DNA of 64,000 nucleotides from Halorubrum distributum JCM 10118. Its GTDB lineage: Archaea > Halobacteriota > Halobacteria > Halobacteriales > Haloferacaceae. Positions 1 through 64,000 of this stretch are shown one piece after another. The number at the start of each line of letters is the position of its first letter. The stretch's first letter is position 1. The DNA is taken from positions 1 through 64,000 of the forward strand of contig NZ_AOJN01000027.1 in NCBI RefSeq assembly GCF_000337335.1. Reading direction: 5' to 3'. The notes under the pieces were generated by a model that worked only from the letters and a program-made list of their open reading frames with translations, was not told the origin of the DNA and searched no databases. A program made the position numbers and the translations under genes.

Positions 1-44
1 CTTCGTGGAGTTCACTGTCTGCTTGCTGGGTCGTAGACACACCT

Positions 45-866
45 TCAGCAAGCAGGCGTTCTAACTAAGCGGCTTTGTGAAGTACTGAAATTGTCTTGTG
101 TGAACTGGCCATACTCAAATGCCTCACTGTCGCCTTCTGGTAAAAGACCTCGAACTAACCCGCGGAACCCTTCTCTATTTTCATCGGGGGTCAGTTTTGT
201 TTCCATGTCTACTTCGAGCATCCCGCTGATATCATCGTGAACTCGTTGGATGTTCTGCTGGCTTGCGTACTCTTCTCTCGCAGGAACTGTGTCTTGCCCT
301 CGGAACTTGACTGAAGCAACTTTATCTGCTTCATCGATCTTCTCTGCTGCTCTATCAGAAAAATGCGGTTTGATGGTCATATAGGCGTCACCGATTCCAC
401 TTTCTCGGATAGCCGGATCGAAGAGCTGTTTAAATGTAGTTTTTATACCTTTTCGCTTGTACTTGCTGAGAATGAAGAGTGCTTGTGAAGTGTCTCGGTC
501 TGGGATATGGAATAAGAAATAGAACGGTATTTCTTCGGCGTGACTCTCTTCACGCCGATCTTCGTATCTGGTTTCTTCTTCCACGTCGTAGAAATCAGCA
601 TTTCGACCCCACTCACCACCCTTGAATCGTCCTTCAATTGTATTTCCGTCCCTACGATATTCAGCAACGTTGAAGATCTTTTGCCGATCCCAGTCTAAGT
701 GTGTTTCCTGAGTGTATTGGTCCAGAAAGTCCTCAAAATAGTCTGTGAGGTTGTTATATGGAAAACTTGACTCGTACTCACGAAGTCGTGTCTGATCCCA
801 GTTAGAGTCCGCATTATTTGACTCCCTGATTTGAATCCAATATGGAATCAATTTATGAGCTGCCAT
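45..866 (-). CDS. Uncharacterised protein, AT-rich edge gene
   Basis: A 273-residue soluble protein that I do not recognise. The frame stays open to 923, but the ATG at 866 is preferred because a TTTATTTAT box (minus strand, about 890-900) lies about 28 bp upstream, the usual haloarchaeal leaderless spacing. The middle has a hydrophobic stretch (FYFLFHIP) followed by a Lys-rich segment (SKYKRKGIKTTFK) and many charged residues. There are no membrane segments, signal peptide or metal motifs. It is much richer in A and T than the rest of the window and less acidic, which suggests transfer. Its 3' neighbour is outside the window. A defence or other accessory role is only a guess from composition. 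Confidence 0.6.
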   Translation of the reverse strand: MAAHKLIPYWIQIRESNNADSNWDQTRLREYESSFPYNNLTDYFEDFLDQYTQETHLDWDRQKIFNVAEYRRDGNTIEGRFKGGEWGRNADFYDVEEETRYEDRREESHAEEIPFYFLFHIPDRDTSQALFILSKYKRKGIKTTFKQLFDPAIRESGIGDAYMTIKPHFSDRAAEKIDEADKVASVKFRGQDTVPAREEYASQQNIQRVHDDISGMLEVDMETKLTPDENREGFRGLVRGLLPEGDSEAFEYGQFTQDNFSTSQSRLVRTPAC

Positions 867-983
867 TTTCGAGAAGATATTTGCTCGTCTGATAAATAAA
901 CACGTATTATTAATTTGAAACAAACGACGGGTGCATATATAAAGAAGATCGTATACAAGATAGGCTTAAACAAACGCCTATAC

Positions 984-1192
984 TCAATCTTCCGTATGCT
1001 CGTTGACGGCATCATCGACCCCATCTCGGTCGATCATCGCGTCATGTAGTGCTTTGCCAAGGTCATAGCTCGCTCATGTAGTCGGCCTCCTCGATCCCCT
1101 CATCCCACGCTTCACGTTCACCGGGACGGAAGATTCCACGTGTATCGGTCAGCGAAACCGCTCGATCGCGGCCGAGCGTGAGGGTAAGGCCG
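984..1192 (-). pseudogene. Frameshifted gene remnant
   Basis: On the minus strand, 1192 down to 1063 reads as a protein-like segment with the motif RGIFRPGEREAWDEGIEEAD and then a stop. Shifting frame near 1070 gives a second protein-like segment (YDLGKALHDAMIDRDGVDD) that ends at 984. The two read as the C-terminal part of one protein broken by a frameshift, with its 5' end lost where the nuclease gene region begins. The family is not identified. It lies between an AT-rich accessory gene and GC-rich chromosome, as expected for a decayed junction. Part of 867-1232 apart from this holds only AT-rich promoter-like sequence. Confidence 0.35.
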
Positions 1193-1232
1193 CCACCACC
1201 CGACTTTTCACGGCTCCCGGCCACGCGTGAGT

Positions 1233-2066
1233 ATGAGCGTTCGCTGGCGGCCGATCGCGGTCGTCCTCCTCGTCGTGCTCGCCGGCTGCGCCGGCGCGCC
1301 GGTCCCGGACGTCGGCACCGACTCGCCGCCTGCCGACCTCGACTCGCCCCCGGCCGACCCGGACGGCGTCGACCCGAACGACCCGGACGACACGGCCTGG
1401 ACCGGCACCGTCGTGCGCGTCGTCGACGGCGACACGATGGAGGTCGAGTTCCCGAACGGCGAGGTCGACACCGTCAGGCTCCTCGGCGTCGACACGCCCG
1501 AGACGAGCGCCGAGTCGACCTCGCCCGGCGAGTTCGAGGGAATCCCGGAGACCGACGCCGGCCGGGCGCACCTCCGGGCGTGGGGCCTCGAGGCGTCGGC
1601 GTTCGCGGAGTCGGAGCTCGCCGGCGAGGAGGTCACGGCCGTCACCGGCGGCGACCGCCGCGGGAGCTACGGCCGCCTCCTCGCGGTGCTGTACGTCGAC
1701 GGCGAGGACTTCAACGAGCGCCTGCTCACGGCGGGGTACGCGCGGCTGTACGACACCGAGTTCGCGAAGCGGGACGCGTACGCCGCGGCCGAGGCGGACG
1801 CGCGGGAGCGCGGGGCGGGGCTCTGGGCGTTCGACGAGTCCGACTACCCGACCGAGGCGAGCGAGGTCGACGACGGTGATCTCCCGCCGCTCCCGGACGA
1901 CGGCGACTACGACTGCGGCGACTTCGACACGCGGGCGGAGGCGAACGCGGTCCTCGACCGGTCGCCTGACGACCCGCACAACCTCGACGCGGACGGCGAC
2001 GGCGAGGCGTGCGAGTCGATCCCCGAGTTCGGGGTTACCCCGGCCGCCCTCCCTGTGTCGCCGTAA
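1233..2066 (+). CDS. Secreted thermonuclease-family lipoprotein with Excalibur domain
   Basis: A 277-residue lipoprotein. A hydrophobic signal ends in the lipobox LAGC at about residue 19, followed by a Pro/Asp-rich linker. The staphylococcal-nuclease fold spans about residues 50-195: VVDGDTMEVEF and RLLGVDTPET carry the Asp residues that bind calcium, and RGSYGRLLAVL carries a catalytic Arg. The C terminus (about 215-265) has DYDCGDF and DADGDGEACES, the calcium-binding Excalibur pattern. It probably degrades nucleic acid outside the cell while lipid-anchored. An in-frame GTG lies 6 bp upstream at 1227; the ATG gives the more normal signal peptide. Confidence 0.88.
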   Translation: MSVRWRPIAVVLLVVLAGCAGAPVPDVGTDSPPADLDSPPADPDGVDPNDPDDTAWTGTVVRVVDGDTMEVEFPNGEVDTVRLLGVDTPETSAESTSPGEFEGIPETDAGRAHLRAWGLEASAFAESELAGEEVTAVTGGDRRGSYGRLLAVLYVDGEDFNERLLTAGYARLYDTEFAKRDAYAAAEADARERGAGLWAFDESDYPTEASEVDDGDLPPLPDDGDYDCGDFDTRAEANAVLDRSPDDPHNLDADGDGEACESIPEFGVTPAALPVSP

Positions 2067-2099
2067 CACACTTAAGAGCGCGCTCGATACGGTGTCGTA

Positions 2100-2858
2100 G
2101 TGGCATCCCGACAGGGCGGGTCGGGGGACGCGGAGCCCCTCGGACCCGGATCGACGGAGCGTCGGACCGCTTCCACGACCGCCGCCGCGACCCGCGAGGA
2201 CGACGTCCGGCCTCGGTCCCCGCCGGAGTCGCCCGCGCGTCGCCGACAACGGGCCGGTCGGTCCGACCGGCTCGACCGTCGCGCGGAGTATCGGTCGGTC
2301 GACTCGCGCCGCGGCGGGGCGGCCGCCGCCCGGACGCCGGAGGACCCGCCGGTGCGCGACCCCTCCCTGTACGCGCTCACCGACCACTTCCGCGAGCGGC
2401 TCGAACAGCCGGGCCGGTACGTCTCGACGCGCACCGTGAGCGACGCGATCCGCGAGGGACAGCTCCGGTGGAACAGCACCGACGGTTGGCGGTTCGCGCT
2501 GGTCGAGGGCGGCGTCCGGTTCGTCGTGGTCGTGAGCGACACGGAGACGAACTCCCCGGTGGTCGTGACCGGCTGGACCGAGGTCGCGGACCGCGAGGCC
2601 GCCCTCGAAGCCTCGCGGTGGGACGGCGTCGACGTCGACACCATCGCCGTGCGCGCCGCCCTGAGCGAGTCGGCGTCGACGCCGATCCCCGACCGGATCC
2701 GCCCCCGGACCGTGACTCGCCCCTTCGAGGTGGGCCAGCACCGGCTCGAAACCGAGCCGGGCGAGCCGTTCGTGCGCTGTACCGACTGCGGCTGCCGGTT
2801 CCGCTCGAAGGAGGGGATCACCTCGCGGCGGTGTCGGCAGCGGTCGCCGGGTCGGTAG
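2100..2858 (+). CDS. Uncharacterised haloarchaeal protein with C-terminal zinc-finger-like motif
   Basis: A 252-residue protein of unknown function. The first 80 residues are Arg/Pro/Ala/Thr-rich and probably disordered. The middle (about 85-195) looks folded, with SLYALTDHFRERLEQPGRYV and a beta-rich FVVVVSDTETNSPVVVTGWTE. The end has CTDCGCRFRSKEGITSRRC, a short Cys-rich site that could bind zinc. The start is a GTG at 2100; CTTAAG at about 2070-2075 sits at TATA distance, fitting a leaderless transcript. It is followed at once by the first long structured repeat. Confidence 0.65.
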   Translation: MASRQGGSGDAEPLGPGSTERRTASTTAAATREDDVRPRSPPESPARRRQRAGRSDRLDRRAEYRSVDSRRGGAAAARTPEDPPVRDPSLYALTDHFRERLEQPGRYVSTRTVSDAIREGQLRWNSTDGWRFALVEGGVRFVVVVSDTETNSPVVVTGWTEVADREAALEASRWDGVDVDTIAVRAALSESASTPIPDRIRPRTVTRPFEVGQHRLETEPGEPFVRCTDCGCRFRSKEGITSRRCRQRSPGR

Positions 2859-2867
2859 CTGGCGGCG

Positions 2868-3207
2868 CTATTTATAAACGACCCCGAGTAGTCACGCGAT
2901 TCGCGAACGGCTCGGCTGTGCGGTGGCGCGTGCCTGCGAGCGGGCCACCGGCCCGCGAGCCAGCACGCGCGAGGGACGCGGTGAGCGCTCGGAGAGCGCG
3001 AACCGCGAGGCAGGGGAGGTATGAGGAGCTGTGCGAAGCGGTGCGGGGCGGGACTCAGAGGGGCAGTCGGGAGGCCGGCGCACACTCGTTGCGCTCCTCG
3101 CTCGTTCGCTCCGCTCACTCGCTGCGGTGCTGACGTCGTCTGCGCCGGCCTCCCGACTGGGGCTTTGGCGGTGTTTCCCGGGTCAACGGTAGCAGCTATT
3201 TATAAAC
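2868..3207 (+). repeat. Structured intergenic repeat, copy A
   Basis: Element bounded by CTATTTATAAAC at both ends (2868-2879 and 3196-3207). Conserved boxes in order: GGTGGCGCGTGC, GCACGCGCGAGGGACGCGG, CCGCGAGGC, GGGACTCAGAGGGGCAG and CTGGGGCTTTGGCGG. Between them are hairpins: GCGCGTGC with GCACGCGC, GCGGGCC with GGCCCGC, GCGCTC with GAGCGC. A 17-bp perfect stem pairs 3066-3082 with 3141-3157. Outside it, CAGAG (3056-3060) can pair with CTTTG (3163-3167) through one G.U pair. Short frames here have no coding character. Confidence 0.8.
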
Positions 3208-3265
3208 AGCTGACCGGGCCGCCGTCTCGGACACGCCATCGACTCGGCCGAACGCCCGTCGAGAG

Positions 3266-3409
3266 TTATAATCCGATGATGTCGTCGAGTTCGACGTCGC
3301 TCACGCGGCCGCCGCACACCGCGCACTCCGCGACATCACGGGGACCGGCCCCGCCCTCCATGTGGAGGTTGCCGCACTCGGTACACACTTCGAATTCAGC
3401 GTCGAGCAT
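3266..3409 (-). CDS. Zinc-ribbon microprotein, 47 aa
   Basis: A very small protein with two CxxC knuckles: C9-T-E-C12 and C29-A-V-C32, followed by the acidic tail SDVELDDIIGL. The spacing fits a single zinc ribbon of the kind common among haloarchaeal small zinc-finger proteins. The ATG at 3409 is about 27 bp downstream of a CATATA box on the minus strand (about 3436-3441), so transcription is probably leaderless and convergent with repeat copy A. The function is unknown; protein or nucleic-acid contact through the ribbon is the usual guess. Codon use and the intact frame support a real gene. Confidence 0.75.
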   Translation of the reverse strand: MLDAEFEVCTECGNLHMEGGAGPRDVAECAVCGGRVSDVELDDIIGL

Positions 3410-3521
3410 GGGGCCGGGCGTTTTTCGAATTCGCCCTATATGCTTTGTGCCGAGCGCCGGCCGACCGGACCGCCCACCCGGTGACGCTATTCATTTCCGC
3501 GTCGCGGTCGAAGCGTCGGTG

Positions 3522-5450
3522 ATGACCGACGACACCGGCGATGACGCCGGCGAAGATTCCGGAGGCGACGCTCTCACCGACGACGCGACTCCCGACCCCG
3601 ACAGCTCTGACGCCGACAATCTCTCCTTGGATCGCTTCCACGAGGCGCTCGAAGCCGAGGAGCGCCCGGTCGCGACCGCGAGCGAGGTCGCCCGCCGAAT
3701 CGGAACCACACAGGCCGCGGCCCGCGACGCCCTCGCGGCGCTCGTCGACCGCGGCGACGTGGACCGGCTCGACGTCGAGGCCGACCCCGTCGTCTTCTAC
3801 CCGCGCGACTGGGGCGCGCTGGCGAGCCGCGAGCGCGTCGTCGTCTTCCCGGAGCGCCGCGAGATCGTCGTCGACCGGCCAACCCAGTACACCCGCGCAC
3901 GGCTCTCGCAGTTCGCGCACCTCGTCGACACCACGGGCACGGAGCCCGGCACGCGCGGCTACCTCTATCGGATCCGGCAGGAGGACGTGTGGGCCGCGCC
4001 GTTCGACGCCGCCGACGCGCTCGTCGACGCGCTGCGCTCCGTCCTCCCGAGACGCTTCGAACACCTCGAAGACTGGGTGCGCGACCAGTGGCGCCGCGCG
4101 CACCGCTTCCGGTTGTACACCCACGCGGACGGCTACGTGGTCCTCGAAGCCGCCTCGGAGAGCCTGATGGGCAACGTCGCCGACCAGCACCTCGACGACG
4201 ACCACCTCCGCGCGCCCATCTCCGACACCGAGGCGTGGGTCAACGAGGACGCAGTCGCCGCGGTGAAGCGCGCGCTCTACGACGCCGGCTACCCGGTCGA
4301 GGACGACCGCGACCTCGAAACCGGCGACCCGGTCGAGATCGAGCTCACGACGGACCTCCGCGACTACCAGGCGACGTGGGTCGAGACGTTCCTCGACCGC
4401 AAGTCGGGGGTGTACGTCGGGCCGCCCGGATCCGGGAAGACGGTCGCCGCGATCGCGACGATCGCCGCGGTCGGCGGCGAGACGCTGATATTGGTCCCCT
4501 CACGCGAGCTCGCCGACCAGTGGCGCGAGGAACTGCTCGACCACTCGACGGTCGACCCGGCCGACATCGGGCTGTACCACGGGGGCACGAAAGACGTTCG
4601 CCCCGTCACGATCGCGACCTACCAGATCGCCGGGATGGACCGCCACCGCAGCCTCTTCGACTCCCGCGAGTGGGGGCTGATCTGCTTCGACGAGGCTCAC
4701 CACGTCAGCGCCCCCGTCTACTCCCGCACCGCCGAGCTCCAGAGCAAACACCGGCTCGGGCTTTCGGCGACCCCCGTCAGCGAAACGGGCAGCGAGGAGG
4801 AGATCTACACCCTGATCGGTCAGCCGATCGGCGCCGACTGGGACTCACTCTTCGAGGCCGGCTTCGTTCAGGAGCCGGAGGTCGAGATCCGCTACGTCCC
4901 GTGGCGCGACGAGACGGCCCGCAACGAGTACGCCGCCGCGGACGGCCGCGAGCACAGACGGCTCGCGGCCGAGAACCCCGCGAAGGTCGAGGAGATCCGC
5001 TACCTGCTCGCGGCCCACCGCGACAAGAAGGCGCTCGTCTTCGTCGAGTACCTCGACCACGGCCGAGAGATCGCCGACGCGCTCGACGCCCCGTTCATCA
5101 GCGGCGAGACGCCCCACCGCGAGCGCGCGGAGCTGTTCCGACGGTTCCGAGCGGCGGACGTCGACGCTGAAGATACCGAAACCGACGACCTCGACGTCCT
5201 CGTCGTCTCCCGGGTCGGCGACGAGGGGATCGACCTCCCGAACGCCGAGCTCGCGGTCGTCGCGAGCGGCCTCGGCGGCTCCCGGCGACAGGGGTCACAG
5301 CGCGCGGGCCGGACGATGCGCCCGACCGGCTCCGCGCTCGTCTACGTCCTCGCGACGCGCGGGTCGAGCGAAGAGGAGTTCGCCCAGCGCCAGATGCGCC
5401 ACCTCGGCCGGAAGGGCGTCCGCGTCCGCGAGACGAACGTCGCGGAGTGA
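3522..5450 (+). CDS. XPB-like superfamily 2 DNA helicase
   Basis: A 642-residue SF2 helicase resembling archaeal XPB/Rad25-type proteins. After an acidic N-terminal tail, residues about 40-85 form a winged-helix-like region (TASEVARRIGTTQAAARDALA). The motor begins near residue 270: DYQATWVETF, Walker A GPPGSGKT (about 300), Walker B/DEAH FDEAHH (about 389), motif III LSATP (about 415) and motif VI QRAGRTMRP (about 593). A DNA repair or transcription-linked unwinding role is inferred from the family. The ATG at 3522 is chosen because the acidic start MTDDTGDD is typical; the frame is open further upstream through repeat copy A, where coding character is absent. Confidence 0.88.
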   Translation: MTDDTGDDAGEDSGGDALTDDATPDPDSSDADNLSLDRFHEALEAEERPVATASEVARRIGTTQAAARDALAALVDRGDVDRLDVEADPVVFYPRDWGALASRERVVVFPERREIVVDRPTQYTRARLSQFAHLVDTTGTEPGTRGYLYRIRQEDVWAAPFDAADALVDALRSVLPRRFEHLEDWVRDQWRRAHRFRLYTHADGYVVLEAASESLMGNVADQHLDDDHLRAPISDTEAWVNEDAVAAVKRALYDAGYPVEDDRDLETGDPVEIELTTDLRDYQATWVETFLDRKSGVYVGPPGSGKTVAAIATIAAVGGETLILVPSRELADQWREELLDHSTVDPADIGLYHGGTKDVRPVTIATYQIAGMDRHRSLFDSREWGLICFDEAHHVSAPVYSRTAELQSKHRLGLSATPVSETGSEEEIYTLIGQPIGADWDSLFEAGFVQEPEVEIRYVPWRDETARNEYAAADGREHRRLAAENPAKVEEIRYLLAAHRDKKALVFVEYLDHGREIADALDAPFISGETPHRERAELFRRFRAADVDAEDTETDDLDVLVVSRVGDEGIDLPNAELAVVASGLGGSRRQGSQRAGRTMRPTGSALVYVLATRGSSEEEFAQRQMRHLGRKGVRVRETNVAE

Positions 5451-5522
5451 CGCGCGACGCGACTCCTCAGCCCGCGACGCGACCCCCTCTGCCCGCGGTG
5501 CGGGTCGGCCCGAGTCGGGCGG

Positions 5523-6077
5523 TCAGAGCGAGTCCGCCAGGCGTTCGGCCGCTGCTTCGATCTCCCCCTCGTTCTCGACGAACCGAACGGGCGCGTTCTG
5601 GTCTCTCGCGTACTGGAGCGCCGCGGACCGGTTGAGGTCTTGCTCGAAGTCGATCTGGCGTTCGGTGATCCCGTCGAGGTCGCGGTCGCTCTCCCGTCGC
5701 CGTTCGAGGATCGTCGCCGGGTCCGCCTCCACCAAGACGAACGCGTCGGGCGAGACGTCCTGGAGCACTTCGACCGGCAGCCCCTGGACGTATCCGGTCT
5801 GCGCCTCGACCGCGAGGTGCGTCGAGAGGATCACGTTCGTCGTCGCCGCCTCCTCGGCGACGAACTCGCCCGCGCGGCGCTGGAGGCGACGCGTCTCGGT
5901 CTGCGAGAGCGTGCCGAGCTGGGCCCGCTCGGTCGTGATTCCCATCGCCGCCGCCTGTTCGAGCATCACGTCGCCGAAGTTGATCAGCTTGTATCCGTCT
6001 CCGAGCCCGCGCCTGACCGCCTGACAGACGCTGGAGAGGCCGACGCCGTTGACCCCCGACACGAGCGTGACGGACAT
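5523..6077 (-). CDS. adkA: Archaeal-type adenylate kinase
   Basis: A 184-residue enzyme expected to convert ATP plus AMP into two ADP in the cytosol. The sequence follows the archaeal AdkA pattern: an N-terminal P-loop-like GVNGVGLSS, then YKLINFGDVMLEQAA and a QLGTLSQTETRRLQRRAG helix, then STHLAVEAQTGYVQGLP. The usual Walker A lysine is Leu here; from memory methanococcal AdkA proteins also lack this lysine, so the change does not by itself argue against activity. The start ATG overlaps the stop of the upstream DUF5789 gene (ATGA), so the two are probably co-translated. Confidence 0.82.
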   Translation of the reverse strand: MSVTLVSGVNGVGLSSVCQAVRRGLGDGYKLINFGDVMLEQAAAMGITTERAQLGTLSQTETRRLQRRAGEFVAEEAATTNVILSTHLAVEAQTGYVQGLPVEVLQDVSPDAFVLVEADPATILERRRESDRDLDGITERQIDFEQDLNRSAALQYARDQNAPVRFVENEGEIEAAAERLADSL

Positions 6078-6361
6078 CAGAAGCTCACCTCGTTTTCCTC
6101 GTCGCCCGACATCCCGCCGCGGTCGTCGTAGTACCGGCGCCCGATGAACTGGGCCCCGACGAGCATCATCAGCGTGTCGTAGAGGTCGTCCGCCGAGTCG
6201 AACGTCTCGACCTCTGACCGGTCGATGACCGCCCGGATAGTCGTCGACTCCCCGCCCGGCGGCGACAGCTCCGTGTCACCGACCGTCTCCAGCACCTCGC
6301 TTCGGGGTGCCGGAAACTCCAGCTTCCTCGCGAACAGGTCCCGCGTCTCTGGTAAGCGCAT
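6077..6361 (-). CDS. DUF5789 family haloarchaeal protein
   Basis: A 94-residue protein with the pattern MRLPETRDLF at the start, RAVIDRSEVETFDSADDLYD in the middle and GRRYYDDRGG near the end, which I recognise as the haloarchaeal DUF5789 family. The frame continues to an ATG at 6382, but the internal ATG at 6361 matches family starts. There are no membrane segments. Function is unknown. It overlaps adkA by the ATGA arrangement, and conserved coupling to nucleotide metabolism is possible but not shown. Confidence 0.8.
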   Translation of the reverse strand: MRLPETRDLFARKLEFPAPRSEVLETVGDTELSPPGGESTTIRAVIDRSEVETFDSADDLYDTLMMLVGAQFIGRRYYDDRGGMSGDEENEVSF

Positions 6362-6521
6362 CCATACCATATGACAACGCACGTGAGTATAAGTGTGTAT
6401 GTACCGCGGGGCGTCGTCGCGCCTCCCGGCCGTTGCCTTCGCGCGCCCGCCGGCAGCACGGACCCCACCGCCGGCCGTCGTCCGGCGAAGCTTTCAACAC
6501 ACACTCCGGTGACTTCGCGAC

Positions 6522-8294
6522 ATGGACGCTGACAAGCCCTCGTCCGCGACCGACAGGGACGCCGTCCCGCACCCGACCGTCGCCGAGGCGGTCGTCGACG
6601 CCATGCTCGACCGCGGCGTCGACACCGTCTTCGGCATCCCCGGGAAGCAGACCCTCCCGCTGAACCGAGCGCTCGCCGACCGCGACGCGCGGTTCGTCGT
6701 CGCCCGCCACGAGACCGCCGTCCCGCACCAGGCGTGGGGGTACGCCGAGACGAGCGAGCCGGGCGAAATGGCCGCCACCTGCGTCGTCCCCGGCCCGGGC
6801 GACACGAACGCGATGAACGGGCTGAAGAACGCCCTCAACGACTGCGTCCCCCTGCTCCACCTCGCGGTCGAGACGGAGCGGTCGGTCCGCGGCGGCGACG
6901 GCATCCACGAGACGCCGCCCGAGACGTACGACACGGTCGTCAAGGAGAACGTCCTCGTCGACTCGCCGGCGGGCGCGGTCCCGGCCGTCGTCGAGGCGAT
7001 CCGCACCGCGCGCGAACACCCGCAGGGACCGGTCCGCGTGGGGATCCCGAAGGACGTCCTCGCGGGTCGCACGCCCCAGCCGGCGGTCGGCGAGCGCGAC
7101 CCGTCCCCGCCGCCGTCCCCGCCCGCCGAGGGGGTCACGGAGGCCGCAGACCTGCTCGCAGACGCGGGCGCTCCCGTCCTCCTCGCCGGCGGCGGCGTCA
7201 GGCGCTCGGGCGCCAGCGACGCGCTCCGGTCGGTCGCGGAGGGCCTCGACGCGCCGGTCGTGACGACTTATAAGGGAAAAGGGACGCTCCCCGAGTCGCA
7301 CCCGCTGTCCGCCGGCGTCCTCTGCGGCGGCGCGAGCGCGGAGCTCCGCGACCTCCTCGCGGACGCCGACGTCGGCCTCGTCGTCGGCTCCGACCTCGAC
7401 GCGGTCGCGACCGCCTCGTGGTCCGTCTCGATGCCGGAGACGCTGATCCACGTCACGCTCGACGGCGACGACGTGGGATTCGGCTACGAGACCGACCTCG
7501 GCGTCGTCGCCGACGCGGACCGTTTCCTCCGCGCGCTCGACGAGGAATTCGCCGACGAGCGCGCGCCGTCTCGCGACCGTTCAGGCGCCGAGCGCGCGGA
7601 GTCGGTCCGCGCCGCCGACCGCGAGCGGTTCGCGGCCCTGTCGGCGTCGACCGACGGCGACGGCGGCGACGACCGCGACGACCGCGACGACCGCGACGAC
7701 CGCGATTCCCGCCCGCTCCGCTCCGTCGAGGTCCTCTCGGCGGTCCGCGACGCGGTCCCGGAGGAGGCGGTCGTCACCGCCGACGCGGGCGGGTTCCGGC
7801 TGTGGACGCTCGTCTCCTTCCCCGCCGCGGGACCGCGGTCGTACGTCAACCCCGGCTCGTGGGCGACGATGGGGACCGGGCTCCCCTCGGCGATCGGCGC
7901 CAAGCTGGCGAACCCGGACCGCGACGTGGTCGCCCTCACCGGCGACGGCGGGCTCATGATGTGCGTCCACGAGCTCCACACCCTCGCTGCGACGGGGATC
8001 GACGTGACCGTCGTCGCGCTCAACAACGACGACTACGCGATTATCAGCGAGGCGGCGTCGCGCTCGTACGAGTTCTCCGAGGGCGCCTACGGCTGGGCGG
8101 AGACCGGCCTCGACCTCGTCGCGGTCGCGTCGGGGATGGGCCTGCCGGCCGAGCGCGTCAGCGAGCGCGACGCGGTCGGCGACGCCGTTGAGCGCGCTCG
8201 GGGCCGGGACGGGCCGGCGCTCGTCGAGGTCGTCACCGACCCGGCCGAACCGCAGGCGAGCGAGTGGATGACGGGCGCGCGTCCCGGCGAGTAG
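6522..8294 (+). CDS. Thiamine-pyrophosphate enzyme, acetolactate-synthase-like
   Basis: A 590-residue enzyme of the acetolactate synthase/benzoylformate decarboxylase superfamily. Order of parts: N-terminal PYR domain with the ARHE motif (Glu64, the residue that activates the thiazolium), central domain (about 200-340), and C-terminal PP domain with TGDGGLMM (about 472) and 26 residues later LNNDDYAI, the Mg/TPP-binding GDG-NN signature. The substrate cannot be told from sequence; it lacks an adjacent ilvN, so a dedicated branched-chain synthase is unlikely. A low-complexity DDR repeat (7673-7706) forms a flexible linker before the PP domain. It stands alone between divergent and convergent neighbours. 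Confidence 0.85.
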   Translation: MDADKPSSATDRDAVPHPTVAEAVVDAMLDRGVDTVFGIPGKQTLPLNRALADRDARFVVARHETAVPHQAWGYAETSEPGEMAATCVVPGPGDTNAMNGLKNALNDCVPLLHLAVETERSVRGGDGIHETPPETYDTVVKENVLVDSPAGAVPAVVEAIRTAREHPQGPVRVGIPKDVLAGRTPQPAVGERDPSPPPSPPAEGVTEAADLLADAGAPVLLAGGGVRRSGASDALRSVAEGLDAPVVTTYKGKGTLPESHPLSAGVLCGGASAELRDLLADADVGLVVGSDLDAVATASWSVSMPETLIHVTLDGDDVGFGYETDLGVVADADRFLRALDEEFADERAPSRDRSGAERAESVRAADRERFAALSASTDGDGGDDRDDRDDRDDRDSRPLRSVEVLSAVRDAVPEEAVVTADAGGFRLWTLVSFPAAGPRSYVNPGSWATMGTGLPSAIGAKLANPDRDVVALTGDGGLMMCVHELHTLAATGIDVTVVALNNDDYAIISEAASRSYEFSEGAYGWAETGLDLVAVASGMGLPAERVSERDAVGDAVERARGRDGPALVEVVTDPAEPQASEWMTGARPGE

Positions 8295-8364
8295 CTTCCG
8301 TTTCACGCCCGGCGTTTCGGAGATCTGAAGCGATCTATATCAGCGTTGGTTCTGAAGTCTCCGT

Positions 8365-8856
8365 ATGCGAAACCCGTGGGTCCACGACGACGTTCCGGAC
8401 AACGCCGGGAACGGATACGACGGCCCGGTCCGGTTGCTGGCGGCGTTCATGTGGGGATCGCTGGCGCTCCTCGTCGGCGGCTTCGTCCTGCTCTCCGGGG
8501 CGGGCGTCGTCGATCTGGCCGACGGCGGATCCCTCGGGGAGGTCGTTACCGGTGTCGTCGCCGCGCTGGCCCTGGCGCTGGCGCTGCCGGTCCTGTTGAA
8601 ACTGCTCGCGATCTCGCGAGCGCTCGCCCTCCTCGCGCTTCTCGGGACCGGCGCGTCCGTCGGTCGCTTCGTGATCGCCCGCGAGCCGGAGCGGTTCCGG
8701 GCGCTCTTGGACGCGCGGGACGGCCTCGTCGAGAACGCGGAGTCGCTCGGCGGCCTCTTCGACTTCGTCGACTCGATGGCGCCCGCGACGCTCGACGTCG
8801 CGGCGACGCTCGCCGACGGCGCGGTGACCGCGGCCACCGCCGTCCCGGTCGCCTGA
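8365..8856 (+). CDS. Small membrane protein, unknown
   Basis: A 163-residue protein with three hydrophobic segments: about 25-47 (LLAAFMWGSLALLVGGFVLL), 58-82, and a shorter one around 85-100. The N terminus is hydrophilic (MRNPWVHDDVPDNAG) and the C-terminal half is amphipathic and acidic. The start ATG lies about 28 bp downstream of the ATCTATATC box (8334-8342), giving a leaderless gene. No family was recognised. It sits between the TPP enzyme and an oxidoreductase in the same direction, but spacing and its own promoter argue for independent transcription. Confidence 0.65.
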   Translation: MRNPWVHDDVPDNAGNGYDGPVRLLAAFMWGSLALLVGGFVLLSGAGVVDLADGGSLGEVVTGVVAALALALALPVLLKLLAISRALALLALLGTGASVGRFVIAREPERFRALLDARDGLVENAESLGGLFDFVDSMAPATLDVAATLADGAVTAATAVPVA

Positions 8857-8936
8857 GCGACCCTTTGGTCGACGCGTCGGGTTCACGGCGTTCGGGCGGA
8901 CGTGAGCCTTAACAACACTCGTTGTGAATCCAGCCC

Positions 8937-10001
8937 ATGACGCATCCGAACGACGTCGCCGTCGGCATCGTCGGCCTCGGCGGCATCGGGTCCCACCACG
9001 CGACGAAGCTGGTCGAACGCGACGCGAACCTCGTCGCCGGGATGGACATCGACGCGGACGCCCGGGCGCGGTTCCACGAGGAGTTCGACATCCCGGCCTA
9101 CGAGGACGAGGCGGCCCTCTACGACGACTGCGACGCCGTGTTGATCACCACGCCGAACCGCTTCCACGAGGTGTACGCGACCTCCGCGCTGGAGGCCGGC
9201 CTCGACGTCCTCTTGGAGAAGCCGCTGGCGCACACGCTCGAGAGCGCCGAGCGCATCGCCGAGGCCGCCCGCGACGCCGAGGGATTCTGTATGGTCGGGT
9301 TCAACAACCGGTTCGCGGAGCCGGTCCGGGTGGTCAAACACTACCAGGACGAGGGGCGGTTCGGCGAGACGACCCACGTCGAGGCGAACTACGTGCGCCG
9401 GCGGGGCGTCCCCGGCCGCGGGTCGTGGTTCACGTCGGCCGACGTCGCCGGCGGCGGCGCGCTCATCGACATCGGCGTCCACGCGATCGATCTCGCCCTC
9501 TACTTCCTCGATCACCCCGAGGTCGTGGAGGTCTCGGGGGAGACGCGCTCGGAGTTCGGCGGCCGCGACGACTACGCGTACGTCCACATGTGGGGCGACG
9601 ACTCGGGTCCGGAGGGGTTCGACGTCGACGACTCCGCGTCGGCGTTCATCCGCGCCGCCGACGGCTCCACGGTGTCGCTGGAAGTCGCGTGGGCGACGAA
9701 CCGACCGGCGACGGACGAGTTCGTCGTTCGCGGCACCGAGGCGGGCGCGACGCTCGACCGCGGCAGCGACGACCTCACGATCCACGAGGCGGGCGTCGGC
9801 GGCGGCCACCACCTCACGGACGCGACGGTCGAGACGCGCGATGGCGACGGCCACGCCGCCGAGCAGGCGACGTTCCTCGAAGCGGTCGCCGCGGGCGAGG
9901 CGCCCGCGATCAACACCGTCGAGGAGGGGTTACGCGTCCAGCGGGTCATCGACGCGATCTACCGGTCCTCGGAGACCGGCGCGGCGGTCCGGCTGGACTG
10001 A
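8937..10001 (+). CDS. Gfo/Idh/MocA family NAD(P)-dependent oxidoreductase
   Basis: A 354-residue dehydrogenase. Residues 9-17 (GIVGLGGIG) form the Rossmann dinucleotide loop. LEKPLA at about 92-97 is the family signature, with the catalytic Lys. GGGALIDIGVHAIDLALYFL (about 175-195) supplies the conserved D-x-x-x-H catalytic pair. Substrates of the family are sugars, inositols or related alcohols; none can be assigned here. Length is normal. The short element with a covarying hairpin follows about 10 bp after the stop codon. Confidence 0.88.
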   Translation: MTHPNDVAVGIVGLGGIGSHHATKLVERDANLVAGMDIDADARARFHEEFDIPAYEDEAALYDDCDAVLITTPNRFHEVYATSALEAGLDVLLEKPLAHTLESAERIAEAARDAEGFCMVGFNNRFAEPVRVVKHYQDEGRFGETTHVEANYVRRRGVPGRGSWFTSADVAGGGALIDIGVHAIDLALYFLDHPEVVEVSGETRSEFGGRDDYAYVHMWGDDSGPEGFDVDDSASAFIRAADGSTVSLEVAWATNRPATDEFVVRGTEAGATLDRGSDDLTIHEAGVGGGHHLTDATVETRDGDGHAAEQATFLEAVAAGEAPAINTVEEGLRVQRVIDAIYRSSETGAAVRLD

Positions 10002-10009
10002 GCGGCCCG

Positions 10010-10041
10010 TTTGAAATCCTCTTCAAGAGATACATTCGCTG
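10010..10041 (+). repeat. Short hairpin repeat, copy 1
   Basis: TTGAAATCC, then the hairpin CTCTT-C-AAGAG, then ATACATTCGC. The same frame of flanking words with a different hairpin (CGTCT-TC-AGACG) occurs at 12350-12381. Each copy lies just after a + strand gene. It could be a transcription end signal or a trace of a small mobile element. Confidence 0.6.
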
Positions 10042-10148
10042 CCAGTTCCGTTCAATATAGAGGGAGAGATGAGCGATAGCGGGAGTGAGTACTGTAGATC
10101 GGTCGCGGTAGTTTGATACGTAAACGGACGCGACCGACACCGACTCTC

Positions 10149-10542
10149 GCTTATAAATAGCCGGCGGTGGCGCGCCTGCGAGCGGCCGGAGCGAAGCGGA
10201 GGCCGCGAGCCAGCCCGCGAGGGACGCGGTGAGCGCTCGGAGAGCGCGAACCGCGAGGCTGGGGAGGTGTGAGGCTGCGGTCCCGCGAGCGACCGAAGGG
10301 AGTGAGCGGGATCACGGAAGACGCAGCCCGCGCAGCGAAGCGAGCAGGAACGTCTTCCGGTGGTGCTGTGCGGTGTGGGGCGGGAATCAAAGGGGCAGCC
10401 GGCGAGGCGCGCGGACGCTCGCTGTGCTCCTCGTCACTCGCGTTGCTCGTTCCTGCAGTGCTTACTTCGCCTCCGCGCGCCTCGCCGGCTGGGGCTTTGG
10501 AGGAACTCGCCGCAGTAGCGTCACTCACTTATAAACAGCCGA
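10149..10542 (+). repeat. Structured intergenic repeat, copy B
   Basis: Bounded by GCTTATAAATAGCCG on the left and CTTATAAACAGCCGACAG (from about 10528) on the right. It carries the boxes GGACGCGG, CCGCGAGGCTGGGGAGG, AATCAAAGGGGCAG and CTGGGGCTTTGGAGG in the order seen in copy A. A 19-bp perfect stem pairs 10397-10415 with 10472-10490; its sequence differs from copy A. Extra hairpins, TCCCGC with GCGGGA and CGGAAGACG with CGTCTTCCG, are inserted between boxes. A further TCTATTTATAAAT follows at 10558. From 10570 to 10798 I see nothing beyond spacer sequence. Confidence 0.8.
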
Positions 10543-10798
10543 CAGCGACTCCGCAATTCTATTTATAAATGGACTCACTCACGACCTACTACACCTACTC
10601 CCGCACCCGATCAGGAAGCACGTTCATCGACCGACTGTTTCGGTTGAGAATCTGCCTGACGGATCGGATTTCGACAGAGCCGACCGCGCCAGTCGAGGGT
10701 AGCGGTCCCGATCAGCGACGCTGCCCGCCCCGACCCCCGGTGACTCCCTCCGCGATGGGAACCTATTCGGTGCTGGGCGCTCTTCCGTCGGACAACTC

Positions 10799-12001
10799 GT
10801 GACCCGCGATCCCGGCCCGACGCCGCCCTCCGAACGGATCACCAGCCTCGACGCCCTCCGGGGGTTCGCGCTGCTCGGCATCCTCGTCATCAACATCCGC
10901 GTCTTCTCGATGCCGGAGCAGACCCTGCTCAACCCCAACGTGTACGGCGACTTCTCCGGGCTCAACTACTGGACGTGGTTCCTCGGCCACGTGTTCGCGC
11001 AGTCGAAGTTCATCACCATCTTCTCGGCGCTGTTCGGCGCGGGCGTCCTCATGTTCATCGAGAGTAAAGAAGAGAAGGGACAAGACGCCGTCCGCCTCCA
11101 CCTCCGGCGGACCGCGGTGCTGATCGCGGTCGGACTCCTCCACGCCTACCTGCTTTGGTACGGGGATATCCTCGTCGCGTACGGGTTCACGGGTATCTTC
11201 CTCCTCTTCGTCCGCGACCTCGACGCGCGCCGGCTCGCCGGGCTCGCCGGGGTATTCCTGCTCTTCATCCCCGCGATCGAGCTGTTCGCCGCGGTCTCGA
11301 TCGGCGGCGAGGCGCTCGCCGGGCAGTGGCTGCCCTCGGAGGCCGCGATCCGACAGGAGGTGGCCGCCTACCGCGGCGGCTGGCTCGACCAGATGAGCCA
11401 CCGCGTCGACTCCTCGTTCCAGCGACAGACGAGCGGGTTCATCGGGTCGAGCTTCTGGCGGGTCGGCGGCGTCATGCTCCTCGGCATGGCGCTGTACAAG
11501 CGCGGCGTGCTGACCGGCGAGCGATCGACGGCGTTCTACCGGCGGCTCGTCGCGGGCGGCGTCGTCGGCGTCGGCATCGTCGTCGCCGGCGTCGCCTACA
11601 TCGAGGCGAACGACTGGAGCGCGGGCGCCGCGCTGTACTGGCGGCAGTTCAACTACGTCGGGAGCCTCCTCGTCGCCGGCGGCTACGTCGGACTGATCAC
11701 CCTGTTCGTCCGGTGGCGCGGCGAGGGGATCGTCACCCGCGCGCTCGCCGCGGTCGGCCGGACCGCGTTCACGAACTACCTCCTCCAGACGGTGATCGCG
11801 ACGACGATCTTCTACGGGCACGGGCTCGGGCTGTTCGGCTACGTCAGCCGGGTCGAGGCGATGGGGATCGTCGTCGGGATCTGGGCGGTCCAGGTCGTCC
11901 TCTCGGTGCTCTGGCTCCGGTACTTCCGGTTCGGTCCCGTCGAGTGGGTGTGGCGCACGCTCACCTACGGCGAGGCGCAGCCGATGCGGCTCGGGAACTG
12001 A
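10799..12001 (+). CDS. DUF418 (YeiB-like) integral membrane protein
   Basis: A 400-residue polytopic membrane protein. It opens with the family pattern RITSLDALRGFALLGILVINI and continues with about ten hydrophobic segments. HAYLLWYGDILVAYGFTGIFL and, near the end, GRTAFTNYLLQTVIATTIFY are typical DUF418 signatures. The family is thought to act as a membrane transporter or acyltransferase-like protein, but the biochemical role is unsettled. The start is a GTG at 10799 with CCTATTCGG about 35 bp upstream as a weak promoter candidate. It is separated from repeat copy B by about 230 bp. Confidence 0.85.
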   Translation: MTRDPGPTPPSERITSLDALRGFALLGILVINIRVFSMPEQTLLNPNVYGDFSGLNYWTWFLGHVFAQSKFITIFSALFGAGVLMFIESKEEKGQDAVRLHLRRTAVLIAVGLLHAYLLWYGDILVAYGFTGIFLLFVRDLDARRLAGLAGVFLLFIPAIELFAAVSIGGEALAGQWLPSEAAIRQEVAAYRGGWLDQMSHRVDSSFQRQTSGFIGSSFWRVGGVMLLGMALYKRGVLTGERSTAFYRRLVAGGVVGVGIVVAGVAYIEANDWSAGAALYWRQFNYVGSLLVAGGYVGLITLFVRWRGEGIVTRALAAVGRTAFTNYLLQTVIATTIFYGHGLGLFGYVSRVEAMGIVVGIWAVQVVLSVLWLRYFRFGPVEWVWRTLTYGEAQPMRLGN

Positions 12002-12086
12002 CCGGGCGCGCCCCTCGGGTCGCGCCCGTTCTCCGAACTGAGACTCGCGTGGACACGTTCAACACCCTCCCGCCGAACCCCCGTCC

Positions 12087-12314
12087 ATGACCGGCTTCGA
12101 CGTCCACGACCACCGCCACGAACTGAAGCAGCTCCGCGACTCGGGCGCGACGAGCCTCTGGGAGAACCGCGAGGAGATGGCGTGTCCGGTGTGCGACGAC
12201 GTCTTCTCGCGGCTGTTCGTCACCCGACAGGCGGGGACGACGTTCCCCGAGAACGACGGCGCCCGGTTCTGTCTGCTCCGCGACGACGATGCGGTGTACC
12301 TGTTCAGGCACTGA
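12087..12314 (+). CDS. Small CxxC protein, DUF7385-like
   Basis: A 75-residue haloarchaeal protein with one CPVC knuckle (C33-P-V-C36), a third Cys in ARFCLLRDDD and a conserved end DDDAVYLFRH. This pattern matches small proteins that, from memory, are often named 'flagella cluster protein' or DUF7385 in haloarchaea; that name is by gene position, not function. It may bind zinc using the three cysteines and a histidine. It starts with an ATG 85 bp after the DUF418 gene on the same strand, so co-transcription is possible. Confidence 0.7.
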   Translation: MTGFDVHDHRHELKQLRDSGATSLWENREEMACPVCDDVFSRLFVTRQAGTTFPENDGARFCLLRDDDAVYLFRH

Positions 12315-12349
12315 GCGCACAGGCGATCGGTTATCGGAGCGCCGGCTCC

Positions 12350-12381
12350 GTTGAAATCCCGTCTTCAGACGTACATTCGCC
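12350..12381 (+). repeat. Short hairpin repeat, copy 2
   Basis: TTGAAATCC, the hairpin CGTCT-TC-AGACG, and GTACATTCGC. It matches the copy at 10010-10041 in its flanking words but not in the stem, where both arms have changed together. It lies 36 bp after a + strand stop codon. Confidence 0.6.
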
Positions 12382-12448
12382 CGAAACGGCTGGTCGCTGA
12401 AGAGTGCGAATTGATCGCTGAGACACCTCCCGGCTTGAGACGAACCGA

Positions 12449-12739
12449 CTACGCACTCGCGGGGGCGCTGTCGGCATCGCCGTCATCGATGAGCGGGTAA
12501 TCGATGTGGACTTCGATGCGGTCGAACGGGACGACCGGTTGTATCGCGCCGCCGGGGCCGCCCTCTTCGAGCGGAAGGATACCCAGGACTTCCAGCTGCT
12601 TCAGGTCAGAGTGGACGTCGGATACGTCCCTCTCGACGAGCCGCGCCGCTTCGCGCATGCTTTCGGGAGCTTCCTCGGCGATGGCCCGGATGAGATTCAG
12701 GCGGAGCGGGGTGAGACCGTGTGCGAACTTATCGGAGTT
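12449..12739 (-). pseudogene. Truncated haloarchaeal HTH regulator (HVO_A0114-type)
   Basis: The reading frame from 12739 to 12449 encodes SDKFAHGLTPLRLNLIR and then MREAARLVERDVSDVHSDLK, LEVLGILPLEEGG, and VVPFDRIEVHIDYPL. These are the wHTH core and C-terminal end of a common haloarchaeal regulator family. The N-terminal region before SDKF is missing: an in-frame TAA lies at 12740-12742 and the sequence beyond it is AT-rich and unrelated. The first ATG inside (12658) would give only 69 residues, starting in the middle of the recognition helix region. It is most likely a 5'-deleted pseudogene. Confidence 0.7.
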
Positions 12740-12784
12740 TTACCGACCGCAAACGATATACTGTATTGGAGTTATCGTTCTGAT

Positions 12785-13000
12785 ATGTATGGGACTGTTC
12801 GGGAATCGCTTGAAGACTGGTATAAGCCGAGTATTCAGTCTGCGATAATTGTCTTGATGGGTTCGAGTTTTTGCCTCTATCTGTTCCTCAACAGTCCCGA
12901 TTTTACGAACCCGTACTACGTTTTCGGAGTCGGAGTGATGGGCTTCACAATCGTCTTTGCGGCGCTTATGCTCATTTCTGTGCTACTGAAGCGCCGATAG
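12785..13000 (+). CDS. Small AT-rich membrane protein
   Basis: A 71-residue protein with two transmembrane segments, about 18-36 (IQSAIIVLMGSSFCLYLFL) and 44-67 (YYVFGVGVMGFTIVFAALML), and a basic end KRR. The ATG at 12785 lies about 28 bp downstream of CGATATACTG (about 12756-12765). The gene is clearly richer in A and T than its neighbours and abuts the broken HTH gene, suggesting the segment 12740-13020 was acquired by insertion. An open frame extends further upstream, but that part is antisense to the HTH remnant. No family was recognised. Confidence 0.6.
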   Translation: MYGTVRESLEDWYKPSIQSAIIVLMGSSFCLYLFLNSPDFTNPYYVFGVGVMGFTIVFAALMLISVLLKRR

Positions 13001-13073
13001 ACTACTACCCCTGTATTGAGCGCGATTGGGCCGGAATATATCTCTTGTGACGGATCGCAACTGATCCGGGGCG

Positions 13074-14702
13074 TCAGTCGTCGCCCACCGGGTCGACGCC
13101 GGGATCGGGGTCGTCGATGTACCGCTCGGTCCACGTGCCCCGCGAGAACCACGCGACCCCGACGATCGCGCCGAGGACGTTTCCGAGCGCCATGCCGACC
13201 CAGACGCCGGTCTCTCCCCAGTCGGCGACGAACACGAGGTATGCCACGCTCGCGACCCGGCCGACCCACAGCGTGACGATCGAGATGACCATCGCCGTCT
13301 TGGTGTTGCCCGCGCCGCGGAACGCGCCGAGGATTACCTGCGAGACGCCGATGAAGGCGAACTCGACGGACCGGATCCGGACGTACTCGACCGCGTAGGA
13401 GATGGTCGCCGGCGCGTCCGGCACGTCGCCGAGGAACGCGCCCACGATCGGCTCGGTGAACGCGACGGCGACGACCGCGACGAGGAACATCACGCCCGCG
13501 CCGGTCGTGGCGGCGAACTTCACCGCCTTGGCGGCCCGGTCGGCGCGGTTCGCGCCGAGGTTCTGCCCGACCATCGTGTCGATGGCGCGGCCGAGCCCCA
13601 TCGCGGGCAGGAAGACGAGCGAGATGAGACGGTTCCCGAGCCCGTACGCCGCGACGACGGGCGGCGAGAACGTGACGATCATCGCCGTGAGCGTGATCAT
13701 CGCCATCGCGCTCGTCGTCTGCTCGACGCTGGAGGGGAGCCCGAGCCGGAAGATGTCGCGGATGAAATCGAGGTCCGGGACGAGGTGGCCGAACGTCACG
13801 TCTGGGCCGTAGCCCGTCCCGAAGAGGATCCAGAGCCCGATGGCGGTCGCGACGCCCCGGGAGAGGATCGTCGCGAGCGCGGCGCCCTGAATGCCGATCC
13901 CGGTGATCCCCGTCGCCGAGAGCAGGATCGCCTCCAGCGCGACCGGGTCGAGCGCGCCGAGGCCGGGCACCGCGGCGAGCCACCCGAACAGCGGGTTCCC
14001 CTCGAACCCGAAGATGAAGAACGGGTCGAGCAGGACGTTCAGGAGGACGGAAACGAACATCACCGCCATCGGCGTCCGCGTGTCGCCGTAGCCGCGCATC
14101 AGCGCCGAGAAGACGAAGAAGCCGAACATCAGGGGGATACCCGCGAAGATGACCTCCATGTAGTCGGCCGCGAGCGGGATCACCGTCGCCGCGGTGTCCG
14201 CGTCGCTCGGGAGGATCTCGAGCGCCGGCCGGGTGTAGAAGTAGCCGCCGACACCGATCAGCACCGACAGCACCGAGACGGTGAAGATCGTCTGTCCCGC
14301 CACGAGCCCGGCGGACCCCTCGCCGTCCGCGCCGGTGTACTGCGCGACGAGGATCGCGCCCGCCGTCGTGAACCCGCCGGCGACCGCGATCAGGAGGAAG
14401 ATGAGCGGGAACGCGAGGCTGATCGCGCCGACGGCCTCAGCCGAGAGCCGGCCGAGGTAGAGAGTGTCGACGATGTTGTACGTCACCTGTAGCAGCTGGA
14501 TGACGACGATCGGCCACGCGAGGCGGAACAGCGGCCGGAGGAGGCTCCCTTCGGTGATCGACTCGTCGTCGAGCGGGCCGTCGTCGTCGCCGGGGCCACC
14601 GGACGGACCGGCGACGGGACCGTCCGACGGGTTGCCGGATGGGCCGTCGGGCGAACCGTCGTCGGAGGGGTCGTCCGAGTCGGCAGCGGGCTCGTCGCTC
14701 AC
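13074..14702 (-). CDS. MATE family efflux transporter
   Basis: A 542-residue protein with an unusually long acidic, Gly/Pro/Ser-rich N-terminal tail (about 50 residues) followed by twelve hydrophobic segments in two similar halves. RLAWPIVVIQLLQVTYNIVDT near residue 60 and RLGLPSSVEQTTSAM near 315 mark the starts of the two MATE halves; GRAIDTMVGQNLGANR is a typical conserved loop. It is expected to export cationic or drug-like compounds by exchange for sodium or protons. It is not in an operon: the mscS-like gene upstream on the same strand ends 45 bp away. Confidence 0.87.
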   Translation of the reverse strand: MSDEPAADSDDPSDDGSPDGPSGNPSDGPVAGPSGGPGDDDGPLDDESITEGSLLRPLFRLAWPIVVIQLLQVTYNIVDTLYLGRLSAEAVGAISLAFPLIFLLIAVAGGFTTAGAILVAQYTGADGEGSAGLVAGQTIFTVSVLSVLIGVGGYFYTRPALEILPSDADTAATVIPLAADYMEVIFAGIPLMFGFFVFSALMRGYGDTRTPMAVMFVSVLLNVLLDPFFIFGFEGNPLFGWLAAVPGLGALDPVALEAILLSATGITGIGIQGAALATILSRGVATAIGLWILFGTGYGPDVTFGHLVPDLDFIRDIFRLGLPSSVEQTTSAMAMITLTAMIVTFSPPVVAAYGLGNRLISLVFLPAMGLGRAIDTMVGQNLGANRADRAAKAVKFAATTGAGVMFLVAVVAVAFTEPIVGAFLGDVPDAPATISYAVEYVRIRSVEFAFIGVSQVILGAFRGAGNTKTAMVISIVTLWVGRVASVAYLVFVADWGETGVWVGMALGNVLGAIVGVAWFSRGTWTERYIDDPDPGVDPVGDD

Positions 14703-14746
14703 TGCCGTACAAACGCCGGTGGCGCTCTATCAGGCTTCCGATCCGG

Positions 14747-15838
14747 TCACTGTTCCGCCGCGCCACTGCCCCGATCGTCCCGGTCGCGTCGGGTGCCGGC
14801 GCCGCTCGACGACGCGGAAGCGTCGCTTCCGGGTCGGTCCGCGTCCGTGGCGGCGTCGTCGCTGAGGTCCGGGGCGGCGGCCGCGGGCGCGTCGGGGTCG
14901 ACGCCGTTCGGCGTCCCGGACCCGGACTCGACGCGCGCGACGCCGGAGGTGTCGTCGAAGACGAGGTGCCGGTGCGGGTACGCCATCGTGACGTTCGCCT
15001 CCGGATCCCCGAGCCGCTGGCGGATGTTCGTGTTCACGTCCGACTGGACCTTCGCCAGCTTGTACGGCTTCTTCACCCAGTAGCGGAGCCGCAGGAGGAT
15101 CCCGTTGTCGCCGAACTCGTGGAGCCGACAGTCGGGGCCCGCCATGTACCGCGCCACGCCGATGCGGATGTCGGGGCCGCCGTCGATGACGGCCTCGCAG
15201 TCGCGCGCCGCGCGCTCGATGCGGCGGCGCGCCTCCGGGATGTCGCTCTCGTAGGTGACGAGGACGTCGATCGACCGCCGGGTGCGCTCGTCCTCGGCCG
15301 AGAGGTTCGTGACGTCGCGCTCGCGCATCGTCCCGTTCGGCACCACGAGGAAGGTGTTATCGAGGGTGAATATCTTCGTGTACCGGATCGTGATGTCCTC
15401 GACGAACCCCGCCGTCCCGTCCTCCAGCTCGATCATGTCGCCGATCTCGAACGGCTGGTCGGCGAGGATGAACACGCCGTTGATGAAGTTCCCGACGAGC
15501 GGGGCGAGGACGATACCGATGACCGCCGAGAACACCGCCGTCCCGAGGAGGAGGTCCGAGAACTGGAACCCGGCCGCGCTGAGACCGATGAACAGCGCGA
15601 CGCCGATCGTCCCCACCCGGACCCCGCGAACGATCGTCTGCGCGACGCTCTGTCGCGACACGCGGCGCGCGACCGGCCGGCCGATCAGTCGGACGACGAA
15701 GTTGGCGACGGCGACGCCGACCGCGACCGACGCGATGACCGTCAGAACGCCGGCTCCCGGAAGATCTGCGAGGCGAGAGCCGAGGCCGGCGAGCCGCGAG
15801 ACGACTCCCGCGATCGGCGTCCCCTCCGGGAAGACCAT
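14747..15838 (-). CDS. MscS family mechanosensitive channel
   Basis: A 363-residue small-conductance channel. Three hydrophobic helices occupy about 20-125, the last (FSAVIGIVLAPLVGNFINGVFIL) being the pore-lining TM3. The beta domain follows: DQPFEIGDMIELEDGTAGFVEDITIRYT with VPNGTM, both family hallmarks. The C-terminal tail from about 310 is acidic and disordered. It would release solutes on osmotic downshift. The ATG at 15838 (MVFPEGTP) is preferred to one at 16009, because the longer version overlaps the divergent PAC2 gene and has no membrane-protein character. Confidence 0.88.
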   Translation of the reverse strand: MVFPEGTPIAGVVSRLAGLGSRLADLPGAGVLTVIASVAVGVAVANFVVRLIGRPVARRVSRQSVAQTIVRGVRVGTIGVALFIGLSAAGFQFSDLLLGTAVFSAVIGIVLAPLVGNFINGVFILADQPFEIGDMIELEDGTAGFVEDITIRYTKIFTLDNTFLVVPNGTMRERDVTNLSAEDERTRRSIDVLVTYESDIPEARRRIERAARDCEAVIDGGPDIRIGVARYMAGPDCRLHEFGDNGILLRLRYWVKKPYKLAKVQSDVNTNIRQRLGDPEANVTMAYPHRHLVFDDTSGVARVESGSGTPNGVDPDAPAAAAPDLSDDAATDADRPGSDASASSSGAGTRRDRDDRGSGAAEQ

Positions 15839-15978
15839 GGGAACTCGCGGTCGGCCATCCGAAAAAGCGTTTCTCCCCGTGCCGGTCGCGGCCGCGAGAG
15901 CGCGGGCACAGCGATCGACGGCGCCCCGAGCGCGAGCCGCGGGGCAACCACTATGGCCCGGCTGAGCGAACGGGAGGT

Positions 15979-16728
15979 ATGTCTCGACCGCCCGCGGATC
16001 CGACGACACCGAGGTTCAGCGTCGAACACGACACCGAGCCGGGCGGAACCCTGATAGCCGGCTTCTCCTCGTTCGGGCTCGCCGGGCTGACCGCCGTCGA
16101 CTACCTCGTCGACGACCTCGACCTCGAGGAGACCGGCCACGTCCGGATCGACGGCGCCCCGTCGATCACGCCGTTCACGAAGGGGACGCCGCGGCACCCG
16201 ATCCGGCTCTACACCGACTCGGACCGCGACATCACCGTCCTGGTCGCCGAGCAGTTCGTCCCGCCGTTCCTCGGCGAGCTGCTCGCGGACGCCCTCCTCG
16301 ACTGGACGGAGGCGAACGAGGTCGACGAGATCGCGGTGTTGGCGGGTGTTCCCGTGGCGCACGGTCCCGACGCCCACCGCACCTTCCACGTCGCCACCGA
16401 GGACTACCGCGCCGCCCGCCTCGACGACGGCCCGGACGTCCCCGCGATGGAGTCCGGCTTCCTCGACGGGGCGAACGCCGGCCTGCTCGAACGCGGGATC
16501 GACTCCCCGCTCGGCGTCGGGGTGCTCGTCACGCCGGTCCACGCCCAGGCGCCCGACGTCGACGCCGCGGTGCGGCTCGTCGACACGGCGAACGCGACCT
16601 ACGACCTCGGCGTGGACGCGGCCCCCCTGGAGGCGTTCGCGGAGGAGATCCGACGGCGCTACGAGGACCTCGCCGAGCGGATCGAAGAGCGGGAGCCGGA
16701 GGGGAGCTACGACCGAATGTACATGTGA
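15979..16728 (+). CDS. PAC2 family protein (proteasome assembly chaperone-like)
   Basis: A 249-residue protein of the PAC2 superfamily. GGTLIAGFSSFGLAGLTAVDYL near the N terminus, VLVAEQFVPPFLGELLADALL and VDEIAVLAGVPVAHG are the family core. The eukaryotic relative PAC2 helps assemble the 20S proteasome; in archaea this role has been proposed but is not settled. There is a C-terminal coiled-coil-like acidic helix (RRRYEDLAERIEEREPEG). It is divergent from mscS and is followed by the trmB-like gene, which has its own AT-rich promoter. Confidence 0.82.
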   Translation: MSRPPADPTTPRFSVEHDTEPGGTLIAGFSSFGLAGLTAVDYLVDDLDLEETGHVRIDGAPSITPFTKGTPRHPIRLYTDSDRDITVLVAEQFVPPFLGELLADALLDWTEANEVDEIAVLAGVPVAHGPDAHRTFHVATEDYRAARLDDGPDVPAMESGFLDGANAGLLERGIDSPLGVGVLVTPVHAQAPDVDAAVRLVDTANATYDLGVDAAPLEAFAEEIRRRYEDLAERIEEREPEGSYDRMYM

Positions 16729-16825
16729 CCGGTCGGCCGTCGGCGGGGCGAGGACCACGCTCCGAAAACGCGTACAACTCGGCTCATAGTAAAAAGCTAT
16801 AATCCCCGCCCCCCTTCATCGGACC

Positions 16826-17878
16826 ATGACAGACGATCTCCGCGACACCCTCGACCGCGTCGGGGACCGGTTCAACCTCGGCGAGTACGAGATCGACGCG
16901 TACCTCGCGGTGCTGGAGCACGGGGAACTGACGGCGAGCGACATCGCCGACCGGACCGACATCCCGCAGCCGCGGGTGTACGACACCGTGCGGAGCCTCT
17001 CGGACCGCGGGCTCGTCGAGCTCCGCGAGTCGCGGCCGATGAAGATCGTCGCGGTCGACCCCGACGACGCCTTCGGCGACTTGCGCTCGTCGTTCGCGGA
17101 GATGGTCGACGAGCTGGAGGCGCGCTACACCGCGCCGACTCGCGAGACCGAGGCGGTGTCGCTCGTGAAGTCGCGCTCGACGATCCTCCGGTACCTCGAA
17201 GAGGTGATCGAGAACGCGGAGTACGAGCTCGCCCTGTCGCTCACGCCCGGCCTCCTCCGGCGGTTCCGCGACGAACTCGCCGCGAAGGTCGCGGCGGGCG
17301 TCAGCGTCGAACTGCTGGTCACGCCCGCGTCGAACGCCCCCGACCCGACGGAGTTCGACTACCTGGAGGTCGCGACCATCGCACGCGCCCGCCGGGGGAT
17401 CACCACGCCGGTCCTCGCGGTCGGCGACGGCGAGTACTCCGTGTACGCCACGCAGGACGCGCTGCGTGACGACCGCGAGCGCTACGGCGTCATCTTCAAC
17501 CGCTCCGCGCTCGGCTTCCTCGTCTCCGGCTTCTTCGGGACGGTCCTGTGGACGACCGCCGAGACGCTCGCCGCCGACGGGGAGGAACGTCCCTTCCCGC
17601 GCCGCTACGCCTCGATCCGCCGCGCGGTGAAGGATGTCCGCGAGTTCGGCGACGAGGAGTTCTACGCGAGCGTCGAGGGGCGGGACATCGAGACCGGCGA
17701 GGAGGTGACGGTCCGCGGGAAGGTGGTCGACGTCGCGTTCGTCGACACGGAGGAGGTGGCCTCGCTCGTCGTCGAGACCGAGAACGGCCGGGTCGAGATC
17801 GGCGGCCGGGTCGCCGCCTTGGAGGACATCGAGGGCCAGGAGATCGTCATCGGCCGGGACGAGCCGCCCGCGCTGTGA
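16826..17878 (+). CDS. trmB: TrmB family transcription regulator
   Basis: A 350-residue regulator. Residues 1-80 form the TrmB winged helix ([40 protein letters not shown]). About 110-250 is the sugar-sensing domain with [22 protein letters not shown], followed by a C-terminal beta-rich domain. Length and layout match the haloarchaeal TrmB that switches between glycolysis and gluconeogenesis in Halobacterium; orthology is inferred from similarity recalled, not computed. The AT-rich CATAGTAAAAAGCTATAATC before the ATG is a likely promoter and possible self-binding region. Confidence 0.83.
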
Positions 17879-17936
17879 GGCGAGGTCCGGGCCCCCGGAG
17901 GTCGCCGTTCAAGTGCGCGCGGCCCAAAGCGACTCC

Positions 17937-18305
17937 GTGACCGACGACCCGTTTTCCGACGACGCGTTCTCCGAGGACGACCGCGAGGTACCGACCGTCT
18001 CGTGCGAGCGGTGCGGCCGGGAGTGGGAGCTCGACCGCGAGGTCGACGACCTCGACCCGGGGAGCCACGCGATCGAGCAGTTCGCGCTCGACCACGAGCG
18101 CCACACCGGTCACTACCCGGACGGCGTGACCCCGTGGGTCGCCCGGTGCGACCGCTGTCCCGACGGCGAGCGGTTCCTCGCGGAGCGGCCCGCGCGGCGC
18201 TGGGCGCGGACCCACGCGCGACACACGCGCCACCCCGTTCGGATCGAAGCCCCGAGAGGCGACGACGAGGTCGTCTCACCCGGAGACGGGGAAAACGGGT
18301 CGTAG
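17937..18305 (+). CDS. Zinc-binding haloarchaeal protein, unknown function
   Basis: A 122-residue acidic protein with two Cys pairs, CERCGREWEL (about residue 22) and CDRCPDGERF (about 72), and conserved histidines in DHERHTGHYPDG and THARHTRH. The set suggests one or two treble-clef-like zinc sites. The GTG at 17937 is chosen, with a TTCAAG box about 27 bp upstream; an upstream in-frame GTG at 17913 overlaps this box. It lies 58 bp after trmB in the same direction. No named family was recognised. Confidence 0.65.
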   Translation: MTDDPFSDDAFSEDDREVPTVSCERCGREWELDREVDDLDPGSHAIEQFALDHERHTGHYPDGVTPWVARCDRCPDGERFLAERPARRWARTHARHTRHPVRIEAPRGDDEVVSPGDGENGS

Positions 18306-18405
18306 GGGCCGGGCTCCGTCCCCGAATCGCCCGCCGTGCGTGTCGCGCTCGCGAGGGCCAGCCACACCGACAGCGTATTTACGCCGGGGGTCCCACCGGA
18401 CTGAC

Positions 18406-18882
18406 ATGACGCTCGTCGTGGTTCCGGTCCGATTTCCCCCCTCGTCGCACTCGGCGGCGACGCTCCGAGAGGCGGCTCGCATCGCCGAGGAGCGCGGCGC
18501 CGACCTCACGGTCCTCCACGTCGACTTATACCAGCGCTCGGGGGGCGTCTCGCGCAGCGACCTCAAGCGCGCGGTCGAAGAGCGGATCGGCCGGGTCGAC
18601 CGCGCGCGCTACGTCGTCCGCCGCGGCTTCCTCGTCGAGGAGACGATCCTCGAAGAGATCGTCGCCGAGGGCGCCGACGTCGTCGTCATCGGCTCGAAGC
18701 AGGCCGGCCGGTGGCGGCGGATGGTCCAGAAGCTGCTCTCCGACCCGGACATCGACTCGTTCCTCCGCGGCGAGCTCGACTGCACCGTGGTCACCGTCGG
18801 CGCCGACGGCGAGACTACGGGCGACGAGGCGGACGGCGGCGACGAGGGCGACGTTCCCCTCCCGAACGACGGCGACGACTGA
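18406..18882 (+). CDS. Universal stress protein family
   Basis: A 158-residue UspA-fold protein. It has the N-terminal strand MTLVVVPVRF, the helix LREAARIAEERGADLTVLHV, the region EEIVAEGADVVVIGSKQAGRWRRM, and the C-terminal strand CTVVTVGADG. The ATP-binding G-x2-G-x9-G-S pattern is incomplete (GSKQAGRW), so nucleotide binding is uncertain. The acidic C-terminal tail is disordered. A GTATTTACG box at about 18374-18382 is at leaderless distance from the ATG. It ends 16 bp before a convergent DJ-1 gene. Confidence 0.82.
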   Translation: MTLVVVPVRFPPSSHSAATLREAARIAEERGADLTVLHVDLYQRSGGVSRSDLKRAVEERIGRVDRARYVVRRGFLVEETILEEIVAEGADVVVIGSKQAGRWRRMVQKLLSDPDIDSFLRGELDCTVVTVGADGETTGDEADGGDEGDVPLPNDGDD

Positions 18883-18898
18883 GCGCGTCCCGCTCGGA

Positions 18899-19543
18899 TC
18901 ACTCCGCGACCTCGTACCGCCGCTCGTACTCGATGACGGTCGCCACCCGGTCGGCGACCGCCTCGCCGAACTCGCGCTCGACGATGTATAACGCGAGGTC
19001 GATCCCGGAGGTGACCCCGCCCGCGGAGAGGAGGTCGCCGTCGTCGACGACGCGCGCGTCGACGACCTCGGCGCCCGACTCCCGGAGCTCCTCGATCGCC
19101 GAGGCGTGCGTGACCGCCCGGCGGCCGTCGGTGACCCCCGCCTCCGCGAGCAGCATCGACCCGGTACACACCGAGGCGATCCGCGTGCCGGCCTCGTGGT
19201 GCGCCGCGAGCGCGCGCGGCACGTCTCCCTTCCGCGCCTCGGCCCACGCGCTCGCGTCCTCGTCGCGCGCGCTCCAGCCGCCGCCGGGGACGACCAGCAG
19301 GTCGGGCGCGTCGTCGGCGTCCGGATCGGGAAGGCTCCCGTCCACGCCCACGCGGGTCCCGTGGCTCGCGGTCACCCGATCGCGCTCGTCGAGCGTGACG
19401 TACCGGACGCGGCCCGCGCTCGCCGACTCTTCCTCGCCGTCGTCGCGCTCGGCCGCGTAGCCGAGCGCGTAGTCGAACACCTCGTACGGGCCGACCCCGT
19501 CGAGCTCGTCGAACCCGTCGTACAGCAGCACGTCGACGTTCAT
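18899..19543 (-). CDS. DJ-1/PfpI family protein
   Basis: A 214-residue class-I glutamine-amidotransferase-like protein. DVLLYDGFDELDGVGPYEVF is the N-terminal signature, DLLVVPGGGW comes next, and ASVCTGSMLLAEAG carries the nucleophile Cys126 at the elbow. GVTSGIDLALYIVEREFG follows, as in the DJ-1 subgroup related to ThiJ and AraC-type sensors. Possible roles include deglycation, chaperone or isonitrile hydratase-like activity; the substrate is not evident. It is convergent with the stress protein gene and not linked to the SCO gene behind it. Confidence 0.85.
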   Translation of the reverse strand: MNVDVLLYDGFDELDGVGPYEVFDYALGYAAERDDGEEESASAGRVRYVTLDERDRVTASHGTRVGVDGSLPDPDADDAPDLLVVPGGGWSARDEDASAWAEARKGDVPRALAAHHEAGTRIASVCTGSMLLAEAGVTDGRRAVTHASAIEELRESGAEVVDARVVDDGDLLSAGGVTSGIDLALYIVEREFGEAVADRVATVIEYERRYEVAE

Positions 19544-19622
19544 ACCGCTCGGGAGGGCGGCGGACGGCTTGTGCGTTCCCCTCCTTCAGCGACGTGACGC
19601 GGCGCGGCCGACGCCGACCCGG

Positions 19623-20312
19623 TCACTCGTCGTCGAAGGCGGCCGCGACCCGCTCGATGTCGCTCGCGACCCGCTCCGGGTCGAGCCGCTCGCCGCGGTA
19701 CGCGCGCTCGACCACGCCGTCGGGGTTGACGAGCAGCGTCACCACGAGGTGGGTGAAGTCGTATCCGGGGAGGCGGTCGCTGTCGGTGGTCCGCTCGAAC
19801 CCGATCCCCAGCTCCTCTTCGACCACGGCCTTGGCGCGTTCGGGCGTCTCTGGACGGAGGTAGAGCCAGTTGCCGGCGTCGAGGTCGGCGCCGATCGACT
19901 CGGCGTTGTCGCGCAGCGCGGCCGCGTCGTCGCGCTCCGGATCGAACGTGATCGGGAGGAAGTACACGTCGTCGGTCAGTCCCGCGTCAGCGACGCGGCG
20001 CTGGACCGTCACCCACTGCCGCAGCAGGATCGAGCACTCCGCGGGACAGAAGGTGAACACGCCGGTCACGAGGGCAGTCCGGTCGAGTTCGTCGCTGTCG
20101 AACGTCTCGTCCGCGAGCGGGGCCGGGAGTTCGAACGACGGGAGCGATTGCCCGTACGCGGGGTACGCGAGGTCCTCGCTGTCCGCGATCTGGTCCTCCT
20201 GCGGATCGAGCGCGACGCCGTCCGGACTCCCGCCGAACAGGCGAGAGGTACAGCCCGCGACTGAGCCGGCGGCGGCCGTCCCGACGCCGGCGAGCAGCGT
20301 TCGGCGCTTCAT
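19623..20312 (-). CDS. SCO1/SenC family copper metallochaperone
   Basis: A 229-residue Tat lipoprotein: MKRRTLLAGV and the lipobox VAGC (Cys21). The thioredoxin-like domain has the copper-binding CPAEC (Cys89 and Cys93) and the partner His188 in YDFTHLVV. SCO proteins carry copper to, or reduce the Cu(A) site of, cytochrome oxidase or nitrous-oxide reductase on the outer face of the membrane. Its place before a TauE-like transporter and nos genes supports copper-site assembly. The frame is open upstream to 21389, but the signal peptide fixes the start at 20312. Confidence 0.9.
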   Translation of the reverse strand: MKRRTLLAGVGTAAAGSVAGCTSRLFGGSPDGVALDPQEDQIADSEDLAYPAYGQSLPSFELPAPLADETFDSDELDRTALVTGVFTFCPAECSILLRQWVTVQRRVADAGLTDDVYFLPITFDPERDDAAALRDNAESIGADLDAGNWLYLRPETPERAKAVVEEELGIGFERTTDSDRLPGYDFTHLVVTLLVNPDGVVERAYRGERLDPERVASDIERVAAAFDDE

Positions 20313-20422
20313 GTTCGACCGATGGAGCGAGCGGCGCATAACGCGTCTGGTGCGATCGACGAACGGGCGCGACGCGGCCCGCGAGGTCGGGCGGGTGGCG
20401 ACCCGGTTCGGCGGCTCGCCCC

Positions 20423-21277
20423 TCAAAGCGGCGCGTAGTACGGGATCGGCGGATGCGGCAGCGGGACGCCGAGCGTCGCGAGCCCGTGCTGGAGGGGGAC
20501 GTACCCGAGCGCGACGAACGCGACCCCGAGGACGCGGTGGAACCGGAGCCGCGTTTCGAGGCGCATCGACTGGAAGGCCGTTCCGAACAGTAGCATCGCC
20601 GGCACCGTCCCGAGGCCGAGGACGCCGAGCGACACGGCGCCCCCGACCGCGCTCCCCTGAACGAACGCGTACAGGAACGCGGGATAAAGGAGCGGACACG
20701 GGAGGAACCCGTGGGCCGCACCCAGTCCGAGGATGCGCCAGTCGCCGACCCACGCGTCGACGCGGGCGACGATCCGGTCGCTCACCGCCGCCGCCGCCCG
20801 GTCGAACCCCGGTATCGGGACGGACTCGAACTCGAGTCGGAGCGCGTAGCGAACGCCGACGGCGACGATCATTCCGCCGACGGCGATCCCGGTGAGCGCG
20901 TGGACGTCGTCGGCGAGCGTCGTGACCGTCCGTCCCGTGACGAACGCGACGCTCCCGGCGAGCCCGAAGAGGCCCCCGAGGACCGCGTAGCTCGTCGCCC
21001 GGCCGAGGTTGAACAGCGCGTGCTGGCGGACCTGGCGCACGGTGAGGTCGTCTCGACCGCCGCTTCTCCCGGGCTCCTCGGACCGCATCCGGTCGGCGTA
21101 GGTGGTGACGAGCGGCCCGCACATGCCGAGACAGTGGGCGCCGCCGAGCAGGCCGACGAGGAGGAAGACGCCGAGGCCCAGCGAGTCGGTCGCGTAGAGG
21201 GAGCCGCTCGGCTCGCAGGTCGCCGGGTCGGCGGCGGCGAGGAGCGGACGGAGCGCCGCGGCGCTGACAACGTGCAT
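20423..21277 (-). CDS. TauE/SafE-like (DsbD_2) membrane transporter, likely copper-related
   Basis: A 284-residue membrane protein with about six or seven hydrophobic segments. GGAHCLGMCGPLVTTYADR near residue 46 is the HCxGMCGPL motif of the sulfite exporter/DsbD_2 family; GAAHGFLPCPLLYPAFLYAF is the second-half counterpart with a CP pair. Such proteins beside SCO genes are believed to move copper or reductant for cuproenzyme assembly. It is followed 110 bp later by the SCO gene on the same strand, so an operon is likely. Confidence 0.82.
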   Translation of the reverse strand: MHVVSAAALRPLLAAADPATCEPSGSLYATDSLGLGVFLLVGLLGGAHCLGMCGPLVTTYADRMRSEEPGRSGGRDDLTVRQVRQHALFNLGRATSYAVLGGLFGLAGSVAFVTGRTVTTLADDVHALTGIAVGGMIVAVGVRYALRLEFESVPIPGFDRAAAAVSDRIVARVDAWVGDWRILGLGAAHGFLPCPLLYPAFLYAFVQGSAVGGAVSLGVLGLGTVPAMLLFGTAFQSMRLETRLRFHRVLGVAFVALGYVPLQHGLATLGVPLPHPPIPYYAPL

Positions 21278-21404
21278 ATCGGCGAAACGGCCCGGAGGCC
21301 GCTAACCGATCTGGTGCGATCGGCGAACGGACGAGACCGGTTCCGGGCGGGGCCAGCCCGTGACGGTGCCGAGACGGCCCGCCTCCCAAGCGGCGTCGAC
21401 GCCG

Positions 21405-21917
21405 TCACTCCTCGGCGTCGAAGAGCGAGTCGACCGTGCGGACGAAGCGGTCGACGAGCCGGTCGGGCAGCGACGGCGACACCTCGTCGAGGAGCGCGGC
21501 CGTCCGCTCCGGACGGGCCAGCGAGACGGTCATCGGTCTGTCGGGCGACTTCTCGACGATCCCGTGGTCGGCGAGCGTCGAGACGTGCCACGACACCGTG
21601 CTCTTCGCGAGGTCGAGGTCGTCCGCGAGCGCCGCCGGGCGAGTCTGGCCGTCCGCGTGGAGGCGGACGACGATCTCGCGCGCCGTCTCGCGCCTGAGGA
21701 ACGCGAGGGTCCGGCGGTCCCACGCGTCGACGGCCGGATCGAAGTAGTGGGCGCGCCCGCCGATCCGCTCGACCGCCAGCTCGCCGTCGCGGACGAGTCG
21801 CCGGAGGTGGTACTGCGCCTGCCCGGTCGCGATGTCGAGGTCGCGGCCGATCCGGTTGAAGTGGACGCCGGGGGTGTCGCGGACGTGGCGTCGGATCCGG
21901 GATCTGGTGTCCGACAT
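21405..21917 (-). CDS. Tandem winged-helix transcription regulator
   Basis: A 170-residue protein with two winged helices. The first is about 5-65 (VHFNRIGRDLDIATGQAQYHLRRLVRDGEL), the second about 80-140 (TRPAALADDLDLAKSTVSWHVSTLADHGIVEK). This double-wHTH layout is common in haloarchaea. Position suggests regulation of the SCO/TauE pair downstream on the same strand or the divergent membrane gene at 22029. The effector is unknown and no metal site is evident. Confidence 0.82.
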   Translation of the reverse strand: MSDTRSRIRRHVRDTPGVHFNRIGRDLDIATGQAQYHLRRLVRDGELAVERIGGRAHYFDPAVDAWDRRTLAFLRRETAREIVVRLHADGQTRPAALADDLDLAKSTVSWHVSTLADHGIVEKSPDRPMTVSLARPERTAALLDEVSPSLPDRLVDRFVRTVDSLFDAEE

Positions 21918-22028
21918 TCGTGGCTGTCCGTCCTACCCTCGCGCGGAATAAAAGGCGCCCGCGCGGTCTCCTCGTCTGGGAACGTCGCGGGGGAACGGCT
22001 TCTTATCGGTCGCGTCCCAAGGGCCGGC

Positions 22029-22382
22029 GTGGCGCAGTCGCTCTCGGGGTCGGTACCGGCACTCGCGGGGTGGTCGGTAGAGGGGTCGCTCCCCATCTTG
22101 GCGGTCGTGATCGTCGCCGGGCTCGGAACGACCCTCCTCTTCGCCGTCAGCCTCGCCGCGTACCGTCGCCGTCGACGGGCGCAGTACCGACTGATCGCCC
22201 TCGCCGTCGGCGCGCTCCTCGCCCGGTCGGTCGTGGGCGCCGGCACGGTCCTCGGCGTCGTCCCGATGCCGGCCCACCACCTCATCGCGCACAGTCTGGA
22301 CTTCCTCATCGCCGCGCTCGTCCTCTACGCCGTGTACGCCCACGCGCCCGGGTCCGTCGGCGACGAATCCGCCTCGGACTGA
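22029..22382 (+). CDS. Three-helix membrane protein, DUF7521-like
   Basis: A 117-residue protein with three hydrophobic segments: about 18-43 (LPILAVVIVAGLGTTLLFAV), 55-75 and 83-105 (LIAHSLDFLIAALVLYAVYA). Between the first two is an Arg-rich loop (YRRRRRAQYR). From memory such proteins are DUF7521 and often sit next to HTH regulators. The GTG at 22029 is used because a CTTCTTATCGG box lies about 28 bp upstream; the open frame extends back to 21360 only as the antisense of the HTH gene. The role is unknown. Confidence 0.65.
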   Translation: MAQSLSGSVPALAGWSVEGSLPILAVVIVAGLGTTLLFAVSLAAYRRRRRAQYRLIALAVGALLARSVVGAGTVLGVVPMPAHHLIAHSLDFLIAALVLYAVYAHAPGSVGDESASD

Positions 22383-22429
22383 GTCGGGCACCGTCTCGGA
22401 CCGAGCGAGCGCCGCTGTCGCCGATGCGC

Positions 22430-23293
22430 CTACCGACCGAGCCTCCCGCGGAGGCGCTCGACGGCGACGTCGACGCGCGACTCGAAGGCGACCGCCGCGA
22501 CCGCCGCGACGACCCCGAGGACGCTCCAGCCGACGAGCGAGGCCACGGCGCGGCCGGTGTCCACGAAGCCGCCCTCCGGCGCGAAGGCGACCCCGATCAC
22601 GTGTTCGAAGACGAGCCCCCTGAACGCCCCGTTGGGGGTGAAGGCGATGGACTCCGCGATCCCGCTCGGCGACGCCCCCGCCGACAGCGACCGGAGCACC
22701 GCGAGGTCGCCGCCGAGGACCCCGGCGAGCAGCGCGAGCACGCCGAGCGCGACCGCGCTCCGCCGGCTCGTCGCGATCGTGGACACCGCCGCCGACAGCG
22801 AGAGGTACGCCGCGCCGAACGGGACGACGAGCGCGACGAAGCGGACGAAAAGCACCGGCGAGTCGACGCCGGCGTGCGTCGCGAAGATACCCGTGTCCGG
22901 GGCGGCGGTGAGCCAGACGTACGCGCCGACGAGCGCGAACGGTCCGCCGACGAGGGCGACGAGCGCGACCGTCCGGGCCAGCAGCACGCCGAAGACGTAC
23001 TCGGCCGCGCTCACGGGATAGGTCCGGATCACGGCGAGCTCGCCGCTCGAGGCGTCGGCGAACAGCGCGCGGTACCCCAGCACGACCGCGAGCAGCGGGA
23101 CCAGCACCTCGGTCGGTAAGAGCAGGTCGACGACCGCGGGCACGAACCCGGTCGCGCCGCCGCCGCCGACCGCGACGAGCCCGCCGAGCACGACGAGCAG
23201 CCCGAGCGCGAGGACGGCGTAGCCGGGAGTCCGCCGCACCGTGACCAGCTCGCGACGGAACACGAGCCAGACGCCGTCGAACGGGGCGCTCAT
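22430..23293 (-). CDS. nosY: NosY-like ABC transporter permease
   Basis: A 287-residue permease with six hydrophobic segments. The cytosolic N terminus FDGVWLVFRRELVTVRRTPGYAV and the RTYPVSAAEYVFGVLLARTVAL coupling region fit ABC-2/NosY permeases. Together with NosF and NosD it would form the system that supplies sulfur or otherwise matures the Cu(Z) centre of nitrous-oxide reductase. Its ATG overlaps the NosF stop (ATGA), a sign of translational coupling. It is the last gene of the nosDFY unit. Confidence 0.84.
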   Translation of the reverse strand: MSAPFDGVWLVFRRELVTVRRTPGYAVLALGLLVVLGGLVAVGGGGATGFVPAVVDLLLPTEVLVPLLAVVLGYRALFADASSGELAVIRTYPVSAAEYVFGVLLARTVALVALVGGPFALVGAYVWLTAAPDTGIFATHAGVDSPVLFVRFVALVVPFGAAYLSLSAAVSTIATSRRSAVALGVLALLAGVLGGDLAVLRSLSAGASPSGIAESIAFTPNGAFRGLVFEHVIGVAFAPEGGFVDTGRAVASLVGWSVLGVVAAVAAVAFESRVDVAVERLRGRLGR

Positions 23294-24078
23294 CGGTCGG
23301 ACACCCCCACGACGTGAACCGACTCGTCGTCGGTCTCACCGCCGGCGTCGCTCTCGCCGTCGGGGGTCGTCGGCCGGTCGGCCGAGCCGCTCGCGACGGC
23401 GCGGTACAGTCCGTCCACATCGTCGACCTCGTGCTCGTCGAGGAGCCGTTCGCGGGGCCCCGCCGCGGCGACCCGTCCGCGGCGGAGGACGACGACGGCG
23501 TCCGCGTGCGCGTCGACCAGTTCGAGGTCGTGCGAGCTGACGACGACCGCGGCGTCGTCGCCCGCGCGGGCCGCCGCGCGGAAGGCCCGCTCGCGCATCT
23601 CGGGGTCGAGCCCGCTGGTCGGCTCGTCGAGGACGACGACGGCCGGGTCGCCGAGCGTCGCCTGCGCGATCCCGAGCAGCCGCCGCATCCCGCCGGAGAG
23701 CGCCTCGACGCGCTTGTCGGCCGCGTCGGAGAGTCCGACCGCCGCCAGCGCGGCGTCCGCGTCCCCGTCGACGAGCGCCGCGTAGAACCCGAGCGTCTCG
23801 CGCGCGGTGAACCCGTCGCGGAACGGGACCTGCTGCGGGAGGTAGCCGACGCGCTTTTCGCCCCCCTCGCGGGGGGCGCCGTCGGGATAACTGACGGTTC
23901 CCTCGGTGGGCTCGACCGCCCCCGCGAGGACGCCGAGCAGCGTCGACTTGCCGGAGCCGTTGGGGCCGACGACGGCGGTGACGCCCGTTCCGACCGACAG
24001 CGACACCTCGTCGAGGACCGGGACACCACCGTACGCGCGCGTGACGCCGTCGATCGCGGCGAGCGCGCGGTCGCTCAC
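23290..24078 (-). CDS. nosF: NosF-like ABC transporter ATP-binding protein
   Basis: A 262-residue ATPase. Walker A GPNGSGKST (about 38-46), signature LSGGMRRLLG (about 126), Walker B VVVLDEPTSGLDP, and H-loop SSHDLEL are all intact. The start is a GTG at 24078 whose last bases overlap the nosD stop (GTGA). An acidic C-terminal tail of about 40 residues follows the ATPase core. It powers NosY and acts with NosD. The longer open frame back to 25143 is antisense/out-of-frame through nosD. Confidence 0.87.
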   Translation of the reverse strand: MSDRALAAIDGVTRAYGGVPVLDEVSLSVGTGVTAVVGPNGSGKSTLLGVLAGAVEPTEGTVSYPDGAPREGGEKRVGYLPQQVPFRDGFTARETLGFYAALVDGDADAALAAVGLSDAADKRVEALSGGMRRLLGIAQATLGDPAVVVLDEPTSGLDPEMRERAFRAAARAGDDAAVVVSSHDLELVDAHADAVVVLRRGRVAAAGPRERLLDEHEVDDVDGLYRAVASGSADRPTTPDGESDAGGETDDESVHVVGVSDR

Positions 24079-26129
24079 GCCGATCCCTCCGCGGTCCCAG
24101 TCGGTCGTACCGAAGGCGTCACGCTCGCGTTTCCGGCGGCCCCGTGCGCGGACCGCCAGTCGCCCCGAACCGGTCCGTCGTCGGCGTTCACCCCCGTGAC
24201 CGCGTCGATCCGGTCGGGGTGGTACGGCGTAGCCGCGGGTACGGGGTCCATGATGCTCCCGGAGCGCGCGCCGGGGACGGTCCCGCGGAGCCGGTCGAGC
24301 AGCCGCGCCGCGGGCGACTCGCGGACCGCGACCGCGCTCGGATGTCGGTGGAGCGCGCCGTCGACCGGCGAGGTCGGCCGGTACGCCCGGTCGCCGGCCG
24401 CGCGCGGGCCGACGTTCGCGCCCTCCCAGTAGTTCCCGCGGTCGCCGTCGGCCCACACGCGCAGGGCGCCGGCCCCGGCGTCGGCGTGGTCGTCGTTCCC
24501 GACGAAGTCGTTCGCGACGATCCGGCTCGACGGCACGACGGTCGTCGCGCGCGCCCCGAGTTCGTTGTCGACGACGACGTTGTGTTCGTACAGCGACCCG
24601 CGGGCGCTCGTGGAGAAGCCGAGCTCGTTCCCGACCAGCGTGTTGTAGCCGATATAGGTCCGCGTGCCCGACGCTTGGATCCCGGCGCTGGAGTTGCGGA
24701 CGTCGTTGCCGACGATCGCGTTCCCGGCCGGCCGCGTCATCACGGTGATCCCGGCGAACAGCTCGTTCCGGAAGGCGTTGTCCGCGACCAGCGCGTCGCC
24801 GGTGTACATGAGGTGCGTCCCGTACCGGTTGTCGACGAACGTCGAGTTCCGGACGATCGAGCCGTCCGCGCGGTGGAGGTAGATCCCGTCCCGGCCGCCC
24901 TCGAACCGGCTGTCGGTGACGGTGACGCGCGACTCCATCCCGGTGACGCCCATGAACCCGTCCTGCCACTCGTCGGTCCCCTCGACGACGAGCCCGCTCG
25001 CGGTCGCGTGCGACCCCTCCCGCAGCAACAGACCGCTCGCGTCCGTGTCGACGGCGACGTCGTCGACGACGAGCCCGGGCGCGCCGACCGCCTTGACCCC
25101 GGCGTCGCCGTGGCCGTAGCCGAGCTGGATGTTCGTGTCCCACGTCCCGCCCTCCGGGTCGCGGGACTCGCGGGCCGCGTCCGGGTCGCGGGTGCGGTCC
25201 CCCGTGCCCGCGATCCGCATCCCCGTGAGCGCCACGTCGGGCGCGCGGACGGTGATCACCGACCCGGTCCCGTTGCCGACGACGCGGGTCGCGCCGGCGT
25301 CGCCCCGCTCGCCGCCGGCGCCCGCGCCGGCGATCGTCACGGACCGGTTCACCGTCACGGTCTCCTCGTACGTCCCCGGCGGGACGCGGACCGTCGTGTT
25401 CGGCGGCGCGGCCGCGACCGCGGCGTCGATGGTGGGGGCGTCCTCGCCGACGACGACGGAGACCGGTCGGTCCGCGCGCCGCTCCGCCGCCGCGAGCCGC
25501 TCGGTCGCCGTGCGCCAGCGCTCCGGCGCGAGCGAACGCACGGTCGCCGCGGAGTCGACGTCGAACGACCGGGTCCTGACCGCCTCCCAGCCGACGACCG
25601 ATCCGCCGTGGTCGGCCGCGAACGCCGCCGCAGCCTCCCGGTCCCGGAATGGAACGACGACCTCGCCGGAGGGCCCCTGAGCGTCGCTTCCGACGACGTA
25701 CCGGGCCTCACCGACCGGCGTCCACCCGCCCGCGCCGGTCGCGGAGAACAGCCCCGACTCGGTCGTGCCCGGGTCCCTGTGGTCGAACGTCTCGACGTAC
25801 GCGACGAGCGGGTAGCCGAACTGGCGCTCCGTCCGCCCGTCCCGCCGCGAGTCGACGAACGAGGCGATCCCGTTGTAGCCGACGACGTACTGGAGCTGCG
25901 AGTAGAACACCTGGACCCGCGGAAGGGTCGCGTCCCCGGCCATCAGCGCGTCCGTCTCCGAGGAGAGCCCCAGCTCGACCGCGTCGTCGAACCGCACCGG
26001 TTCGGGGACCGACTCGCTCGGGTCCGCGGCGAACGCGCCGGCGGTCGCGACCGCGGCGAGCGCGACCAGACCGGCGGCCGCGAGCCGGATGCGACGCGAC
26101 CGGGCGGTATCGGGGTCGAAAACTGCCAC
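24075..26129 (-). CDS. nosD: NosD-like copper-site maturation protein with N-terminal NosL-like domain
   Basis: A 684-residue exported protein. A signal-like hydrophobic segment lies at 15-36. About 45-200 resembles NosL, with YVVGSDAQGPSGEVVVPFRD and AADHGGSVVGWEAV, but lacks the CxxCGM copper site. From about 225 to 600 it is a right-handed beta-helix (CASH/NosD repeats: DGIYLHRADGSIVRNSTF, YGTHLMYTGDALVADNAF). It should work outside the cell with NosFY in maturation of nitrous-oxide reductase. nosZ is not in this window. It starts 104 bp from the divergent nosL gene. Confidence 0.84.
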   Translation of the reverse strand: MAVFDPDTARSRRIRLAAAGLVALAAVATAGAFAADPSESVPEPVRFDDAVELGLSSETDALMAGDATLPRVQVFYSQLQYVVGYNGIASFVDSRRDGRTERQFGYPLVAYVETFDHRDPGTTESGLFSATGAGGWTPVGEARYVVGSDAQGPSGEVVVPFRDREAAAAFAADHGGSVVGWEAVRTRSFDVDSAATVRSLAPERWRTATERLAAAERRADRPVSVVVGEDAPTIDAAVAAAPPNTTVRVPPGTYEETVTVNRSVTIAGAGAGGERGDAGATRVVGNGTGSVITVRAPDVALTGMRIAGTGDRTRDPDAARESRDPEGGTWDTNIQLGYGHGDAGVKAVGAPGLVVDDVAVDTDASGLLLREGSHATASGLVVEGTDEWQDGFMGVTGMESRVTVTDSRFEGGRDGIYLHRADGSIVRNSTFVDNRYGTHLMYTGDALVADNAFRNELFAGITVMTRPAGNAIVGNDVRNSSAGIQASGTRTYIGYNTLVGNELGFSTSARGSLYEHNVVVDNELGARATTVVPSSRIVANDFVGNDDHADAGAGALRVWADGDRGNYWEGANVGPRAAGDRAYRPTSPVDGALHRHPSAVAVRESPAARLLDRLRGTVPGARSGSIMDPVPAATPYHPDRIDAVTGVNADDGPVRGDWRSAHGAAGNASVTPSVRPTGTAEGSA

Positions 26130-26233
26130 GCGTCCGCTTCGATCGGCGGCGACTTAGGGCGTCTGGTTCGTTCCTCGAACGTGCCTTTGAACGCGTCCAG
26201 AGGGGATAAGAGGCCAGTAATCCAAATTCGACT

Positions 26234-26827
26234 ATGACGAGAGACGACCCCTCGATGCCCGCGCACTCCCGCTCGGAAAGCGTCCCGCGGCGACGCCTGC
26301 TCGCCGGAATCGCCGCCGCCGGTACCGCGGCCGTCGCCGGCTGCGCCGGCGGGGAATCGAACTCGATCGCCCCGGTGTCGATCGACGACGACCAGGCCTG
26401 CGACCAGTGCGGGATGATCGTCGCCGACCATCCCGGGACGGTCGGGCAGGTCCACTTCGAGGACGACGAGCCGGAGGGCGGCCGCCCGGCCCAGTTCTGT
26501 AGCGCCACCTGTACGTACACCTACCGGTTCGACGCCGAGGACGCGGGACGGACGCCGCTCGCGACCTTCCTCACCGACTACTCGGCGGTCGACCAGGAGG
26601 TGTTCGAGGAGGGCGGCGACACGATGTTCTCCTCGCACGTCGAAAGCGAGGCGTTCGCCCGCGAGACGGCCCTCACGGTCGTCGCGCGCAGCGAGGTGAT
26701 CGGCGCGATGGGGCCGGACCTGATCCCGTTCAGCGACGACGGAGACGTCGACGAGTTCGTCGCGGAGTACGGCGGCGAGGCGATGCCCGCGACCGAGGTG
26801 GAGCGGTCGACGCTCGAAGCCTTATAA
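26234..26827 (+). CDS. nosL: NosL family copper-binding lipoprotein
   Basis: A 197-residue Tat lipoprotein: RRRLLAGIAAAG and the lipobox VAGC (Cys37). The copper site is CDQCGM (Cys56, Cys59, Met61), with further Cys89 and Cys93 in FCSATC. NosL delivers Cu(I) to nitrous-oxide reductase during Cu(Z) assembly. It is divergent from nosDFY, sharing the intergenic promoter region 26130-26233. The last codons and stop (CTT ATA AA frame read as GCC TTA TAA) coincide with the TTATAAATA boundary word of a short repeat element. Confidence 0.87.
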   Translation: MTRDDPSMPAHSRSESVPRRRLLAGIAAAGTAAVAGCAGGESNSIAPVSIDDDQACDQCGMIVADHPGTVGQVHFEDDEPEGGRPAQFCSATCTYTYRFDAEDAGRTPLATFLTDYSAVDQEVFEEGGDTMFSSHVESEAFARETALTVVARSEVIGAMGPDLIPFSDDGDVDEFVAEYGGEAMPATEVERSTLEAL

Positions 26828-26868
26828 ATAAGACGCCGACCGGCGGCGAGAATATTTAAACAGACGGC
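26821..26868 (+). repeat. Mini TTATAA-bounded hairpin element
   Basis: CTTATAAATAAG, then a hairpin with CGCCG-ACC-GGCGGCG, then ATATTTAAACAGACGG. The ends resemble the left and right boundary words of the long structured repeats (TTATAAATAAGCGG and TTATAAACAGCCG). It lies between the convergent nosL and carB genes and may act as a bidirectional end signal. A second example is at 35568-35614. Confidence 0.45.
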
Positions 26869-26899
26869 TCGGTCCGACCGTCTTCGCGACGCGAGCCGA

Positions 26900-29800
26900 C
26901 TACTCGCCGCCCCACTGCTCGACGCGCTTCGGGCGGTCGGAGACCGCCATCACGTCGAGGTCGTCGCCGGCGTGGTCGAGCGCCTCCAGCGCCGCCGTCG
27001 CGGAGGCGTGCGTCGAGAAGTAGGTGATCTCCTCCTCGACGGCGACCTCCAGCAGGTCGCGCTGCCGCGAGACGATGAGGTCGAGCTCGCCGCGCTTGGC
27101 CGCCTCGATGAGGTCCGTCGCCTCGCTCAGCTCGAAGTGATCCGCGTACCCGTCGACGAGCGCCTCGCCCGCCTCGCTGCCCGGGTCCGGGAACTCCTCG
27201 GCCGAGAGGTCGACGACGGCGGTGCCGGACTCGGGGATCGGCTTCCCGGTGGAGTCCTGCGCCTTGTCGTACGCCTTGCCGAAGGAGGTCGCCGTGCCCA
27301 TCACCTCGCCGGTGGACTTCATCTCCGGGCCGAGCCGCGGGTCCGAGCCCGGCAGGCGGTCGAACGGCAGGACGACCTCTTTCACGGAGCGGTGTTCGGG
27401 GATCTGCTCGTCGGCGTCGAGGTCCGCGAGCGTCAGGTCGTCGGTCATCACCTTGGCCGCCAGCTTGGCGATGGGGACGCCCGTCGCCTTCGAGACGAAC
27501 GGGACGGTGCGCGAGGAGCGCGGGTTCGCCTCCAACACGTACACCTCGCTGTCCGCCTCGCTCTCGACGCCCGTCACCGCCAGTTGGACGTTGAGCAGCC
27601 CGACAGTGTCGAGCGCGCGGGCGATGTCCTCGGTGACCTCGCGGACCCGACCGAGCGTCTCGTCGCCCAGCGACCGCGGCGGGATCATGCACGCGGAGTC
27701 GCCCGAGTGGACGCCCGCGCTCTCGACGTGCTCCATCACGCCGCCGAGGAGGACGTCATCGCCGTCCGCGACGGCGTCGACGTCCAGTTCGACCGCGTCG
27801 TCGAGGAACTGGTCGACGAGGATCGGCTTGTCGGGGGAGACCCGGACCGCCTCCTCGATGTACTCCTCGAGCTCCGCGTCGTCCTCGACGACCCGCATCG
27901 CGCGGCCGCCCAGCACGTAGGAGGGGCGCACGAGGACGGGGTAGCCGATCTCGTGGGCGAGCTCCAGCGCCTCCGCCTCGCTCGTCGCGGTGCCGCCCTC
28001 GGGCTGGGCGACGCCCAGCTCGTCCATCAGGACGTTGAAGCGGTCGCGGTCCTCGGCGAGGTCCATCGCCTCGACGCTCGTCCCCAGAATCTCGCAGTCC
28101 AACCCGCGGCGCTCGATCTCAGCCTGGAGCGGTTCGCCCACGTTGACAGAGGTCTGCCCGCCGAACTGGACCATCACGCCGTCGGCCCCGGTCGTCTCGA
28201 TCACGTCGGCGACCTCCTCCGCGGAGATGGGCTCGAAGAACAGGCCGTCGGAGGTGTCGTAGTCCGTCGACACCGTCTCGGGATTGTTGTTGATCACGTG
28301 CGCGTCGATGCCGAGCTCGCGGAGCGCGCGCACCGCGTGGACCGCGCAGTAGTCGAACTCGACGCCCTGCCCGATGCGGATCGGGCCGCCGCCGACGACC
28401 ACGACGCTCTCGACGTCGGGGTCGACGCGGACCTCGTTCGCCGCGCCAGCGGTGTCGGCGCCTTGGAGGAACTCCGGCAGGCGCGCGGAGTAGTAGTACG
28501 GCGTGGACGCTTCGAACTCGCCCGCACAGGTGTCTACCTGTTTATAAGTGCGGTCGGGGACGCTCGCCTCGACTTCGCCGACGTCGGCGTCGACGCCACC
28601 CGCGGTCGCGGTCGCCGCGATTTCCGCGTCGGTGCGGCCGACCATCGCGGCCTCGGTGAAGTCGCCCTCGGCGGCCGCGGCGGTGCCGTCGGCGATCTTC
28701 TCGAAGCGCTCGACGTACCAGCGGTGGATGCCGGTGAGTCCGATCACGTCGTCGACGGCGTAGCCGCGGTCGAACGCCTCGAACATCGCGTACGGGCGGT
28801 CGGGGCTCGGCCGTTCGAGGTACTCCGACTCCAGCTCGTCGTCGCCGACCTCGTCGAAGTCGACCGCGGGGTCGTACTCGGAGGAGCGGAGCGCCTTCAC
28901 CATGCTCTCCTCGAACGTCCGGCCGATCGACATCGCCTCGCCGGTGGACTTCATCGCCGTGCCGAGCTCGAAGTCCACGTCGTCGAACTTGTCGATGGGC
29001 CAGCGCGGCACCTTCGTCACCACGTAGTCGATCGCCGGCTCGAAGGCGGCGGTCGTCTCGCCCGTGATCTCGTTGTCGATCTCGTGGAGGCGCTTGCCGA
29101 GCGCGACCTTCGCCGTGACGCGGGCGATCGGGTAGCCGGTCGCCTTCGACGCGAGCGCGGAGGAGCGGGAGACGCGGGGGTTCACTTCCACGACGCGGTA
29201 CTCGCCGCCCGGGGTGCCGTCGTCGTGCCACGCGAACTGGATGTTACAGCCGCCCTGGATGCCGAGGTCGCGGATCACTTCGAGCGCCGCGTCGCGCATC
29301 TCCTGGTGGCCGTCGTCGGGGATGACCTGCGAGGGGGTGACGACCGTCGACTCGCCGGTGTGGATCCCCATCGGGTCGATGTTCTCCATGTTACAGATGA
29401 TGATGCAGGAGTCGTCGGCGTCCCGCATCACCTCGTACTCCAGCTCGACCCAGCCCGAGATGGACTCGGTGATCAGCACCTCGCTGTTGCGCGAGAGGCG
29501 GAGCCCCTTGCGGACGCGCTCGACGAGCTCCTCGAAGTCGTCGACGACGCCCGAGCCGGAGCCGCCGAGAGTGTAGGTCGTGCGCGCAATGACCGGGAGC
29601 CCGCCGACCGCGTCGACAGCGTCCTGAACGCGCTCGCGGAAGTACTCCTCGTCGAAGTCGGTAACCGACTCGTCCTCGTCCAGCGAGATGGTGGTCGACT
29701 TCGGCACCGGCTGGCCGAGCCCCTCCATGCGCTGGCGGAACAGGTCGCGGTCCTCCGTCGCGTAGATGGTGTCGAGCGGCGTCCCCATCACCTCGACGTC

Positions 29801-30124
29801 GTGTTCCTCCAGAATGCCCTCCTCGGCGAGCTCGGCGGTGACGTTGAGCCCGGTCTGGCCGCCGAGCCCGGCGATGACGCCGTCGGGCTCCTCGATGCGG
29901 ATGACCTCCGCGATGGCCTCGGGCGTGATCGGCTCGATGTACACCCGGTCGGCCGTCTCGGGGTCGGTCATGATCGTCGCGGGGTTCGAGTTCACCAGGA
30001 CGACGCGGGCGCCCTCCTCCTGGAGGGCGCGACACGCCTGTGCGCCGGAGTAGTCGAACTCGGCCGCCTGTCCGATCTGAATCGGTCCGCTGCCGATAAG
30101 TAGAATCGTCCGGTCCTCGCTCAT
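26900..30124 (-). CDS. carB: Carbamoyl-phosphate synthase large subunit
   Basis: A 1074-residue enzyme making carbamoyl phosphate from bicarbonate, ATP and ammonia delivered by CarA; it feeds arginine and pyrimidine synthesis. It has two homologous halves, each with a pre-ATP-grasp start (LLIGSGPIQIGQAAEFDYSG and VVVGGGPIRIGQGVEFDYC) and an ATP-grasp core (EVNPRVSRSSALASKATGYP and EANPRSSRTVPFVSKATGVP). A C-terminal MGS-like regulatory domain ends the protein. CTTATTACG about 27 bp upstream of the ATG is the likely promoter. carA is not adjacent in this window. A long open frame on the opposite strand is composition-driven. Confidence 0.96.
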   Translation of the reverse strand: MSEDRTILLIGSGPIQIGQAAEFDYSGAQACRALQEEGARVVLVNSNPATIMTDPETADRVYIEPITPEAIAEVIRIEEPDGVIAGLGGQTGLNVTAELAEEGILEEHDVEVMGTPLDTIYATEDRDLFRQRMEGLGQPVPKSTTISLDEDESVTDFDEEYFRERVQDAVDAVGGLPVIARTTYTLGGSGSGVVDDFEELVERVRKGLRLSRNSEVLITESISGWVELEYEVMRDADDSCIIICNMENIDPMGIHTGESTVVTPSQVIPDDGHQEMRDAALEVIRDLGIQGGCNIQFAWHDDGTPGGEYRVVEVNPRVSRSSALASKATGYPIARVTAKVALGKRLHEIDNEITGETTAAFEPAIDYVVTKVPRWPIDKFDDVDFELGTAMKSTGEAMSIGRTFEESMVKALRSSEYDPAVDFDEVGDDELESEYLERPSPDRPYAMFEAFDRGYAVDDVIGLTGIHRWYVERFEKIADGTAAAAEGDFTEAAMVGRTDAEIAATATAGGVDADVGEVEASVPDRTYKQVDTCAGEFEASTPYYYSARLPEFLQGADTAGAANEVRVDPDVESVVVVGGGPIRIGQGVEFDYCAVHAVRALRELGIDAHVINNNPETVSTDYDTSDGLFFEPISAEEVADVIETTGADGVMVQFGGQTSVNVGEPLQAEIERRGLDCEILGTSVEAMDLAEDRDRFNVLMDELGVAQPEGGTATSEAEALELAHEIGYPVLVRPSYVLGGRAMRVVEDDAELEEYIEEAVRVSPDKPILVDQFLDDAVELDVDAVADGDDVLLGGVMEHVESAGVHSGDSACMIPPRSLGDETLGRVREVTEDIARALDTVGLLNVQLAVTGVESEADSEVYVLEANPRSSRTVPFVSKATGVPIAKLAAKVMTDDLTLADLDADEQIPEHRSVKEVVLPFDRLPGSDPRLGPEMKSTGEVMGTATSFGKAYDKAQDSTGKPIPESGTAVVDLSAEEFPDPGSEAGEALVDGYADHFELSEATDLIEAAKRGELDLIVSRQRDLLEVAVEEEITYFSTHASATAALEALDHAGDDLDVMAVSDRPKRVEQWGGE

Positions 30125-30323
30125 TACGCGGACGGAATACGCTCATCGTAATAAGGCCGGCGGTAGAGTACGAATCTCGCAGTGAGTTTGCGATTTTCGC
30201 AAGACACGACGTGCCACGGTGGTCGGTACGACACCACATGATTCTCCCACCGCTTCTCCGTATCGGTTAGCTGAGAGGCTCACCACAAGGGATTTATCGA
30301 GATGTCAGAAATCTTGGACCGAT

Positions 30324-31343
30324 ATGCGCTGTTCCCGCCGCCGCGCCCTCCGACTGCTCGGCATCACCGGTGCGACGGCCGCGACGGCCGCGACGGCCGG
30401 CTGTCTCAGCTCCGGCAGCCTCAATTCGTACGCGCTCATCGGCGACGAATTCGACGCCTCGTCGATCGGTCGGCCGTACCTGTGGCCCGACCCGACCGAA
30501 ATCGACGCCACGACCCGCGTCGATTTCGCGACCGAGGCGAAGGAAGCCTCCCTCACGGAACTGTTCGAGACCGGGGAAGTGACCGTCAGACAGTGGCCGC
30601 TCGTCGGTCGCGACAAGTGGGGGACCGAGACGCGCCCGCGGCCGACGTTCCTCGAACGCGACGGGACCTTCTACGAGGTTCGAATCGCGGAGGAGCGCGT
30701 CCTCGAACGAGAGCGGTGGCACTTCGCGGTTGACCGGGTCGACGAGACGCCGCCCGACGGCGCGGCGGTCGCGGAGCCGCCCTTCGACCTCTCCGACCAG
30801 GACGAGCGCGTGCTCGACGCGGCGCTCGACGCCGTGTACGCCGGCCACGACGGCTTCCTCGGCGACCCCCAGTTCGACGAGCTCCAGACCGTCGAGTTCC
30901 ACCACGGGCTCGACGCCGACGCCAGCGCCCTCGTCCCGTCGCCGCCGTTCGAGTACGTCGAGTACGAAGACGAGTTCTTCCGGGCGGTCGCGGAGCGCCG
31001 AACGGTCGAGGTTCCGGAGTGGACGTACGCGATCGACGAGATCGCCGCCTCGCCGGGCGGATTCAACGAGTACGCGCGAGACGCGATCGTCGAGGGCGAT
31101 CTCGGTTCCGTCGGGCTCTCGGACGGCGCTCGCGGCGTGTTAGACGACGCGATCGCCGAGGACCCGCGCCGCTACGAGGAGGGCGCGCCTCCCTCGGACG
31201 AGTTCAACGAGGCCCTCGGTGCGCTCGGTATTGCCGAGGACCTCGAACCGATCGACAGCTACGAGGAGCGCGTCGACTTCCGGAACGTCGTCGTCGAGTA
31301 CCGCGACGGCGTCTACCGGTTCGACCTGATCGTGAGCCCGTAA
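30324..31343 (+). CDS. Tat lipoprotein, unknown function
   Basis: A 339-residue exported protein. MRCSRRRALRLLGITGATAA and the lipobox TAGC (about residue 26) mark a Tat lipoprotein. The mature part has no recognised domain; it is acidic with a repeated style of helices (FDLSDQDERVLDAALDAVYAG, VGLSDGARGVLDDAIAEDP), as if two related halves were present. GGATTTATCGAG at about 30290 is at leaderless distance from the ATG. It stands alone between carB (divergent) and a small convergent gene. Confidence 0.72.
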   Translation: MRCSRRRALRLLGITGATAATAATAGCLSSGSLNSYALIGDEFDASSIGRPYLWPDPTEIDATTRVDFATEAKEASLTELFETGEVTVRQWPLVGRDKWGTETRPRPTFLERDGTFYEVRIAEERVLERERWHFAVDRVDETPPDGAAVAEPPFDLSDQDERVLDAALDAVYAGHDGFLGDPQFDELQTVEFHHGLDADASALVPSPPFEYVEYEDEFFRAVAERRTVEVPEWTYAIDEIAASPGGFNEYARDAIVEGDLGSVGLSDGARGVLDDAIAEDPRRYEEGAPPSDEFNEALGALGIAEDLEPIDSYEERVDFRNVVVEYRDGVYRFDLIVSP

Positions 31344-31416
31344 ACGCTCGCGGACCCTCGCCGGCCCCGCACCCATCCTCGACGCGGGCGGCACCGGAAC
31401 GGGTACCGACCGCCCG

Positions 31417-31641
31417 TCAGGTCTCCAGCCGGTACCGGTACGGCTGGCCCGCGATGACCTCGACCTCGCCGCGCTCGGCTCGCCGCCCCAACACGGTGGC
31501 GACTCGGTGCGGGCTGTCGATCTCCTCGCAGTCGTCGCACTCCTCGACGAGTGCGAGGATCTCCCGCGCCGTCAGCGGCTCGTCGGCCTCGGCGAGCACG
31601 CCGCGGATCCGGTCGAACCGGTCGTATTCGCCGGCGCTCAT
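31417..31641 (-). CDS. Small winged-helix-like protein
   Basis: A 74-residue protein: RFDRIRGVLAEADEPLTAREILALVEECDDCEEIDSPHRVATVLGRRAERGEVEVI. The pattern helix-helix-(CDDCEE)-recognition helix-wing is that of a compact wHTH, with a Cys pair (CDDC) placed before the recognition helix. It could be a small DNA-binding protein or part of a transcription complex. A TATATG box on the minus strand (about 31665) supports leaderless expression. No named family was recognised. Confidence 0.65.
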   Translation of the reverse strand: MSAGEYDRFDRIRGVLAEADEPLTAREILALVEECDDCEEIDSPHRVATVLGRRAERGEVEVIAGQPYRYRLET

Positions 31642-31781
31642 ACGTCTTACGTACGGTCTCCGAACATATAGGGTTCAGTGAGACAGGAGTCGGACGGTTG
31701 TCTGACACGACTGTTCTCGCGGTCGTTTTCGGCCGTTTGAGCCGTTCACCGAGACGCGACGGGAGCCGAGTCAGGTTCCGC

Positions 31782-32315
31782 TCAGGCGTACGGGTCCTCG
31801 GCTTCGAGGTCGCGCTCCGCGCGGTACTGCTCGACGAACTCGCTCACGTCGAACTCGACCATCTCCTCTTCGAACGCCGACAGCGCCTCGTCGTCGTCCG
31901 CGTGGCTGACGGCGTGTTCCATCAGCTCGACGACGAGCTCGACGACGATCTCGTGGAGGCGCCGGGAGTCGAACTCGGTCACCCAGACCATCGCGTACCC
32001 CACGTCGGCGTTCTCGCTGGCGTCGTGTGAGACGACCGCCTCCGGGAACTCCTCTAAGACGACGCCGAGCAGGTGCGGCGTGTCGAACTCCGGCATCTCC
32101 TCGCTGGTCGTGTCGATCGCTTCGCGGAGGACATCGACGAGGAAGTCCGGGAGGAACCGCTCGGGGGGGTGGACGTCCATCACGACCGCGTGGGTTCCGC
32201 CGCAGTCGCACTCGTACTCGCGCATCCCGAGGTCCAGGTCGCCGACGCCGATCGTCTCCCCGCAGGGTAGCTCCAGCGCGTTCTCGTCGCCGCCGGGGAC
32301 GCGGGGCTGAGACAT
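31782..32315 (-). CDS. DUF5815 family protein
   Basis: A 177-residue acidic haloarchaeal protein. It has ELPCGETIGVGDLDLGMREYECDCGGTHAVVMDVHPPERFLPDFLVDVLRE and the later [22 protein letters not shown] and EFVEQYRAERDLE. Cys residues in PCG and CDCG could form a zinc knuckle. I recognise the pattern as DUF5815, a family restricted to halophilic archaea with no assigned function. It is preceded on the same strand by the small acidic gene and cdc48, but each has its own spacing of more than 70 bp. Confidence 0.78.
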   Translation of the reverse strand: MSQPRVPGGDENALELPCGETIGVGDLDLGMREYECDCGGTHAVVMDVHPPERFLPDFLVDVLREAIDTTSEEMPEFDTPHLLGVVLEEFPEAVVSHDASENADVGYAMVWVTEFDSRRLHEIVVELVVELMEHAVSHADDDEALSAFEEEMVEFDVSEFVEQYRAERDLEAEDPYA

Positions 32316-32390
32316 AGCTCCGCTTGGTCGCTGTCGAGGTTAAAAGGAGCGGAACGGGTCGGTGCGGCGGGGCGGGGCCGGCGAGAGTCG

Positions 32391-32639
32391 CTACTCGAAA
32401 TCCTCGTAGCCGCTTTCGCCGTCCTCGGCTTCGGCCGCGCTCGCGCCGTCGTCGTGTTCGTCGTCCTCGCCGGAATCGTCGCCTCCGCCGTACGACTCCA
32501 CCTCCGCTTCGACCTCTATCTCGATCCCGTTCGCCTCGTAGGTCGCCTCGATCACTTCGGCGTCGTCGCGTTCGATCTCCAGTTGGTCGCGGTCGACCTC
32601 CACTTCGACCTCCACGTCGACGGTCACGTCGTCGGACAT
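32391..32639 (-). CDS. Small acidic protein, unknown
   Basis: An 82-residue, extremely acidic protein. The first half is an alternating Val/Asp/Glu pattern (VTVDVEVEVEVD) followed by a beta-like stretch ending in IEVEAEVESYGGG. The second half is a disordered Asp/Glu/Ala tail. The start MSDDVTVDV at 32639 is preferred to an ATG at 32666. It lies 58 bp after cdc48 in the same direction. Function is unknown. Confidence 0.55.
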   Translation of the reverse strand: MSDDVTVDVEVEVEVDRDQLEIERDDAEVIEATYEANGIEIEVEAEVESYGGGDDSGEDDEHDDGASAAEAEDGESGYEDFE

Positions 32640-32697
32640 GACTCGCCGTACGCGGGCGACACTCAAAATATCCCGGCAGGTGCGACCGCCGGCCGCG

Positions 32698-34920
32698 TTA
32701 CTGGAACCCGATGCGGCCGCCGGTGTCGCGGAGCGACTCGCCGCCGCCGCCCTTGAACTGCTCTCTGACGTCCTCGTAGTACGCGAGGATGTCGTCGTTG
32801 ATGGTCGGCCGCACCGACTCCATCGCGCGCCGGAAGTGCTTCATCTCGACCTCCTCGGCGTCGTCGTCGTCGCGCAGCGCCTCGATGGCGGCCTCGCGTG
32901 CGATACCCTCCAGGTCGGAGCCGACGTAGCCGTCGGTGATCTCGGCGACCTCGCGGAGGCTCACGTCGGGCGCGAGCGGCGTGTCCTCGGTGTGGATGTC
33001 GAGGATCTGCTCGCGGCCCTCCTGATCCGGTTGGCCGATCATCACGAGGCGGTCGAAGCGTCCGGAACGCAGCAGCGCGGGGTCGATCATGTCGGGGCGG
33101 TTGGTCGCGCCGATGACCATCACGTCGCCCATGTCCTCGAGGCCGTCGAGCTCCGTCAGGAGCTGGTTGACGACGCGTTCGGAGACGTTGTTCCCCATCT
33201 CCTGTCCGCGCGAGGGCGCGAGGCTGTCGAGCTCGTCGAAGAAGATGATCGTCGGGCTCACCTGCCGGGCCTTCCGGAAGGTCTGCCGGATCGCCTTCTC
33301 CGACTCGCCGACCCACTTCGAGAGTAGCTGGGGCCCCCTGACCGAAATGAAGTTCGCGTTCGTCTCGTTGGCGACCGCCTTCGCCATCAGCGTCTTCCCG
33401 GTACCGGGCGGGCCGTACAGCAGCACGCCCTTCGGCGCGTCGACGCCCATCCGGTCGAACTTCTCCGGCGACGTGAGCGGCCACTCGACTGACTCTTGCA
33501 CCTGCTGTTTCGCCTCTTCGAGGCCGCCGACGTTGTCCCAGGATATCTTCGGGAGCTCGACGAGCACCTCGCGCATCGCCGACGGCTCCACCTCGTTGAG
33601 GGCGCCCGAGAAGTCGTCGCGCTTGACGATCATCCGGTCGATGAGGCTCGGCGGGACCTCCTCCTCGTCGAGGTCGATCTCGGGGAGGTAGCGCCGCAGC
33701 GCCTTCATCGCGGCCTCCTTCGTGAGGCTCTCGATGTCGGCGCCGACGAACCCGTGCGTCTCGTCGGCGAGGTGGTCGAGGCTCACGTCGTCCGAGAGCG
33801 GCATGCCGCGGGTGTGGATCTGGAGGATCTCCTTGCGGCCCACCTCGTCGGGGACGCCGATCTCGATCTCGCGGTCGAACCGGCCGGGGCGGCGGAGCGC
33901 GGGGTCGACGCTGTCGACGCGGTTCGTCGCGCCGATGACGATCACCTGCCCGCGCGTCTCCAGCCCGTCCATCATCGTCAAAAGCTGGGCGACGACGCGG
34001 CGCTCGACCTCGCCGGTCACGTCCTCGCGCTTGGGCGCGATGGAGTCGAGCTCGTCGATGAAGATGATCGAGGGCGACTCCTCTTTCGCGTCCTCGAAGA
34101 TCTCGCGGAGCTGCTGTTCGGACTCGCCGTAGTACTTCGAGATGATCTCCGGGCCGGCGATCGAGAAGAACGACGCCGACGTCTCGTTGGCGACCGCCTT
34201 CGCGAGCAGCGTCTTCCCGGTGCCCGGCGGGCCGTGGAGCAGGACGCCCTGCGGCGGCTCGATGCCGAGCTTCGAGAAGATCTGCGGGTGTTTCATCGGC
34301 AGCTCGACCATCTCGCGGACGCGCTGGATCTCCGACTGGAGGCCCCCGATGTCCTCGTAGGTGATGCCGCCGCCGGTCTTCTCGAAGCCGGAGATCGGCT
34401 CCTCGCGCAGCTCGACCTCGGTGTCCTCGGTGATGAGGCAGACGCCGTCGGGCTCCGTCTCGACCGCGATCAGCGGGATCGCCTGGCCGGGCGACCGCAT
34501 GAACGGGTGGTTCGTCGAGGACATCACCGGGACGATGTCGCGCTCGACGACCGGGCGCTTGAGGATCTGGCGTTTCACCATGCCGGCGGCGTCGGAGCCG
34601 AACTGGACCGACGCCTCCTCGGGCGGGGCCAAGACGAGCTTGTCGGCCTTCTCGGCCTCGGCCTTCCGGATGGTGACGCGCTCGCCGATGCCGACGTCCG
34701 CGTTCTGGCGGGTGAACCCGTCCACGCGGACGGTGTCGGTGTTCCAGTCCTGGCGGTCGGCGCGCCAGACCTTCGCGGCGGTCGTCTCCGCGCCCTCGAT
34801 CTCGATGATGTCGCCGGGCGAGAGCTTCAGATGCAGCAGGGTGTCGGGGTCGAGTCGGGCGATGCCGCGCCCCGAGTCGTTGGGGTACGCCTTCGCCACT
34901 TCGAGTTGGACTTCGTTCAT
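32698..34920 (-). CDS. cdc48: Cdc48/VAT-type AAA+ ATPase
   Basis: A 740-residue double-ring AAA unfoldase. The N domain (1-190) starts [19 protein letters not shown]. The D1 Walker A GPPGTGKT is near residue 228 with Walker B FIDELDS; the D2 Walker A is near 502 with FFDELDS. SRH arginines ([13 protein letters not shown] and [12 protein letters not shown]) are intact. It remodels and unfolds proteins for the proteasome. The C terminus ends [19 protein letters not shown] rather than the HbYX-like tail seen in some archaea. The frame extends upstream to 35250, but [13 protein letters not shown] is the family start. Confidence 0.94.
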
Positions 34921-35149
34921 GGTTCCTCGCGGGGGATGGTCGTATCTGGACCCGGTCCGGGAATAAGCCTGTTGCCCGTCTCGGCGCCGCCGCTTCGCAC
35001 CGAGCTCCGGGCGCCCGCGGAATGTCGTGTTATCATATAGCACGATAGGACGTCCGTTCTTAAAACCCCGTCGTAAGCGTGCGTTTTCGCCGTCGACTCG
35101 CTCTCGGTCGCAACGGACGTCTTTTGCCCGTTCGAGGCAACGTTCGGGC

Positions 35150-35341
35150 GTGTTCGACTCCCTCTCCGATCCGATGCGGTCGCTCCTCTCGCGGCTCGCC
35201 TTCCTCGTCGCCGGCGCCCTCGTCGGCACCGCGCTGTACGCCCTCAACATCGGTGGCTTCCTCGCTGTCGCGCTCGCGGCTGTCGCATTCGTGGTCGTCG
35301 GCGAACTGTACCTGTTCGTGACCGGCGGAGAGAGTTTATAA
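35150..35341 (+). CDS. Small two-helix membrane protein
   Basis: A 63-residue protein with two transmembrane segments: [21 protein letters not shown] and [21 protein letters not shown]. The GTG at 35150 ([13 protein letters not shown]) is used, with CTTTTGCCC about 28 bp upstream; the ATG at 35174 is the alternative. Its last sense codon TTA and stop TAA are contributed by the AGTTTATAAATAG boundary of repeat copy C, so the end of the gene has been fixed by the repeat. It may have been longer before. No family was recognised. Confidence 0.6.
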
Positions 35342-35562
35342 ATAGCAACGACAATCGAGCGGTGGCGCGTGTCTGCGAGCGGCCGGAGCGAAGCGGAGGC
35401 CGCTGAATCAGCACGCGCGAGGGAGTCGAGCGCGCCGAGGGCGACCGAAGGGAGCCCGAAGGACGCGCCCGACGAGGCTGGGGCTTTGGAGGAGCGCTCC
35501 GTCGATCCGTGGTCACTTATTTAAAAATAAGCGGCTGGGATTTCGGCGGTGTTCAGCACAGC
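35334..35562 (+). repeat. Structured intergenic repeat, copy C (short form)
   Basis: Begins AGTTTATAAATAG and includes GGTGGCGCGTG, the hairpin GCGGCC-GGAGCGAAGCGGA-GGCCGC, GCACGCGCGAGGG and then GAGGCTGGGGCTTTGGAGG. The middle boxes of copies A, B and D are missing; in their place GTCGAGCGCGCC (35425-35436) can pair with GGACGCGCCCGAC (35461-35473), mostly Watson-Crick. Downstream is CACTTATTTAAAAATAAGCGG and GGCTGGGATTTCGGCGG, matching the 3' flank of copy D. Confidence 0.75.
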
Positions 35563-35567
35563 GTCGT

Positions 35568-35614
35568 TATTTATTTATAAGTAGTAAACGGCCACTGGCC
35601 GGGCACTTATAAAC
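35568..35614 (+). repeat. Second mini TTATAA-bounded hairpin element
   Basis: TTATTTATTTATAAG, then GGCCA-C-TGGCC, then CACTTATAAACG. The layout (AT box, GC hairpin, TTATAAAC) is that of the element at 26821-26868. It follows repeat copy C and precedes the promoter of larC (GGTATTTGTC at about 35649). Confidence 0.45.
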
Positions 35615-35680
35615 GAATATCCGACCGATTCGGCGGCGTCAATCCCGAGGTATTTGTCCGCCAGTCGCCTCGGGAGCACC

Positions 35681-37078
35681 ATGCGAACGCTCGTCTTCGA
35701 CGGTCGGACCGGCGCGGCCGGCGACATGATCTGCGCCGCGCTGATCGCGGCCGGCGCCGACCCCGACGTCCTCGCGCCCGTGAGCGACGCCCTCCCGGTT
35801 CGGTACGAGATCGGCGAGACGGAAAAGAACGGGATCCGCGCGACGACCGTCGACGTGCTCGTCGACGACGGCGACGGAGCGGTCGAGGCTGACGCGGACC
35901 ACGGTCACGATCACGACCACGGCCACGAGCACGACCACAGCCACGGCCACGAGCATGACCACAGCCACGGCCCCGAGCACGAGCACACTCACGAGTCGGA
36001 CGCCTCCGGCGCCGCCGAACCGGCCGAGGGCGCCGGTGTCCACCGGAGCTACAGCGAGGTGGTCGACCTCGTCGAGTCGATGGGGCTCCCCGACGCGGTC
36101 GAGTCGACCGCGCTCGACGCCTTCGAACTACTCGGGCGCGCGGAGGCGTCGGTCCACGGCACCGACCTCGACGACACGCACTTCCACGAGGTGGGCGCGG
36201 ACGACGCGATCGCCGACGTGGTCGGCGCCGCGCTGCTCCTCGCGGACCTCGACCCGGAGCGCGTGGTCACGACCCCCGTCTCCGCCGGCGGGGGCACGGT
36301 CGAGATGAGCCACGGGACGTACCCGGTCCCGGCCCCGGCCACGACCGAGATCACGACCCGCGCCGGCTTCCGGATCGTCGGGGGGCCGATCGACCGCGAG
36401 CTGCTCACGCCCACGGGCGCCGCGATCCTCGGCGCGATCGCCGACGGCGTCGACGCGGTCCCGAACCTCGCCGTCGAGCGCGCGGGCTACGGCGCCGGCG
36501 ACGCCGACTTCGAGGCGCACCCGAACGTCCTCCGGGCGCTGGTCGGCGACGGGGGACACGACGCGCACGCGGACCGCGCTCACGCTGACGCCCCCGACGG
36601 ATCGCTCGCTCACGACGACATCGCCGTCCTCGAGACGAACCTCGACGACGCCGCGCCGGAGGTCCTCGGCGGGCTTCAGGAGACGCTCTCGCGGGCCGGC
36701 GCGCGGGACGTCACGATCGTTCCGACGACGATGAAGAAGTCGCGGCCCGGTCACCTCGTGAAGGTGATCTGTAAGCCCGCCGACGCCGAGGCGGTCGCGG
36801 AGCGGCTCGCCCGGGAGACGGGGACGCTCGGCGTGCGCCAGTCCGGCGCGAGCCACCGCTGGATCGCGGAGCGCGAGTTCGAGACGGCGACGCTCCGGGT
36901 CGACGGCGCCGACCACGAGGTGGCAGTGAAGGTCGCGTCGACGACCGACGAGGAGGTGTACGACGTCAGCGGGGAGTACGACGACGCGGCCGCGGTCGCC
37001 GAGGCGACCGGCCTCCCGATCCGGGAGGTGCTGCGGCGCGCCGAGGCCGACGTGCGGGAGCGGCTCGCGGAGGAGTAG
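35681..37078 (+). CDS. larC: LarC-like nickel insertion protein
   Basis: A 465-residue protein of the LarC family, which inserts nickel into the pincer nucleotide cofactor of lactate racemase. It opens MRTLVFDGRTGAAGDMICAALI, the LarC start. A His/Asp-rich stretch at about 68-105 (DHGHDHDHGHEHDHSHGHEH) is a metal store. Family motifs continue with THFHEVGADDAIADVVGAALLL, SAGGGTVEMSHGTYPVPAPAT and ELLTPTGAAIL. larA, larB and larE are not in this window. Translation probably starts leaderless; GGTATTTG lies about 28 bp upstream. Confidence 0.9.
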   Translation: MRTLVFDGRTGAAGDMICAALIAAGADPDVLAPVSDALPVRYEIGETEKNGIRATTVDVLVDDGDGAVEADADHGHDHDHGHEHDHSHGHEHDHSHGPEHEHTHESDASGAAEPAEGAGVHRSYSEVVDLVESMGLPDAVESTALDAFELLGRAEASVHGTDLDDTHFHEVGADDAIADVVGAALLLADLDPERVVTTPVSAGGGTVEMSHGTYPVPAPATTEITTRAGFRIVGGPIDRELLTPTGAAILGAIADGVDAVPNLAVERAGYGAGDADFEAHPNVLRALVGDGGHDAHADRAHADAPDGSLAHDDIAVLETNLDDAAPEVLGGLQETLSRAGARDVTIVPTTMKKSRPGHLVKVICKPADAEAVAERLARETGTLGVRQSGASHRWIAEREFETATLRVDGADHEVAVKVASTTDEEVYDVSGEYDDAAAVAEATGLPIREVLRRAEADVRERLAEE

Positions 37079-37105
37079 CCGGAGGCCGCCCTCGCGACCG
37101 GCCCG

Positions 37106-37453
37106 TCAGTCGGGCGGGTCGACCCGCTCGACGCGCTCGGGGTCGACGCCGAAGCCGTCCGCGAGTCGCTCGCGGACGCGGTCGACGACGAACTCGTCGG
37201 CCGCGTCGATCCCGGCGGCGTCGAACTCCGCCTCGGGCGCCGCGCCCTCGTCGACCGCGAGGGTGGCGACCGCCTCGACCGTGGTGTCGTTGAGGCCGGG
37301 GCGGAGGCCGGCGATTTCGAGCTCTTCGACGCTGAGGCCGTCGATTCGCTCGATCTGTGCTCTGGCGCCGGCGACGAGGTCGCCGGCGGCCGCCTGCGAG
37401 ACGCGGACGGTCACCGTGGCCTCGACCGACGGCGTGTGGATGGCTGCCGCCAT
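37106..37453 (-). CDS. Uncharacterised haloarchaeal protein, 115 aa
   Basis: A 115-residue acidic protein: VEATVTVRVSQAAAGDLVAGARAQIERIDGL, VEELEIAGLRPGLNDTTVEAVATLAVD, and a C-terminal helix VVDRVRERLADGFGVDPERVERVD. The alternating strand/helix pattern suggests a small alpha/beta ferredoxin-like fold. No catalytic or metal residues stand out. It is convergent with larC, ending 27 bp from it. I do not recognise the family. Confidence 0.55.
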   Translation of the reverse strand: MAAAIHTPSVEATVTVRVSQAAAGDLVAGARAQIERIDGLSVEELEIAGLRPGLNDTTVEAVATLAVDEGAAPEAEFDAAGIDAADEFVVDRVRERLADGFGVDPERVERVDPPD

Positions 37454-38020
37454 ACGCCCTCGCCGCGAGTCGAACGCGGCGCGGCCGGTCGGCGTCCCGG
37501 TCCGAACCCGGGAAGCGAGCGGTCCGCGGCCTCGAACGCGCCGCCGGCGATCCGCCGACTGGGGTCAGCAGCCGGGCCACCGGCGGCGGCGCTCGCGAGG
37601 GAGACGGCCGTCCGACTCGACGCGCGCGACGGACAGCGGCGGCTGGAGAGAACGGGAGATGGTCCGTCCCGCGGGGAACCCTCCCCAGCCGACGCGCGTC
37701 ACGCGGTCGGGCGGACGGACCGTGAGTTCGGAGCCGAATACCCGATCCACCCGAGGAACGCGACGCTCGCGGACCGGCCGAGCGTCGAGGTGGTGGAACG
37801 GGTCATGATCGGTCTCCGCGGCGCGGAACGCGCCGTTATCAACCTCGTATATCGGTTTCGTATTAAAATTATGTTAGTTATGTGACCTCATGCCACGGCG
37901 AGTTCGGTCCGGAAGTCCCCGAGAATCCGCCGGAGCGGCCGCGGGCCAGCCGTTCCGTCGACGCCGAGACGACAGGCCTATGCCGAACGCCCGACCAGTT
38001 GCGCGTAAGCAGCCACCGTC
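37454..38020 (+). other. Gene-poor spacer before aspS
   Basis: About 570 bp with no convincing gene. 37840-37885 is AT-rich (GTATATCGG, GTATTAAAATTATGTTAG) and has promoter-like words on both strands. No RNase P, SRP or tRNA signature was found on either strand. Short frames here lack acidic haloarchaeal composition. Confidence 0.5.
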
Positions 38021-39325
38021 ATGATCGAGCGAATTCACACGTCGGACGTCGAACCGGACGCGGACGAGGTCGCCATCGCCGGCCACGTCCACGAGATCCG
38101 CGACCTGGGAGGCCTCGTCTTCCTCATCGTGCGCGACCGCGAGGGACTTATCCAGATCGTCTTCAAGGAGGAGCGCGAGCCGGAGCTGTTCGAGGCCGTC
38201 CAGGACGTCGGCGCCGAGGACGTGGTCCGCGTGGTCGGCGAGCCGCTGGAGAGCGACCAGGCGCCCGGCGGCGTCGAGATCGCGCCCACCGAGTACGAAG
38301 TCATCGACGAGGCCGACTCCCCGCTCCCGCTGGAGATCTCGAAGGACATCGAGGTCGACCTCTCGACCCGGCTCGACAACCGCGCGCTCGACCTCCGGAA
38401 GCCGGAGACGCTCGCGGTGTTCACCCTCCGTTCGGAGCTGATCACCGCGATGGAGGAGTGGTTCGAATCGGAGGGGTACGTCGACATCAAGACGCCCCTG
38501 ATCTCGAAGGGCGGCGCCGAGGGCGGCGCGGAGCTGTTCCCGATCCTCTACTACAACCAGGACGCGTTCCTCTCGCAGAGCCCCCAGCTGTACAAGCAGA
38601 TGCTGATGGCCTCCGGCTACGAGGCGGTCTACGAGACGGGCACCGCGTTCCGCGCCGAGGACTTCGCGACCTCCCGCCACGTCTCCGAGATCGCGATGTT
38701 CGACGTGGAGCTGGCGTACATCGACGACCACGACGACGTGATGGACGTCCAAGAGGAGTCGCTGCGCTACGCGCTCCGCGAGGTCGCCGAGAACGCCGAG
38801 CGCGAGCTCGACCTGCTCGACGTCGACCTCGACGTGCCCGAAGAGGACTTCCCGCGGATCACCTTCGACGAGGCGCTCGACATCCTCGAAACCGAGTACG
38901 GGCACTTCCCGGACGACCCGACCGACCTCGACACGAAGGGCGAGAAGCTGCTCGGCGAGCACTTCGAGGAGCAGGGCCACCCCGCCTTCTTCGTCGTCGG
39001 CTACCCCGACGAGAAGTTCTACTACATGCAAGACGTTCCGGACGACGAGATCGCCTCCCGGAAGTTCGACCTCATCTACAAGGGCCAGGAGCTCTCCTCG
39101 GGCGGCCAGCGCGAACACGACGTCGAGCGCATGGTCGAGGTCATGGAGGCGGAGGGCGTCGAGACCGCGAACTTCGAGTTCTACATCGAGGCGCTGAGCT
39201 ACGGCACGCCCCCGCACGGCGGCTACGGGCTCGGCATCGACCGCCTCGTCCAGAAGGTCGCCGACCTCGACAACATCAAGGAGGCGATCATGTTCCCGCG
39301 CGACCCGAACCGGCTGGAGCCGTAA
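38021..39325 (+). CDS. aspS: Aspartyl-tRNA synthetase
   Basis: A 434-residue class II synthetase. The N-terminal OB fold (1-105) binds the anticodon ([23 protein letters not shown]). Motif 2 is [22 protein letters not shown], and motif 3 is [13 protein letters not shown]. The length and lack of the bacterial GAD insertion are typical of the archaeal/eukaryal type. Whether it is discriminating or also makes Asp-tRNA(Asn) cannot be fixed by eye. The ATG follows a GTAAGCAGCC leader; no clear TATA box is at leaderless distance. Confidence 0.95.
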
Positions 39326-39569
39326 CGGGACCGAACCGATCCGGACCGCCGAGGCTCGTTCCGTTCGCTCTCCGATACGCGGCCGCGCAATCGGGGCCCT
39401 ATTTTTCGGGTGAGCGAGATCCGACCCGCCCCGCGAGCGGGAGCTCACGTCGACGCGAGAGTGGGATGCCACCCCGCCGCGCGGGCGACGATGAGAACCG
39501 CTCGCCGTTCGCCGTCTTTTATAAGCAACTCATCGATCTAACGAGATTCGGGTTTCAAAGGCTCTCGAG

Positions 39570-39612
39570 GCCGTTAAACCGAATTAAATTGGGCGTAATT
39601 CGGCTGAACGGC
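39570..39612 (+). other. Strong hairpin upstream of a secreted-protein promoter
   Basis: GCCGTT-AAA-CCGAATTA, loop, TAATTCGG-CTG-AACGGC: two perfect stems of 8 and 6 bp separated by a 3x3 internal loop. A CTTTTATAAGC box at about 39517-39527 could start a short RNA ending here, and ATTAAAGGG at about 39618 is the likely promoter of the next gene. It may be a small RNA end, an operator, or a terminator. The remainder of 39326-39569 shows nothing else. Confidence 0.4.
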
Positions 39613-39653
39613 TTGCGTCATTAAAGGGCGTTGGGTCCCGAGGGGGAGTTGCT

Positions 39654-39956
39654 ATGAACGCACTCCGAACGACCCTGCTCGTGGCGCTGGCCACGGTGGT
39701 ACTGATCGGGACCGGCGCGGCCGCCGGTGCCGTCGCGGCGACGCCCGGGCCGGACAACGCCTCGGGCGATGCGGGCCCGCCGAGCGACCTCCCCGACCAG
39801 GTGCCGGACTTCGTCGGCGGGATCCTCGATAGCGTGAACGAGTTCCTCGACGGCGGCGTCGACGACCTCGGCGAGACCGTGAGCGAGGTCGCCGGGAACG
39901 GCGCCGGCGAGGGCGACGCGGACGACGGAACCGACGCCGACGAGGAGGGGGCCTAA
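39654..39956 (+). CDS. Small exported acidic protein
   Basis: A 100-residue protein. A Sec-type signal (NALRTTLLVALATVVLIGTGAAAGAVAA) ends near residue 29, with AAA/VAA cleavage sites. The mature part is short and acidic: LPDQVPDFVGGILDSVNEFLDGGVDDLGETVSEVAG, an amphipathic helix-like region. It stops 1 bp before the GTG of the DUF4382 lipoprotein gene, so the two form an operon with promoter ATTAAAGGG about 30 bp upstream. No family was recognised; an envelope role is likely. Confidence 0.65.
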   Translation: MNALRTTLLVALATVVLIGTGAAAGAVAATPGPDNASGDAGPPSDLPDQVPDFVGGILDSVNEFLDGGVDDLGETVSEVAGNGAGEGDADDGTDADEEGA

Positions 39957-39957
39957 C

Positions 39958-40704
39958 GTGACGGACCGCACCTCCGACCGCATCGCGCTCGACCGGCGGA
40001 CCTACCTTCAGGCGACCGGCGCCGCCGCGCTCGGCGCGGCCGGCCTCGCCGGCTGCGTCGGCCGCGCGACGGGGACGCTCGCGACGCAGGTGACCGACCA
40101 GCCCGCCGACATCGGCGACTTCGAGTCGCTCGTCGTCACTGTCGAGGGGTTCTGGCTCGGGCCGGAGGGCGCCGAGCCGGACGACGATGAGGACACGGCT
40201 GGCAACGAGACCGACACGGACGGCGGGGGCGACGACGCCGACAGCGACGACGGGTCCGCCGACAGCGGGAACGAAACGGACGCGGGCGACGAGACCGACG
40301 GCGAGGAGGACGCCGGCCGCGAGTACTTCGAGTTCGACGAGCCTCAGGAGGCCGACCTCGTGGAACTCCAGAACGGCGAGACGAAGCTGATCGACGAGCG
40401 GGAGCTCCAGACCGGGGAGTACCCGTACCTCCAGCTCGACGTGTCGTCGGCCGACGGGACGCTCACCGACGGGAGCGACGCGACCGTCGACCTCCCGGGC
40501 AACGCGCCCCTGAAGTTCAACGAGGCGTTCGAGATCCGCGAGAACACGCGGACGACGTTCACCGCGGACTTCGCGCCGGTGCTGCGCGGGAACGGCCGCT
40601 ACCTCCTCCGACCGGTGCCGAGCGGTATCGAGGTGGAGTACGAGGAGTCGACGGACTCGGAAGGCGACGAATCGAGCGGCGACAACGAGACCGACGGCTC
40701 GTAG
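39958..40704 (+). CDS. DUF4382 domain lipoprotein
   Basis: A 248-residue Tat lipoprotein: RRTYLQATGAAALGAAGLAGC (lipobox about residue 25). The DUF4382 domain starts GTLATQVTDQPADIGDFESLVVTVEGFWL, is interrupted by a long Asp/Gly/Thr/Glu-rich insert (about 75-120) and resumes with VDLVELQNGETKLI-like ELQTGEYPYLQLDVSSADGTL. Such proteins are predicted cell-surface proteins; ligands are unknown. It starts with GTG one base after the previous stop. The acidic insert is longer than I expect for the family. Confidence 0.8.
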   Translation: MTDRTSDRIALDRRTYLQATGAAALGAAGLAGCVGRATGTLATQVTDQPADIGDFESLVVTVEGFWLGPEGAEPDDDEDTAGNETDTDGGGDDADSDDGSADSGNETDAGDETDGEEDAGREYFEFDEPQEADLVELQNGETKLIDERELQTGEYPYLQLDVSSADGTLTDGSDATVDLPGNAPLKFNEAFEIRENTRTTFTADFAPVLRGNGRYLLRPVPSGIEVEYEESTDSEGDESSGDNETDGS

Positions 40705-40990
40705 CGACGCCGCAGTCCCCCGGTCCCCCGTTGGAGTCGCGGTCGCGTCCGGCCGCTCGCGCGGAGCGGGCGCGGACCGCACCGCGGCTTCGGGGTCAGG
40801 GCTGGGTCGGTTCCCGGGATTCGGGGACCGGGGGAATGCGCGCGCCGTTGCGGTCGGTTCCCGAGTCGAGGCACCCGTTTGCCGTCAGAGGCACACGACC
40901 CGCACGATCGCCCGCGCGACGACGACGCACGGGCGGTCTTCGCTTTCTCCGATCCGTTCGCCGCTTCGACGCTGTTCATTTCGCGCCGAG

Positions 40991-41683
40991 TCAGGCCGCC
41001 GTCGCGTCCGGCCGCACGAACGTCCGGTACAGCGGTCCGGCGAGCACCAGCGCGCCGACCGCGGCCATCCCGAGGATCACGGTCGGGTCGACGAGCGACC
41101 CGCCGCTCGCCGCGAGGCGGTCGAGCGAGACGCCGACCGCGACCCCGGTGAGGACCCAGGGCAGCTCGCCCAACGCCGTGCCGATCAGGAACGGTCGGAC
41201 CCCGACGCCGGCGGCCGCGGCCCCGGCCGTCACCGCGTCGGAGGGGAGCGGCAGCAGGCGGGTGCCGGCCACGGCGCGCATGCTGCCGGACTCCGCCGCG
41301 AAGCGCTCGCCGGCACGACAGAACCGGGCGGCGACGCCCGAGCCTTCGGTCGTCTCGGAACCGTCGCGAATTCGGAGCCGCCCCGCCCGAGCGAGCGCGT
41401 ACGGCGGGAGCGCGGTGCCGACGACGAGCGCGAGCGCGAACGGCGTCCCGACCCAGCCGTACCCGAAGCCGACGGCGACGGCGAGGAGGGTCGTCGGCCA
41501 CGCGAGGAGGGGCCGCACGGCCGCGAGCGCGACGACGGCGACCCCGAAGCTGAGCGGCTCCGTCGCGAGCCATCGCAGCCGCGAGAGCGCGGCCTCAGGG
41601 GAGACCGCGAGCGCGAGCGCCCCCAGCGCTGCGACGGCGGCGCCCGCGACCGCGTACCGCCCGAGCGTCGACCGGCGATTCAC
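40991..41683 (-). CDS. VTT/TVP38 (DedA-like) membrane protein
   Basis: A 230-residue membrane protein with about six hydrophobic segments. VRPLLAWPTTLLAVAVGFGYGWVGTPFALALVVGTALPPYALAR is the conserved re-entrant core of the SNARE-associated/VTT family, and GTRLLPLPSDAVTAGAAAAGV is the second half. Related proteins flip lipids or lipid carriers. It is transcribed toward the DUF4382 gene and is 76 bp from the nadK stop. Function in haloarchaea is undetermined. Confidence 0.8.
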   Translation of the reverse strand: MNRRSTLGRYAVAGAAVAALGALALAVSPEAALSRLRWLATEPLSFGVAVVALAAVRPLLAWPTTLLAVAVGFGYGWVGTPFALALVVGTALPPYALARAGRLRIRDGSETTEGSGVAARFCRAGERFAAESGSMRAVAGTRLLPLPSDAVTAGAAAAGVGVRPFLIGTALGELPWVLTGVAVGVSLDRLAASGGSLVDPTVILGMAAVGALVLAGPLYRTFVRPDATAA

Positions 41684-41759
41684 GCTCTTCGGTCCGCGGG
41701 CGCCCGGTAAACGCTTTGTGGGCGCGTTCGATCGGGAGCCGAAGGCGTGCGCGTCCGGC

Positions 41760-42587
41760 TCACGACAGCTTTCCGAGCGCCTCGAAGAAGTCCGAGGGCG
41801 GGCCCGCGATCCGTATCGGCGGCGCGGCGCGCTCGACGGTCACCTCGACCGGCCCGTCGAGGGCCTCGGTGTCGCGGCCGTCGCTGACGACCGTCGCGCC
41901 CGCCTCGTCCGCGACCGAGACGGTGACGGTCGCGTCGGCGTCCACCACGAGCGGGGGCATCCCCTCGTCCGCGACCATCTCGTTGACGACCAGCCCCCCG
42001 ACCTCCGGGTGGACCAGCGGGCCGCGCTCGGAGAGGTTGTACGCGGTCGACCCGGTCGGCGTGGCCACGAGGACCCCGTCGGCGTGGCCGCCGGCGTACC
42101 GGGACCCGTCGACGCGCACCTCGTAGTCGATCCCGCCGCCCGGCCCGCGCCGGTCGCCCTGAACGACCACCTCGTTCGCGGCCGGCGTCGACGTCCAGTC
42201 GCCGGCGCTCGCGGTGAGCCGCGGCGCCTCGCGGACGTCCAGCCCCCCGTCGCGGAACGCACGGATCTCGGCGCGGAGCGCGGTCGCGGCGTCCGCCGGC
42301 GGGACGGCGTTGAGGAACCCGACCTCGCCGAGGTTCACCCCGACGATCGGGGTGTCGCCCGCGTTGCGCGCGACGAAAAGGAAGGTTCCGTCACCGCCGA
42401 CCGCGACGACGAGGTCGCAGTCGCCGAACGCGTCGACCGGTCGGGCGTCGTCGCCGGCGTCGAGCGCTGCGGCGGTCTCCTCGTCGAGCCAGACGCTCTC
42501 GCCCGCGTCGACGACGACGTCCCGAAGGGTCGCCGCGAGCGACGCCGCCCGCTCGCTTCCCTTTCGCGCCACGATGCCCACTTCCAT
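41760..42587 (-). CDS. nadK: NAD kinase
   Basis: A 275-residue NAD(+)/NADH kinase producing NADP from NAD and ATP. The GGDGTFL motif (Gly64 to Leu70) carries the catalytic Asp66. NE in PAANEVVVQGDR contacts the substrate, and GGHADGVLVATPTGSTAYNLSERGP is the second signature. The ATG at 42587 (MEVGIVARKG) is used rather than one at 42719, because the longer form reads antisense through the promoter of the divergent KaiC-like gene. Divergent pairing with that gene may be conserved. Confidence 0.93.
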   Translation of the reverse strand: MEVGIVARKGSERAASLAATLRDVVVDAGESVWLDEETAAALDAGDDARPVDAFGDCDLVVAVGGDGTFLFVARNAGDTPIVGVNLGEVGFLNAVPPADAATALRAEIRAFRDGGLDVREAPRLTASAGDWTSTPAANEVVVQGDRRGPGGGIDYEVRVDGSRYAGGHADGVLVATPTGSTAYNLSERGPLVHPEVGGLVVNEMVADEGMPPLVVDADATVTVSVADEAGATVVSDGRDTEALDGPVEVTVERAAPPIRIAGPPSDFFEALGKLS

Positions 42588-42733
42588 GCGGAATCCATCC
42601 CGAGCCCCGGATAAAAGCGTGCGGACATCGGCCGCCCGGCCGGGTTCTCGGTATCTGAAACCTCGCCGGAAAGTTTCAAGCCGCTCGGCCGCGTTGCTGG
42701 GTCCATGTCGACCCCCCACGGGCGGCGGAAACG

Positions 42734-44170
42734 ATGAGCGAGGAGGACGACTGGTTCGAACGCGCGCTCCGCGAGACCGACGAGGAGTCCGACGACCCGC
42801 CGGTGGACGGTGCGGAGAGCGGTTCCGACGGTACGGAAGCCGGTGCGGACGACCCGGAAGACGCGGAAGCCGGTGCGGACGACGCGGACGATCCGGAAGC
42901 CGGTGCGGACGACCGTGCGGGGGAGACGGAGGCCGCGAGCGACGACGCCGAGTTCGCCGATCCGTTCGGCGGTGCCGCCGACGAGACGGGCGCCGAGGCG
43001 GGCGACGGGAACCCCTTCGCCGGCGACGTCGGGGAGGGCGGCGAGTCCGGGGGCGGCGAGTCCGAGGGCGGCGAGTCCGGCACCGACGACGCGGCGAGCG
43101 GCGGTGTTCCGGCGGACGCGTTCGGCGACGTTGACGCCGGCTCCGGATTCGACTCCTTCGGCGAAGACGACCCCTTCGGCGGCGGTGGCGGGGAGGAGGC
43201 CGACGCCGGAACGGACGCCGACGGCGGTGGCGGCGCGACGGACCCGTTCGGCGCTGACGACCCCTTCGGCGGCAGTCGGGGCGGTGGGGGGTCAGACGGC
43301 CAGTCGAGCGGCGGGGGCGGCGGAGCGGCAGGCGGTGGCGACGACCCGTTCGGCGGCTACCGCGGAAGCACGGGCGGAGGCGACGACGACTTCGGGTTCG
43401 GTGAGTTCGGCGACGATGCCGACGCCGGAGGGACGACCGACTTCGACGTCGACCCCGACGAGTTCGAGTCCGGAATCGAGCGGACCGACATCGGGATCGA
43501 GGGGCTCGACGACATGATCCTCGGCGGCGTCCCCAGCCGGTCGCTGCTCTCGGTCATCGGCGGGGCCGGCACCGGGAAGACGACGTTCGCGCTCCAGTTT
43601 CTCAACGACGCGCTCGAATCGGGCGAGAAGGGGATCTACATCACGCTCGAACAGACCCGCGAGTCGATCCTCGACACGGCGACAGAGAAGGGGTGGTCGT
43701 TCCGCGAGCACGCGGCGGAGGACCGCCTCGCGGTCGTCGCCATCGACCCCATCGAGATGGCCAACTCGCTGTCGTCGATCCGCAACGACCTCGTCCGGCT
43801 CATCGCCGAGTTCGACGCGGACCGGCTGGTGCTCGACTCCGTCTCCCTCTTGGAGATGATGTACGACCACCCCGCGAAGCGGCGCTCGGAGGTGTTCGGG
43901 TTCACGCGCTCGCTGAAGGAGTCGGGCGTCACGACGCTGCTCACCTCCGAGGCGAGCGAAGAAACGCCGTACGCCTCCCGACACGGCATCGTCGAGTACC
44001 TCACCGACGCGGTGTTCGTCCTCCAGTACGTCCGCGGGTCGGACTTCCGCGAGACCCGCCTCGCCGTCGAGATCCAGAAGATCCGCGACGCGAACCACTC
44101 CCGCGAGACGAAGCCGTACGACATCACCGACACCGGGATCTCGGTGTACGATCAGGCGAACATCTTCTGA
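42734..44170 (+). CDS. KaiC/RecA-like ATPase with long acidic DPFGG-repeat tail
   Basis: A 478-residue protein in two parts. Residues 1-235 are low-complexity Asp/Glu/Gly with the motif DPFGG or close variants about six times (ADPFGG, GNPFAG, DDPFGG, TDPFGA, DDPFGG, DDPFGG). From about 245 there is a single KaiC domain: GIEGLDDMILGGVPSRSLLSVIGGAGTGKTTF (Walker A about 277), YITLEQTRES, DRLVLDSVSLLEMMYD (Walker B) and a C-terminal DTGISVYDQ. It is probably a regulatory ATPase; the tail may bind a partner by repeated short motifs. It ends about 50 bp before repeat copy D. Confidence 0.85.
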   Translation: MSEEDDWFERALRETDEESDDPPVDGAESGSDGTEAGADDPEDAEAGADDADDPEAGADDRAGETEAASDDAEFADPFGGAADETGAEAGDGNPFAGDVGEGGESGGGESEGGESGTDDAASGGVPADAFGDVDAGSGFDSFGEDDPFGGGGGEEADAGTDADGGGGATDPFGADDPFGGSRGGGGSDGQSSGGGGGAAGGGDDPFGGYRGSTGGGDDDFGFGEFGDDADAGGTTDFDVDPDEFESGIERTDIGIEGLDDMILGGVPSRSLLSVIGGAGTGKTTFALQFLNDALESGEKGIYITLEQTRESILDTATEKGWSFREHAAEDRLAVVAIDPIEMANSLSSIRNDLVRLIAEFDADRLVLDSVSLLEMMYDHPAKRRSEVFGFTRSLKESGVTTLLTSEASEETPYASRHGIVEYLTDAVFVLQYVRGSDFRETRLAVEIQKIRDANHSRETKPYDITDTGISVYDQANIF

Positions 44171-44220
44171 GCGGGCAGGGCGACGTGGTATTTAAATCGG
44201 CACATTGCGCAGCCGCGGTT

Positions 44221-44560
44221 GCTTATAAACGAACGCTGTGCGGTGGCGCGTGCCGGTGAGCGGCCGAAAGGCCGCGAACCGCACGCGCGAGGGACGCGGC
44301 GAACGCGAGCGGCGAAGCCGCGAAGCGTGAGCCGCGAGGCTGGGGAGGCGTGAGGTGCGGGGCGGTGCTGTGCGGGGAGGGACTCAAAGGGGCAGTCGCG
44401 AGGGCGAAGGCGCGCAACGCAAGGACCGCAGGAGTGAGCGAAGCGAACGACGAGGACCGCAGCGAGCGCACCGAGCCCTCGCGACTGGGGCTTTGGCGGT
44501 GTTCGTCGTCGATCCGCAGTCGGTTATTTATAAATAAGCGGCTGAGACTTCGGAGGTGTT
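44221..44560 (+). repeat. Structured intergenic repeat, copy D
   Basis: Begins CTTATAAACG and has GTGCGGTGGCGCGTGC, hairpin GCGGCC-GAAA-GGCCGC, GCACGCGCGAGGGACGCGG, hairpin GCGGC-GAA-GCCGC, CCGCGAGGCTGGGGAGG, GGGACTCAAAGGGGCAG and CTGGGGCTTTGGCGG. A 12-bp perfect stem pairs 44394-44405 with 44475-44486, and CAAAG (44385-44389) pairs with CTTTG. The 3' flank TTATTTATAAATAAGCGG and GGCTGAGACTTCGGAGG matches copy C. Confidence 0.82.
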
Positions 44561-44589
44561 CGCCGTGTCTGAGGGTATTCCGGCAGACC

Positions 44590-44700
44590 TACGACTCGCG
44601 ACTCGCTCGTCGCAGAAATGCACCGTCCGGGAATTGAACCGGAATCAGACGTGCTCGCTCGTTTCACTCGCTGCGCGCGACTGATAGGGTTCAATTCCGC
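44590..44700. repeat. Duplicated and inverted 3' end of tRNA-Gly
   Basis: ATGCACCGTCCGGGAATTGA at about 44617-44636 repeats exactly the 3' end of the adjacent tRNA-Gly gene, together with about 20 bp of similar flank (CTCGCGAC...GCAG). A facing GGGTTCAATTCC at about 44687-44698 forms an inverted repeat with GGAATTGAACC. This is the form of an integration scar or recombined tRNA end. Confidence 0.6.
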
Positions 44701-44740
44701 TGCCGATTCCTGCGGCTCGCGACGTTGCTCGCCGCAGGAA

Positions 44741-44811
44741 TGCACCGTCCGGGAATTGAACCCGGGCTATTAGCTTGGGAAGCTAATGTCCTACCACTGG
44801 ACCAACGGTGC
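44741..44811 (-). tRNA. tRNA-Gly (anticodon CCC)
   Basis: A 71-nt tRNA on the minus strand, without intron. Acceptor GCACCGT pairs with ACGGTGC and the discriminator is A; D stem GTCC/GGAC; anticodon stem TTAGC/GCTAA with loop TTCCCAA (anticodon CCC, reading GGG); T arm CCGGG-TTCAATT-CCCGG. CCA is not encoded. A TTCAAG box on the minus strand at about 44838 may be the promoter. Confidence 0.95.
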
Positions 44812-44929
44812 TCGATTCGAGGTACCCGACCGTCCCACTTGAACGTAGCGTTTCGGCGAACGCCGGCCGACTCCGAGGCGTCGGTGCCGCGAGCCACACG
44901 CTTAAGCCGTCACCGACGGAGGCACGCCC

Positions 44930-46363
44930 ATGACCGACGACACAGCAGACGCGACGCGAACCGACGCGGCCGCGGCGGTCGACCGCGTGCGAGAGCGCGC
45001 GGCCGACCTCGCGCCCGCGCTCGGCGCGACCTGGACCGACGACGAGCCGTGGCGCTTCCTCACCGACCTCACGGCGATCGGGAGTCGCATGGCAGGCAGC
45101 GAGGGTGAGCGCCGGGCCGCCGACCTCGTCGCCGACGCCTTCGAGCGCGCGGGGCTCGCGGACGTGCGCACGGAGCCGTTCGAGCTCCCGGCCTGGGAGC
45201 GCGGGTCGGCGTCGCTCGACGTGACCGTCTCGGGGCGGGACGGCGAGCCGGCGACGCGCTCGTTCGAGGCCTTAGCGCTCCCGTACTCGCCGTCGGGGAG
45301 CGTCGCGGGCGAACTCGTCGACGTGGGGTACGGCACCCCGAGAGAGATCGACGAGCGCGACGTGGCGGGGCGGATCGCGGTCGCCTCGACGACCACGCTG
45401 GAGGGCGGCCGGTTCGTCCACCGCATGGAGAAGTTCGGCTACGCGATCGACGCCGGCGCGGTCGGGTTCGTGTTCGTCAACCACCTCGACGGCCAGCTCC
45501 CGCCCACCGGGTCGCTCACGTTCGGCGAGGAGGCCGAGGCGGTCGCGGTCGGCGTCTCGAAGGAGACCGGCTCGTGGCTCCGCGAATACGCTGTCGGCGG
45601 CGGAAACGGAATCGCTGCGGACGACGTCGCACAGGCCGAACTGTCGGTCGAGGCGTCCACGACCCCGGGCGAGAGCCGCAACGTGATCGGGAAAGCGGGC
45701 CCGGACACCGACGAGCGCGTCCTGCTGCTCGCCCACTACGACGCCCACGACATCGCGGAGGGGGCGCTCGACAACGGCTGCGGCATCGCGACGGTCGCGA
45801 CCGCGGCCGGAGTGCTGGCGGACGCCGACCTCCCCCTCAGCGTCGACGTCGTCGCCGTGGGCGCCGAGGAGGTCGGGCTGCTCGGCGCGGAGCACCTCGC
45901 GGACCGACTGGACCTCGACCGCGTGAAGGGCGTCGTCAACGTCGACGGCGCGGGGCGGTTCCGCGACCTCGTCGCGCTCGCGCACGCCTCCACGGCGGCC
46001 GCGTCGGTCGCGGAGGCGGTGTCGACCGCGACGCGCCAGCCGATCGCGGTCGACGCGCAGCCGCACCCGTTCTCCGACCAGTGGCCGTTCGTGCGCCGCG
46101 GCGTGCCGGCGCTCCAGCTCCACAGCGACTCGGGCGACCGCGGGCGGGGATGGGGTCACACTCACGCGGACACCCGCGACAAGGTCGACGACCGGAACGT
46201 CCGCGAACACGCGATGCTGATCGCGCTGCTCGTCGCCGAGTTCGCGGCGCCCGAGCGCGACCTGCCGCGGCTGGACCGCGACGAACTCGCGGCCGCGTTC
46301 CGCGAGGCCGACTTCGAGACGGGGATGCGCGCCGCCGACCTCTGGCCCAGCGACTGGGACTGA
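44930..46363 (+). CDS. M28 family zinc aminopeptidase/carboxypeptidase with PA-like insert
   Basis: A 477-residue metallopeptidase. After DDEPWRFLTDLTAIGSRMAGSEGERRAADLVADAF, residues about 115-200 form a PA-domain-like insert. The catalytic region has AHYDAHD (zinc His and Asp), DNGCG, GAEEVGLLGAEHL (catalytic Glu), VNVDGAG (bridging Asp) and a late HTHADTRD His. No signal peptide is present, so it is cytosolic; peptide turnover is likely. A CGCTTAAGC box about 30 bp upstream of the ATG serves as promoter. Confidence 0.87.
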   Translation: MTDDTADATRTDAAAAVDRVRERAADLAPALGATWTDDEPWRFLTDLTAIGSRMAGSEGERRAADLVADAFERAGLADVRTEPFELPAWERGSASLDVTVSGRDGEPATRSFEALALPYSPSGSVAGELVDVGYGTPREIDERDVAGRIAVASTTTLEGGRFVHRMEKFGYAIDAGAVGFVFVNHLDGQLPPTGSLTFGEEAEAVAVGVSKETGSWLREYAVGGGNGIAADDVAQAELSVEASTTPGESRNVIGKAGPDTDERVLLLAHYDAHDIAEGALDNGCGIATVATAAGVLADADLPLSVDVVAVGAEEVGLLGAEHLADRLDLDRVKGVVNVDGAGRFRDLVALAHASTAAASVAEAVSTATRQPIAVDAQPHPFSDQWPFVRRGVPALQLHSDSGDRGRGWGHTHADTRDKVDDRNVREHAMLIALLVAEFAAPERDLPRLDRDELAAAFREADFETGMRAADLWPSDWD

Positions 46364-46415
46364 GCGGCCGGTCTCGCCCCGGGTCCCGCTCCTCGGTCAA
46401 TTCACGGCTCCTCGG

Positions 46416-47411
46416 TCACTTCACGTCAGCCTCAGGCGTCGGCGGCGGGAGCCGCTTGTGCGCCGTCGCGCGGTGACGTCCGAGCAGGTCCGCGACGAGT
46501 TCGCGGTCGACCGCGGCGGGTTCGCCGGCCTCGTTCCCGGCGTCGGCTGTGTCGGCGTTGGCGCCGTCTTCCGCGTCCCGGTCGGCGACCGCGGCCTCGA
46601 TCCGCTGGACGACCGACTCCGGGTCGAGTCCGCGGTCGACGCCGAGGTGGAGGACGGGGTCGACGACGGCGTAGGGCGCGCCCAGGTCGTCCGCGTCGCG
46701 CTGTCCGGGGAGAAACCCCGCGGTCGGCGGCTTCTCGACGACGAACTCCGGCACGTCGAGTTCGGCCGCGAGCGCCCGCACGTCCGTCTTGTAGAGGTGA
46801 CCCAGCGGGAACAGGTCGCCCGCGCCGTCGCCGTGTTTCGTCAGGTAGCCCAACAGGATTTCGCTCCGGTTCGCGGTGCCGCAGACGAGGCAGTTCGTCG
46901 CGTTGGCGGCGAGGTAGGCGACGGCCATCCGGAGGCGCGCGACGGCGTTGCCGGACCGGACCGGCTCGTCGTGGAGGTCGAAGCGGTCGGGAGCGACGGC
47001 GCCGAACTGCGCGAACAGCGGCTGGAGGTGAACCGTGTCGTGGTCGATGCCCAAGGCCTCCGCGAGCGCCTCTGCGTCGCGTGCGTGCGGCGCGCCGACC
47101 TTGTTACACGGGAGAATCAGCCCGTACACGCGGTCGGCGCCGACCGCCTCGACTGCGAGCGCGGCCGTCACCGTCGAGTCGAGCCCGCCGCTCATGTTCA
47201 CTACCACGCCGTCGGCGCCCGCGGCGTCGACCCGATCGGCGACGAACGACCGAACTCGGTCGCGTTCGACCGCGAGATCCCGCTCCGGGAGCAGCGAGGC
47301 GGGAGGGGGGTGAGAACTGGCGGCGTCTCGATCGTGGTTCGACACCGCCCCTTCCGCCGACCGCTCGGCGGCGGCCTCGTCCGGATCGAACGCCGACTCC
47401 GGGTCAGCCAT
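46416..47411 (-). CDS. nadE: NAD synthetase
   Basis: A 331-residue NAD synthase (ammonia- or Gln-dependent step from deamido-NAD). The PP-loop SGGLDST is at 74-80. CGTANRSEILLGYLTKHGDGAGDLFPLGHLYKTDV and PPTAGFLPGQRDADDLG are substrate-binding signatures. No glutaminase domain is present, so ammonia is the likely donor. The N-terminal tail (about 35 residues) and an acidic insert near the C terminus are longer than usual. The ATG at 47411 is the only upstream ATG; an internal GTG near residue 23 is possible. Confidence 0.9.
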   Translation of the reverse strand: MADPESAFDPDEAAAERSAEGAVSNHDRDAASSHPPPASLLPERDLAVERDRVRSFVADRVDAAGADGVVVNMSGGLDSTVTAALAVEAVGADRVYGLILPCNKVGAPHARDAEALAEALGIDHDTVHLQPLFAQFGAVAPDRFDLHDEPVRSGNAVARLRMAVAYLAANATNCLVCGTANRSEILLGYLTKHGDGAGDLFPLGHLYKTDVRALAAELDVPEFVVEKPPTAGFLPGQRDADDLGAPYAVVDPVLHLGVDRGLDPESVVQRIEAAVADRDAEDGANADTADAGNEAGEPAAVDRELVADLLGRHRATAHKRLPPPTPEADVK

Positions 47412-47768
47412 CTCCTCCTCCGGCGCGGACTGTCCGTCCCGTCCGAATCGTCCGCCGACGGGGCTGTCCGCCGACGGCTCGTGAGGAGGCGCGGGTGCGT
47501 CTCTGCGGGCGTTCGCGAGCGTCGCGTTGGATCGTCATCAGTCGGCCGCCGCTTCCGTTTGCGATGGTAAATACTTGCGGTGTGGATCGTATAAGGAATT
47601 GGTACTGTTACGGCTGAATAGAGTAGAGTTACTCGTGAACTACGATGTACATACGATTATACTCGAAATAATCTGGTATACTTGAGCTTCTATGCCGCTG
47701 AACGAGGGAATAACTCGTCTCCCGAAATAATGCGCCCTATTTGAGTACGTTTGAATAGAAATCAGTCG

Positions 47769-47804
47769 TAGAACAATTGTTCTAAGCATATAATGTGATT
47801 ATAT
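47769..47804. promoter_or_regulatory. Two operator-like palindromes before an HTH regulator
   Basis: TAGAACAATTGTTCTA (47769-47784) is a 16-bp perfect palindrome, and ATATAAT-GTG-ATTATAT (47788-47804) has 7-bp perfect arms. Both lie just upstream of the ATTTATTA promoter box (about 47811) of the gene at 47842. The AT-rich region 47577-47840 around them contains no gene; 47412-47576 also shows nothing. Confidence 0.7.
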
Positions 47805-47841
47805 ACGAACATTTATTAGTTAGATAGAGTTCGATTTGTCC

Positions 47842-48375
47842 ATGTCACGTATTCAGCTGAGTTCGAGTCAGGAACGCGTGCTCACCGCGCTCGTGAACCT
47901 CTCCGAGGGCCGGGAGGCACCGGTACAGGGGCGGGAGATCGCCGACGCGATCGACCGCAATCCGGGAACGGTGCGGAACCGCATGGGGAGCCTCAGCACC
48001 CTCGGCCTCGTCGAGGGCGTCGCCGGGCCGGACGGCGGCTACATCCCGACCGACGAGGCGTACGACGCGCTCGGCATCGAGCGCCTTGAGGACGCCGCGA
48101 CGACGCCGGTCGAGCGCGAGGGCGACCCCGTCGAGGACGTCACGGTCGCAGAGATCGACCTGTCGAGCGTCGCAAATCCGGAGCTGTGTCGCGCCGAGCT
48201 CGTGATCCGCGGCCCGGTCGGCCCCTTCGACGCGGGCGATCACGTGACCGTCGGGCCGACGCCCGCCACCGGGCTGCGGCTCTCCGGCGTCGTCGACGCG
48301 ACGAACGTCGACGGCAACAGCCTCCTGGTCCGCGTCGACGGCATGGAGACGGCGGCGGGGGGGTCGGCTGCGTAG
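47842..48375 (+). CDS. Rrf2-like winged-helix regulator
   Basis: A 177-residue regulator. The wHTH is at about 5-70: SSSQERVLTALVNLSEGREAPVQGREIADAIDRNPGTVRNRMGSLSTLGLVEGVAGPDGGY, close to the Rrf2/Lrp style of haloarchaeal regulators. From about 95 a beta-rich domain (VTVAEIDLSSVANPELCRAELVIRG, DGNSLLVRVDGME) may sense a ligand or join subunits; only one Cys is present, so no Fe-S site is evident. ATG 47842 is used over a TTG at 47836. The two palindromes upstream suggest self-regulation. Confidence 0.8.
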   Translation: MSRIQLSSSQERVLTALVNLSEGREAPVQGREIADAIDRNPGTVRNRMGSLSTLGLVEGVAGPDGGYIPTDEAYDALGIERLEDAATTPVEREGDPVEDVTVAEIDLSSVANPELCRAELVIRGPVGPFDAGDHVTVGPTPATGLRLSGVVDATNVDGNSLLVRVDGMETAAGGSAA

Positions 48376-48410
48376 CGGCGGCCCGAGCGGCGGGCGTCCG
48401 AAAGTCCGAT

Positions 48411-49328
48411 TCACTCCCCGTCGACCGCGGAGATCAGCCTGTCGCGGACCGCGCCGGTCGCGGCCGCGGCGTGGCGAGCGTCCCGGTGTCGCTCGCCGAA
48501 GGCGACGCGTGCGCTTTCCGCCGCCTCGCGGTCGACGGTGAACTCCGCGTCGGGGTAGGTCACGTCCCACAACACGAGCGGTTCCGGGGGCGCGGGACCG
48601 ACGCCGCGATCGCCCGAGACCGGTTCGGCGGCGAGCAGCCGGTCGATCCACGCGAGGTCGGCGGTTCCGCGACCCACGGCGCGGACCGCGGCGACGACGC
48701 GCCGGACGAGCGCGCGGGGGAACCCGTCCGCCGAGAGTTCGACGACGAGCGCGTCGCCCTCCCGGGTCGCCCGCGCGTCGAGGTCGCGGACCGTTCCCGT
48801 CTCGTCGGTGGTCAGGTTGTGGAAGTCGTGCTCGCCGTCGAACCGCGCGAGCGCCGCCCGGAACCGGTCGTCGTCGACCGCGTGCTCCGGGTCTCGGCGC
48901 GTGCGGTCCGAGCCGGATTCGGAGCCCGATTCGGGCGCGTAGAGGTGGTAGCGGTACGTCCGCTGGACCGCGTCGTGCGTCGCATGGAACCCCCCCTCGA
49001 CGTCGGCCGCGGCCCACACGCGGACCGACCCCGGCAGGTGGCCGTTGAACGCGCGGGGCGTGAGCCACGTCGGCGCCTCGAAGGCGACGGTCTGTGCCAC
49101 CGCGGAGACGCCGGCGTCGGTCCGGCCCGCCGCGGCGTAGCCGGCCGGCGTGGCGTGGGTCGACCCGTCGCCGCGCTCGACGACGCCGTGTTCCGCGAGC
49201 GCTTCGAGGAGCGCGTCCGCGACCGTGCTGGCGTGCGGCTGGCGCTGGAAGCCGGCATACCCCCGGCCGTCGTACGCGACCCGGAAGGCGCGGGTGATCG
49301 TCCCGCGATCGTTCGACGCGGCCGTCAC
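48411..49328 (-). CDS. truA: tRNA pseudouridine synthase TruA
   Basis: A 305-residue enzyme that makes pseudouridine at positions 38-40 of the tRNA anticodon stem. FRVAYDGRGYAGFQRQ is the N-terminal signature; GRTDAGVSA carries the catalytic Asp71. FNGHLPGSVRVWAAADV and RTYRYHLY follow, and an insert rich in Ser/Gly/Asp lies near 135. Start: GTG at 49328 overlapping the stop of the upstream stress-protein gene (GTGA), so expression is coupled. The longer open frame to 49958 is not supported. Confidence 0.92.
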   Translation of the reverse strand: MTAASNDRGTITRAFRVAYDGRGYAGFQRQPHASTVADALLEALAEHGVVERGDGSTHATPAGYAAAGRTDAGVSAVAQTVAFEAPTWLTPRAFNGHLPGSVRVWAAADVEGGFHATHDAVQRTYRYHLYAPESGSESGSDRTRRDPEHAVDDDRFRAALARFDGEHDFHNLTTDETGTVRDLDARATREGDALVVELSADGFPRALVRRVVAAVRAVGRGTADLAWIDRLLAAEPVSGDRGVGPAPPEPLVLWDVTYPDAEFTVDREAAESARVAFGERHRDARHAAAATGAVRDRLISAVDGE

Positions 49329-49840
49329 TGGGCGTCGGACGCGTCGCCGCCGTCCGTCGCGTCGCTCGCGTCTTCGTCGGTCTCGGTCGGCTCCGCCTCT
49401 CCTCCGGCCTCTTCGGGGTCGGCCATCGGAACGGTTACCACCGGCACCGACGCGACGCGGACGACCTTCTCGGTGACGCTCCCGAGGAGCAGCCGGCGGA
49501 TCCCGCGACGGGTGTGGCTCGGCATGACGACGATGTCGGCGCCGTCGTCGATCGCGTTCTCGATGACGTCCAGCGGGTCGCCGCGGACGACGCTTCCGAC
49601 TGCCTCGACGCCGGCCGCTTCCAGTTCTGCGGTCACCGCTTCTACCCGTTCTTCGGCCGCCTCCGCGAGCCGGTCGGAGAACACGCCGGTCCGCGGGCCG
49701 GCGAGCGTGTCGACCGCGGTGTCGGCGGCCGAGATGACGTGGACCGTCGCGTCGTATCGCTCGGCGAGGCTGGCGGCATGCGGGATCGCGTCGTTCGCCT
49801 CGCCGCCGGGCGCGACGGGCAGGAGGATGTTGTCGTACAT
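49325..49840 (-). CDS. Universal stress protein family
   Basis: A 171-residue UspA protein. MYDNILLPVAPGGEANDAI starts the fold; GDPLDVIENAIDDGADIVVMPSHTRRGIRRLLLGSVTEKVVRVASVPVVTV includes the ATP-loop pattern G-x2-G with RRGIRRLLLGS. The last 30 residues form an acidic disordered tail. The ATG at 49840 matches family starts. It is followed by truA through a GTGA overlap, and divergent from the cyclophilin gene. Confidence 0.88.
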   Translation of the reverse strand: MYDNILLPVAPGGEANDAIPHAASLAERYDATVHVISAADTAVDTLAGPRTGVFSDRLAEAAEERVEAVTAELEAAGVEAVGSVVRGDPLDVIENAIDDGADIVVMPSHTRRGIRRLLLGSVTEKVVRVASVPVVTVPMADPEEAGGEAEPTETDEDASDATDGGDASDAQ

Positions 49841-49951
49841 GCGTGGTGACGGAACGCCCACCCGCAAAGTCCTGTCGGCGTTCGCCCCCGTTCGCAGGTC
49901 GCGGAGAACCGGATGGGCAGGGTTTTCCGACGGGCGGCCGTCCCTGGGGAC

Positions 49952-50518
49952 ATGGCACGAGAGGTTTCCAACCCCGACAACCCGCAGGTGACGCTCCAGA
50001 CCAACCACGGCGACATCGTCGTCGAACTGTTCGCCGACCGCGCGCCGAAGACGGTCGAGAACTTCCTCGGGCTGGCGCGCCACGACCCCGCCGCCGACGC
50101 GGAGCCGGCGCGGGATACGAACACGTGGGAGGACCCCAAGACCGGCGAGGTCCGCGGCGATTCGCTGTACGAGGGGATCGTCTTCCACCGCGTCATCGAC
50201 GACTTCATGATCCAGGGCGGCGACCCGATGGAGAACGGTCGCGGCGGCCCCGGCTACCAGTTCGACGACGAGTTCCACGACGACCTCACCCACGACGGAC
50301 CCGGGATCCTCTCGATGGCGAACTCCGGCCCGAACACGAACGGTTCGCAGTTCTTCATCACGCTGGACGCGACCCCGCACCTCGACGGCAAACACGCCGT
50401 CTTCGGGCAGGTCATCGACGGGATGGACACCGTCGAGGAGATCGGCGGCGTGCCGACCGGCCGCAACGACGACCCCCGCGAGGCCGTCGAGATCGAGAAG
50501 GTCAACATCGACGAGTAA
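49952..50518 (+). CDS. Cyclophilin-type peptidyl-prolyl isomerase
   Basis: A 188-residue cytosolic cyclophilin that speeds cis-trans change at proline bonds. [31 protein letters not shown] opens the fold. [15 protein letters not shown] contains the catalytic Arg and the FxxxxxGGD pattern, and GSQFFITL plus [12 protein letters not shown] are later active-site motifs. ATG 49952 ([10 protein letters not shown]) is chosen over an earlier ATG at 49913. It is the only gene on the + strand before the tRNA-Glu. Confidence 0.93.
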
Positions 50519-50646
50519 GACCGTCGACTCCGGCCTGCGTCAGGTCTCGGCCCCGATCCGTCCGCGGCCTGGGCCGCGTGCGCCGACCTCTCACGCTGCG
50601 GAGAGTTGAGAAGAGTTAAATTATCCCCGACGTAAGCACCGTTCGC

Positions 50647-50755
50647 GCTCGGTTGGTGTAGTCCGGCCAATCATGTTGGCCTTTCGGCGGACGCGGCGCC
50701 TCGGCGCCGGTTCGGAAGTCAGCCGACGACCAGGGTTCAAATCCCTGACCGAGCA
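50647..50755 (+). tRNA. tRNA-Glu (anticodon TTC) with 34-nt intron
   Basis: 109-nt gene. Acceptor GCTCGGT/ACCGAGC with discriminator A; T arm CAGGG-TTCAAAT-CCCTG. Anticodon stem TTGGC (50676-50680) and GCCGA (50722-50726), anticodon TTC at 50683-50685. The intron is 50687-50720. A canonical bulge-helix-bulge is formed: 4-bp helix 50681-50684 with 50715-50718, bulges at 50685-50687 and 50719-50721, cut after the second base of each. GTTAAATTATCC (about 50617) is a likely promoter. Confidence 0.9.
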
Positions 50756-50863
50756 TCCACTCTCACACCGCGAGCGACGCGTCTCGTTCTCCGGCCGATC
50801 CGCCCCGTTCTCCGGTCGGGCCAAAGGGGAAGAATCACGGCTGTCGGTGACGGAGAGTCGGGT

Positions 50864-52051
50864 ATGAGCGACCGACCCGACGAGCGCGACGGCGACAACG
50901 ACCGCCGCTTCGAGACCCGCGCGATCCACGCCGGCCAGGAGCCGGACCCGGAGACGGGCGCGCTGATGACGCCGATTCACGCGAACTCGACGTACGAGCA
51001 GGACGCGCCGGGCGACCACCGCGGCTACGAGTACAGTCGCACGGGGAATCCGACGCGCAGCGACCTCGAGGCGAACCTCGCCTCGCTGGAGTCGGGCAGT
51101 CACGCCCGCTGTTTCTCCTCGGGGATGGGCGCGATCAACACCGTCCTCAACCTGCTGTCCGCGGGCGACCACGTCGTCGCCGGCGACGACGTGTACGGCG
51201 GGACGCACCGCATCCTGACGCAGGTGTACGACGAGTACGACATCGAGACCAGCTTCGTCGACACCACGGACCACGACGCGGTTCGTGACGCGATGCGCGA
51301 CGAGACCGAGCTGGTGTGGGTCGAGACGCCGACGAACCCCCTGATGAACGTCAACGACATCGGCGCGCTCGCCGACATCGCCCACGAGCGCGACGCGCTC
51401 TGCGCGGTCGACAACACGTTCGCGACGCCGTACCTCCAGCGCCCGCTCGAACACGGCGCGGACGTCGTCTCCCAGTCGCTGACGAAGTACCTCGGCGGCC
51501 ACTCCGACACCATCGGCGGCGCCCTGATCGTCGACGACGAGGAGCTGGACGAGCGGCTCGGCTTCTATCAGAACTCCGTCGGCGCGACGCCCGGCCCGTT
51601 CGACGCGTTCCTCGTCCTCCGCGGGACGAAGACGCTCCCGGTCCGGATGGACCGTCACTGCGAAAACGCGATGGAACTCGCCGAGTGGCTGGAGGGACAC
51701 GAGGCGGTCGAGCGCGTCTACTACCCCGGGCTGGAGTCGCACCCGGACCACGAGCTCGCGGCAGAGCAGATGGACGACTTCGGCGGCATGCTCTCCTTCG
51801 AGCTGGACGGCACCCTCGACGAGGCGTCGACGGTCGTGAGCGAGACGGAGGTGTTCACGCTCGCGGAGTCGCTCGGGGGCGTCGAGAGCCTCATCGAGCA
51901 GCCCGCCGCGATGACCCACGCGGCGATCCCGCGCGAGGAGCGGCTCGCTGCCGGGCTCACCGACGGGCTCATCCGGGTGTCCGTGGGGATCGAACACGTC
52001 GACGACATGAAGGGCGACCTCCAAGCGGCGTTCGACGCGGCGCTGTCGTAG
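50864..52051 (+). CDS. Cys/Met metabolism PLP-dependent enzyme (cystathionine synthase/lyase type)
   Basis: A 395-residue transsulfuration-family enzyme. FETRAIHAGQEPDPETGALMTPIHANSTYEQ begins the fold. YSRTGNPTRSDLEANLASLE and FSSGMGAINTVLNLL are phosphate-cup residues; the PLP lysine is Lys208 in SLTKYLGGHSD. Typical outcomes are cystathionine gamma-synthase, gamma-lyase or O-acetylhomoserine sulfhydrylase; sequence alone cannot choose. No methionine-pathway neighbour is adjacent. Length is normal. Confidence 0.9.
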   Translation: MSDRPDERDGDNDRRFETRAIHAGQEPDPETGALMTPIHANSTYEQDAPGDHRGYEYSRTGNPTRSDLEANLASLESGSHARCFSSGMGAINTVLNLLSAGDHVVAGDDVYGGTHRILTQVYDEYDIETSFVDTTDHDAVRDAMRDETELVWVETPTNPLMNVNDIGALADIAHERDALCAVDNTFATPYLQRPLEHGADVVSQSLTKYLGGHSDTIGGALIVDDEELDERLGFYQNSVGATPGPFDAFLVLRGTKTLPVRMDRHCENAMELAEWLEGHEAVERVYYPGLESHPDHELAAEQMDDFGGMLSFELDGTLDEASTVVSETEVFTLAESLGGVESLIEQPAAMTHAAIPREERLAAGLTDGLIRVSVGIEHVDDMKGDLQAAFDAALS

Positions 52052-52129
52052 GCGTCTAACCGTCCGGGCGGTCACGACCGGCGTCTGACGACTGACATCA
52101 TTTTTATCGGTGCCGCCGAGACTGCCTCC

Positions 52130-53077
52130 ATGAGCGATCCAGACGTCTTGGTGCTTCGCCAGACGATCCACGGACTGGGCCCCGACGAACTGGCGGCGGC
52201 GATCCGCGAGCGACTCCCCGACGCGACGGTCGCGCGGGCACGGACGCCGGCCGAGGAGCGCGACCTGATCCGGACCGCGCGGGTCGCCGTCGGGCTCACC
52301 ATCGACGAGGAACTGCTCGCGGCCGCCGAGGAGCTGGAGCTTTTCGCCTGCGTGTTCGCGGGGACGGGCCACCTGCCGCGCGACCTGCTCGACGACCACG
52401 GGGTCGCCGTGACGAACGCCTCCGGCGTCCACGGGCCGAACATCGCCGAGCACGTCGTCGGGTCGATGATCGCGCACGCGCGACAGTTCCACCGGGCGTA
52501 CCGCCAGCAGTCCCGCCGCGAGTGGCGCACCTACGAGACCACGGAGGTGTACGGCTCGACCGTCGCCGTGGTCGGGCTCGGCGCCATCGGGCAGGCCGTC
52601 GTCGACCGGCTGGCGTCGTTCGACGTCGACACGGTCGGCGTGCGTTACTCCCCCGAGAAGGGCGGCCCGACCGACGAGGTGTACGGGTTCGACGAGTTCC
52701 ACGAGGCCGTCACGGACGCCGAGTACGTCGTGCTGGCCTGTCCGCTCACGGAGACGACGCGGGGGCTCGTCGACGCCGACGCGCTCCGGACGATGCGGCC
52801 CGACGCCGTCCTCGTCAACATCGCGCGCGGACCGATCGTCGACACCGACGCCCTGGTGACGGAGCTCCGGAACAACCGCATCCGCGGCGCGGCGCTGGAC
52901 GTCACCGACCCGGAGCCGCTCCCCGAGGACCACCCGCTGTGGGGACTCTCGAACGCGACGATCACGCCGCACAACGCCGGCCACACGCCCGAATACTACG
53001 AGCGCGTCGCGGACATCCTCGCGGACAACGTCGCGCGGCTTGACGCCGGCGACGAGCTCCGCAACCGGGTGGTGTGA
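52130..53077 (+). CDS. D-2-hydroxyacid dehydrogenase (NAD(P)-dependent)
   Basis: A 315-residue dehydrogenase. The coenzyme loop is VGLGAIG (Gly149-Gly154). NIARGPIVDTDAL holds the catalytic Arg, DVTDPEPLPEDHPLW the Glu, and TPHNAGHT the His. It resembles haloarchaeal D-2-hydroxyacid dehydrogenases that reduce 2-ketoacids. The ATG at 52130 follows an ATTTTTATCGG box (about 52100), typical of leaderless genes. It has no operon partner; the next gene has its own promoter 193 bp further on. Confidence 0.9.
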   Translation: MSDPDVLVLRQTIHGLGPDELAAAIRERLPDATVARARTPAEERDLIRTARVAVGLTIDEELLAAAEELELFACVFAGTGHLPRDLLDDHGVAVTNASGVHGPNIAEHVVGSMIAHARQFHRAYRQQSRREWRTYETTEVYGSTVAVVGLGAIGQAVVDRLASFDVDTVGVRYSPEKGGPTDEVYGFDEFHEAVTDAEYVVLACPLTETTRGLVDADALRTMRPDAVLVNIARGPIVDTDALVTELRNNRIRGAALDVTDPEPLPEDHPLWGLSNATITPHNAGHTPEYYERVADILADNVARLDAGDELRNRVV

Positions 53078-53223
53078 AAGAGTCCGGCGACCGACCAAAT
53101 AAATCTATATACTCCTATATATTTTGTACTTCTAAATCGAACGATGTCGTCGCTATCGCCCTTGTCAGTCGCCTATCGACACAGAAGAGACTCCATCAAA
53201 CCCCAGACGCAGGAAAACGGAGG

Positions 53224-53270
53224 TATATATTTTGATCAAAATTAAGGTGTTCCGTTCCCGAGGGTGAGGT
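53224..53270 (+). promoter_or_regulatory. phoU promoter with palindrome and ribosome-binding site
   Basis: TATATATTTTG (from 53224) is a TATA-like box overlapping ATTTTGATCAAAAT (53229-53242), a 14-bp perfect palindrome that could be an operator at the promoter. GAGGGTGAGGT precedes the ATG at 53271, a Shine-Dalgarno-like site, so this gene has a leader. Another AT-rich patch (AAATAAATCTATATACTCC, about 53096) lies further upstream. Confidence 0.6.
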
Positions 53271-54269
53271 ATGGAAACGCGGAAGGTCCAGGTCACCGGC
53301 GGCTCGACGTACACCGTCTCGATTCCGAAGACGTGGGCGACCGACAACGGCGTCGAGGCCGGGACGGAGATCGAGTTCCACCCGGACGGCGACTCGCTGT
53401 TCCTCACGCCGCGGTCCGATTCGGAGCGGACCCGGGGAACGCTGGACATCGCCGACCTGACGGGCCAGGCGCTCCGCCGGGCGGTGACGACGATGTACGT
53501 CAGCGGGTTCGACGTCATCGAACTGGAGGGGGCGGAGATCACCACCGAGCAGCGGTCGACGATCCGGGACGCGGTCCAGAGCCTCGTCGGTTTGGAGGTG
53601 TTAGAGGAGACGCGCGACCGCGTCGTCGTCCAGGATCTCCTCGACTCGTCGGAGCTTTCGATCCACAACGCTGTCACGCGGATGCGGCTGATCTCGCTGT
53701 CGATGCTCGACGACGCGATCACCGCGCTCGCCGAGCGCGACCACGAGCTCGCGCGCGACGTGATCGGCCGCGACGACGACCTCGACCGGCTGTGGCTCGT
53801 CGTCTCGCGGATCTTCCGCGCCACGCTGCGGACGCCGAAGGCCGCCGAGGAACTCGGCCTCCCGCGCGAGGAGTGTTTCGACTACCACTCCAGCGCCCGC
53901 CAGCTGGAGCGGATCGGCGACCACGCGACGAAGATCGCGCACCTGACGCTGAACATCGACGAGCCGCTTCCCGACGAGGTCGTCGACGCCGTGCGCGACC
54001 TCCACGGCGACGCGGTCGACGTGATCGACGCGGCGATGGACGCGCTGTTCGACGACGACACCGACGCCGCGACCCGCCGAGCCAACGAGGCGCGGACCGG
54101 CGTCAGAGCGATCGACGAGCGCGTGCGCTCCATCGACGAGCGCCTCCGCGACCTCGACCCGACGCGCGCACAGCTGCTGGGGCTCGTCGTCGACTCCGTC
54201 CTCCGGTCGGCCGACTACGGCGGTAACATCGCCGAGACGGCCCTCCAGAAGGCCGCGCCGACGCCGTGA
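53271..54269 (+). CDS. phoU: Phosphate uptake regulator with AbrB and PhoU domains
   Basis: A 332-residue protein. Residues 1-45 (ETRKVQVTGGSTYTVSIPKTWATDNGVEAGTEIEF) are a SpoVT-AbrB DNA-binding domain. Two PhoU helical bundles follow, about 100-210 and 215-325, the second with FDYHSSARQLERIGDHATKIAHL, whose E-x3-D style residues bind metal. It probably controls phosphate-uptake genes according to phosphate supply. Promoter and palindrome are listed separately. Its TGA overlaps the GTG of the hydrolase gene. Confidence 0.88.
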   Translation: METRKVQVTGGSTYTVSIPKTWATDNGVEAGTEIEFHPDGDSLFLTPRSDSERTRGTLDIADLTGQALRRAVTTMYVSGFDVIELEGAEITTEQRSTIRDAVQSLVGLEVLEETRDRVVVQDLLDSSELSIHNAVTRMRLISLSMLDDAITALAERDHELARDVIGRDDDLDRLWLVVSRIFRATLRTPKAAEELGLPREECFDYHSSARQLERIGDHATKIAHLTLNIDEPLPDEVVDAVRDLHGDAVDVIDAAMDALFDDDTDAATRRANEARTGVRAIDERVRSIDERLRDLDPTRAQLLGLVVDSVLRSADYGGNIAETALQKAAPTP

Positions 54270-55138
54270 GGGACGCCCTCGACGCGATGGTGCGCCGACT
54301 GCCCCGGCGCCGGACGCTCGCGCTCGTCGGAGGTGCGGTCGTCCTCCTCGTCGCGATCGTCGTCGCCGGCGGCGCCGCGTACTTCGCCGCCGGACTGGGG
54401 CCGGACGCGGACGCGGTCGCGGCGGTCGAGGCCGACCCGAACGTCTCCGTCGATCGGACGGCGGTCGGGACCGCGGTCCGCGACGGGCCGGTGACGTCAT
54501 CGACAGTCGGGCTCGTCTACTATCCGGGCGGGCGGGTGGCACACGAGAGTTACGTTCCCACCGCCGCAGAGATCGTGGCGGCGTCCGATCGCGACGCGTT
54601 CGTCGTCGTGGTCGACGCCCCGCTCAACCTGGCTGTCCTCGCGCCGGACCGCGCCGATCGCGTCCGCGAACGTTACCCCGAGGTGGACGCGTGGGCGGTC
54701 GGCGGCCACTCGCTCGGCGGCGCCATGGCCTGTCGACACGCGGCCGGAAACGCCGAGGCGTACGACGCGCTCGTCCTCCACGCCGCGTACTGCGATCGCG
54801 ACGTCTCCGAGAGCGGCCTCGACGCGCTCTCGGTCTTGGGCGGCGCCGACGGGGTGATCGACGCCGAGCGCGAGCGCGCGTCTCGGTCGAACCTCCCGGC
54901 GGACGCTCGGGTCGTCGAACTCGACGGCGTCAACCACGCCGGATTCGGAGCGTACGGACCACAGCCCGGCGACGATCCCGCGTCGCTGTCGCCGGACGCA
55001 AGCCGCGAGGCGGTCGGGAACGCGACCGGAACGTGGCTCTCGGAACGGGGCGCGGTGACCCGCGACGGCCCGTCGCGATCGGTTTCGGACCGCGCTCCGG
55101 GCGCCGTCCGCTCCGGCGCGCCCGTCGTTGCCGGGTGA
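54266..55138 (+). CDS. Membrane-anchored alpha/beta hydrolase
   Basis: A 290-residue protein. An N-terminal anchor (TLALVGGAVVLLVAIVVAGGAAYFAAGL) precedes an alpha/beta hydrolase of the Abhydrolase_5 type: VGLVYYPGGRVAHESYVPTA gives the oxyanion region, GGHSLGGAMACRHAA the nucleophile Ser, and DGVNHAGFGAYG the His. The active domain is outside the cell. Start is a GTG overlapping the phoU stop (GTGA), so it is translationally coupled. The substrate is unknown; ester or phosphoester roles cannot be told apart. Confidence 0.82.
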   Translation: MRDALDAMVRRLPRRRTLALVGGAVVLLVAIVVAGGAAYFAAGLGPDADAVAAVEADPNVSVDRTAVGTAVRDGPVTSSTVGLVYYPGGRVAHESYVPTAAEIVAASDRDAFVVVVDAPLNLAVLAPDRADRVRERYPEVDAWAVGGHSLGGAMACRHAAGNAEAYDALVLHAAYCDRDVSESGLDALSVLGGADGVIDAERERASRSNLPADARVVELDGVNHAGFGAYGPQPGDDPASLSPDASREAVGNATGTWLSERGAVTRDGPSRSVSDRAPGAVRSGAPVVAG

Positions 55139-55174
55139 GCGGGTTTTTTGACCGCGCTCCCCCGAGTGGATCGC

Positions 55175-55558
55175 ATGCCAGAGATCGAACTCGGCGTGCC
55201 GAGGGGCGTCGTCGAGTCGCTCCCGGAGGAGGAGGGGACCGCCGAACGAGACATGCGACGCGCCATCACCGGCATCCAGTCGCGGTTGAACGACGCGCTC
55301 GACGAGGCGGAGCCGGACGAGGCGGCCGAGGTCGTCGCCGACGCGGTGGAGCGCATGGAGTCGCAGGCGAGCACGTACCACGAGTTCGTTCCGGAGCTGC
55401 GCGCGTGGGGGCAGTCGCCCATCTACGCGATCGCGTGGCGCAACCTCTACCTCGAACTCATCGGCCAGCTGTACGACCACGAGTGGCTCGCCGACGACCT
55501 CGACCGCGAGCGCAACTTCCGGCTGGTCGAGGACGGGATCCGGCTGTCGGACCTGTAG
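55175..55558 (+). CDS. Uncharacterised haloarchaeal protein, 127 aa
   Basis: A 127-residue, mostly helical protein: MPEIELGVPRGVVESLPEEEGTAERDMRRAITGIQSRLNDALDEAEPDEAAEVVADAVERM, then AWGQSPIYAIAWRNLYLELIGQLYDHEWL and FRLVEDGIRLSDL. It has no metal motif or membrane helix. The GTTTTTTGACC box upstream supports the ATG at 55175. It is transcribed 36 bp after the hydrolase and 77 bp before samp1-like moaD. I do not recognise the family. Confidence 0.65.
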   Translation: MPEIELGVPRGVVESLPEEEGTAERDMRRAITGIQSRLNDALDEAEPDEAAEVVADAVERMESQASTYHEFVPELRAWGQSPIYAIAWRNLYLELIGQLYDHEWLADDLDRERNFRLVEDGIRLSDL

Positions 55559-55635
55559 CCGGCGACGCGTCCACTTCGCGGCCGTCGCCTTCCGCGGCCG
55601 GCCGCTTTTAAGCCGCCGCGACACGACGTACGGGT

Positions 55636-55917
55636 ATGGAACTGGAACTGCGGTTCTTCGCGACGTTTCGCGAGGCCGCCGGCGGGAAGACGGTGAACGC
55701 GGAGTTCGCCGACGGCTCCACGGTCGGCGACGTGTTGCGCGAACTGGAGTCGGAGTACGAGGGGATGGAGGGCCGACTGATCGTCGACGGCGACCTCGCC
55801 CCGCAGATCAACGTCCTGAAGAACGGCCGCGAGGTGCTCCACCTCGACGGGCTCGACACACCGATGGCGGACGGCGACCGGCTCTCCGTGTTCCCGCCGG
55901 TCGCGGGGGGGTCATGA
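55636..55917 (+). CDS. samp1: MoaD/ThiS-family protein, SAMP1-like, ending -GGS
   Basis: A 93-residue beta-grasp protein. ELELRFFATFREAAGGKTVNAEFADGSTVGDVLRELESEYEGMEGRLIVDGDLAPQINVLKNGREVLHL and a final FPPVAGGS. The usual SAMP/MoaD end is -GG, which is adenylated and used for sulfur transfer to molybdopterin or for conjugation to proteins. Here the stop codon comes one codon later, giving a terminal Ser that is part of the TCATGA overlap with the next gene. It would need trimming, or act differently. Confidence 0.88.
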   Translation: MELELRFFATFREAAGGKTVNAEFADGSTVGDVLRELESEYEGMEGRLIVDGDLAPQINVLKNGREVLHLDGLDTPMADGDRLSVFPPVAGGS

Positions 55918-56369
55918 GCGACGACGGGTCGACGACTGCGGAGGAGGCCGGTAGCGACGGCACGGCGGCGGCCGAGGGTGGGGAAGACCACGGTACGGCG
56001 GCCGAGGGTGGAGAGGGTCACGGCACGGCGGCCGGAGAGGCCGACGGCGACGCGAGCGCCGAGTCGTCCGGTCCCTCGCCCGCGGAGGAGGGATGGGAGC
56101 GCGAGACCGTGGCCTACCGCGGCATCTCCCGGCGGCTCGCGGCCCACTACCTCCGCAATCTGGGCGGAGAGCTCGTCGGGACCGACGACCCCGCGGAGGC
56201 GACCCGCGTGGACGGCGACGGCTGGCGAGTGACGCTCAGCGCCGAGAAGGTGACCGCGGCGGCCGCGATCAAACTCACCGAGGTGACCGCCGAGTTCGCC
56301 GGCGACCCCGATGTCCTCGCCGAACTGCTCCCGAAGTACCGGCAGAAGGCGATGCGCGCCGGCGGGTGA
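55914..56369 (+). CDS. MoaD-adjacent protein, possibly MoaD-related C-terminal domain
   Basis: A 151-residue protein. The first 55 residues are low-complexity Gly/Ala/Glu/Asp. From about 58: WERETVAYRGISRRLAAHYLRNLGGELVG, WRVTLSAEKVTAAAAIKLTEVTAEFAGDPDVLAELLPKYRQKAMRAGG. From memory this could match the MoaD-related C-terminal domain that is fused to MoaD in some bacteria; here it is split off. It ends in -GG, like a ubiquitin-like carrier. It overlaps samp1 and the next gene by ATGA and TGATG joints. Confidence 0.6.
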   Translation: MSDDGSTTAEEAGSDGTAAAEGGEDHGTAAEGGEGHGTAAGEADGDASAESSGPSPAEEGWERETVAYRGISRRLAAHYLRNLGGELVGTDDPAEATRVDGDGWRVTLSAEKVTAAAAIKLTEVTAEFAGDPDVLAELLPKYRQKAMRAGG

Positions 56370-56803
56370 TGTCCGACGACGCCGAACAGGACCCGGGGTC
56401 GTATCCGATCGAGGGTACCGCGCTGGTGAAGACGGCGGCTCTCGCGAGCGTCCCGGCCGCGCGCGTGCCGGCGCTGCTCGCGCGCGTCCAAGCCGATCTG
56501 GGTCCCAGAATCGACGCGTATCGCCGGCGCTACGAGCGGATCGCGGCCGAGCCGGAGCGCGAGACGTTCCTCGTCGAGCCGGACCACTGGGAGGCGGTGG
56601 CCGACCGCGTCGGGCTCACCGAGCGCGAGCGCGACGCGGTGGTCCGCGCCCACGAGGCCGCGGTCGAGCGGATCGGCTCCGGGAGCGGTCGCCGGGAGGA
56701 GTTCGACACCGCGCTGGAGATCCGGTCGGGCGTCGTCATCGGCGTCGAGGGAGGAGATGAAGCGGAGACGAACGGCGACGAGCCGAACGCAGACGGCGAC
56801 TGA
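56369..56803 (+). CDS. Uncharacterised protein of the MoaD operon
   Basis: A 144-residue helical, acidic protein: SYPIEGTALVKTAALASVPAARVPALLARVQADLGPRIDAYRRRYERIAAEPERETFLVEPDHWEAVADRVGLTERERDAVVRAHEAAVERIG. It has no recognised domain or metal motif. The ATG overlaps the previous stop by one base (TGATG), giving a third coupled gene with samp1. A role tied to sulfur or molybdopterin chemistry is inferred only from position. Confidence 0.6.
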   Translation: MSDDAEQDPGSYPIEGTALVKTAALASVPAARVPALLARVQADLGPRIDAYRRRYERIAAEPERETFLVEPDHWEAVADRVGLTERERDAVVRAHEAAVERIGSGSGRREEFDTALEIRSGVVIGVEGGDEAETNGDEPNADGD

Positions 56804-56857
56804 TCCGGGCGCTGCCGTCACCGACGCCTTTTCGGACCGCTACGGAGACGTTCCCAC

Positions 56858-57583
56858 ATGCGACTCGCTCGACTGCTCACCCCCGACGGACCCGTCGCCG
56901 GCCGCTACGTCGACGGCGCGGTCGTCGCCGACGACGGCCGCTACGAGGTCGGTCGCGACGGGCGACTGCTCCCGCCGTGCGACCCAAGCGCGCTGTACTG
57001 CGTCGGTCGGAACTACGCCGAGACGCTCGACCAGATGGAGTACGAGCGGCCCGAAGAGCCGGACTTCTTCATCAAACCGCCAGCGAGCCTGCTCGCGCAC
57101 GGCGAGGCGATCCGGTATCCCGAGTGGACCGACGAGCTGACGTACGCCGGCGAACTGGTCGCCGTGATCGACGAGCGCTGTCGCGACCTCGACCCCGAGG
57201 ACGTCCCGGACGCGGTGCGCGGCTACACGGTCATGAACGACGTCGACGCGCTCGACCAGCAGGGGCGGACCGCGCGCAAGGCGTTCGACGGCTCGGCGCC
57301 GCTCGGGCCGTGGATCGAGACCGACGTGGACCCGACGGAACTCGACATCGAGACGACCGTGGGCGGCGAGAGGAGACAGGACGCCAACACGGAGCTGATG
57401 CTGTTCGGCCCGCACGAAATCGTCTCGTACCTCTCGAAGCGGTTCACGTTCGAGCCGGGTGACTGCGTCGCGTTCGGCAGTCCCGCGAACCCCGGGCTCG
57501 TCGAGCCCGGCGAGCGCGTCGAGATCACCTACGAGGGGGTCGGGACGCTCTCGAACGCGGTGGTCGCGCCGGACGGGGAGTAA
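56858..57583 (+). CDS. Fumarylacetoacetate hydrolase family protein
   Basis: A 241-residue FAH-fold enzyme. ALYCVGRNYAETLDQMEYERPEEPDFFIKPPASLLAHGEAI begins the domain, with YAGELVAVIDERCRDL and NDVDALDQQGRTARKAFDGSAPLGPW following; the acidic residues bind Mg2+. Related enzymes cleave C-C bonds in fumarylpyruvate, acylpyruvates or oxaloacetate. GERVEITYEGVGTLSNAV closes the fold. Substrate not assignable. It is 55 bp after the MoaD operon and convergent with a zinc-ribbon protein gene. Confidence 0.87.
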   Translation: MRLARLLTPDGPVAGRYVDGAVVADDGRYEVGRDGRLLPPCDPSALYCVGRNYAETLDQMEYERPEEPDFFIKPPASLLAHGEAIRYPEWTDELTYAGELVAVIDERCRDLDPEDVPDAVRGYTVMNDVDALDQQGRTARKAFDGSAPLGPWIETDVDPTELDIETTVGGERRQDANTELMLFGPHEIVSYLSKRFTFEPGDCVAFGSPANPGLVEPGERVEITYEGVGTLSNAVVAPDGE

Positions 57584-57622
57584 GCGTCTCCGGGGCCGGC
57601 AAAAGAGAGAGTCCGGTGGGTC

Positions 57623-58486
57623 TCAGCGATCCGCCGGGTCGAGGTCGTCGACGCTCGCGTCGTCGATCAGGTCGTCGGCGTTCGTTAGCGCCGTCTCGTC
57701 GCCGGTTCGGACGTACGCACCGAGCGCGTCGGCGGCCTCGACGAGGGCGTCCGCGGCCGCGGGCGGCACGTCGCCGCCGAGCGCGTCGACGCGCGTGACG
57801 CGGTCGCGGAGGCGCTCGAACGCGTCGCGGGCGGGGCCGATCCTCGCTTCCGGATTCTCCCCGTCGACGGTGACCGTCGGGGCGTCGTCGTTTTCGGCGT
57901 CGCTTCCGTCATCGGCGTTCTCATCGCTTTGCTCGGTTTCGCTCCGCTCGGCGCCGGCTTCGAGTTCGTCGAGGAAGTCGAGCGCGTCGCTCCGGTACGC
58001 CTCGACCGCGCGCACGGCCGCCATCCCCCGGGCCTCGCGGAGCGCGGTCGGGACCTCGTCGGCCGGCGGTCGGTCGCCGTCATCGGCGCCGGCGAGCAGC
58101 GCGAGGAGGTACTCGCGGTCGGCGTCGGTCGGGTCGCGCAGTCGCTCGAAGCAGTCGACGGCCTCCAGCAGTTCGCGGGCCGCGAGGTACGTCTCGTCGA
58201 GCGGCGCGAGCCGGCCGCCGTCGATGAACCCGCGCTTCCGGCAGTACTCCCGGAGGTCGGACTGGAGGTCGTCGACCCCGGATCGGGGGAGGGTCTCGGG
58301 CGCGTCCCCGAACCGTTCGCGATGGCCGGAGAGGTCGAGCGAGACGGAGGTGTCGGTGTGGGCGGTGCGGGCGTCGACGCCGACGCTGCGGAGGTCGCCG
58401 CAGCTCGGACACGCGACGGAGCCCGTCTCGTAGTACGACCACCGCGTGCCGCAGGACTGGCACTCGCGTTCGCCGCGGACCTTCAT
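57623..58486 (-). CDS. Zinc-ribbon haloarchaeal protein, DUF7117-like
   Basis: A 287-residue protein. The N terminus MKVRGERECQSCGTRWSYYETGSVACPSCGDLRS holds a four-Cys zinc ribbon (CQSC and CPSC). A helical domain follows (LQSDLREYCRKRGFIDGGRLAPLDETYLAARELLEAVDCF), then an acidic disordered insert near 190-215 and a final helix pair. From memory this matches DUF7117. The ribbon resembles those of TFIIB-like or RNA-polymerase-associated proteins; function is unknown. It lies 110 bp from the divergent DUF7544-like gene. Confidence 0.72.
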   Translation of the reverse strand: MKVRGERECQSCGTRWSYYETGSVACPSCGDLRSVGVDARTAHTDTSVSLDLSGHRERFGDAPETLPRSGVDDLQSDLREYCRKRGFIDGGRLAPLDETYLAARELLEAVDCFERLRDPTDADREYLLALLAGADDGDRPPADEVPTALREARGMAAVRAVEAYRSDALDFLDELEAGAERSETEQSDENADDGSDAENDDAPTVTVDGENPEARIGPARDAFERLRDRVTRVDALGGDVPPAAADALVEAADALGAYVRTGDETALTNADDLIDDASVDDLDPADR

Positions 58487-58596
58487 GTGAGGTGGTTCGT
58501 CGCGTCCGCCCTAAACGACTGCGGGTCGACGGTGGAGGCTCGGGAGACGATCGTTCAGTTGCCAGCCTATTTCACGCTCTCCGGCGAACGGTCGGT

Positions 58597-59703
58597 ATGA
58601 CTTGGCACGCCGTCGACGCGCTCGACCGCGCCGTCGACGCGACGCGGCGGCTCCTCTTTCCCTTCGAGGCGGTCCGGTGGGCGAAGCTCGCGTTCCTCGC
58701 GCTCGTGATGGCCGGCGGGGGCACCGGAGCGTCGTGGACCGGCTCGTCGCCGCTCGGCGCCTCGACCGGCGGGGTCGGCGCTTGGAGCGAGTTCGCTCCG
58801 ACGGAAACAGAGTCGGTGCCGGCGGGGATCGTGCGCGTCGTGAGTACGGGCGCCGAGCGGCTCGCCGGACTCGACGTCGCGCTGCTGGCCGGGATCGCGG
58901 TCAGCGCGGCGCTCGGCGCAGTCGCGCTCGTCGCGTGTTCGATCGCCTTCCGGCTCGCCTTCTACGACGCGCTCGCGACGAACCAGGTCGCACTCTGGCG
59001 GCCGTTCCGCGATCGGTTCCGGCAGGCGCTGGGGCTGCTCGCCGTTTCGACGCTCCTCGCGGTCGCGACCGGGATCTCCGTGCTCGCGCTCGTCGTCGCC
59101 GTCGACCCCGCGGCGTTGCGCGCGGTCGGCGTCTCGCTCGGCGGCTTCCCCGGATCGTCGACGATCGCGTCCGTCGCGCTCGGTGCGCTCGGGGTGACCG
59201 CGTTCGGGGTCGCGCTGTTCGGGACCGTCGGGTCCCGGCTCACGTTCGAGTTCATCGCCCCCGCGATGGTCGCCCGCGACGTTGGAGTGCTCGCCGGGTG
59301 GCGTGCGGTCTGGGCGTCGCTCCGCGATTCGTGGAGCGACGTCGTCGCTTATCTCGTGGTTCACGCCGTCCTCACCGCCGGCGTCAGGATCCTTCAGGCC
59401 GTCGCCGTCGCGCTCGTCGGCGGCCTCGTCGCCGTGACGGCCCTCGTCGCGCTCCTCCTCGCGGCGGTTCCGCTCGGAGGAGTCGAGGCGCTGTTCGGGA
59501 CGACCGCAGGGGCGATCGCTCTCGCGGCCGTTCTCGTCTGCGCCGTCGTCGCCGTCGTGGTCGCGACGCTCCCGGTTCGGCTGGTGGCGCGCGCGTACCT
59601 GACCGCCTACGAGGTCTCGACGCTCGCCGGGATCGATCCCGAACTGGCGCCGCTGGCATCGACGCTCGTCGCGCGCGACGAATCGGAGCCGATCGGGGAG
59701 TGA
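58597..59703 (+). CDS. DUF7544-like integral membrane protein
   Basis: A 368-residue membrane protein with about seven hydrophobic segments. It starts [41 protein letters not shown], the pattern of a haloarchaeal membrane family I remember as DUF7544. The ATG at 58597 follows CCTATTTCACG (about 58567). It shares that style with glycerophosphoryl-diester-like membrane proteins, but no enzyme motif is seen. Its last codons overlap a four-copy tandem repeat. Confidence 0.72.
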
Positions 59704-59829
59704 TCCGTCGGTCGGCGTGCGTCGTCGGGGGAGTGATCCGTCGGTCGGCGCCCGTCGTGGGGGAGAGATTCGTCGGTTGGCGCCCGTCGTGGGGGAGAGA
59801 TTCGTCGGTTGGCGCCCGTCGTCGGGGGC
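59697..59829 (+). repeat. Tandem repeat, four units of about 33 bp
   Basis: Units of the form GAGTGATCCGTCGGTCGGCG or AGATTCGTCGGTTGGCG followed by CCCGTCGTGGGGG, four times in a row. Units 1-2 share GTGATCCGTCGGTCGG and units 3-4 share GAGATTCGTCGGTTGG, so pairs were probably duplicated in two steps. The first unit overlaps the end of the membrane protein gene. Confidence 0.75.
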
Positions 59830-59930
59830 TCTCGGTACCGTTGGGGCGTTGTCGAATGATCGTCGAACGTCGAATCGTATATTCGACACCATCGGATACC
59901 TTTTTACTCCGTTCACGAATGGAGAGAGAC

Positions 59931-62183
<2,253 letters not shown>

Positions 62184-62307
62184 TTCTCCGAGCGTCCCCC
62201 GGCTGCGGGAGCGTCCGTCGAGGCTGTCTTGGTGGTCGATAATCGTCGCGCGTGCCCCGCCGCTCGGCACACCAATTTTACTTGTTTCCGACTACGACAG
62301 TATTGGT

Positions 62308-63123
62308 ATGGGACCGAGCGAGGATCCGGACGAATCGACCGGGCCGCGAGTGCTCGACAACAGGCGCGACGCGACACGGTACCGGGTTCTCGTCGAGATC
62401 GCCGCGCGACAGCCGGCGGTGAGCCAGGAGGAGATCGCCGACGTCATCGGCGTGACGTCGCAGGCGGTCAGCGACTACGTCCGCGATCTGGTCGACGGCG
62501 GGTTCGTGGAGAAGCGCGGTCGCGGTCGGTACGAGGTGACGAAGGAGGGCGTCGACTGGATCATCACGCGGACCGACGCCCTCTCGGAGTTCGTTTCTCG
62601 GGTGTCCGACGACGTCTTGGGGAGCGTCGACGTCGACGCCGCGGTGGCGACCGACGCGCTCGAAGAGGGGGACGACGTCGGACTGGAGATGCGCGACGGC
62701 GTGTTACACGCCGTCCCCGAGGGCGGTTCGGCGGCGACGGCGGTCGTCGTCACGGGCGGCGAGCCGGGAGAGGCGGTCGGCGTCACCGACTTCGAAGGCG
62801 TCGTTGAGTACGATCCGGGCGTGGTGACGGTCGTCCCCGTCCCCGCCGTGACCGAAGGCGATCCGCCCTCTCCGGACGTGATCAGGGACCGCGCCACAGA
62901 GGCGGACCTCGTCGCGGTCGGCGGAACCGAAGCCTATGCCCTCGCGACCCGTACCGGGCTGCCGCCCGACGTGCGGTTCGGGTCGGCGACGGGCGTCTCA
63001 CAGGCCGCCCTTCGCGGGCTGGACGTACTCTTGCTCGTGTCGACCGACGAACTCTCTCGGCACACGACGCGGCTCCGTGAAGACGGCGTGCGGTACGAGG
63101 TTCGCGACTCCCTCGATCGCTGA
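62308..63123 (+). CDS. Winged-helix archaeal regulator with C-terminal sensor-like domain
   Basis: A 271-residue protein. A MarR-like wHTH at about 20-85 (RYRVLVEIAARQPAVSQEEIADVIGVTSQAVSDYVRDLVDGGFVEKRGRGRYEVTKEGVDWI) is followed by a short helical linker and a 170-residue alpha/beta domain (GVLHAVPEGGSAATAVVVTGGEPGEAVGVTDFEG, VAVGGTEAYALATRTGLPPDVRFG). This layout is found in archaeal regulators of unknown ligand. An AATTTTACTT box (about 62274) gives a leaderless start. It is the last gene before the origin-like region. Confidence 0.78.
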   Translation: MGPSEDPDESTGPRVLDNRRDATRYRVLVEIAARQPAVSQEEIADVIGVTSQAVSDYVRDLVDGGFVEKRGRGRYEVTKEGVDWIITRTDALSEFVSRVSDDVLGSVDVDAAVATDALEEGDDVGLEMRDGVLHAVPEGGSAATAVVVTGGEPGEAVGVTDFEGVVEYDPGVVTVVPVPAVTEGDPPSPDVIRDRATEADLVAVGGTEAYALATRTGLPPDVRFGSATGVSQAALRGLDVLLLVSTDELSRHTTRLREDGVRYEVRDSLDR

Positions 63124-64000
63124 GTCGGTCACCGAGCCCGAGCGCTGCGCCGTGAAGACTGGGTGTGGGGAGAAGAGCGTGTGGGGACGGGTTCGATTTG
63201 AGGGCGATACGAGTAGTGGCCGAAACGAGCGGAGAGGCACACCGTGTTTCCGGTGAAATCGGGGTTTGGGTTGGTGTGGTTGTTGGGTGGGCGGGGTATC
63301 TTGTCCGAGAACTCTGACCGATCCAAAACAACGGGTTTTATTATCTGATCCAGAGTAAAGCTCGCCAAGCCAATTGGCGAAGGCTTGCCGAGCCATACAG
63401 TGTGTTTCATCGGAAACGTGGTCTCCCCCGTGATAGACTCGTCTGACACCTCCATCGAACACCGCATTTCCGGTGAAATAGGCTGGCAATCGCCCCCCTC
63501 GTTGCTGGTCTCGGTCTCCCTGTTCAAGTCGTTCTGCTGTCTGGCGCTATCTACTAATGTCTCCTTTACGCGCTCTCGTGTTTCTCTCGTGTTTCTCTCG
63601 TGTCGCACTTGTTTCATTCCGGCTTCACTCCCGCTGATTGGTGCGAATTCTCGTCGTCCGTTCACTCTGGTGGCGTGTTTCCCATTCGGTCTGTTTCGGC
63701 CGGTTGGCTCTCTGTCGTTCTAATCGCGTCGACCTCGGTTGTCCGAGGGTCCCGCCCTGAACAGCCCGTTAACACCTCTTAACCTACCTCTCCAGACCCC
63801 TTCCGACTAACCCTCTCGGTCATCCCTCGGCCGACCACCCCTCCCACCCATCCTAACTCTCCCACCCATCCGACCCTCCCACCCAACCCCCATTTTCACC
63901 GGAAACGTGGTGTGTGTCTCGACCGACCAACCCGTCCTCCGGTCGCCCCACGACTCCGCCTCACGACCGCGCCCCACACCCGGCCGCGAAACAGAACTCA
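63124..64000. other. Candidate replication origin with ORB-like motifs
   Basis: No convincing gene in about 880 bp. Four motifs of the form GTTTCCGGTGAAA: + strand at 63246-63259 and 63466-63479, minus strand at 63405-63417 and 63894-63906. The outer two have G-runs on their inner side (GGGG at 63261-63264; CCCCC at 63887-63891). + strand is G-rich at 63160-63300 and C-rich at 63780-63895. AT-rich GGGTTTTATTATC at 63333-63345 may be an unwinding site. A short tandem repeat TCTCGTGTT (63574-63603) is also present. Confidence 0.55.

Follow-up and report, generated by a model that had tools for sequence, protein, structure and literature searches.

The SAMP3 gene of Halorubrum distributum JCM 10118 contained in the window (i.e. 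the whole stretch of 64,000 nucleotides that was analysed) very probably encodes a pro-protein. Judged by its relatives, the product would be an ordinary, conserved member of the ubiquitin-like modifiers that carries one residue behind its reactive diglycine, with a JAMM1-type desampylase expected to cut after Gly92 and thereby to set the 3' end of the gene free. For the genus as a whole, the most likely reading is that Halorubrum SAMPs are trimmed by a ubiquitin-type protease before they can work. The usual picture of SAMPs comes from Haloferax volcanii and has these modifiers made ready for use, with a terminal GG, and JAMM1 acting later as a remover. What appears to be new is the existence of natural, genus-wide precursor-encoded SAMPs in haloarchaea, involving three SAMPs at once, together with a recurrent fusion of SAMP3.

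A preliminary description of this DNA had labelled the open reading frame as SAMP1/MoaD-like, a name that should be replaced by SAMP3: the closest solved protein is HVO_2177, the SAMP3 of H. volcanii (PDB 2m19, E 3e-36, residues 1-92), the PDB entries of SAMP1 reach an E of only about 1e-12, and the SAMP1 gene proper is a separate locus on contig C18. The window protein is also hit by Pfam ThiS and by the NCBIfam model that bears the name SAMP1, and the full-length beta-grasp fold is present with HVO_2177 as the nearest relative. The two orthologous modifiers share an identical FPPVAGG end, including the VA before the diglycine, but H. volcanii SAMP3 stops at GG whereas the window protein carries one residue more, Ser, and therefore a maturation step would be needed. 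The terminal codons, GCG (A90), GGG (G91, 55906-55908), GGG (G92, 55909-55911) and TCA (S93), bear out the VAGGS end and the overlap with the next gene as originally described (Table 1); a single residue follows the diglycine because the stop codon overlaps the start of the partner gene.

Table 1. Coordinates of the SAMP3 locus, numbered from the first nucleotide of the window.
Feature	Position	Strand	Remarks
SAMP3 (HVO_2177 orthologue) gene	55636..55917	+	93 aa, ATG 55636 to TGA 55915-55917, C-terminus FPPVAGGS
Diglycine codons G91-G92 (GGG GGG)	55906..55911	+	predicted cleavage site after G92
G run, exactly 7	55905..55911	+	relatives without such a run keep the frame
Extra codon TCA (Ser93), one-residue tail	55912..55914	+	
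ATGA stop/start overlap of SAMP3 and partner gene	55914..55917	+	partner ATG 55914-55916, TC-ATGA
Partner gene, 151 aa	55914..56369	+	acidic low-complexity N-terminal part, then arCOG06308/1V8C-CTD-like domain
Conserved partner domain, 88 aa	56103..56366	+	C-terminus KAMRAGG, itself GG-ended
Third overlapping gene, 144 aa	56369..56803	+	TGATG overlap, no family match

The run of seven G at the diglycine does exist and had raised the suspicion of an error, but the chance that a sequencing, assembly or slippage artefact created the extra residue is negligible. Many independent genomes use different Gly codons and agree in frame and in the type of tail, including relatives without a homopolymer of this length: GGGGGT-TCATGA (L011), GGAGGA-TCATGA (L018), GGGGGC-TCATGA (L029), GGCGGC-GCATGA and others. 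Since these relatives share the frame and the type of end, the residue is not an artefact; the run itself is nothing unusual, because the window holds three further G/C runs of 7.

The comparison of orthologues that the preliminary description had suggested revealed that further family members do carry extra residues after GG, and the case is therefore genus-wide rather than odd. Not one SAMP3 gene in 52 Halorubrum genomes stops directly at GG. Short tails of 1-3 residues, in most cases an Ala, Ser or Thr that results from an NCATGA overlap, are encoded in 40 of them (H. sodomense, H. californiense and H. xinjiangense with one residue), and in 12 the gene is fused in frame with the downstream protein (H. 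trapanicum, H. aquaticum, H. cibi). Across the whole family (144 genomes) 37 genes stop at GG, 77 are tailed and 30 are fused, the 92 genomes outside Halorubrum accounting for 37 GG-stops, 37 tails and 18 fusions; Haloferax genes stop at GG. The diglycine was invariant across all fetched SAMP3 genes. On a FastTree phylogeny of SAMP3 plus partner, short proteins that leave many forks open, the three states changed at least 16 times; fused and split forms were exchanged at least 8 times, at least 4 of these changes being forced by well supported branches. One gene counted as a fusion (L151; genome G070, genus code g6) has lost the stop after RAGG, and its reading continues beyond the partner.

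The 105 extended genes on this tree show where conservation ends. Their two Gly codons changed at least 23 and at least 37 times, all synonymously, as against at least 44 changes of the residue at +1 after GG. All 30 fused proteins share an unvarying FPPVAGG block, directly behind which comes an acidic linker that aligns poorly. Judged from these substitutions, selection in the extended SAMP3 proteins ends exactly at G92; residues stand behind an otherwise invariant GG, as in precursors of ubiquitin-like proteins (Ubl). An invariant GG with a variable +1 residue fits a protease site just after GG and not a dispensable linker. On the other side, the tails vary in length and sequence, so that no tail is a recognised signal. 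As a plain observation, not used as evidence, Pro is absent directly after GG.

Tails are also found on the other two SAMPs. In the H. distributum genome SAMP1 (L002, contig C18:157180-157452, minus strand) ends in -GGSVGR and SAMP2 (L335, contig C40:7658-7849, minus strand) in -KGGTGTGDSP. Among 50 Halorubrum SAMP1 proteins, 34 are tailed by 3-8 residues, most ending in Arg, and 16 stop at GG; SAMP2 is tailed in all 24 loci that could be read by C-terminal pattern, 5 of the 30 fetched loci having been left out. GG is kept in every SAMP1 and SAMP2 copy read. The SAMP2 tails of relatives, mostly with Ala as the last residue, have the look of short repeats that are expanding (ATDGDATDGDA, AEGGPTNGDPAEGGPAEGGP). 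The earlier view that the extra SAMP3 codon is fixed by the gene overlap can be maintained in so far as NCATGA overlaps are common in Halorubrum, but it is not the whole story. Other lineages have tails of 2-47 residues or in-frame fusions, and these, together with the tails of SAMP1 and SAMP2, reject the overlap as the sole cause of the tail; coupling to a downstream gene is not the only route to a tail.

The machinery that would use a freed C-terminus is encoded in the same genome. UbaA and MoaE are both intact; a 218-residue fragment of UbaA scores 433 bits against the E1 equivalog model, slightly short of the full-length cut-off of 450. The JAMM1-type desampylase, on contig C18, scores 160.4 bits against NF041370 (curated cut-off 130) and has its HSHP...SETD motif intact; a cognate JAMM gene is therefore available for a putative precursor, and a second JAMM protein is also encoded. 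No beta-grasp Ubl with a free terminal GG was found in this genome. MoaD-type carriers act through a C-terminal Gly thiocarboxylate (PMC4443979). Since such carriers use their C-terminal Gly, and since the genome has no free-GG Ubl yet keeps the activating and user enzymes, trimming is the economical conclusion. In the survey, taken as raw counts that ignore relatedness, the sole genomes devoid of JAMM1-like genes are 14 that have no SAMP3 either and three that are incomplete. JAMM1 occurs in tailed and untailed genomes alike and hence its presence does not track the tail; as the enzyme is needed for deconjugation in any case, its distribution denotes opportunity rather than cause.

Cleavage of this kind has precedents in Archaea. 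In vitro, HvJAMM1 cuts a linear SAMP1-MoaE fusion precisely behind the second Gly; its cleavage in vivo requires both jamm1 and an intact GG (PMC4443979). The likeness lies in a Ubl-GG-polypeptide as JAMM substrate and in the JAMM1 orthologue encoded in the genome of the window; SAMP1-MoaE, however, is an engineered fusion, whereas the Halorubrum tails are natural and the fusion partner is a different one, natural Ubl-MoaE fusions in Archaea being reported only from Crenarchaeota (PMC4443979). In Caldiarchaeum subterraneum CsJAMM cleaves SAMP precursors and CsRpn11 a ubiquitin precursor (PMC6043591). There too an archaeal Ubl bears residues past GG and is matured by JAMM, as we infer for Halorubrum, but the lineage is another one and the tails are unrelated, the SAMP3 tail of Halorubrum being tied to a gene overlap and growing into a fusion. 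Iyer and colleagues had put forward that fused ThiS/MoaD domains are released by JAB enzymes (PMC1779556). The tails might be trimmed by a different protease or by a carboxypeptidase instead of the JAMM desampylase, and the short ones (1-10 residues) would be removable by exopeptidases; we regard this as improbable, given that HvJAMM1 has a GG-stopping endopeptidase activity in vivo (PMC4443979) and that fusions of 95-143 residues with a conserved domain at the end call for an endopeptidase, one halting exactly at GG.

The protein that overlaps or extends SAMP3 has a family signature of its own. Its N-terminal part is acidic and variable between copies and its C-terminal domain is conserved, with the terminus KAMRAGG in 215 of 218 copies and KAIRAGG in the other 3. 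It was found in the SAMP3-bearing genomes of the family and in none of the SAMP3-less ones listed (three negatives being outside that list), and in the phylum sample it was seen only within the order of the window. In one genus (code g18), several genomes have the partner domain once or twice more, outside the SAMP3 locus. Pfam and NCBIfam searches with the partner and both neighbouring open reading frames gave nothing over threshold, and a partner profile searched against PDB sequences gave no meaningful match. Fold comparison, the only route by which 1V8C was found, places the predicted structure (pLDDT 92.7) on residues 89-165 of this Thermus thermophilus protein (Z 10.9, rmsd 1.6 A, 77 aligned; next best Z 7.6), the stretch behind its FPPVAGG, so that the predicted partner has the 1V8C-CTD fold. 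At the sequence level the Pfam family DUF1952 is not reached: 5 of 56 partner members match weakly (best E 0.0054), and the partner locus is not among the hits of PF09189 (DUF1952) in the H. distributum genome. The excerpt on which we draw describes arCOG06308 as a proposed small Ubl analogue, specific to Halobacteria, GG-ended and of TBP-like fold, adjoining a MoaD-like Ubl (PMC2948915). The partner, likewise small, haloarchaeal, GG-ended and encoded next to a MoaD-like gene, fits arCOG06308 by this description, and the third gene of the overlapping series may be one of the small neighbours, arCOG06307/06309, that are listed there for it. The same excerpt mentions neither a fusion to SAMP3 nor a link to 1V8C.

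The likeness to 1V8C, a MoaD domain with FPPVAGG followed by the partner fold (MoaD + DUF1952), bears on whether SAMP3 is processed at all. The Thermus protein is a fused bacterial MoaD-related protein, whereas in the window the two domains are encoded by separate overlapping genes; one polypeptide is found in 30 of 144 relatives. SAMP3 might function without being cut, forming a non-covalent or cis-acting unit together with its partner and keeping GG for partner contacts, as the one-to-one co-occurrence and recurrent fusion of the two proteins would allow; 1V8C, a single chain in which FPPVAGG joins both folds, may itself act uncleaved. We consider this distinctly improbable. It leaves the SAMP1 and SAMP2 tails unexplained, no such partner being noted for either and GG being always kept, and SAMP3 of H. 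volcanii is a UbaA-dependent Lys modifier acting through its C-terminal Gly (PMC7305310). Nor is docking of GG into the partner predicted. In the model of a fused relative (L109) both domains are well predicted, the SAMP3 part superposing on 2m19 (Z 15.8, rmsd 1.5 A, 92 residues), and between these two folded domains only residues 91-93, the GG segment, fall below pLDDT 50, a feature that speaks for processing at this point; together with a pTM of 0.55, this means that the model does not fix the mutual placement of the domains. Support is likewise lacking for an ordered arrangement of the domains in common with 1V8C: both align, but with an rmsd of 14.9 A.

It is therefore the trimming of a precursor, as proposed early on by analogy with some ubiquitin precursors, that the comparative evidence strongly supports. 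The cut after Gly92 by a JAMM1-type desampylase would expose the carboxylate for adenylation by UbaA, and with a GG-restoring protease present the 3' end of the gene would, in our proposal, be free to run on. This freedom may have permitted the 4-base ATGA coupling with the partner gene in Halorubrum and full SAMP3-partner fusion in several lineages; overlap or fusion would secure a coupled, equal output of two co-occurring proteins, and translational coupling is thus a plausible selective reason. It is tempting to go further and to see the SAMP3-partner fusion as an archaeal counterpart of polyubiquitin-type precursors, from which JAMM would free two different GG modifiers arranged in tandem, one ending in VAGG and the other in KAMRAGG. 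The partner, a non-beta-grasp protein that keeps its C-terminal GG in every copy read, would then be either activated and conjugated itself or the dedicated acceptor of SAMP3. We hold this extension to be unlikely.

Ubiquitin precursors and ubiquitin-ribosomal protein fusions of eukaryotes consist of a Ubl-GG with extra residues or a whole protein behind it, trimmed before E1 activation; there cysteine proteases do the work, whereas a JAMM enzyme is expected in Halorubrum, and the partner is unrelated. If Halorubrum SAMPs are precursors, the desampylase would be obligatory for maturation, as deubiquitinases are for ubiquitin, and its action would precede protein modification, tRNA thiolation and molybdopterin synthesis. 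Ranging from genes that stop at GG, through those with one extra residue, to complete fusions, the natural series would show how ubiquitin-type fusion genes originate, and it ties SAMP3 to a co-occurring, uncharacterised partner. In practice, SAMP constructs copied from tailed genomes would bear a blocked C-terminus.

Another ThiS-family protein of the H. distributum genome (L003, contig C18, near 223885-224154) ends in YPFMFCC and not in GG; it fits the haloarchaeal CC-ended group arCOG00539 as outlined in the excerpt cited above (PMC2948915), and its gene adjoins an apparent nitric oxide reductase-type gene. Remnants of a Nextera adapter (CTGTCTCTTATACACATCT) have been left in assemblies at L003:1074-1119 (same contig), L310:1851 and L320:810, in each case followed by N or an N-containing stretch.
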